Below are positions 1 through 32,017 of a stretch of DNA of 32,017 nt, in pieces; the first letter of the stretch is position 1, and each line of letters starts with the position of its first letter. Source of the stretch: Rhodothermia bacterium (GTDB lineage: Bacteria; Bacteroidota; Rhodothermia; Rhodothermales; JAAAOL01). The notes under the pieces are model-generated. The model saw only the letters and a program-made list of their open reading frames with translations. It ran no database searches and was not told the origin of the DNA. The position numbers and the translations under genes are program-made. The stretch covers positions 1 through 32,017 of the forward strand of contig JAUIDY010000069.1 of the NCBI GenBank assembly GCA_030428385.1, given 5' to 3'.

Positions 1-1
1 G

Positions 2-736
2 TGGCATCAACATCCGGTTCGGTCTAATCAGGGACTGATTCACTTTCTTCAACCCGCCAACGTGGTGCGGGCCTACGCCCACCAGCGATCTAATGAGGCA
101 CTGAGTCACTTCGTTGAGCAGGTGCTTCGAACTGTGCATGCAGATGCCTTTGGCGGATGGTGGGAAATCAACCTGCGCCTGTTACAAGAGCGAACCAAGC
201 TATCCCGGCAACGGCTTCTCCGAGGGCTGAATTTCTTGATGGATCAGCAACTCGTTGAATGGAGGGGGCCCGAAGACGGGATACGGCTGGAATTATTACA
301 GGCTCGTTCGCAGCGGTTGGTGATCGACGACTCCGCCATCCGAAAAGCAAAGCGCCGAGCGGATACGCGGATCCAATCGATGCGTCGGTATGCCCGCTCG
401 GTTTCTTGTCGGAGGCAATTCTTGCTAGGGTATTTCGGGGAGAAACACGCCGGTTCGTGCGGTCAATGTGATATATGTTTGGGACGCCACGCCCCCGTTG
501 TCATGACAACAGCAGATGAGCCCACGATGCGAGAAATCCTTGAAAATATTGATGCCGGTTTACCGCAGGCGCATTGGTTTTTTGAGTCCGCAACATCCCC
601 GTCACGTGTTGAGGTTTTGAAAAGCTGGTTAATCCAGGAAGGATACGTAGCGGCGACAGGTCTGAGTACGGATTCCTTTACCCTTACCGAAAAGGCACAC
701 GTGCTCATGGAGCAGTGGGAGCCTCGGATGAAGTAG
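2..736 (+). CDS. recQ: RecQ-family ATP-dependent DNA helicase, C-terminal part (5' end outside window)
   Basis: The reading frame is open from base 2, so the gene begins upstream of the window; the GTG at 62 is an internal codon, not a start. RecQ helicases unwind DNA 3'-5' in recombination and repair. The visible part lacks the ATPase motifs but has the RecQ zinc-binding signature: a basic stretch ending in RRYA, then CRRQFLLGYFGE, then CGQCDICL. The four cysteines lie in a C-x16-C-x2-C-x2-C pattern (residues 116, 133, 136 and 139 counted from base 62). About 80 residues follow the zinc site and look like a small helical or winged-helix tail rather than a clear HRDC domain. The last 32 bases overlap the convergent DUF4296 gene. 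The family call is firm; the exact paralogue (RecQ or a RecQ-like protein) is not settled. Confidence 0.88.
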   Translation, partial: WHQHPVRSNQGLIHFLQPANVVRAYAHQRSNEALSHFVEQVLRTVHADAFGGWWEINLRLLQERTKLSRQRLLRGLNFLMDQQLVEWRGPEDGIRLELLQARSQRLVIDDSAIRKAKRRADTRIQSMRRYARSVSCRRQFLLGYFGEKHAGSCGQCDICLGRHAPVVMTTADEPTMREILENIDAGLPQAHWFFESATSPSRVEVLKSWLIQEGYVAATGLSTDSFTLTEKAHVLMEQWEPRMK

Positions 737-1076
737 CGTTGGGGACAGACTTAGGATAGTCTCCCAGTTGTGTGCGTTCTGCATTCAGGCGCTCAAGGAC
801 GCGTTCAAAAAGGGCTGCGTATTCCTCTGCATCCAATGCATAATATTCCAGGGCTGCTTCAAAGGAAGCGGGGGTGAGTTGATGGCGTTCCAGGATCGAA
901 TCCCGAATTGAAGGGGGCAGCGGAGGAGAAGCGGCGTGTTGGAGTGCCTCCGCAAGATGGAGTTCGGTAAGGACCTCCACCATTGTGCTGTCAGATACCG
1001 GAGGAGGCTCTGTTAGCAACGGAGAGCACCCGGAGAAAACCAGCAAGACAAAGAATACCAGCAATCGGTGAGGCAT
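705..1076 (-). CDS. DUF4296-type small lipoprotein
   Basis: A 123-residue protein with a hydrophobic N-terminus and a lipobox ending in FSGC (Cys17), so it is predicted to be an exported lipoprotein. The body is helical and acidic, with repeated Leu/Ala/Glu segments (TELHLAEAL, LEYYALDAEEYAALFERVLERL), which matches the DUF4296 family seen in Bacteroidota; its function is unknown. The ATG overlaps the stop codon of the upstream lipoprotein gene by one base (TGATG), pointing to translational coupling and a shared transcript. Its 3' end runs 32 bases into the convergent recQ-type gene. The family assignment is from recollection of the pattern; the lipoprotein nature is seen directly. Confidence 0.75.
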   Translation of the reverse strand: MPHRLLVFFVLLVFSGCSPLLTEPPPVSDSTMVEVLTELHLAEALQHAASPPLPPSIRDSILERHQLTPASFEAALEYYALDAEEYAALFERVLERLNAERTQLGDYPKSVPNATSSEAPTAP

Positions 1077-2191
1077 CAGCGCGAGGCGAGAGAGGTAGAA
1101 ACGTCTTCACGGGTTCGGAAAGTGTGGGCGATCACCTCCATCTGGCGTAAAAATTCGCGTTTTTCGAACCCTGGGGCAAAGACCATCCCATCAACAAAGT
1201 AAACACGCCCACTGTCTTGATCATAAAACGTATAGGTCAGGAAAGGGCCACCGCTACCTGCAACGATGGGACGACCATCGTCCGTGTAGCCATCGATCAT
1301 GATCCAAAGCCCACGTGTTTCAAATGCATAACGTCCGAGAAAACTCACCTGTTTGGTTTCGAGGGGACGTCTGTAATCGATGGCGATCCATCCTCCAAGG
1401 TTGCCTTGCAGATAAATCTGCGCCAGCGAGTCGCGCTGCGCATAGATCCAATCGGGAGTAATGGCAGAAGGGTCTCCGTTTTCGATGTAATGAACGAATA
1501 GGCTTCGCCACGTATCAGGTAAGATGCGACGCAACCAGAAAAAATCAGTGGTATCAGTGGCTACGAGATAATCGTGTTGCGCGTGTACTGCAAAGCCGTG
1601 ATTTTGCAACATCGCCTCTTCCAATTCCCGTTGCCGTCCGCGTTCGAACATTTCGCGGTGCAGGCGTTCCCGCGTTACGACATTAAAAGAATCACGGAGG
1701 GCCATGCCATCGGTGCGGATGGCGTCGGCGAGATGATTGGCATCAGGGGCGGTAACATAAAACACCTGCTGGTTGCGACGCCACACGTTTCGGCGGCCCA
1801 CTATGGCCGACGTTCCGTTACGGATGGCTTGCTTCGCATCGGGAGAAAACACGCTATTAATGAAGCGCCCTTCCTGGGTGGAGTCAGCAAGCGGTGCGAC
1901 AAAAACCAGGTTCTTCTGCTTCTGCAACTCTGCAAACTGGCTTTGTGATCGGATATGGGTGTTTCGGAGGTCAAACGAGGGCTCAGGAGCAGGAAGGGTG
2001 TTGATCGCAGCCATGAGTTGACCCCGCACCGCTTCTCCAATGGGACCGTTCCATTGATTCGTATCCATCACCACGGTCACTCGTCCTTCTTCGCCAATGG
2101 CTTCTGGTCGATGATCTACATCAGAAAGGCAGCCTGAGGCAAGCACTGCCACAAAAAGCAACGGAGCAACAAAACGCGTGAATGAACCCAT
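1076..2191 (-). CDS. DUF4837-type lipoprotein
   Basis: A 371-residue protein beginning with a signal sequence and lipobox LASGC (Cys21). The mature part shows the DUF4837 layout: an early segment VTVVMDTNQWNGPIGEAVR, a stretch NLVFVAPLAD, and a C-terminal part with Trp- and Tyr-rich strands (GLWIMIDGYTDDGRPIVAGSGGPFLTYTFYDQ, described here only as a pattern). The family is typical of Bacteroidota-type genomes and has no established function; an envelope role is inferred from the lipobox. It is the first gene of a two-gene unit with the DUF4296 gene. It starts 71 bases beyond the end of trpA, with a hairpin between them that probably separates it from the trp operon. Confidence 0.8.
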   Translation of the reverse strand: MGSFTRFVAPLLFVAVLASGCLSDVDHRPEAIGEEGRVTVVMDTNQWNGPIGEAVRGQLMAAINTLPAPEPSFDLRNTHIRSQSQFAELQKQKNLVFVAPLADSTQEGRFINSVFSPDAKQAIRNGTSAIVGRRNVWRRNQQVFYVTAPDANHLADAIRTDGMALRDSFNVVTRERLHREMFERGRQRELEEAMLQNHGFAVHAQHDYLVATDTTDFFWLRRILPDTWRSLFVHYIENGDPSAITPDWIYAQRDSLAQIYLQGNLGGWIAIDYRRPLETKQVSFLGRYAFETRGLWIMIDGYTDDGRPIVAGSGGPFLTYTFYDQDSGRVYFVDGMVFAPGFEKREFLRQMEVIAHTFRTREDVSTSLASR

Positions 2192-2228
2192 AGGTTAGTT
2201 ATGGCAAAGGGAAGAAAATCTAAGAGAG

Positions 2229-2264
2229 AAAAAAAGCGGAGGGGATTCCAGGGTTGCGCTTTTT
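2229..2264 (-). terminator. Probable terminator after trpA
   Basis: On the minus strand the trpA stop codon is part of an inverted repeat: bases 2257-2264 (CGCTTTTT on plus) pair with 2231-2238 (AAAAAGCG), an 8-bp stem around an 18-base loop. The minus-strand transcript then runs into seven T (2229-2235, partly within the stem). Only three pairs are G-C, so it may be a weak or leaky terminator. Its position at the end of the nine-gene trp operon supports the call. Confidence 0.5.
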
Positions 2265-3090
2265 AGGAGGGAGAAGGCACAGGGGTTCCATCCTTCAGGG
2301 CATGGACAAAGGCACGTAAAGAAGCCAACCGCTGGTCTTCGGATAAGGTCGGGTCGTCCCATAATGTTTCCACGTGCTGGATAAGTGCTGAGCCTACGAT
2401 AAACCCATCGGTATGTGCCGTCAGACGTTGGGCGTCCACATGGTTTTTTATCCCAAACCCCACGAGCAGAGGGTTCTGTGTCACCAGTTGCTGTGCCCGT
2501 TTCAAATACGCTGCAACGGCATCCACCTGTCCAAGTCCCGTTCCGGTGAGTCCGGTAATGGAGACGGCATAGACAAAACCGCTGGAGGTGGCATCGATGG
2601 TACGCACGCGTTCGTCCGACGTATTAGGGGCGATGAGGAAGACCAGGTCCAACCCTTCTGCATCTGCAGCTTCCACGAGGAGGTGGCTTTCTTCTGGTGG
2701 TAGGTCGGGTAAAATCAGGCCATCTACCCCACTAGAGCGCGCCGCCTTGCAAAAGTTGCTCACCCCGTATCGGTGTACAGGGTTGATATAGCCCATCAGC
2801 AGCAAAGGGGTATCACTATGCGCGCGAAACGACTCGACCGTTCGGAACGCGTCATCCATCGTGACGCCATGACGCAGGGCACGTTCACTGGATCGCTGAA
2901 TGGGTAATCCCTCAGCCAATGGGTCGCTAAAGGGCATCCCCAATTCAATAAAGTCAGCCCCCGCTTCATCGATGGCTTTTAAGATGCGACCGGTGGCATC
3001 TGGGTGGGGGAAGCCATTGGTGAGAAAAAGGCCCATGGCCTTTTCGCTATTCTGACGAAGCGTGTGAAAGGTTGAGCGCAATCGGGACAT
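2263..3090 (-). CDS. trpA: Tryptophan synthase alpha chain
   Basis: This subunit cleaves indole-3-glycerol phosphate to indole and glyceraldehyde-3-phosphate and passes indole to TrpB. The 275-residue TIM barrel has the family hallmarks: [11 protein letters not shown] near the N-terminus, the catalytic Glu in [26 protein letters not shown] with the catalytic Asp, and VGFGIKN near the phosphate-binding end. I chose the ATG at 3090 (MSRLRSTF), which gives the usual family length. The frame stays open upstream into trpB, but those residues do not resemble TrpA. It starts 28 bases after the trpB stop and is the last gene of the operon, followed by a hairpin. Confidence 0.96.
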
Positions 3091-3118
3091 GAGAATAGAA
3101 CGTGAGAAGCGTTGATGT

Positions 3119-4324
3119 CTACAGGGCAGCTGAAATAGTGGCCATATCTTTGTCGCCCCGTCCGGAGCAGTTGACGACAACAAGTGCCTCTGGAGAAAGG
3201 ATGGGAATCAGTCGAGGCAAGAGGGCAATGGCATGGGCAGTTTCGAGAGCAGGGATAATGCCTTCGGTGCGCGAAAGAAGCTTTACGGCTTCCAACGCCT
3301 CGTCGTCGGTGGCGGTGTGGTAGGTCACACGCTGTGTATCTTTCAGGAATGCGTGCTCAGGACCCACCCCAGGGTAGTCCAACCCGGCCGAAATCGAATG
3401 GGCGAGTTGCACCTGACCCTGGTCGTCGTGCAACAGATAGCTCATCGCGCCATGTAAAACACCAGGAGATCCGCATGTCAGGGTTGCTGCGTGCCGTCCT
3501 TGCAATCCTTCCCCCGAGGCTTCAACGCCATGTAATGCGACATCCGGGTCATTCAAGTATGGATAAAACAACCCCATTGCGTTGCTTCCGCCGCCTACAC
3601 AGGCAATGGCCGCATCGGGCAATTCACGCCCTTCGGCTCGTAACAATTGGGCCCGTGTTTCTTCGCCAATCACCCGGTGAAAATCTCGGACCATCATGGG
3701 GTAAGGGTGTGGCCCTACCACTGAGCCAATGATGTAAAAGGTATCGTTGACATTGGTCACCCAGTCACGGATGGCTTCGTTGGTGGCGTCTTTGAGGGTT
3801 TGGCTGCCGCTGGTGGCGGGCCGTACTTCGGCGCCAAGCAGTTCCATGCGTTGAACATTCAGGGCCTGGCGTTCCATATCCTCGGCGCCCATATACACCA
3901 CACATTGGACCCCAAATTTAGCACAAACGGTGGCGGTAGCCACGCCATGCTGCCCCGCTCCGGTTTCGGCGATAATGCGTTTTTTGCCCATCCGCAGGGC
4001 TAGCAGAATCTGGCCGATGGTATTGTTGATCTTGTGGGCACCTGTGTGACAAAGGTCTTCTCGTTTCAGGTAAATCTTCGCGCCACCTAACGCTTCGGTG
4101 AGGCGGTTGGCGAATGTCAACGGGGTTGGGCGGCCCACATAATGGCGGAGAAGAGAATGATAGTCGTCTCGAAAGGAGGGATCTGCCCAGGCGGTGGCAA
4201 ATGCTAATTTGAGTTCTTCCAGTGCAGGAATCAAGATTTCAGGCACAAACGTGCCTCCATGCATCCCAAAATGCCCCGTTGCATCAGGGGCGGCATAAGG
4301 GGGGGCAGCCGTCAAAGTGGACAT
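3119..4324 (-). CDS. trpB: Tryptophan synthase beta chain
   Basis: This PLP enzyme joins indole and serine to make tryptophan, working in an alpha2-beta2 complex with TrpA. The 401-residue protein contains [11 protein letters not shown], the PLP-lysine motif HTGAHKINN (Lys98 from the chosen start), [12 protein letters not shown], the phosphate-binding [10 protein letters not shown] and the C-terminal SGRGDKD. It therefore belongs to the standard TrpB1 type rather than TrpB2. The ATG at 4324 leaves a 10-base gap after trpF. An earlier in-frame start would overlap trpF and add residues without TrpB similarity, so I rejected it. Confidence 0.97.
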
Positions 4325-4334
4325 AAGCGTAGAG

Positions 4335-4994
4335 TTAGGACGAAGCGTTGGGGGGAGTGTCATGACGGAGGGACTGGACCACGTCAAAAAAAGCGGCGAG
4401 TTTGTCGAAGTCTTTAACGCCAGGGGCCGATTCCACGCTGCTCGAAAGATCGATTCCGTGGGGACGCATGGTATGAACGGCCTCTGCTACATTATGGGCG
4501 CCGATCCCGCCTGCAAGCAGGATAGGGTAGTCTTCACTCAAGTCGCGCACGAGCCGCCAGTTAAACGACTCGCCGGTTCCGCCCCATACATTGCTTTTGT
4601 GGGTATCAAGAAGAAAATAATCAGCCACATCGCGATAGCGTTCCAAAAGTGGACGCAGCTGATCGGAAGAAGCATCATGGACCACAGGAATTGCTTTGAT
4701 CACCGACTTCTCGATAGCTGCGCAAGTCTCTGGAGATTCGGTACCGTGTAGTTGTACCCAGGTAAATCCTGCCACGTCAGTTATCCGGTTCACCGTGGCG
4801 GCATCTTCATTCACAAAAACGCCCACTGGCTCCGGACCATACAGCCATCCAATGATTTCCCGAGCGTTTGCAGGCGTGATGTAACGTGGACTGCCCTCGT
4901 ATTGAATGAATCCGAGAAAGTCAGCACCAGCCCCCGCACAAAAACGGGCGTCTTCAAGCCGGGTGATGCCACATATTTTGACTTTCAGTTCCAT
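4335..4994 (-). CDS. trpF: Phosphoribosylanthranilate isomerase
   Basis: Converts N-(5-phosphoribosyl)anthranilate to the carboxyphenylamino-deoxyribulose phosphate used by TrpC. The 219-residue barrel starts with [13 protein letters not shown], whose Cys is the catalytic base of the family. It continues with [20 protein letters not shown] (catalytic Asp equivalent nearby in FLLDTH), [11 protein letters not shown] and the phosphate-binding [16 protein letters not shown]. It is a stand-alone TrpF, not fused to TrpC as in enterobacteria. Only three bases separate it from the trpC stop, so the two are very probably translated from one message. Confidence 0.96.
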
Positions 4995-4997
4995 CGT

Positions 4998-5807
4998 TTA
5001 TCCTACCGGGACAGCTTCAAGGAGGTCAGCAGTTTCTTGTTGCAATTGGGCCAGGGCCTCGCCTGGGTGTTCAGCACGCATCAACGTTTCGCCGATTAAA
5101 ACAGCATCCACCCCATGACGGCGTACATGCGCCAGTTCGGAGGCGGTACGCAACCCACTTTCGGCTACTTTCACCATCGAATCAGGTACCTGCGCAAAGA
5201 CATTGACGGAATGGTCGATGTTGACCTCAAAGGTGTGCAGGTTTCGATTGTTTACGCCAAGGATTTTCACCTGATCGAAATCAAGGCGATCCAGTTCGGC
5301 CTCGTCATACACTTCCACGAGGCAAGAGAGCCCCAATTCGTCGGCAGCCTGGTGTAGGTCGTAGAGGTGATAGGTATCGAGCGAGGTGGCGATGAGTAAG
5401 ACCGCATCGGCGCCATACGCCCGCGCTTCGAAAAGCTGGTACACATCAAGGATGAAGTCCTTGCGCAAGAGGGGAAGGTCCACCGTTTGACGAGCCAGCG
5501 CGAGGTTGTCGAGGCTACCCTGGAAATACTGCGGTTCGGTTAGAACTGAAAGGGCGGCGGCACCGCCAGACTTATACGCGTGCGCAATCTCAGCGACATG
5601 AAACGGTTCGCGGATGATGCCTTGGGACGGAGAAGCCTTTTTGATCTCCGCAATTATTCCAAGTGTGTCGTTGCGCAGGACCTTGTGCAGGGGAAGCGTA
5701 GGGCCGTTGAAGTAGGGCTGGTCCTCCAGGTCACGAAGGGTGATGTCACGTTTGCGGCGGGCAACGAGGGCGCGGGTGTCGGTGTTGATTTGGTCAAGGA
5801 TGGTCAT
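4998..5807 (-). CDS. trpC: Indole-3-glycerol phosphate synthase
   Basis: Closes the indole ring to give indole-3-glycerol phosphate, the TrpA substrate. The 269-residue barrel shows IIAEIKKASPSQGII with the catalytic Lys, ALSVLTEPQYFQGSLDNL, LLRKDFILDVYQ, GADAVLLIA, ILGVNNRNLHTFEV and VAESGL. I chose the ATG at 5807 (MTILDQINTD), which fits the family N-terminus. An open extension to 5912 is hydrophobic and unlike TrpC. The 140 bases between trpD and this start are the longest gap in the distal operon; I see no gene or clear hairpin there. Confidence 0.96.
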   Translation of the reverse strand: MTILDQINTDTRALVARRKRDITLRDLEDQPYFNGPTLPLHKVLRNDTLGIIAEIKKASPSQGIIREPFHVAEIAHAYKSGGAAALSVLTEPQYFQGSLDNLALARQTVDLPLLRKDFILDVYQLFEARAYGADAVLLIATSLDTYHLYDLHQAADELGLSCLVEVYDEAELDRLDFDQVKILGVNNRNLHTFEVNIDHSVNVFAQVPDSMVKVAESGLRTASELAHVRRHGVDAVLIGETLMRAEHPGEALAQLQQETADLLEAVPVG

Positions 5808-5947
5808 AAAACGAAGCGGGTTATCGTGGCAAAAAAGGATGAACGACGGGAAAAGCGAGCGAATCAATGCGATATCGCTCGTCCATAAATCGTTCGTCGT
5901 AAGCCACGACACGCCAGAACATGGGAGTCTCCGTTAGAGAAATAGGG

Positions 5948-6985
5948 TTACGCCGCTTCGGCAAAGGCCGTGGAGGCAGCGGCAAGGGAATGTAACTTGT
6001 CCAGCGCTGCTCCCGAGTCGATGCTTTGGGCGGCAGCGTGCAAGCACCCTTCGAGGGTGTTAAAGCGTCCACTGGTGTGGAGGGCATAGGCGGCGTTTAA
6101 CACGACAATGTCCCGGTGCGGGCCCTTTTCTCCCTGGAGGACCTTGCGGACAAGGCCTACATTTTCTTCGAGCGTTCCGCCCTGCAACTGATCGAGCGAA
6201 GCCAATGCAAAACCGTGTTTTTCAGGAGTAATCGAAATCCGCATGGGGCCGGACGTAGGAAAATGGGTTGCGTCATATTCAAACCCATCCGTCGGTACGG
6301 CGAGGGAGATTTCGTCAAGCCCATCTCGTGCGTGCAGGGTGATGACGTGCACAGCGTCCAGACGGGCGAGAATGGCCGCCATCCGTTCCGCTACGTCCTC
6401 AGAGAATGCGCCAACCAGTTGTCGGCGAACGCCTGCCGGGTTGCATAGCGGCCCGAGCACGTTAAAGAAGGTGCGCACCCCCAACGCCCGACGCACAGGC
6501 ATCACGAATTTCATGGCGGGGTGGAAAAAGGGTGCAAAAATGAAGGCCATGCCCACCTCGCGCAGGCAATGCTCCACCCCTTCTTTCTTCAGGGAAATGT
6601 TTACGCCTAATGCTTCGAGTACATCTGCGGAGCCACATTTCGATGAAACAGATCGGTTGCCGTGTTTCGCTACCGTGACGCCTGCGCCAGCGCACACAAA
6701 GGACGCCGTGGTGGAAATGTTAAACGTCCCGCTGCTGTCTCCTCCCGTGCCACACAGGTCGATAGCGTGAGGGTCTTCGCACGTTACCGAGACGGCATAC
6801 TCACGCATCACGCGGGTGAAGCCCACCAATTCATCCAACGTTTCGCCTCGGGCACGGAGCCCCATCAAGAATGCAGCAAGAGGGACGTCCCCGACATCTC
6901 CACGCAGAATTAAGTGCATGGCTGCTTCGGCCTGTTGCTGAGACAGAGTACCGCCCTGAGAGAGGATTTGGAGATAGGGTTTCAT
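5948..6985 (-). CDS. trpD: Anthranilate phosphoribosyltransferase
   Basis: Transfers phosphoribosyl from PRPP to anthranilate. The 345-residue protein has the PRPP/Mg signature DLCGTGGDSSGTFNIST (GTGGD at residues 79-83), then VAKHGNRSVSSKCGSADVLEALG and RRALGVRTFFNVLGPLCNP, all in family order. It is separate from the amidotransferase TrpG, which lies just upstream with a 20-base gap. Start ATG at 6985 gives MKPYLQILSQGG, the normal N-terminus. It supplies the substrate for TrpF two genes downstream. Confidence 0.97.
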   Translation of the reverse strand: MKPYLQILSQGGTLSQQQAEAAMHLILRGDVGDVPLAAFLMGLRARGETLDELVGFTRVMREYAVSVTCEDPHAIDLCGTGGDSSGTFNISTTASFVCAGAGVTVAKHGNRSVSSKCGSADVLEALGVNISLKKEGVEHCLREVGMAFIFAPFFHPAMKFVMPVRRALGVRTFFNVLGPLCNPAGVRRQLVGAFSEDVAERMAAILARLDAVHVITLHARDGLDEISLAVPTDGFEYDATHFPTSGPMRISITPEKHGFALASLDQLQGGTLEENVGLVRKVLQGEKGPHRDIVVLNAAYALHTSGRFNTLEGCLHAAAQSIDSGAALDKLHSLAAASTAFAEAA

Positions 6986-7005
6986 AAAATGGGGGACGAA
7001 TCAGA

Positions 7006-7596
7006 TTACACGGTAAGCGTGTGGAACGCTTCGACACGTTTCAGCCAGTTGGCAATCAGCTTGGGACCTTCGGTGGTGAGCACACTTTCCGGGTGAAACT
7101 GCATCCCTTCGATGGGGAAGGAGTGGTGGCGAAAGCCCATGATCACACCGTCGGAAGTCTCAGCAGAGACGTCCAGTACGTTGGGAAGGGTGGCGCGGTC
7201 AACAACAAGCGAATGGTAGCGCGTCGCTACAAATTCCTGTGCCACACCTTCGAAGATGGTTTTGCCATCATGCTTGACGAGGCTCGTTTTGCCGTGCATG
7301 AGCGAAGGTGCATAGGTGACCACCCCGCCAAACACCTGCCCGATGGCTTGGTGGCCGAGGCAGATGCCAAGAATGGGTGTGTTTTCGCCCATCGCATGAA
7401 TTAACGCTTCCGTGATACCCGCATCTTCAGGACGGCCCGGACCAGGTGAGATCAAGATGCCGGAGGGTGCCATGTCTTGCACCTGTGCCACCGTCAGCAC
7501 ATCATTGCGGACCACCTTTAGTTCATCCGTATGTCGCCCAACGAGGTGGACCAGGTTGTAAGTGAACGAGTCGTAATTATCGATAACCAGAATCAT
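7006..7596 (-). CDS. trpG: Anthranilate synthase glutamine amidotransferase subunit
   Basis: Releases ammonia from glutamine for TrpE. The 196-residue class I amidotransferase shows MILVIDNYDSFTYNLVH, ILISPGPGRPEDAG, the nucleophile loop GICLGHQAIG (Cys79) and the His-Glu pair in MQFHPES. The ATG at 7596 matches the family start; an in-frame TTG at 7614 would overlap the trpS stop but adds only six atypical residues. A purine-rich AGGG lies a few bases upstream of the chosen start. Some lineages use one such subunit for both anthranilate and aminodeoxychorismate synthesis (pabA); its place here argues mainly for tryptophan. Confidence 0.95.
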   Translation of the reverse strand: MILVIDNYDSFTYNLVHLVGRHTDELKVVRNDVLTVAQVQDMAPSGILISPGPGRPEDAGITEALIHAMGENTPILGICLGHQAIGQVFGGVVTYAPSLMHGKTSLVKHDGKTIFEGVAQEFVATRYHSLVVDRATLPNVLDVSAETSDGVIMGFRHHSFPIEGMQFHPESVLTTEGPKLIANWLKRVEAFHTLTV

Positions 7597-7610
7597 CTCA
7601 AGCACCCTGT

Positions 7611-8648
7611 TCAATACGTGGTAAGCAAACCGGTGACTTCCCGTACACGCTCCATAAATTGCTGGGCCTGCGCACGGCCATTTTCCCCACCCTCACGGAG
7701 TATGTCGAGGATGTAATCGGGGCGGGCCATCAGGTCGTGGTACCGTTCGCGGGCGTCTCCGAAGTAGGTGTTGATCATCCCTAGGAGGGCCTTCTTGGCA
7801 TGCCCGTAGCCATAGCCACCTGCCCGGTATGCGGCAGCGATTTCCTCCTGTTTGGCTTTGTCGGCAAAAAGTGTGATCAGGGCGAAGACGTTATCTTCGT
7901 CCGGGTCTTTCGGAGCCTCCAGCGGGGTTGAATCGGTGACAATACTCATCACCTTTTTCTTTAGGGCCTTGCCTTCGTCAAAGAGCCCAATGGTGTTGCC
8001 ATAACTCTTCGACATCTTCTTGCCATCAAGGCCGGGAACGATAGCGACGTTGTCGAGGATGTACGGCTCAGGGATGGGAAAGAGTGGGTCGTCTTCGGGG
8101 CAGAAGGTGTGGTTAAACCGCTGCGCGATATCCCGGGTCATTTCAATGTGCTGGCGCTGGTCGGCACCTACCGGCACCAGCGAGCCGCCATAGATAAGGA
8201 TGTCGGCAGCCTGCAACACCGGATAATTCAAGAGGCCCGCGTTAGGCGTAAGCCCCCGGTCGATTTTTTCTTTGTACGAAACCCCCAGTTCCAGCCGCGA
8301 TACGGGCACCAGGTTGTAGAAAATCCAGGCCAGCTCAGTCACTTCCGGCACATCACTCTGCAAAAACAGGTGGGCCTTGCTTGGGTCGAAGCCAAGGGCG
8401 AGATACGCAGCGGCTACGTGCAAGGTGTTTTGCCGCAGCGCCTCACGGTCGTGCAGGGTCGTCAGGGCGTGGTAGTTGACGATGAAATAATACGCCGGGT
8501 GCTGGGAGTGCAGCGCCAGATGCTGCCGAATCGCCCCGAAGTAGTTGCCGATATGCAACTCGCCGGAGGGCTGCACGCCCGAGACCACCGTGGTAGTGGC
8601 GGCGGATTCGGGAGTGGGTGATTCAAGCGTAGTGGCCAAGGTAGACAT
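7611..8648 (-). CDS. trpS: Tryptophanyl-tRNA synthetase
   Basis: Charges tRNA-Trp with tryptophan. The 345-residue class I synthetase has VSGVQPSGELHIGNYFGA (HIGH-type motif HIGN at residues 32-35), QSDVPEVTELAWI, NYPVLQAADIL, PVGADQRQHIEMTRDIA and the second signature KMSKS at 211-215. Length and motif spacing are normal. It sits between trpE (with one gene between) and trpG, inside the biosynthetic operon. It should therefore be under the same attenuator, which senses charged tRNA-Trp, the product of this enzyme. Confidence 0.96.
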   Translation of the reverse strand: MSTLATTLESPTPESAATTTVVSGVQPSGELHIGNYFGAIRQHLALHSQHPAYYFIVNYHALTTLHDREALRQNTLHVAAAYLALGFDPSKAHLFLQSDVPEVTELAWIFYNLVPVSRLELGVSYKEKIDRGLTPNAGLLNYPVLQAADILIYGGSLVPVGADQRQHIEMTRDIAQRFNHTFCPEDDPLFPIPEPYILDNVAIVPGLDGKKMSKSYGNTIGLFDEGKALKKKVMSIVTDSTPLEAPKDPDEDNVFALITLFADKAKQEEIAAAYRAGGYGYGHAKKALLGMINTYFGDARERYHDLMARPDYILDILREGGENGRAQAQQFMERVREVTGLLTTY

Positions 8649-8671
8649 AACAAGAAAAGCTGATCAGGTAC

Positions 8672-9157
8672 TTATTGTGCGGCTTCGCGGGGGCGATGGC
8701 GCCGTTTGGTTTGTTCGCGAAGAACTCCCAGTCGGGCTTCGCTGTTGGCGAGCACGTTGTTGATGATGGCTTCCGTCCGCAACTGGTGCGGCTGTGAAAG
8801 CTCCGCCTTCACCTCGTCATGAAACGCCCGTTCGCGGTCGAGCAGTTCGAACAGCATCGCGTCGTTGCTTGCATCAAGCGCATAATCGGTGGGATTCAAC
8901 GAAACCCCATTAAACGCGATGCCGCCGCAACTCAACACCGTTTCAGAAAGCTTGCCCACATCCATGCGGGCGGTCCGTTGCTGTTGCTTCAGCGCTGTGA
9001 CCACGTTGTCATCGGACAAATGGTTGATGGCGAAGCGGTACGCAAGGTTGAGCTTCAGGTGCGCCTCGATGATGGGGTTCAGGCGCGCAACGGTTTCCTT
9101 GCGTGACATCGAAGTGCCGATGCCGCCTTTCTGGAAGATGAGCCGCTTGATGGACAT
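8672..9157 (-). CDS. Unknown all-helical protein between trpE and trpS
   Basis: A 161-residue protein I do not recognise with certainty. It appears almost wholly helical, without signal peptide or membrane segment. Four amphipathic helices seem present: around VARLNPIIEAHLKLNLAYRFAI, NVVTALKQQQRTARMDVGKLSETV, FELLDRERAFHDEVKAEL and the C-terminal AIINNVLANSEARLGVL. The ERAFHDE segment and the break at VLSCGGIAFNG recall ferritin-like four-helix bundles such as DUF2383, but key metal ligands are not clearly conserved, so this is only a suggestion. Start ATG at 9157; a second ATG at 9109 is possible. It is on the same strand as trpE (121-base gap) and trpS (23-base gap), so it is probably co-transcribed. 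Confidence 0.7.
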   Translation of the reverse strand: MSIKRLIFQKGGIGTSMSRKETVARLNPIIEAHLKLNLAYRFAINHLSDDNVVTALKQQQRTARMDVGKLSETVLSCGGIAFNGVSLNPTDYALDASNDAMLFELLDRERAFHDEVKAELSQPHQLRTEAIINNVLANSEARLGVLREQTKRRHRPREAAQ

Positions 9158-9278
9158 GTGGGTCTAGGCTAGGTGGTTAGATTCAGGTGGTGCTCCAACG
9201 AAAGAGCGGATTTAGATGTTTTGTGGCGTATATCTAGAACGCGGTTTCAGACCTGCGATTCTGCTAAAACGTCATGAT

Positions 9279-10778
9279 TCATAACAACTCCTCCGACGCC
9301 ATGCGCATTGCTTGGCGCAAGGCGCGAGCTTTGTTTTCGGTCTCTTCAAATTCGCGGGCAGGGTCGCTATCGGCCACGATGCCGGCACCGGCTTGCACAT
9401 ACACGGTGTTTCCCGTCACCACCATCGTGCGGATGGCAATACAAGTATCGAGTGCCCCGGAGAAATCGACGTAGCCCACGGCTCCAGCGTACACCCCGCG
9501 CCGCGAGGGCTCCAATTCATCGATGATTTCCATCGCCCGCACCTTGGGGGCTCCGCTTACTGTTCCGGCCGGGAAACAGGCGGCCAGGACATCCATCGGG
9601 CCTTGTTCGGATGACAACGTACCGGAGACCGACGAGACGATGTGCATGACATGCGAGTACCGTTCAATGAAGGCGAATCGGTCTACGGTCACAGAGTCGT
9701 ACGCGCACACGCGGCCAAGGTCGTTGCGTCCCAAGTCCACCAGCATCACATGCTCGGCCTGTTCTTTCGGGTCGGCCAGCAGATCTTGCTCGAGCGCGAG
9801 GTCTTCTTCGTACGTGTTTCCCCGAGGACGCGTCCCAGCGATGGGGAGCAACTCAGCCTTGCCGCCTTCGGCCCGTACCAGCACCTCCGGGGAGGAACCC
9901 ACCAGCGTGAGTTCTTCAAAGTCGAGGAAGAAGAGGTACGGCGACGGGTTAACTTGCCGAAGGGCACGATACAGGTTAAATCGATCCCCGGTGAACGAAA
10001 GCCCAAAGCGCTGTGAGAGCACAACTTGAAAAATGTCGCCTTCGTAGATGTACTGCTTCGCCTTTTCAACGGCAGCTTCAAAGACCTCGCGTTTGACGTT
10101 GGAGGTCATCTGGTTTTCATCCAGTTGGACAGGCTCGGGATGCGGAAACGTCCCCGCGCCCAGTTCGTGCTCCAGGGCTTGAATGCGGCTTTCTGCTTCA
10201 TCCAACGCCACATCAAGGTCGGTGTCCGGTTCCACGAACACGTTGGCGATAATCACCAATTGGTGCTTCACATGGTCGAACGCAACAACGGTGTCGTAAA
10301 AACACCAGATGGCATCTGGCAGGGCGAGGTCATCGGTCGGTGGGGTGGGCAGGTGTTCAATCAGGCGCACCGTGTCGTAGGATAAAAACCCAACGGCCCC
10401 GCCGGTGAGACGTGGCAAACCCGGAATGGTGACCTGTTCATAGCGGTCGAGCAAGGCCTGAAGGACTTCGTAGATGGTGCCTTCGGGCGTTTGGCCATTT
10501 TGGAATGGTGCACGCGGTGTTTGGATCGTAACATCAGTTCCAACCCCTCGAACGATGCAGTACGGGTTTTTGCCAAGGAACGAGTAGCGCGCCAATTTCT
10601 CGCCGCCTTCCACACTTTCAAGCAGGAAGCAATACTCACCCTGCTGGCGCATCGTGAGAAATGCTGAAACAGGCGTCAGCAAATCCGCGCTGAGGCGTTT
10701 GGAAACGGGGACAACAAACCGGGTGGAGCCGTTGGCGCGTTGCTTGTCGACCAGTGTATGGAAGGTTATAGGAGTCAT
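9279..10778 (-). CDS. trpE: Anthranilate synthase component I
   Basis: Converts chorismate to anthranilate with ammonia from TrpG; first committed step of the pathway. The 499-residue protein has the N-terminal TrpE domain with the tryptophan-binding LLES motif (CFLLESVEGGEKLARYSFLG) that mediates feedback inhibition. The chorismate-binding domain follows, with IYEGDIFQVVLSQRF, NPSPYLFFLDF, LLPIAGTRPRG, DLGRNDLGRV, FPAGTVSGAPKVRAMEIID and QAGAGIVADSDP. The ATG at 10778 lies just after the attenuator; the frame remains open upstream through the leader but that part is regulatory RNA. First structural gene of the operon. Confidence 0.96.
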   Translation of the reverse strand: MTPITFHTLVDKQRANGSTRFVVPVSKRLSADLLTPVSAFLTMRQQGEYCFLLESVEGGEKLARYSFLGKNPYCIVRGVGTDVTIQTPRAPFQNGQTPEGTIYEVLQALLDRYEQVTIPGLPRLTGGAVGFLSYDTVRLIEHLPTPPTDDLALPDAIWCFYDTVVAFDHVKHQLVIIANVFVEPDTDLDVALDEAESRIQALEHELGAGTFPHPEPVQLDENQMTSNVKREVFEAAVEKAKQYIYEGDIFQVVLSQRFGLSFTGDRFNLYRALRQVNPSPYLFFLDFEELTLVGSSPEVLVRAEGGKAELLPIAGTRPRGNTYEEDLALEQDLLADPKEQAEHVMLVDLGRNDLGRVCAYDSVTVDRFAFIERYSHVMHIVSSVSGTLSSEQGPMDVLAACFPAGTVSGAPKVRAMEIIDELEPSRRGVYAGAVGYVDFSGALDTCIAIRTMVVTGNTVYVQAGAGIVADSDPAREFEETENKARALRQAMRMASEELL

Positions 10779-10788
10779 GAAGCCGTAT

Positions 10789-10824
10789 AAAAAACAAAAA
10801 ACCCACCGCAAGTTGTGCAGTGGG
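10789..10824 (-). terminator. trp attenuator terminator hairpin
   Basis: On the minus strand, CCCACTGCA (10824-10816) and TGCGGTGGG (10810-10802) form a 9-bp stem with one G-T pair and a 5-base loop. TTTTTT, G and TTTTTT follow (10801-10789). The T-tract ends 10 bases before the trpE ATG. This is a textbook intrinsic terminator placed between a Trp-rich leader ORF and trpE, so it acts as the attenuator of the operon. Confidence 0.88.
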
Positions 10825-10887
10825 CCGCCGTGGTAAGAACCGTGGTGTGCTTTCCAATCATGCCAAAACGGATGACCGGCCCGCTGC
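10817..10887 (-). promoter_or_regulatory. trp antiterminator pairing (leader regions 2 and 3)
   Basis: GCAGCGGGCCG (10887-10877, inside the leader ORF downstream of the Trp codons) is complementary to CGGCCCACTGC (10827-10817) in 10 of 11 positions, with one C-A mismatch. The second segment overlaps the 5' arm of the attenuator stem, so the two structures exclude each other. A ribosome stalled on the Trp codons at 10900-10908 would leave 10887-10877 free to pair and so prevent termination. The complementarity is seen; the mechanism is inferred from classical trp attenuation. Confidence 0.75.
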
Positions 10888-10938
10888 GTGAACAGGGTGC
10901 CACCACCAAAAACCAAAATATGTGCGGTTCGTCGTCAT
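10858..10938 (-). CDS. trpL: trp operon leader peptide with three consecutive Trp codons
   Basis: A 26-residue ORF (ATG at 10938, TGA at 10860-10858) reading MTTNRTYFGFWWWHPVHAAG and ending RSSVLA. Residues 11-13 are TGG TGG TGG, which is far beyond chance directly upstream of trpE. It is followed within 34 bases by the attenuator hairpin, and its 3' half contains one arm of the antiterminator. The peptide itself is a sensor of charged tRNA-Trp through ribosome stalling and needs no other activity. A perfect 6-bp hairpin (10956-10942) lies four bases upstream of the ATG and could affect leader translation. No Shine-Dalgarno is obvious. Confidence 0.85.
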   Translation of the reverse strand: MTTNRTYFGFWWWHPVHAAGRSSVLA

Positions 10939-11115
10939 GATGCGTAGAAGCTACGCGCAGAAGGTGCAGAAATGCAAGGGGGCTTTTTTTGAGGAATGAT
11001 GAAGGATGAAGTAAAGAGTGTCTGGGTTCTTTGCGTAAACCAAATATTAGGATTTCATAGGGAGCAAAATACAACACCTGAATTTGACTCGATAAGGACC
11101 ATATGCGTTAGTGCT

Positions 11116-12009
11116 TTAGCGGTGGGGTGGAGGCGAAGAATCAGAGGTAGAACGTGGAAACACATCAACCCCAAGATGGGCAAAGCTGATATCTTCACGG
11201 TCTTTGATCTGGTCGAGAAAGATGGAAGTGATGGCATGGGCGGTGCCTCGACGCTTACGGGCTTCGCACAGGTAGCGCAGGGTGAGTTTGACGCCATTCG
11301 GCGAAACCTCCACATAGACGAACGGCGTCAGGATACTATAATGGACCAGGAATTCCCGACTCATCTGCTGTATTTCCTGCTGGGCCTGCCGCTCGAGGAT
11401 GGCGGATGATTCTTCGGCAAGCGAAAGCAATATTTCACGGGCGGCCCGCCAATCACTTTCAAAGGTGACCGTAAAAACCAACTCATTCCAGATAAAATGA
11501 AAGCCCCGGGTGTAGTTAAAAACCGGATCCTGGTACACCCGTGCGTTGGGGATATGCACGATTCGTCCCGTACTTTGCTCGGCGTCCACCCACCCATTAA
11601 TTTCCATCAAGGTGGTGTGCAGCAGACGGACGTCAATTACATCGCCTTTTAAATTGCCAATTTGAACGCGGTCGCCGTGGGTGTACGGGATGCGGAAGGC
11701 GATATAAAACCATCCGGCGATGCTGAGGAGGGTTTCGCGCATGGCTATGGCCAACCCGGCCCCGACCACGGTGAGTACCGTGATCAGTTCGCCCGCTTGT
11801 TGAAACAGCGCTCCCAGGACCAAAACAAGCGCGAGGGCTCCACCAATCCGCCCGATTAGCTTGCTGGCCCGGTAGCGGCGCTCGGGATCATCCACATACC
11901 GCCCCACGAGCCGTTTGGCGATCTGAATCAGGATAAAGATGAGGATGATAAAGCCAACGGCCAACAGCAAACGCTGCAGCAGTTCGCCTTGCATATCGTC
12001 TGGAAACAT
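11116..12009 (-). CDS. MscS-family mechanosensitive ion channel
   Basis: A 297-residue membrane protein. Hydrophobic segments at about residues 12-31 and 52-70 are followed by a Gly/Ala-rich pore-lining helix (about 75-100, VVGAGLAIAMRETLLSIAGWFY), the hallmark of the family. Then comes the beta domain (GDRVQIGNLKGDVIDVRLLHTTLMEINGW, VHIPNARVYQDPVFNYTR) and a mixed C-terminal domain. MscS channels open on membrane tension and release solutes during hypo-osmotic shock. It has fewer transmembrane helices than the larger paralogues. It lies downstream of a methyltransferase gene on the same strand (62-base gap) and ends 177 bases before the trp leader ATG. Confidence 0.9.
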   Translation of the reverse strand: MFPDDMQGELLQRLLLAVGFIILIFILIQIAKRLVGRYVDDPERRYRASKLIGRIGGALALVLVLGALFQQAGELITVLTVVGAGLAIAMRETLLSIAGWFYIAFRIPYTHGDRVQIGNLKGDVIDVRLLHTTLMEINGWVDAEQSTGRIVHIPNARVYQDPVFNYTRGFHFIWNELVFTVTFESDWRAAREILLSLAEESSAILERQAQQEIQQMSREFLVHYSILTPFVYVEVSPNGVKLTLRYLCEARKRRGTAHAITSIFLDQIKDREDISFAHLGVDVFPRSTSDSSPPPHR

Positions 12010-12071
12010 ACGCGAACGATGTTGACAACCTGAAAAGGAAAGGTACGAGGCTGCCCACAGAAACGCAGGCC

Positions 12072-12722
12072 TTAGGCCAGTTTCTCGGCAAACAAGACTT
12101 CAGAAGGAAATGTCCGTTGACTCACATAGCGGCGACGTGTATTAACAAAGCCAGCCTTATGCAAGAAAGGCTCCACCAATACACCCCGGCATCCGCCGAG
12201 CAGCGGCGGCCAAAGGCGATACAGTGCCTCCCAGATCCGCTCCACGGGACGTAGACCCACCGTCATGTTGATCATAATCAGACGGCCGTCCGGCTTTAGC
12301 ACCCGCTTGTATTCCTGAAGGACAGGGACAAAGTGAGTGACCGGTAGCAGGTCGAACATATAGGAATTAATCAATACATCGAAGGTTGCGTCCGGAAAAT
12401 CGAGTGCATGCGCATCACCATGACGCAGCGTCCATCGGTTGGTTGGCGCACGACGGGCACGGCGGAGGGCGCGTCGGAGCATGGCTGGGGAAAGGTCTAC
12501 ACCATCCGTCCACCCGGTGGTATTGGATCGAAGGAGGTGCACAAAGGAAAGTCCCGTCCCTACGGCTACTTCCAACACCCGTTCGCCCTCCTGGATGTCA
12601 GCCCAGCGCAAAGCCAGCGCCCGCGCCTTCGCTTCTACCAGTACGGCCAACCAGTCGTGGGTCGGCGCAATCCAGGCATATAGGGTCGGTATATACTTTT
12701 GAGGGAGGCGCGCTGGTAACAT
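12072..12722 (-). CDS. Class I SAM-dependent methyltransferase
   Basis: A 216-residue protein with the Rossmann methyltransferase pattern: motif I VLEVAVGTGLSFVHLL (about residues 49-64), the acidic residue ending strand 2 in GVDLSPAML (Asp76), LRHGDAHALDFPDATFDVLINSYMFD, and the post-motif LKPDGRLIMINMT. This arrangement is that of the UbiE/Methyltransf_11 group acting on small molecules, lipids or quinones; the substrate cannot be read from the sequence. A 253-base divergent spacer separates it from the DUF5916 gene. It may share a transcript with the MscS gene. Confidence 0.85.
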   Translation of the reverse strand: MLPARLPQKYIPTLYAWIAPTHDWLAVLVEAKARALALRWADIQEGERVLEVAVGTGLSFVHLLRSNTTGWTDGVDLSPAMLRRALRRARRAPTNRWTLRHGDAHALDFPDATFDVLINSYMFDLLPVTHFVPVLQEYKRVLKPDGRLIMINMTVGLRPVERIWEALYRLWPPLLGGCRGVLVEPFLHKAGFVNTRRRYVSQRTFPSEVLFAEKLA

Positions 12723-12975
12723 ACGTGCAAAAGGGTAAAAGAATGTATGCGTAGACGGTGCGGGAAACAGCAGGGTAGAATTCCCAAGAAGGCTGGTCGT
12801 GCATCACGTTCAGCACGAGCGCAGCGACTATTATTGGGAAGAGTCATTTCGTGCACTTCATGGAATGCTCGTGCCGTTCATCTCAAAGCCTGAACCTCGC
12901 ACGTAGCGAACAGAATTTAAGATCATCGCATGGAATTGTTCTTCGAAGGACACGCCCTTCCCCCGAAAAAAACAG

Positions 12976-15519
12976 GTGTTCCCGTTGCGTTTGGATACCA
13001 GTTGTACCCTTTTTCTCTTGCTAGTATTGTCTTGGGGAGCCGCGTCTCCAAGCGTCGCTCAGCAAATAGCACTTCCTGACCGCGGGCCGTCGCTCAACGC
13101 CCATCCCTTGCAGTCAGCCCTGACCCTCGATGGGGTATTGGACGAGCCGGTTTGGCAGGAAGCGGAGTATGTCGATCAGTTCCTACAAGCCGACCCGGCA
13201 GAAGGGCTGGTCCCCTCGCAGCGCACGGAGGTCCGCGTTCTGTATGATGATCGTTTTGTTTATATCGGGGCCTCAATGTACGATGCCAACCCCGAAAACA
13301 TTCAACGTGCGATGGGGCGGCGGGATCAGGAAAACCGAGCCGACTGGATCTTCATTTCTGTGGATGCCTACCTGGATCGAAAGACGGCTTATGTCTTCGG
13401 GGTTAACGCCGCAGGCGTACAGTTCGACGCGGTACGGACAGGTGGATTTGGCAGGCCTGATGAATCGTGGGATGCCATCTGGGGATCGAACGTCGCCGTA
13501 ACGCCCGACGGATGGTTTGCGGAGATGCGGATCCCCTACAGCATGCTCCGCTTTAATGAAGCGGATTCCCAAACCTGGGGTATTCATGTGGAGCGCCGCA
13601 TCCCGGTGACGGGCGAAGAAATAGAGTGGCCGCTTGGGCGCCGCGTTGATCGGGGCAACATGATAGCCCACTATGCCCTCCTGCAAAACCTTGAAGGTGT
13701 CTCACCACGGCGAAACATTCAGGTCCAGCCATATACAGTCTCGCGGGTGCAGTCGCAGGAGCATGACGAACTACCGGGGGAAACCGCGCGAAACCAGAGC
13801 ATGGACATAGGCGGTGACCTGAAGATGGGGCTCGGCTCCAACATCACGTTGGACGCTACGATTAACCCCGACTTTGGCCAGGTAGAATCCGACCCTGCGC
13901 AGTTAAACCTGAGTGCCTTCGAAACTTTCTTCGACGAGCGCCGCCCATTTTTTGTGGAAGGCGTCCAGATCTACGAATTTGATCTGGGTCAAGGTGGCGA
14001 CTTGCTCTATACCCGTCGCATTGGCGCGCAGGGTCCCATCATTGGAGCGACAAAACTCTCGGGCCGTTCTGCCAGTGGGTTGTCGTTCGGGGTGATGGCG
14101 GCTGCCACGGGCGATCAGTTCGATCCCGAGCGGATGTATGGTGTTGCTCGCCTCAGTCAACAACTGGGGGTGTACTCCTCAGCAGGAGGTATTCTCACCG
14201 TGTACGAGGGGCCGTTGGATGAAGGACGGCGGCGGAGCATGGTGGGCGGGGCCGATTGGGATATTCGCTTCTTGGACAATGCCTATAGCCTGGAAGGATT
14301 TACCAGCGTCACCCGCCGGCATGCGCCCGGCGACGAACAAACAGGATTTGCCGGATCGCTACGGATCGACCGCAGGCAGGGGGCCATTCGCTTCAACACA
14401 GGAGTGAGGGTATACGATGATCAGTTTAATCCCAATGATGCCGGACGGCTGAACCGAAACAACTTTATAAGCCTAGATGCGGGTTCTTTCGGGAATGTAA
14501 AGGGCGGGCAACCATTCTGGCGCGTGCAGAATATGTTTGTTGGGGTGAATGGCGGACAGAATTGGTCGTATGTAGACCGACTCAACCTGGGCGCAAACGC
14601 ACGGGTTTTTGTACGCTGGAACTCGATAAAACGGTTTCAACGCATGGGTTTTGACCTCGGAATTCGAAACCCCTTCGGCGGATATGATTTATTCGAAACG
14701 AGGGGGTTGTGGGCCCGTGCAGAAGCAACGACGTATCAGGTGCACACCGAGTTTCGGACCGATCAACGTAGGCCGTGGAACGTGCGTTTTGACTACAACC
14801 ACGAGTGGGAAAACACGGGAGGGACCGAGCAGGAGTTTCGGGTGAGAGGCACCTGGAATGTGGGCACCCGCATCACCCTCAATGCGCAGGTTTCAACCGA
14901 GTGGGAAAACGACCGGCTTGCCTGGTCATCGAACGAAACATTGGTGCGAAGTCCCGAAGGCTGGAGGATTGGCGAGGAACAGGTGAACCCGGATGATTTG
15001 GCTCCGCACCAGTTGATACGATTTAACGACCAGGGACAGTTGAACGAGATTTTATCACCCGTGACGCCCTACGATGACAGGGGCTTCTATTACGTGCCCA
15101 TTTTTGGAGAACGGGATACCCGCTCGGTCGATTTCACCCTTCGCAGCGGCATCGCTTTTTCGCCCAAACTGACCCTGCAACTCTATGGTCAATTTTTTGT
15201 GGCGCGGGGCCAATACGATCAGTTTCAGGTGTTGCAAGATCCTGATCATTTTGCTTCGTTTTCGGCTTTTCCCAAGCGGGACGATTTTGCGTTTAGCAGT
15301 TTCCAAACCAACACAGTCGTGCGTTGGGAATATCGGCCGGGTTCTACCATCCACGTGGTTTGGTCGCATGGACGACGGGCCGACGCGGTCTTAAATCCGC
15401 TAGCACCCGAAGGGCCATCGCCATTCGACACCACACTTCAGGAGCACGTGTCCGACACGTTCGAGATGATTCCAAGCAACGTATTCCTGATCAAGCTGAA
15501 CTATACGTTCTTGCGTTAG
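12976..15519 (+). CDS. DUF5916 outer-membrane-type protein with N-terminal CBM9-like domain
   Basis: An 847-residue exported protein. Residues 1-29 form a signal peptide (hydrophobic LFLLLVLSWGAA, then SPSVAQ). Residues about 38-230 match the CBM9-like sandwich that opens DUF5916 proteins (LDGVLDEPVWQEAE, VRVLYDDRFVYIGASMYD, ENRADWIFISVDAYLD, WFAEMRIPYSMLRF). The remaining 600 residues carry DUF5916 features (DATINPDFGQVESDPAQLNLSAFE split over strands, FFDERRPFFVEG) and end in alternating aromatic strands with KLNYTFLR, which suggests an outer-membrane beta-barrel. Function unknown; some relatives sit near carbohydrate or peptide uptake genes. The start is GTG at 12976, with a possible TTG at 12988; no in-frame ATG precedes the signal peptide. 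Ends four bases from the convergent kinase gene. Confidence 0.88.
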   Translation: MFPLRLDTSCTLFLLLVLSWGAASPSVAQQIALPDRGPSLNAHPLQSALTLDGVLDEPVWQEAEYVDQFLQADPAEGLVPSQRTEVRVLYDDRFVYIGASMYDANPENIQRAMGRRDQENRADWIFISVDAYLDRKTAYVFGVNAAGVQFDAVRTGGFGRPDESWDAIWGSNVAVTPDGWFAEMRIPYSMLRFNEADSQTWGIHVERRIPVTGEEIEWPLGRRVDRGNMIAHYALLQNLEGVSPRRNIQVQPYTVSRVQSQEHDELPGETARNQSMDIGGDLKMGLGSNITLDATINPDFGQVESDPAQLNLSAFETFFDERRPFFVEGVQIYEFDLGQGGDLLYTRRIGAQGPIIGATKLSGRSASGLSFGVMAAATGDQFDPERMYGVARLSQQLGVYSSAGGILTVYEGPLDEGRRRSMVGGADWDIRFLDNAYSLEGFTSVTRRHAPGDEQTGFAGSLRIDRRQGAIRFNTGVRVYDDQFNPNDAGRLNRNNFISLDAGSFGNVKGGQPFWRVQNMFVGVNGGQNWSYVDRLNLGANARVFVRWNSIKRFQRMGFDLGIRNPFGGYDLFETRGLWARAEATTYQVHTEFRTDQRRPWNVRFDYNHEWENTGGTEQEFRVRGTWNVGTRITLNAQVSTEWENDRLAWSSNETLVRSPEGWRIGEEQVNPDDLAPHQLIRFNDQGQLNEILSPVTPYDDRGFYYVPIFGERDTRSVDFTLRSGIAFSPKLTLQLYGQFFVARGQYDQFQVLQDPDHFASFSAFPKRDDFAFSSFQTNTVVRWEYRPGSTIHVVWSHGRRADAVLNPLAPEGPSPFDTTLQEHVSDTFEMIPSNVFLIKLNYTFLR

Positions 15520-15523
15520 GCAA

Positions 15524-18370
15524 TCATTCGCACGACGCGAAGAAGGGGAGCAAGGGGTCGAGTGCATCGCGATTTTCACGTACCACGGCTTCATTCGCTT
15601 GGATTAATGCGCGTCCTTCTGTGATTCGGCCTTGGGCACAATACACGACTCCTTGAAGCGCATAGGCGTAATTCATCCAATGGTGGTCGGGTTCATATTG
15701 GGCTTCGGTTTGACGAACGGCCTCCAAGGCAGCAGTTTCCGCTGATTTTAAATCCCCTTGGCTGAGCAGGATGAGCGCCAGTGTTTGGTGGGCCAAGGCA
15801 TGCTGTTTCATGATGTCAAGCATGGTGCTATCAACCTGCTCGATGAACTGCCGCATCTGGGTTTCAGCAGTATCAAAGCGTTGGAGCCTGAAATTGGCGT
15901 AGCCAACATTCGAAAGCGAGAGCAAGGTGGAGGGGTTTTCGTGACCGTATTTTTCCGATCGCAGGGCATAAACTTCAGCGTGCAGGCGCAAGGCTTCGTC
16001 CCAACGATTTAAGTCTTGTTGCACAAAACCCAGGTTATTTTTTAAGGTGCCGATAAAAGAATGATCAGCGGGTAGGAGTTGTCCAGCATGAAAAAGCAAA
16101 TTCCGATAAACAGAGTCTGCCTCCATCAAATTCGTTCCTTGGATGATTAAAAGAACCGCCAGGTTGTTCATGGCATTAAGCGTGGCGGGATGCTGCTCGC
16201 TGTGGATCTCCGTGAAAATCTGGATGGCCTCCTCGTAAAAAGGCCGGGCGTCGTCGTACCGGGCCTGCTCTTTGATGACGCCGCCCAGGTTGTTTAAGGC
16301 ATAAGCCACGCGTGGGTGGCGGTCTCCGTAAATCGTCCGAAGGATGCCAATCGCTTCTCGGTACAGGGCCTCGGCCTCTTCGAACCGTGTTTGTGAACGA
16401 AGGGCGGTTGCCACATTATTTATCGAGATGGCGGTGTGGGGATGCCGTGATCCGAGATGTTCACGCCTGATTTCGAGCCCTTCACGGAAGTAGGTCTCGG
16501 CGTCCTCGAACCGGGATTGGGTTTGGTACAAGCCTCCCAAACTGTTCAGCGTGGATGCGATTTTATCTACATCTTCCCGTTTCTGAAAGATGGCCAGGGC
16601 TTCGCGAAAAAAGGTCTCGGCCCGCTCGTATTCTTCCAGGTACCGCGCCACACTCCCTGCTACGGACAGGCTGGATGCCAAGTCGGGATCATCGGGAGGG
16701 AGCAAAGCACGCCGGGTTGAGAGCACCCGGGCAATGACCGAGTCTGCTTCTCCCAACTGGCGCTCTTCACGTAGGATGCTGGCTCGCCGATGAAGCAATG
16801 AAGCCTCAGCAAGGGGGGGGCTTTCATTGGTGTTCACGAGGGAAAGGCCGACTTCAATTAAAGAATCTGCCTCTTCGTATTGCGCAGATTCAATATATAC
16901 GTCGGCAATCACTTCAAGCATCCGAAGTTGCACCGCTGGCTGATCGCTGAGAAAGGCAATTTGCTGGTGTCCTTGCTCCAGGAGTTCAAGTGCCGAAAGG
17001 GTATCCCCCAGCGCTTCATTGGGGTTGCTGGCCTCGAACAAACCCATTAAAAAAGCCGATATTTCTTCCGCCTTGTCTCGCTCGGAGGCGATAACCTCTG
17101 CCTGAGCGGCAATCCGGTTGGCTTGCACCACCGCTGTCGTGGCGTACCCGAGGATTAACACTGCAATCAGAACGCTCGCGCTCACCAATGCCATATTGCG
17201 CTTCACAAACTTCGAAACCCGGTAGCCCATCCGGTCCGGCTGTGCCGTCACGGGTAGTCCGGCGAGGTAGCGCTTAACGTCATCAACAAAGGCCTCGGCA
17301 CTTGCATAGCGCCGCTCGGTATCTTTGCGCAAGGCCTTGAGACAAATCACATCCAGGTCTCCCTGCAAGGTGCGCTGCCAGTTCGGGGTCGTCGTGCCTC
17401 GCGTAGCCGGATTGGTCGAGGTGGTTTCTTGAGAAACCACCTGGCTCGGCTTTTCAGGCTGCGTTTCCAATATTATTTGCTCCGCTTCGAAGGCGGTTTT
17501 GTTCGTAAGATCATACGGACGCTGCCCCGTCAACAACTCATAGAGAACCACGCCCAAGGAATAGACATCGGTGGCCGCCGAGACGGGCTCGCCCTTCACT
17601 TGCTCTGGTGCGGCATAGTCGGGGGTCATGATGCGAAAGCCCGTTCGGGTTAACCCGGGCTGCTCATCGGCCTCATCCAACAGTTTGGCAATGCCAAAAT
17701 CGAGCAATTTAACAAGGGGCTGCCCAGCTTCGTCTTGGGTGACGAGAATGTTGGACGGCTTAAGGTCACGGTGAACGATGAAGTTCTGGTGGGCATATTG
17801 AACAGCGTGTCCGGCTTGCTGGAAAAGCCGAAGCCGGTCGTCGATGGTGAGTTGATGCGTATCGCAATACAGGTCGAGGGGTTCGCCTTCTACATATTCC
17901 ATGATCACATACGGCAGGCCCCGTTGGGTGAGGCCGGTATCGAGGAAGCGGGCAATATGGGTATGGGAAAGCCGAGCGAGGATGCGTCGTTCGTAGCGGA
18001 ATCGGGCGATACTCTGAGGAGACAATATACCCGGACGCACAAATTTGATGGCGGCAAACTGGTCCACATCTTCCCGGTAGGCGAGATATACTGTTCCCAT
18101 GCCGCCCTCTCCCAGTGGGTGGAGGAGGCGGTACGGCCCCAGTTGTTCGTCTTCTTCGAAGAGCGGGTTTTGCTGATTTAGCAATACGCTTTTTTCATCA
18201 TCCAGGTCGGGGTGAGGGGAGGCGTCCGCTTCGAGCAACGCCAGAACCTCGCGTTCGAGGGCTGGGTCATTGGCGCATTCGTAACCGAGGAAAGCGGCCC
18301 GTTCTCCTGTGGGAAGGTCAAGGGCGCGTTCAAATAGGGAACCAATACGTTGCCACCGTTCTGGAGTCAT
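15524..18370 (-). CDS. Membrane-anchored Ser/Thr protein kinase with C-terminal TPR repeats
   Basis: A 948-residue protein. A short helical N-terminus (about 1-75) precedes a Hanks-type kinase domain: Gly loop GEGGMG (87-92), ATP Lys109, Glu127, catalytic HRDLKPSN (200-207), DFG (224-226), APE (254-256). All key residues are present, so it should be active. One transmembrane helix follows at about 393-415, putting the C-terminal half on the other side of the membrane. That half is a series of TPR units of the Tpr_12 type (repeats such as AETFFREALAIF, AETYFREGLEIRREHLG, AEALYREAIGILR, ARPFYEEAIQIF). It lies 68 bases downstream of an ECF sigma factor gene on the same strand, a recurring pair in Rhodothermota, Acidobacteriota and Planctomycetota. 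Target unknown. Confidence 0.93.
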   Translation of the reverse strand: MTPERWQRIGSLFERALDLPTGERAAFLGYECANDPALEREVLALLEADASPHPDLDDEKSVLLNQQNPLFEEDEQLGPYRLLHPLGEGGMGTVYLAYREDVDQFAAIKFVRPGILSPQSIARFRYERRILARLSHTHIARFLDTGLTQRGLPYVIMEYVEGEPLDLYCDTHQLTIDDRLRLFQQAGHAVQYAHQNFIVHRDLKPSNILVTQDEAGQPLVKLLDFGIAKLLDEADEQPGLTRTGFRIMTPDYAAPEQVKGEPVSAATDVYSLGVVLYELLTGQRPYDLTNKTAFEAEQIILETQPEKPSQVVSQETTSTNPATRGTTTPNWQRTLQGDLDVICLKALRKDTERRYASAEAFVDDVKRYLAGLPVTAQPDRMGYRVSKFVKRNMALVSASVLIAVLILGYATTAVVQANRIAAQAEVIASERDKAEEISAFLMGLFEASNPNEALGDTLSALELLEQGHQQIAFLSDQPAVQLRMLEVIADVYIESAQYEEADSLIEVGLSLVNTNESPPLAEASLLHRRASILREERQLGEADSVIARVLSTRRALLPPDDPDLASSLSVAGSVARYLEEYERAETFFREALAIFQKREDVDKIASTLNSLGGLYQTQSRFEDAETYFREGLEIRREHLGSRHPHTAISINNVATALRSQTRFEEAEALYREAIGILRTIYGDRHPRVAYALNNLGGVIKEQARYDDARPFYEEAIQIFTEIHSEQHPATLNAMNNLAVLLIIQGTNLMEADSVYRNLLFHAGQLLPADHSFIGTLKNNLGFVQQDLNRWDEALRLHAEVYALRSEKYGHENPSTLLSLSNVGYANFRLQRFDTAETQMRQFIEQVDSTMLDIMKQHALAHQTLALILLSQGDLKSAETAALEAVRQTEAQYEPDHHWMNYAYALQGVVYCAQGRITEGRALIQANEAVVRENRDALDPLLPFFASCE

Positions 18371-18438
18371 AACCTGCGCGGCTAACCATGAAGACGTTGA
18401 TTATCAGTACATACACCAATCGCGCATAGATTGGAACG

Positions 18439-19011
18439 TTAGGCCGGAGGAGAGCCCGAAATTGCTGTTGACAGCCACGCGCGAGCAAGCCGCCAATCTC
18501 GTTTGACGGTCATCGTGGAAACCTCTAATACCTCCGCCGTCTCTTCAATGGTGAGGCCTCCAAAGAAACGAAGTTCTACGATTTTGCTCTGGCGGGCACT
18601 TAATTGCTCCAACTGCAACAGGGCTTCCTCGAGTGCAAGCAAAACATCCGGATCCGTGGGGAGCATCAACTGCTCTTCATGCAGGGTAATGGCTTTGGCA
18701 CCGCCTCCTCGCTTTTGTGCCTTGCGTTGTTTGGCGTAGTTAATTAAAACCTGCCGCATTGCCCGGGCGGCAATGGCAAAGAAGTGTTTTCGGTTTTGCC
18801 ACGCTACGGCTCCGCCCCCTGCCAGCTTAAAATAGGCCTCGTGTACCAGCGCGGTGGTGTTGAGGGTGTGTCCCGGACGCTGCTTCCGAAGTTGGCCGTG
18901 TGCTACCGCCCGCAATTCGTGGTAAACCAGAGGGAGCAACTCATCAAAAGCGTCCTGCGCTCCGTCGCTCATGGCGGTAAGAAGTTCCGTGACGCGATGC
19001 GAGGTTGCCAT
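18439..19011 (-). CDS. ECF-type RNA polymerase sigma factor (Sig-70_X6 group)
   Basis: A 190-residue sigma factor. Region 2 contains LLPLVYHELRAVAHGQLRKQRPGHTLNTTALVHEAYFKL (named by its pattern), and the RAMRQVLINYAKQRKAQKRGGG stretch that follows is typical of the Sig-70_X6/TIGR02999 group. Region 4 is a helix-turn-helix: LSARQSKIVELRFFGGLTIEETAEVLEVSTMTVKRDWRLARAWL. It directs RNA polymerase to a specific promoter set that cannot be deduced here. No anti-sigma factor gene is adjacent. Its partner is the Ser/Thr kinase gene directly downstream, so control by phosphorylation or protein contact is likely but unproven. Confidence 0.92.
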   Translation of the reverse strand: MATSHRVTELLTAMSDGAQDAFDELLPLVYHELRAVAHGQLRKQRPGHTLNTTALVHEAYFKLAGGGAVAWQNRKHFFAIAARAMRQVLINYAKQRKAQKRGGGAKAITLHEEQLMLPTDPDVLLALEEALLQLEQLSARQSKIVELRFFGGLTIEETAEVLEVSTMTVKRDWRLARAWLSTAISGSPPA

Positions 19012-19148
19012 AAGCGTAAAGAAGGAGAGCGGGTCGGCAGCGAAATATAAGTTTTTTCCGGGTAAAGGGGGTGAAAAGCCGGATGTTCATTTTGTTGACG
19101 TTTCGCTCGAAAACCCACTAGCATCCGGGATGATAACGTGTTAACACG

Positions 19149-19436
19149 CTAGATGCGGCATAACTCGACGCCTTTGGCACATTCCGCTGGGGGCGGCAGC
19201 ACACAAACCGAATCTGTGCGTGATGGATCAAGCACGATGGGGATGTTGTGATACGTTTCAAACCGCCCCGCCCCTCGAAGAAACCGCTCTCCCATTGCTT
19301 TTCGCAGGATTTTGTACGACTCCAATCCCACGACGATGTATGTTGCTTCGGCACCGGCTTCCCGAAGTTGTCGAATCCCCTCATCAATAAAGGGGAGCAT
19401 GGACTCGCGGTCTGGGCTGTACTCCAGGATGGTCAT
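19149..19436 (-). CDS. Small conserved-looking hypothetical protein divergent from hemF
   Basis: A 95-residue soluble protein from the ATG at 19436 (MTILEYSPDRES). I do not recognise it. It looks like a compact alpha/beta domain: a helix FIDEGIRQLREAGA, a strand TYIVVGLESY, a helix KILRKAMGERFLRG, and strands ETYHNIPIVLDP and DSVCVLP. Two cysteines near the end (AECAKGVELC) are five residues apart. The pattern of a strand followed by a short loop and NIPIVLDP recalls small phage-like domains, but I would not assign a function. It shares a 71-base divergent spacer with hemF. A 12-bp palindrome directly follows its stop codon. Confidence 0.6.
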   Translation of the reverse strand: MTILEYSPDRESMLPFIDEGIRQLREAGAEATYIVVGLESYKILRKAMGERFLRGAGRFETYHNIPIVLDPSRTDSVCVLPPPAECAKGVELCRI

Positions 19437-19507
19437 AGAATTATTGTAGCTGTTCGTTGGGAATAGGTGCATCGTACAAAAGGAACAGACAGGCAGTCAA
19501 CAGCCTC

Positions 19508-20446
19508 ATGGATAACAAGATATCGGTGTCATGCGCGCGTCGGATGCAGGCGTTTGTTGAGACGCTACAGGACACCATTTGCGATGCTCTGGAAGAATTG
19601 GATGGGGGTGCCCGTTTTAAGACCGATGAGTGGGTGCGGCCAGAAGGTGGGGGCGGGCGGACCCGTGTTATCGAAGAAGGGCGGGTGTTCGAGAAGGGAG
19701 GCGTGAATACGTCTGCCGTATTTGGAGACCTTCCTGAACCCATCGCCCGAAACTTTGGGGTTCAGGAGACCACCTTCTTTGCAACCGGCCTTTCATTAGT
19801 ATTGCATCCCCGTTCTCCTTTTGTGCCGGCTGTCCATGCCAACTTCCGATATTTTGCCTTGGGTGAAGACCTCGAGGCTCCCGTAGATGCATGGTTCGGC
19901 GGTGGGGCTGACCTCACACCGTGTTATCCCGCGTTGGAAGACACCCAACATTTTCACCGGGTTTGGAAGACCGTGTGCGATCGGCATGCCGTAGCGGATT
20001 ATTACCGTTTTAAAGAAAAGTGCGATGCCTATTTTTTCTTACCGCATCGTCAAGAAACCAGGGGGGTGGGTGGCATTTTTTACGACTATATGCGAGAGGA
20101 TCAGGAGGCGGCCTTTGCCTTTTCTCAGGATGCGGGCCAATCGTTTTTGGAGGCCTATGTCCCGCTGGTTCAATCCAATATTTCGAAGCCCTATGGTACA
20201 CACGAGCGTGCGTATCAAGCATTGCGTCGCGGACGGTACGTGGAATTTAATCTGGTGTATGATCGGGGGACCCGTTTCGGACTGGAGACCAATGGCCGCA
20301 TTGAAAGTATTCTGATGAGTTTGCCGCCCTCCGTTCAGTGGAAGTACGACGTACGATATCCGGCGGGCTCGTCAGAGGCGAAAGCAAGGTGGTTTTTCCA
20401 ACCGCGTGACTGGATAACGCTGGATGCTTCCGAAGCCCCTTTATGA
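19508..20446 (+). CDS. hemF: Aerobic (oxygen-dependent) coproporphyrinogen III oxidase
   Basis: Decarboxylates coproporphyrinogen III to protoporphyrinogen IX using O2. The 312-residue protein has the full family signature: EEGRVFEKGGVNTSAVFG, HANFRYF, the highly conserved WFGGGADLTPCYP, KEKCDAYFFLPHRQETRGVGGIFYDY, RYVEFNLVYDRGTRFGLETNGRIESILMSLPP and the C-terminal WFQPRDWI. I chose ATG 19508 (MDNKISVSC); an extension to a GTG-type start at 19457 is not family-like. First of three heme genes on this strand. Its presence points to an aerobic or microaerobic life. Confidence 0.96.
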   Translation: MDNKISVSCARRMQAFVETLQDTICDALEELDGGARFKTDEWVRPEGGGGRTRVIEEGRVFEKGGVNTSAVFGDLPEPIARNFGVQETTFFATGLSLVLHPRSPFVPAVHANFRYFALGEDLEAPVDAWFGGGADLTPCYPALEDTQHFHRVWKTVCDRHAVADYYRFKEKCDAYFFLPHRQETRGVGGIFYDYMREDQEAAFAFSQDAGQSFLEAYVPLVQSNISKPYGTHERAYQALRRGRYVEFNLVYDRGTRFGLETNGRIESILMSLPPSVQWKYDVRYPAGSSEAKARWFFQPRDWITLDASEAPL

Positions 20447-20559
20447 AGGATTGGAGATTAGCCGAAAGTTCAAGGCTCCCGGTGGAACTGTACGTGTAGC
20501 CTCGGCTGTAACGTACCTGTTGCTCCTCGAAGTCCCGCTCATGCCTGTTGGGTCTATTT

Positions 20560-21849
20560 ATGACGCCGCGTCAGTTTCTTGCGCAGTATGCTTACGATAA
20601 CCGGCTGGTAACCGGAGCCTATTTCCCATCCGAGCCCCTCACCGTAGAGCCCGGCGATAAAGTGGGCGTTGTATTGCTCAACTTGGGCGGACCAAAGAAG
20701 CCCGCAGATGTGCGGCCATTTCTCTACAACCTGTTCATGGATCCGGCCATCATTGACATTCCCGTTAAGGGCGTCTTTCGGCATGGACTGTGTCGGCTGA
20801 TTTCGTCGATGCGCGCCAAGAAAGTAGGCAAAGACTACGAACTGATTGGGGGCGGTTCCCCGATCAACCGATTGACTCGGGAGCAAGCGAATAGTTTGGA
20901 GCGGCGGTTAAACAAGTACTACGCCGAATCTACCGGGGCCTCGTTTCATACGTATATCGCCATGCGGTATTGGAACCCAACGAGCGAAGAGGCCGCCGCG
21001 CAGATGAAGGCCGATGGGATAACCAAGGTGGTGCTGTTACCATTGTATCCGCAATACTCAAAAACCACAACGGGCTCCTCGCTGGTTTATTGGTGGCAAT
21101 TAACCCAGAACCAGGAAATCCCAGATTGGCCGACGACTTACGTCTTCGAGTATGCGGCCAACCCCAAATACATTCAGGCCATCAGTGAGCGCATCGATGA
21201 GGGGTTACAACGCTTTAGCCGTCATACCCGAGATGAGGTGCATTTACTCTTCAGTGCCCATGGTACGCCACTGAAGGAAATGAAAGAACGGCGCGATCCA
21301 TATTGCTGCCTGATCCAATCAACCGTCGATCAGGTCATGGAACACCGGGGCCACGACCGTCCCTTCCATGTCGCCTTCCAGAGTAAGGTTGGTCCCGCGG
21401 AATGGTTGACGCCCAGCACGCCGCACAAGTTAGAGGAAATGGCGGAGGCGGGGCATACCTCGGTGTTGGTGGTTCCCATCGCCTTTGTCACCGAACATAT
21501 CGAAACAACGTTTGAGCTAGACATCGAGGTACGGGAGGAGGCAGAGGATGTGGGCATTGAGCACTACGAAGTGATGCCCGCCCTCAACAGCCACCCGCTT
21601 TTTATCCAGGCATTAACGGAAGCCACCGTATGCCAACTCTCTTTCTCCCAGAAGGGGTCAAACGGCAAGGCTGCCAGACTGGATGCCTTGCAGGAGTATC
21701 CGTTACGTCCGTTGGATCAACTCCCGCGTTTTAAAGCATCGGAGCGGTGCACCCGCTGCCATCAATGTGAGCAAGTCACCGAAGCCCGGTGTTGGACCGT
21801 GGAGAAGACCGAGCCCACATCGTCGGTCCCATCTACTCTCGAGGTGTGA
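20560..21849 (+). CDS. hemH: Ferrochelatase with C-terminal cysteine cluster
   Basis: Inserts Fe2+ into the porphyrin ring. The 429-residue protein carries VGVVLLNLGGP, YELIGGGSPIN, LPLYPQYSKTTTGS, the catalytic His in LLFSAHGTP, and FVTEHIETTFELDIE with the conserved glutamate. It is longer than plain bacterial ferrochelatases (about 310-370 residues): after the core comes a tail with Cys397, Cys400, Cys403 and Cys411 (C-x2-C-x2-C-x7-C), a plausible [2Fe-2S] ligand set as reported for several bacterial and animal ferrochelatases. ATG 20560 chosen; a TTG at 20548 is also in frame. It lies 113 bases after hemF and 47 bases before hemL. Confidence 0.95.
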   Translation: MTPRQFLAQYAYDNRLVTGAYFPSEPLTVEPGDKVGVVLLNLGGPKKPADVRPFLYNLFMDPAIIDIPVKGVFRHGLCRLISSMRAKKVGKDYELIGGGSPINRLTREQANSLERRLNKYYAESTGASFHTYIAMRYWNPTSEEAAAQMKADGITKVVLLPLYPQYSKTTTGSSLVYWWQLTQNQEIPDWPTTYVFEYAANPKYIQAISERIDEGLQRFSRHTRDEVHLLFSAHGTPLKEMKERRDPYCCLIQSTVDQVMEHRGHDRPFHVAFQSKVGPAEWLTPSTPHKLEEMAEAGHTSVLVVPIAFVTEHIETTFELDIEVREEAEDVGIEHYEVMPALNSHPLFIQALTEATVCQLSFSQKGSNGKAARLDALQEYPLRPLDQLPRFKASERCTRCHQCEQVTEARCWTVEKTEPTSSVPSTLEV

Positions 21850-21896
21850 CAAAACCCGCTGGGTGGTAATTCTAGCAGATTTTCATCTTCCACCGT

Positions 21897-23207
21897 ATGC
21901 CAGCAAACCGTCACGAGTGCCCCGAGAGTCGTCAACTCTTTCAACGCTCACAGCGTTTTATTCCAGGGGGGGTCAACTCACCCGTCCGTGCCTTCAAAGG
22001 AGTAGGAGGGACGCCACGCTTCATCCGGTCTGCCCAGGGTGCATTTCTTGAAGATGAAGACGGGCATCGGTACATCGACTACGTGGGGTCCTGGGGCCCG
22101 ATGCTTTTGGGGCACGCCGACCCTGATGTGATAGCAGCCATTCAAAACGCTGCAATCTCTTCTAGTTCTTTTGGTGCCCCTACCCGCATTGAAATGCAGG
22201 TGGCCGAACTGCTCTGTGAGTTGGTGCCATCTCTCGAAAAGGTGCGCATGGTTAATTCGGGGACCGAGGCCACAATGAGCGCCGTACGCCTGGCACGAGG
22301 GTATACTGGGCGCGATAAAATCATCAAGTTTGCAGGGAATTACCACGGCCATGCGGACTTTTTCCTCATCGCGGCAGGGAGCGGCGCGATGACGCTTGGG
22401 AAACCAAATTCACCGGGTGTGACCATCGGGACTGCCGGTGATACCTTGGTGGCGAGGTATAATGATTTGGCACAGGTGAAAGAAATAATAGAGGCACACC
22501 CTGACTCCGTCGCCTGTGTAATCGTTGAACCTGTGGCCGGAAATATGGGGTGTATTCCACCTGCACCTGGTTTTCTGGAAGGATTGCGGCAACTGTGTGA
22601 TCAGCACGGTAGTGTGTTGATCTTTGATGAGGTAATGACGGGTTTTCGGGTAGCGCGGGGAGGAGCACAAGAACGCTATGGAGTAATGCCCGACCTCACG
22701 ACCCTAGGGAAAATTATCGGCGGAGGGCTTCCTGTAGGCGCGTATGGCGGGCGCGAAGCGATCATGGACTTTGTCTCTCCCGTAGGGCCTGTTTATCAAG
22801 CGGGGACCTTGTCTGGGAATCCATTGGCGATGCATGCCGGATATGCCACGCTCCGCAAAATAGCTGACTCCCCTGTTTTGTATGAGGACTTGGAGGAGAC
22901 GGGGCAAGCACTTGAGGAGGGGACCCAGCGGAATCTGGATGCCCTTGGTCTCCCGTATGTGCATACGAGGGTCGGATCGATGGGGTGTCTGTTCTTCTCT
23001 GAAGACCCCGTCTTGAATTATGAAGCCGCCCGACGCTGCGATACGGACCGGTTCCGACGTTATTTTCACGGGATGCTGGAACAGGGCGTATACCTGGCGC
23101 CCTCGCAATTCGAGGCCTTTTTCTTCTCCACCCAACATGGGCCGGCAGAAGTTGAACACACGCTGAAGGCTCAACGGGTGGCGCTGGAACGGGCCCATCA
23201 ATCATAA
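21897..23207 (+). CDS. hemL: Glutamate-1-semialdehyde 2,1-aminomutase
   Basis: PLP enzyme that makes 5-aminolevulinate in the C5 tetrapyrrole route, so this organism makes heme from glutamyl-tRNA. The 436-residue class III aminotransferase has [70 protein letters not shown], the PLP lysine motif [18 protein letters not shown] (Lys272) and [11 protein letters not shown]. Length is normal. ATG at 21897. Its stop codon abuts the terminator of the opposite-strand tRNA cluster. hemA, hemB and the other pathway genes are not in the window. Confidence 0.96.
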
Positions 23208-23240
23208 AAAAAGCCCCTCGTTGTTCATGACGAGGGGCTT
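23206..23240 (-). terminator. Intrinsic terminator of the tRNA cluster
   Basis: AAGCCCCTCG (23211-23220) and CGAGGGGCTT (23231-23240) form a perfect 10-bp stem with a 10-base loop. On the minus strand it is followed by a run of T (23212-23206), which makes it a strong terminator for tRNA transcription. On the plus strand the hairpin directly follows the hemL stop but has no T-tract beyond the stem, so it serves hemL less well. Confidence 0.88.
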
Positions 23241-23241
23241 G

Positions 23242-23316
23242 CGGTCCGGACGGGACTCGAACCCGCGACCTCCGGCGTGACAGGCCGGCGTTCTAACCAA
23301 ACTGAACTACCGGACC
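23242..23316 (-). tRNA. tRNA-Asp(GTC), copy 1
   Basis: 75 bases on the minus strand. The acceptor stem GGTCCGG pairs with CCGGACC without mismatch; D-arm TAGTTCAGTTTGGTTAGAA; anticodon arm CCGGC-CTGTCAC-GCCGG gives anticodon GTC (Asp); T-arm GCGGG-TTCGAGT-CCCGT; discriminator G as usual for tRNA-Asp. CCA is not encoded. Identical to the copy at 23393-23467. It is the last gene of the cluster, two bases from the terminator stem. Confidence 0.97.
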
Positions 23317-23392
23317 GCATAGGGTCTTCGAATGTAGGTGACAGCGTGACGGGCTGCAACCGTGCCTTATAAAAAAGGCGGAGAAACTGTTG

Positions 23393-23467
23393 CGGTCCGG
23401 ACGGGACTCGAACCCGCGACCTCCGGCGTGACAGGCCGGCGTTCTAACCAAACTGAACTACCGGACC
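23393..23467 (-). tRNA. tRNA-Asp(GTC), copy 2
   Basis: Same 75-base sequence as the first copy, including anticodon GTC and discriminator G; CCA not encoded. The two lie in tandem, 76 bases apart, with identity extending one to three bases beyond the tRNA on each side. This points to a tandem duplication maintained by selection or gene conversion. The spacer holds a short hairpin (GCCTT/AAGGC on the minus strand). Confidence 0.97.
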
Positions 23468-23486
23468 GCATTAAAAACAGTGTCGG

Positions 23487-23559
<73 letters not shown>

Positions 23560-23806
23560 AACAGGGCTTTTTGGTACCGTTTGGGCCGTTTTTCGTATGT
23601 CCCCGGTCTTTCGATCTGGGCTACCATACAAATAACATACAAAAGTACAAAAAAGAACCAGTCTGACTCGTTTGAGGCGGGTGCCAACGAATCACGAAGA
23701 CCCGTTGTTCCTTCTCGGTAGCTTCCGCACAAATCCACGAGCAGGGGCGAAATGATACCGACCATTTTGGTTTTTGACAATGCCTTGGGGCTGCTTTTGT
23801 GTTTCT
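23560..23806. other. Spacer between tRNA-Phe and integrase; likely left edge of the mobile element
   Basis: No convincing gene. It must hold the promoter of the tRNA cluster; on the minus strand TACTTTTG (about 23650-23643) fits the TAnnTTTG -7 element of Bacteroidota, but no matching -33 element was found, so this is weak. An element end (attL) would be expected here because the integrase gene stops at its right edge. I found no repeat of this stretch elsewhere in the window. Confidence 0.35.
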
Positions 23807-25054
23807 TCATACAATCCGGCTATTTGGACGAGCATAGGGAGGACCGAAGAAACCCAGTGCTTGGACTTCTTCCGCGAATGCCGTGTAGCGCTGCTCTACG
23901 TTCCTCCCAAGCATCGTTACCTTGAGGTGTCGGTACTGATCGGTCACACGGGTTGACCCATGACCGAGGACATCAGCTACAAACCCAATATCCCATCCCA
24001 GCATGACGAGCCACGAGGCGAACGTGTGGCGTGTCGCGGCATGAAAGTTAACGTCACTGATCCCCAGTCTCACGAGGCGCGACTTGATTCCATTGGAGAG
24101 TCGGTTGGTGTTGATCGGGCCGCCCTTTGCTCCGGTGAATAGGTAGTCGTCTTTGCTTTTCCCCGTGCTGTTGCGATCTACAACCCCTTCTGACATTTCG
24201 CAGAGCGGGACAATCCGTTCTCTCCGGCTCTTGGTTCTTCCCTCAGCCGTGTTCCTGACATACAGCACCCCACGGGCTGCTTGAACGTGGCCGACACGGA
24301 GCCGCCGTAATTCGTTGATCCGTAGTCCTGTACTTACTCCAAGCAGGAACGGATCTTTGAGCCACAGAATCACCTCATCGTGTACACCCCCACAGGCATA
24401 GTTTGTGGACTGGTAGGCATCAAAGTCCTCCTGTATTTGCTGAATGAGGCGTACAACGTCTTGGGGTTCCAAATGGTGTTTTAGGTCAACCTGTCCCTTC
24501 GGTGGGGTAACCCGTTTAAGTGGGTTTTGGGTCTCGTCCAGCAGGTTCTCCTTTACCCACCAATTAAAAGCAGCACGGAGCCTCGTAAACAAGCTACGTT
24601 GGTAAGCAGCCGATAGGTGGTCGCGGTAGATGAAGTTCTTTAGGTCGTCCGGTGTAACCTCAGAGAGTAGTTGCCGGTCGGTGTAGGAAGCTCCCAACTC
24701 TTTTAGGGTCTGTAGGTCGGTTCTCCGTGTCTCTGGTGAGATACCGGGGCGTTCGACATACCGGGTTATGGCATCCGAGAACAAGAAGTCCTGTGACGAT
24801 GATTCGTCCAGACTCTCCCACGGATCAAAGAGGCCCTGTAGATAAGGGACGGAGTATTCAGTCTGGAAGCGATTAATGATGTACGCTGGGGCTTCTTGTA
24901 GGGGATTGGAGAGCCTCTTCGTGGACTTGTATCCGATGTACACGTTCTTCTGCTTGGGCCGTTTTGCGGGGTTGTAGAAGCGTGCGTAGAGGTTGCCTGC
25001 GGGGTCTTGGTAGAGCTTCGGAGGGGATACTTTCTTTGGTTTGTGATTCATCAT
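23807..25054 (-). CDS. Tyrosine recombinase / phage-type integrase
   Basis: A 415-residue site-specific recombinase. The N-terminal arm (1-85) is basic and DNA-binding-like, the SAM-like core-binding domain spans about 90-180 (FLFSDAITRYVERPGISPETRRTDLQTL in pattern), and the catalytic domain follows. Active-site residues: Arg245 in GVSTGLRINELRRL, a Lys near 275 in EGRTKSRRER, Arg342 in HAATRHTFASW, His365 in LGHGSTRVTDQY and nucleophile Tyr374. The usual histidine three residues before the second arginine is alanine here, with a His one position further away (338), a variation. The gene points at tRNA-Phe. It should excise and integrate the element to its right. Confidence 0.92.
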   Translation of the reverse strand: MMNHKPKKVSPPKLYQDPAGNLYARFYNPAKRPKQKNVYIGYKSTKRLSNPLQEAPAYIINRFQTEYSVPYLQGLFDPWESLDESSSQDFLFSDAITRYVERPGISPETRRTDLQTLKELGASYTDRQLLSEVTPDDLKNFIYRDHLSAAYQRSLFTRLRAAFNWWVKENLLDETQNPLKRVTPPKGQVDLKHHLEPQDVVRLIQQIQEDFDAYQSTNYACGGVHDEVILWLKDPFLLGVSTGLRINELRRLRVGHVQAARGVLYVRNTAEGRTKSRRERIVPLCEMSEGVVDRNSTGKSKDDYLFTGAKGGPINTNRLSNGIKSRLVRLGISDVNFHAATRHTFASWLVMLGWDIGFVADVLGHGSTRVTDQYRHLKVTMLGRNVEQRYTAFAEEVQALGFFGPPYARPNSRIV

Positions 25055-25621
25055 TCAATCCAAATAGACTTACAGAGAGAGCGAAGCATCACCGCGAGCA
25101 GCGAGCTTCAAGGATGATTCTGTAAGTTCAGGATTAATAATGGTATAGGATTAAAGGCCGGAATGAAGAACGTCAGTAGGGTTCTTGTCGGTTTGAGAGT
25201 TCGATTGCACTCGTTTCAGGCGGTATGAGAGGTAGTAAAGGGGGCAAAATATGCGTTATTCGACAAACTGGGGGGGCTTTTGAGACGGCAGTTAAGGTTG
25301 TTAGTGAGAGTGGAGGGGGTTTTGAATCATCAGAGGCCCCCCTCGGCTGTTGGGGCGTGGATGGCTCACGGAGTAACTTGTTCTTCCCTATAGGCTCCCT
25401 AAAACGTCTAGGTGTGGAAGGGGGCTGAGTACATTTATCTATTCAGGAAACTTCAATACTCGACTGCGAACCGTGGTTTGGCTTTTTTTACCACTCACCG
25501 TGTAAGGTCTGAGGCATACGCTTTACACTCGGTATTTTGATGCTTAAGCTGTAGTTTAAGTGTCCGAGACTTGACCTGTTGTGAAGTAGGGGAATCGAAC
25601 TGGACGAACCAATCAATTACG
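25055..25621. other. 567-base divergent intergenic region of the element
   Basis: Lies between the integrase gene (leftward) and the restriction cassette (rightward) and should contain promoters for both. I see an inverted repeat right in front of the integrase (listed separately), G-runs near 25268-25320 with a 7-bp inverted repeat GAGGGGG/CCCCCTC, and a T-rich stretch near 25483-25489 flanked by GTGGT/ACCAC. A 67-codon ORF at 25225-25428 has biased glycine/serine content and no recognisable feature; I do not regard it as a gene. No clear sigma-A-type promoter could be fixed. Confidence 0.4.
25068..25127. repeat. Inverted repeat in the integrase 5' leader
   Basis: ACTTACAGA (25068-25076) and TCTGTAAGT (25119-25127) are perfect 9-base inverted repeats. 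Nested within them are GAAGC (25083-25087) and GCTTC (25105-25109). The unit begins 14 bases upstream of the integrase ATG, so it would fold in the mRNA leader or serve as a binding site for a dimeric regulator or the recombinase arm domain. Which of these applies is open. Confidence 0.55.
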
Positions 25622-25909
25622 ATGGCAACGTATCTACCAAGCAACGACTTAGAATACCATGAATGGCTCCGGCTTAACCCGGATGGGTTTGTAATCAACA
25701 TTCGTAGTTCACACAAGCCCGACTTGGCTGTTCTACATCGCTCCGATTGTTGGATGATGACCAAAGACCGTGATCCTGGTGCCTACACCGAACACAACTA
25801 CCGCAAGGTGTGTGCAGACACGAAGGATGAGTTAAGGAATTGGGTCAAAACATATCTTCGTCACGACGGCACTTTTTCAAAAGAGTGCTCTGTCTGTCGT
25901 CGCTCCTAA
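25622..25909 (+). CDS. Small restriction-associated protein of unknown function
   Basis: A 95-residue protein from the ATG at 25622 (MATYLPSND). The pattern YHEWLRLNPDGFVINIRSS, then LAVLHRSDCWMMT, resembles a domain often found in front of, or beside, HNH and other restriction endonucleases (a segment like NPxGYVIN followed by LHRAxC). This is recalled from the pattern and not verified. It ends with CSVCRRS; with the Cys in SDCW this could bind a metal. An earlier TTG at 25571 is in frame but adds atypical residues. Nine bases separate it from the next gene, so it is probably the first gene of the cassette. Confidence 0.68.
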   Translation: MATYLPSNDLEYHEWLRLNPDGFVINIRSSHKPDLAVLHRSDCWMMTKDRDPGAYTEHNYRKVCADTKDELRNWVKTYLRHDGTFSKECSVCRRS

Positions 25910-25918
25910 TACCTGAGA

Positions 25919-26899
25919 ATGATGGATCATATCCTCTTTGGCGAGAAGCTATTCACCCTCTACGAATACCAGAAAGAGGATGAGTTTGAGCGGCAGGTGG
26001 TGGCTCATGCACGGGCCATCTTCGGGCCTGACTCGCTCTACATCGACGTGAAGAAGCGTATCGGGGATAACATCGTAACCATACCGGACGGGTATCTCCT
26101 CGACTTCTCTTTTCCGCATGATCCGCGCCTATACATCATCGAAAACGAGCTAGTAAAGCACGACCCGTACCGACACATAGGGCAGCAGCTTCTCCGGTTT
26201 GCCATCTCCTACAAGGCCAGTGGACGACGGATAAAAGGGTTCCTGTTGGATGAGGTGATGAAGGACGCAGACACCCAGCGTTTTGTGGAGGAACGAGCGA
26301 AGTGGGCAGGGACACGTAACATTGATGCGTTCTTTGAGGAAGTCATCTTTGAGAAGCCCGTGGCGGCGATTGTGGTTATTGATGCCTCTACACCGGAGCT
26401 TGAAAACGTGCTGGCTCAACTGACGATGAATACCGACATCGTGGAGTTCAGAGCCTACCAGCACAAGGACGAACGGCTCCACCAGTTCACACCCTTCCAA
26501 CAGGAGGTGCGGGCAGAGTTCGACAACGGAAGTACCAAACCGGACATTAACGAACTCGATACCATTGTCGTACCTGCTAATGCAGAAGGCTTCAATGAGG
26601 TGTTTTTGGGTGAGGACTGTTGGTATGCCATTCGGATGTCCAGTTCGATGCTCGACAAGGTGCACTTCATTGCAGCCTATCAGACCGCGCCGATCTCTGC
26701 CATTACCCACTATGCGGAGGTTGCGAACATTGAGAAGTACAAAGACACCAACAAGTACATCGTGTATTTCAAGGAAACGGCCAAAGAGGTTGGGCCAATC
26801 AAGCTACCCAAGAACACGTCTGGCCTTGCTCCTCAAGCCCCACGGTATACTAGTGTCCGGCGGCTTTTAGCAGCCAAGACTATGAAAGACGTTTTCTAG
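25919..26899 (+). CDS. PD-(D/E)XK nuclease-like protein of the restriction cassette
   Basis: A 326-residue soluble protein. The N-terminal part resembles a restriction-nuclease fold: Glu22 in EDEFERQV, then IPDGYLLDF (Asp57), then the strand LYIIENEL (Glu75, Asn76, Glu77), followed by the helix [19 protein letters not shown]. The usual Lys of the ExK motif is replaced by Glu, so activity is uncertain; it could be a divergent nuclease (NucS/DUF91-like) or an inactivated, DNA-binding relative. The C-terminal half (from about 215, [32 protein letters not shown], in pattern) looks like a separate alpha/beta domain I do not recognise. It lies nine bases after the 95-residue gene and 23 bases before the MmeI-like gene. 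Confidence 0.72.
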
Positions 26900-26922
26900 C
26901 GTTGGCCAATTACCCTCTCTCT

Positions 26923-29900
26923 ATGGACCCCACAACTTTTATCGAACGCTGGCGGGCTTCTGGTGCGTCGGAGCGGGCCAACTACGCCCTCTTTCTCACC
27001 GAGCTTTGCGACGTGTTGGGCGTGGATCATCCCGACCCGGCTTCCGATGCCTCAGCGGAGAATGCCTACACGTTTGAGCGGGTGGTGACGTTCAGAGAAG
27101 GCGACAAAAACACATCGGGGTTTATCGACCTGTACCGCCGGGGATGCTTCGTCTTGGAGGCCAAGCAGGGCAGCGACCCCGTAACCGAGACCGAGCGGGC
27201 CAAGCTGGGCCTTGACACCGTAGGCCGCAAGACCGGGCATGGCAAACGCGGGAAGCGGGTGTGGGAGCGAACGATGGAACGGGCCAAGAACCAAGCCTTT
27301 CGCTACGCCCGCGCCTTGCCCCCTGACGATGGGTGGCCGCCGTTCCTTGTCGTGGTGGATGTGGGCTACTGCTTCGACCTCTACGCCGACTTTTCAAGGC
27401 AGGGCAAGCACTACGTTCCCTTTCCCGATCCCCAGCGATACCGGGTTAAGCTGGACGACTTGGACAAGGAGGACGTACTGGGCCTACTCCGGCAACTCTG
27501 GACCGACCCGATGCAGCTAGACCCGGCACGGCGCAGCGCACGGGTGACACGGACACTGGCAACCCGGCTGGCGAAGCTGGCAGCCTCGCTGGAAGAGGCA
27601 GGCCATGAGCCCGACACCGTGGCCCAGTTCCTCATGCGGTGCCTCTTCACCATGTTTGCAGAGGACGTGGGGCTTTTGCCGGAACGGGGCTTCACCCGGC
27701 TCCTCACGGACTATCAGGGCAGCTTGGAACATCTACCGAAGGCCCTTACCGCGCTGTGGAAGGTGATGGATCAAGGCGGCTTCTCGCCGAGCCTACGGAG
27801 TGATGTGGTGCAGTTCAACGGCAAACTCTTCGCTGGGGCCGAGGCGATCACGCTGTCAGAGGCCCAGCTAGACCTGCTGATTGAGGCGGCACGGGCCGAC
27901 TGGAAGGACGTGGAGCCTGCCATCTTCGGGACGCTCTTGGAGCGGGCGCTGGACCCACGGGAGCGGCACCGCTTGGGGGCACACTACACGCCAAGGGCCT
28001 ACGTGGAACGGCTGGTGATGCCTACGGTCATTGAACCGCTCAGGGAGGAATGGGTGGCAACGCAGGCAGCGGCACTCCTGCGGGAAGAGGAACGGGACGA
28101 GGCAGCAGCACGGGCCGAAATCGAAGCGTTCCACAAACGCCTCTGTAGCGTGCGGGTCCTTGATCCTGCCTGTGGGTCGGGAAATTTCCTTTTCGTCGTC
28201 CTGGAGCATCTCAAACGCTTGGAAGCAGAGGTGCTGCTGGTGCTGGACAGCTACGCGGGGCAGACGACGCTGGACATGACGGGTGGCTACCGGGTGACAC
28301 CGGAGCAACTTTTGGGGCTAGAGATCAACCCACGGGCGGCAGCGATAGCCGATGTAGTGCTGTGGATCGGGTACCTGCAATGGCACTTCCGCACGTATGG
28401 CGATGCCCAGCGCCTCGATGCGCCGATCTTGAAGGAATACAAGAACATACGGTTGCAGGATGCAGTGCTGGCCTACGACGAGCGCAAACCGCGTCTGGAC
28501 GAAGCAGGAGAGCCCGTGACGCGGTGGGACGGGCAGACGATGAAGGTACACCCGGCGACGGGGGAGGAGGTGCCGGATGAGACCGCACAAACCCCGGTGT
28601 ATGACTACACAAACCCGCGTCCGGCGGAATGGCCCGAAGCGGAATACATCGTGGGAAACCCGCCGTTCATTGGTCCAGCACGCATGCGGGAAGCGCTGGG
28701 AGATGGATACACAGAGGCGCTAAGAGAGGCATACAAAGGCGAAGTGGGCGACAGTTCAGACTTGGTTATTTACTGGTGGCACAAGGCGGCAGTATACGTG
28801 AGGAAAGGGAAGGCCCAGCGCTTCGGATTCATTGCCACGAACAGTTTGCGGCAGACGTTTAACCGCCGAGTGTTGCAGGCGCACATGGAGGCCAAGAAAC
28901 CGCTCTCGTTGGTGTATGCCGTGCCGGACCACCCTTGGGTAGACAGCGCGGACGGGGCAGCAGTGCGAATTTCGATGACGGTGGGGGAAGCAGGCAAACA
29001 CGAAGGGCGATTGCAGACTGTCACCAGCGAGGCTCGCACCGATGAACTAGGGCGGAAAGTCGAGCTATCCGAACGCCGGGGGATGATACAGGCCGATTTG
29101 CGGATCGGGGCAGACCTTGATAGTGCAAACCCCCTCATGGCGAATCAGAACCTTACCAGTCGAGGCGTGATGCTATTCGGCAAAGGCTTCATCGTCACAC
29201 CAGAAGAGGCGGTAAAGCTGGGATTTGGGACCGTAGAGGGGTTAGAGAAGCACATCCGTCCTTATCGCAATGGGCGCGACCTGACCAGCACCCCGCGAGG
29301 TGTGATGGTAATTGACTTGTTCGGGTTGAAGGCCAAACAGGTGCGAGACAAATATCCAGCGGTGTACCAGTGGATGTATGAGCGGGTGAAACCGGAACGT
29401 GACGCGAACCGAAACAAGTCAATACGGGAAAACTGGTGGATACATGGACGACCGCGTTCAGAGATCCGACCCGCACTGGCGGGACTGCCCCGGTACATCG
29501 CCACGGTCGAAACGTCCAAGCATACATTCTTCCAGTTCCTCGATGCGTCGATTCTGCCGGATAACAAGCTCTTGGCGATTGCGCTGGATGATGCGTACCA
29601 CTTGGGCGTCTTGTCGAGCCACATTCATGTGACCTGGGCTCTTGCGACAGGAAGCCGTCTTGTAGATCGTCCGGTGTATGTGAAGACACAATGTTTTGAG
29701 CCCTTCCCGTTTCCAGATGCGACGGCCAAGCAGCAAGCTCGTATCCGGCAGCTAGGCGAGACGCTGGACACCCACCGCAAGAACCGCCTCGCCGCCCATG
29801 ACAAACTCACCATGACCGAACTGTACAACGTCATGGAGAAGCTACGCGCCGGGGAGCCGCTCACCAAGAAAGACCAACGTACCAACGAACAAGGACTCGT

Positions 29901-30345
29901 CTCCGTCCTGCTACAGATCCACAATGAGCTAGACGCTGCGGTAGCCGACGCCTATGGTTGGCCCACCGACCTTGCAGATGACGAAATCCTAGCGCGTCTG
30001 GTAGCCCTCAACCACGAACGCGCCGCCGAGGAAGCTGCCGGGTTCATCCGGTACCTGCGCCCGTCCTACCAGCACCCGGAAGGGGTCCAGACCGAACTGG
30101 TACCGGGTGTCACAGCCACTACAACCAGCACCAGCCAGCGCGAGAAGGAGGACTGGCCCAAAGACCTGCCCGACCAGATGAAGGCCATCCACCGCATCCT
30201 CGCCGCCGAAGACCGCCCCGCCACCACCGAGCAGGTAGCCAGCCGCTTCCACCGGGCACCCCGCAAGCAGGTAGCAATGCTGCTGGACACCCTCACCGCG
30301 ATAGGGCTGGCTCGCCTTACCGAGACCGGGGGGTATACCGGATAA
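26923..30345 (+). CDS. MmeI-type (type IIL) restriction-methylation enzyme
   Basis: A 1,140-residue single-chain enzyme that should cut DNA and protect it by adenine N6 methylation. The N-terminal nuclease shows Asp69 and Glu79-Ala-Lys81 (D-x9-ExK), nearly the same spacing and position as in MmeI. A helical linker ends with [16 protein letters not shown]. The methylase has motif [13 protein letters not shown] (Asp414 onward) and motif IV NPPF at 579-582, as in gamma-class N6-adenine enzymes. The target-recognition region follows (about 720-920), then a helical part and a C-terminal winged-helix-like segment (about 1075-1130). ATG 26923 fits MmeI best; a TTG at 26902 is in frame. One 60-base line of this gene (27241-27300) counts 62% G+C versus 43% in one line of the next gene, which suggests mosaic origin. 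Confidence 0.93.
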
Positions 30346-30434
30346 TTCCGGGGGGTGTGGTGACTAGGTATGCGAACCTTTCAACCGGAGCGTGATTCTG
30401 TCAGGGATAACACCCACTCACGGACACGGCCTGC

Positions 30435-32017
30435 ATGGATAAACCCATCCACAGTACCTTCATAAAACCTTCACGGTCGGGCATTTTGGCAAACCTCCCA
30501 ACGGAGCCGGAAGGGTCAAACAGGCAGGAAGGTCCGGAGAGTTCCGGGGTCCCTGTACCGTTCCCTAGCTTTGAGGACACCCCCCTTTTTGTACCGAAAT
30601 GGCGGAAAAAAGGCCAAAAAAAGCGAAAAAAGGCCGATTCTGAGAAAAGGCGTTCAGCTCGTGGGAAAGAGTACGCTAAGAATAGTGTACAGTACGAACT
30701 CCACGGAATGGGGTGGTTGGATCAGGTAACGTGTATGCCAGAAGCACGGACGCGCATACTCGACCTGTATCCCGGTTTAGAGTTGGACGGGGGGCATCGT
30801 CGTTTCTTTCTGTATCTGCTTATGACTTCCTTTTACGACGAATACAGTAATCAGCCTGTGATTCCCCAAGAAGTCATTGCTGGATGCTATGGGATGCTGG
30901 CACAATGCAAGGCCAAGAATTTAAAAACGGGGGCATTGCTTAGGGCATTTAGAGACGAAGCATTTGAAGGGTTTAATTGGTCGTCACATGAGTACTCGAA
31001 CCGTAGAGCCCGCGTCGCATTTCTCGACAAACTATCCCCAGAAGTCTGGAGCGTATGGGAAGAAAGTCGGACAGCAATTCTAAGCGGTGTCACAGAACAA
31101 AAGATATGTTTTGTTTCAGGCAGGAAGTTAGTAGTTGTTGACCAACCGAGAAAACATGGTCCTCTTAGTTTGGCCGAAAAGGCAGGTGAAGAAGCTGCTC
31201 CAACAACCACTATTGATACAGTGACGCTTGGTACCTGCCCAGAAAGCCTCAGATGGATAAGCTATCTCCACGAACGACCTATACGAGCTTACGATTATGT
31301 AGCCAAACAGGTAAAAACAGCATTTGAGGTAGCAGAAGAAAAGTTCACTGGATTGAGGAAGAAGCAGGCGCTCGACTCACTGTTGGTAATACTGGATTTC
31401 CCCAAACCACGCTATGTCCAGTGTGAGGATTCTGTCCGGTTGAAGTCAGTGAGGCCCTCTTTGCAGGGAATAGACAAGGAGCTTCGGGCCATTCTTACAG
31501 ATAAATGGGTCGAATGTGATTTGAAATCAGCCCAACTTGCCATTGTCGCCACAGAATGGGAGCTACCCATTACCTTTGAATTTTTGAAAGGTGGGGCGAG
31601 CATTTGGGAGGAATTAGGAAATCACATGGAGTTGGTGGATGGAAAGGACGCGCTCAAGAAAGGGGTATATTCGACAGTGTATGGTGCCGGAAAGTCGAAG
31701 ATCAAAGCAAATATGGACGAAGAGTACATAAAGCGTCATGGCAAGTCCATAGAGCCCGACGTACTGGATAGATTCTTTACCCATCTCATCATTGATGAGG
31801 TACTAGAAGCCCGGAAAAAACGCCTTGCGAGGATTGAAGCAAATGGGGGTGCAAGAGACTGTTTTGGACAGTGGCTACCGCTAGATCGGGGAAGAAAAGA
31901 GCGGTTTAGGAAAGAACGATCAAGGTCCATTTTGGCCCAGCTATCACAAGCCAGCGAAATGGATTTATTGTCGCCTGTGCTTGATATGGCAATCGCAGAA
32001 GACCGGAAACGTGTTGA
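30435..32017 (+). CDS. Divergent family A DNA polymerase-like protein, 3' end outside window
   Basis: Open from base 30411 to the window end without a stop; ATG at 30435 chosen (at least 527 residues), ATG 30708 is the main alternative. The C-terminal half matches the polymerase palm and fingers of family A. Motif A is ECDLKSAQLAIVA (Asp362). The O-helix, motif B, is K404-x3-K408-x3-Y412-x3-Y416-G417, the same spacing as Arg659, Lys663, Phe667, Tyr671 and Gly672 of Taq polymerase. Then comes DCFGQWLPL, like the fGRrR loop, and QASEMDLL (Gln505, Asp510), like QGTAADL. Motif C (HDE) would lie just beyond the window. The first 270 or more residues match no 3'-5' or 5'-3' exonuclease I know; residues about 50-75 are very basic. 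Probably the replication protein of the mobile element. Confidence 0.78.
   Translation, partial: MDKPIHSTFIKPSRSGILANLPTEPEGSNRQEGPESSGVPVPFPSFEDTPLFVPKWRKKGQKKRKKADSEKRRSARGKEYAKNSVQYELHGMGWLDQVTCMPEARTRILDLYPGLELDGGHRRFFLYLLMTSFYDEYSNQPVIPQEVIAGCYGMLAQCKAKNLKTGALLRAFRDEAFEGFNWSSHEYSNRRARVAFLDKLSPEVWSVWEESRTAILSGVTEQKICFVSGRKLVVVDQPRKHGPLSLAEKAGEEAAPTTTIDTVTLGTCPESLRWISYLHERPIRAYDYVAKQVKTAFEVAEEKFTGLRKKQALDSLLVILDFPKPRYVQCEDSVRLKSVRPSLQGIDKELRAILTDKWVECDLKSAQLAIVATEWELPITFEFLKGGASIWEELGNHMELVDGKDALKKGVYSTVYGAGKSKIKANMDEEYIKRHGKSIEPDVLDRFFTHLIIDEVLEARKKRLARIEANGGARDCFGQWLPLDRGRKERFRKERSRSILAQLSQASEMDLLSPVLDMAIAEDRKRV
30605..30635 (+). repeat. Two direct 11-base repeats, iteron-like
   Basis: GAAAAAAGGCC occurs at 30605-30615 and 30625-30635, a 20-base period (about two helical turns), with AAAAAAAGC between. 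If translation of the polymerase-like gene starts at 30435 the repeats encode a lysine-rich stretch; if it starts at 30708 they are non-coding and would resemble origin iterons or a bent A-tract region. Confidence 0.5.

Follow-up and report, generated by a model that had tools for sequence, protein, structure and literature searches.

The window analysed here, a stretch of 32,017 nucleotides from a Rhodothermia bacterium that comprises the entire contig C44, ends within a gene whose product resembles a family A DNA polymerase. The locus raises the question of what kind of polymerase this is and what it does in the company of an integrase gene. A preliminary description had proposed a divergent family A enzyme carried by an integrative element.

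An integrative element in tRNA-Phe

The polymerase gene was described as running off the right edge of the window, and its reading frame is indeed interrupted by the contig end only. The C-terminus of the protein (GFSIKFRRTVYKQHLRRIKNAVKQKADELNICTRLECTVDGREV-stop) starts at base 2 of another contig of the same genome, C93, where the last 44 codons occupy C93:2-136. This 44-residue segment matched the family profile with an hmmsearch E of 2e-4, its alignment following on immediately from the Asp of motif C. By profile estimate, about 11 codons are missing between C44 and C93. This assembly gap takes in the codon for the motif C Asp in the window copy, of which the last base, C, alone is visible. 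An exact 51-bp direct repeat is found on both contigs, as attL in the window and as attR at C93:295-345, and the repeat core occurs in two copies only in the 6.19 Mb genome. Based on the profile match and the att sites, not on reads, we infer that C44 and C93 carry two parts of one element of ~8.9 kb. The predicted element is a complete integrative element in tRNA-Phe, most of which is located in the window (Table 1).

The integrase gene and the att repeats bear out the proposal that the polymerase belongs to an integrative element. The more specific placement of the integrase beside the polymerase holds in part, as an integrase is present, but the type IIL restriction-modification gene, together with two smaller ORFs, separates it from the polymerase. 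The restriction-modification protein matches PF20473 (E 3.3e-32), PF20464 (E 2.7e-23) and the PADLOC model REase_MTase_IIG (1580 bits); it has the same domains as MmeI-like type IIL enzymes and represents ordinary cargo in which nothing unusual was found. On visual inspection, the 326-aa protein encoded upstream of it could be a nuclease of the PD-(D/E)XK type.

Next to the target tRNA-Phe gene are two genes for tRNA-Asp (GTC), separated by about 150 bp (23241-23467). A tRNA search of C93:1-8000 returned none, including at attR. To look for an empty site, homologues of the C93 flanking gene were located in relatives; none was adjacent to a tRNA, a result that is uninformative because these relatives are distant. 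Neither an excised circle nor an empty site was seen.

Table 1 Features of the tRNA-Phe element located in the window.
Feature	Coordinates	Strand	Evidence or remark
tRNA-Phe (GAA), integration target	23485..23559	-	ARAGORN; intact at this end
attL, 51-bp direct repeat over 5' part of tRNA-Phe	23516..23566	.	Exact repeat
Tyrosine recombinase (integrase)	23807..25054	-	PF00589 E 5.6e-26; homologues beside polymerase at seven other loci
Small ORF	25571..25909	+	Weak DUF6233 match, below cut-off
326-aa protein directly upstream of restriction-modification gene	25919..26899	+	No Pfam or PADLOC match
MmeI-like single-chain type IIL/IIG restriction-modification enzyme, defence cargo	26902..30345	+	MmeI domains
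Family A DNA polymerase-like ORF	30435..32017	+	Starts with ATG at 30435; 527 codons, open to contig end
Motif A, DLKSAQLAIVA	31518..31550	+	Catalytic D362; Q367 at steric-gate position
Motif B, K404-x3-K408-x3-Y412-x3-Y416-G417	31644..31685	+	K404, K408 and G417 invariant in alignment
Q505-A-S-E508 helix	31947..31958	+	Position of Pol I QGTAAD helix

Assignment of the polymerase to family A

By family profile, predicted fold and motif order, the window protein is a divergent family A DNA polymerase, as had been proposed. The outcome of profile searches depended on the query. On its own, the 527-aa fragment gave no usable match against Pfam, PHROGs or the PDB, and the small PDB matches of the single-sequence search are attributable to chance. 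A profile of 16 family members compared with PDB sequences did match Taq Pol I (E 1.4e-5) in an alignment that superimposed motifs A, B and C, and all of its matches at E<1 were family A DNA polymerases. A profile search as a decisive check on the assignment, which the preliminary description had suggested, is therefore negative for the single sequence against Pfam and positive for the family. Against the curated Pfam cut-off of 34.3 bits for PF00476, the window protein had no match and the best relative reached 17.3 bits, so that no scanned member exceeded the cut-off; one relative matched this Pfam family (DNA_pol_A) at E 0.0023, likewise below cut-off. Among the NCBIfam and PHROGs models, searched with 10 members each, none gives a name to this family.

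Profile-profile comparison using hhalign aligned the family with Pol I and phage PolA at 96.6% (E 5e-10) and with T7-type RNA polymerases at 0.3%. The latter value has little power to exclude kinship with RNA polymerases, because the Pol I control likewise failed to match the same RNA polymerases; T7-type RNA polymerases are also absent among the fold matches listed, an absence that does not exclude them. For the predicted model of the homologue at L030, 50 of the 50 Foldseek matches listed are family A DNA polymerases, and the matches listed for the window protein model are from the same families. The VIA structure comparison yielded Z values of up to 13.1, the highest being with Pol theta at an rmsd of 4.2 over 261 residues. 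The models were built from shallow alignments of 3 sequences, with a mean pLDDT of 54 for a complete relative and 45 for the window protein. For the N-terminal half, only low-confidence models were obtained, and in this half no Pfam match was found and no exonuclease domain was recognised.

In common with the Pol I and phage T7-type enzymes of family A (PF00476), the family has the predicted catalytic-domain fold (fingers and palm), motifs A, B and C in the same order and with the same spacing, a conserved Arg before motif A and the Q-helix. It differs from them in its Pfam scores below cut-off, in the loss of the steric-gate Glu and in the replacement of DE by DG in motif C of most members; as noted, an exonuclease domain was not recognised in the N-terminal half, for which the models are of low confidence. 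In the tree, Pol I and phage PolA fall outside the family, which forms one clade (100/100). The source genome also encodes its own Pol I, on contig C214.

Conserved residues and integrity of the gene

The preliminary description had recognised motif A, motif B and a Q-helix in the order and spacing of family A polymerases. Residues D362, K404, K408, Y412, Y416-G417, Q505, E508 and D510 were confirmed in place, and many of them are invariant in homologues. In an alignment of the window protein with nine homologues from other genomes, the invariant positions include P325, Y327, R335, D362, W375, W391, K404, K408, G417, R460, G478, Q505 and E508, which argues that the motif spacing is not due to chance. 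All 16 members share the catalytic Asp of motif A. The motif B pattern (R/K)-x3-K-x3-(F/Y)-x3-(Y/F)-G is satisfied by the window protein; its first basic residue is absent in the alignment from L046a, L048 and L033, and in L020 the F/Y position is occupied by His. All 15 relatives whose sequence extends to motif C have its Asp. An HDE motif had been expected in the completed C-terminus; the relatives mostly read HDG, with YDE in two members.

These data also bear on whether the gene might be a decayed, Pol I-like relic without function. Such a relic could explain why the single-sequence Pfam search gave no family A match and why the identity of the window protein to other members is only 20-30%. 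Against this, the homologues are open reading frames, the motif A and motif C Asp residues are retained as described above and the family forms a deep clade with a conserved core, so that we consider a relic highly improbable. With its homologues open and its own missing C-terminus and stop codon located on C93, the gene does not look decayed.

Recurrence with variable defence cargo

Five further elements were identified between repeats of a tRNA gene, giving six bounded elements together with the one in the window. Their targets are tRNA-Leu (L012, ~9.4 kb; L013, ~6.1 kb; L017, ~14.7 kb), tRNA-Lys (L033, ~6.6 kb) and tRNA-Arg (G021, ~19.7 kb). The bounds of L017 are less sure because the repeats enclose an intein-containing DnaE-like gene; this DNA polymerase III alpha-like gene (L017:4487-7927, G023:C1) is either cargo or a sign of wrong bounds. 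Counting the window, eight loci have a homologous integrase beside the polymerase.

All six bounded elements contain a match to a PADLOC model, a raw count given with no background rate. The cargo set consists of a type IIL restriction-modification enzyme, PDC-S32 (a candidate system), an AriAB-like protein, a type II methyltransferase, an Mrr-like protein and SIR2 with a short prokaryotic Argonaute (pAgo), of which a lone methyltransferase is only a weak indication of defence. The SIR2-domain protein and the short Argonaute form a SPARSA-like pair (L014:5860-9038) inside the tRNA-Arg element of G021. The AriAB-like (PARIS-type) protein is encoded by a single gene (L013:10255-11925) and is the sole recognised cargo of its ~6.1-kb element. 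Integrase and polymerase are the constant parts, and the defence gene varies between elements. The layout that recurs is that of a predicted integrase and polymerase with a differing putative defence gene between tRNA-gene repeats.

Plasmid-like copies of the polymerase were found as well. On a 39.8-kb contig, the polymerase ORF runs off one end and resumes at the other, as it would in a circular molecule, and lies directly beside ParA, with a type I restriction-modification system also adjacent. No known replication initiator was detected among the scanned ORFs of this contig; a 564-aa protein with a weak winged-helix match could be one. A 55-kb plasmid-like contig (L018:3563-8802) carries the BREX genes brxA, brxB and brxC beside the polymerase. 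Contig G441:C173 (L046:723-13477) encodes two diverged polymerases of the family, an RPA-type initiator, ParA and a tyrosine recombinase. The RPA initiator co-occurs with the polymerase on this contig only and was rejected as a general partner; together with ParA it indicates that the task of initiation need not fall to the polymerase in every case. At L047, a DnaQ-like 3'-5' exonuclease (8539-9213; PF00929 E 7e-12) is encoded between integrase and polymerase and possibly proofreads in trans. Iterons were searched for near the polymerase genes, and none were found. Inspection of the 6-kb elements, in which part of the ORFs were scanned, revealed no other obvious replication gene, and no primase was noticed.

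Distribution of the polymerase family

The family was detected in 8 of 60 genomes searched and, using the family profile, in 12 of 114 genomes of the source order, the source genome being counted in both cases. Among 394 genomes sampled across the phylum, the profile matched in seven, all from the source order. Outside the order, a full-length homologue annotated as 'hypothetical protein' is located on plasmid pDEIPE01 of Deinococcus peraridilitoris, the one record matched among plasmid records. A profile scan of genome contigs matched two loci of one of the genomes already counted, recorded there as Bacteroidetes bacterium isolate UWMA-0293. A phage or virus origin was considered and rejected, there being no match in phage records or in three scans of viral contigs.

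Proposed role of the polymerase

We consider it rather likely that the polymerase serves to copy the element in its excised or episomal form, which would make these systems a family A counterpart of pipolins and their family B polymerase (PolB). This reading builds on the constancy of integrase and polymerase next to variable cargo, on the smallest elements, in which no other replication gene was noticed, and on the DnaQ-like exonuclease at L047 and the ParA neighbour on a plasmid-like copy. The integrase would excise the element as a circle, which the polymerase would then copy, so that the element would not depend on host Pol I or the host replisome alone. The defence gene would be the host's reason for keeping the element.

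Alternatively, the polymerase could itself be cargo, namely a repair, gap-filling or anti-phage enzyme that serves the host or the neighbouring restriction-modification system and takes no part in replicating the element. It does travel with defence genes, and a role in defence has been described for unusual polymerases, Abi reverse transcriptases being an example (PMC11077055). Against this, the polymerase stays with the integrase throughout while the defence genes change from element to element; it is also found beside ParA on a plasmid-like contig, and we judge this explanation to be quite unlikely.

The reading that we prefer also takes in the steric gate. The Glu at this position (E. coli E710, Taq E615) is replaced in all 16 members, by Gln in 11 and by His in five. 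In Taq, E615G raises ribonucleotide use when combined with other mutations (PMC4215692). With this precedent and the replaced Glu as its basis, the use of ribonucleotides or self-priming by the polymerase family is put forward purely as a hypothesis. Gln or His at the gate may relax sugar selection and permit ribonucleotide use, and the enzyme might then extend RNA-rich primers or make its own. A rival division of labour, drawing on the replaced Glu and the Taq precedent, would have the enzyme act mainly as a primase that starts replication of the element by making RNA or mixed primers for the host replisome, which would also fit the small elements, where no primase was noticed on inspection. 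The effect of Gln or His is predicted here from sequence alone, and the proofreading-type exonuclease beside the polymerase gene at L047 suggests longer DNA synthesis; a role chiefly as primase is therefore unlikely in our assessment.

Copying of the element by the polymerase, the reading we prefer, can be extended to a more far-reaching version in which primer-independent family A polymerases ('piPolA') both prime and copy small integrative elements. They would represent an independent family A solution to the task of piPolB, the primer-independent family B polymerase of pipolins, with the lost Glu permitting ribonucleotide starts. We regard this version, in all its parts, as doubtful but worth stating.

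Relation to known mobile elements

Among known elements, pipolins come closest. They integrate between att direct repeats located in a tRNA gene, encode a polymerase of their own and a tyrosine recombinase, carry varying cargo that includes restriction-modification components and occasionally occur as plasmids (PMC7385651). The elements described here have all of these traits in common with pipolins, but are not pipolins, since their polymerase belongs to family A and not to the primer-independent family B, and self-priming is hypothetical in their case. Replication proteins of other kinds from plasmids and integrative elements (RepA, AEP primase-polymerases) resemble the present family in their position beside an integrase or ParA and as the sole replication-like gene noticed on the smallest elements; they differ in belonging to an unrelated polymerase family, and no iterons were found here. 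A literature search, with most subscription journals beyond its scope, returned no description of such elements. To our knowledge, the integrative elements so far described as encoding a replicative DNA polymerase of their own, namely pipolins, casposons and polintons, use family B enzymes.

The findings suggest a mobile element that copies itself and is of a type about which little is known. Elements built on a family A enzyme, with att sites in tRNA genes and exchangeable defence genes, would demonstrate that this way of life also arose with a polymerase of another family, and they would add a deep, unnamed branch to family A. They would also make it possible to test directly if an enzyme of family A can self-prime without the steric-gate Glu. 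Given their defence cargo (restriction-modification, AriAB-like, SIR2-pAgo and, on a plasmid-like contig, BREX), these elements would be worth mining for anti-phage systems.
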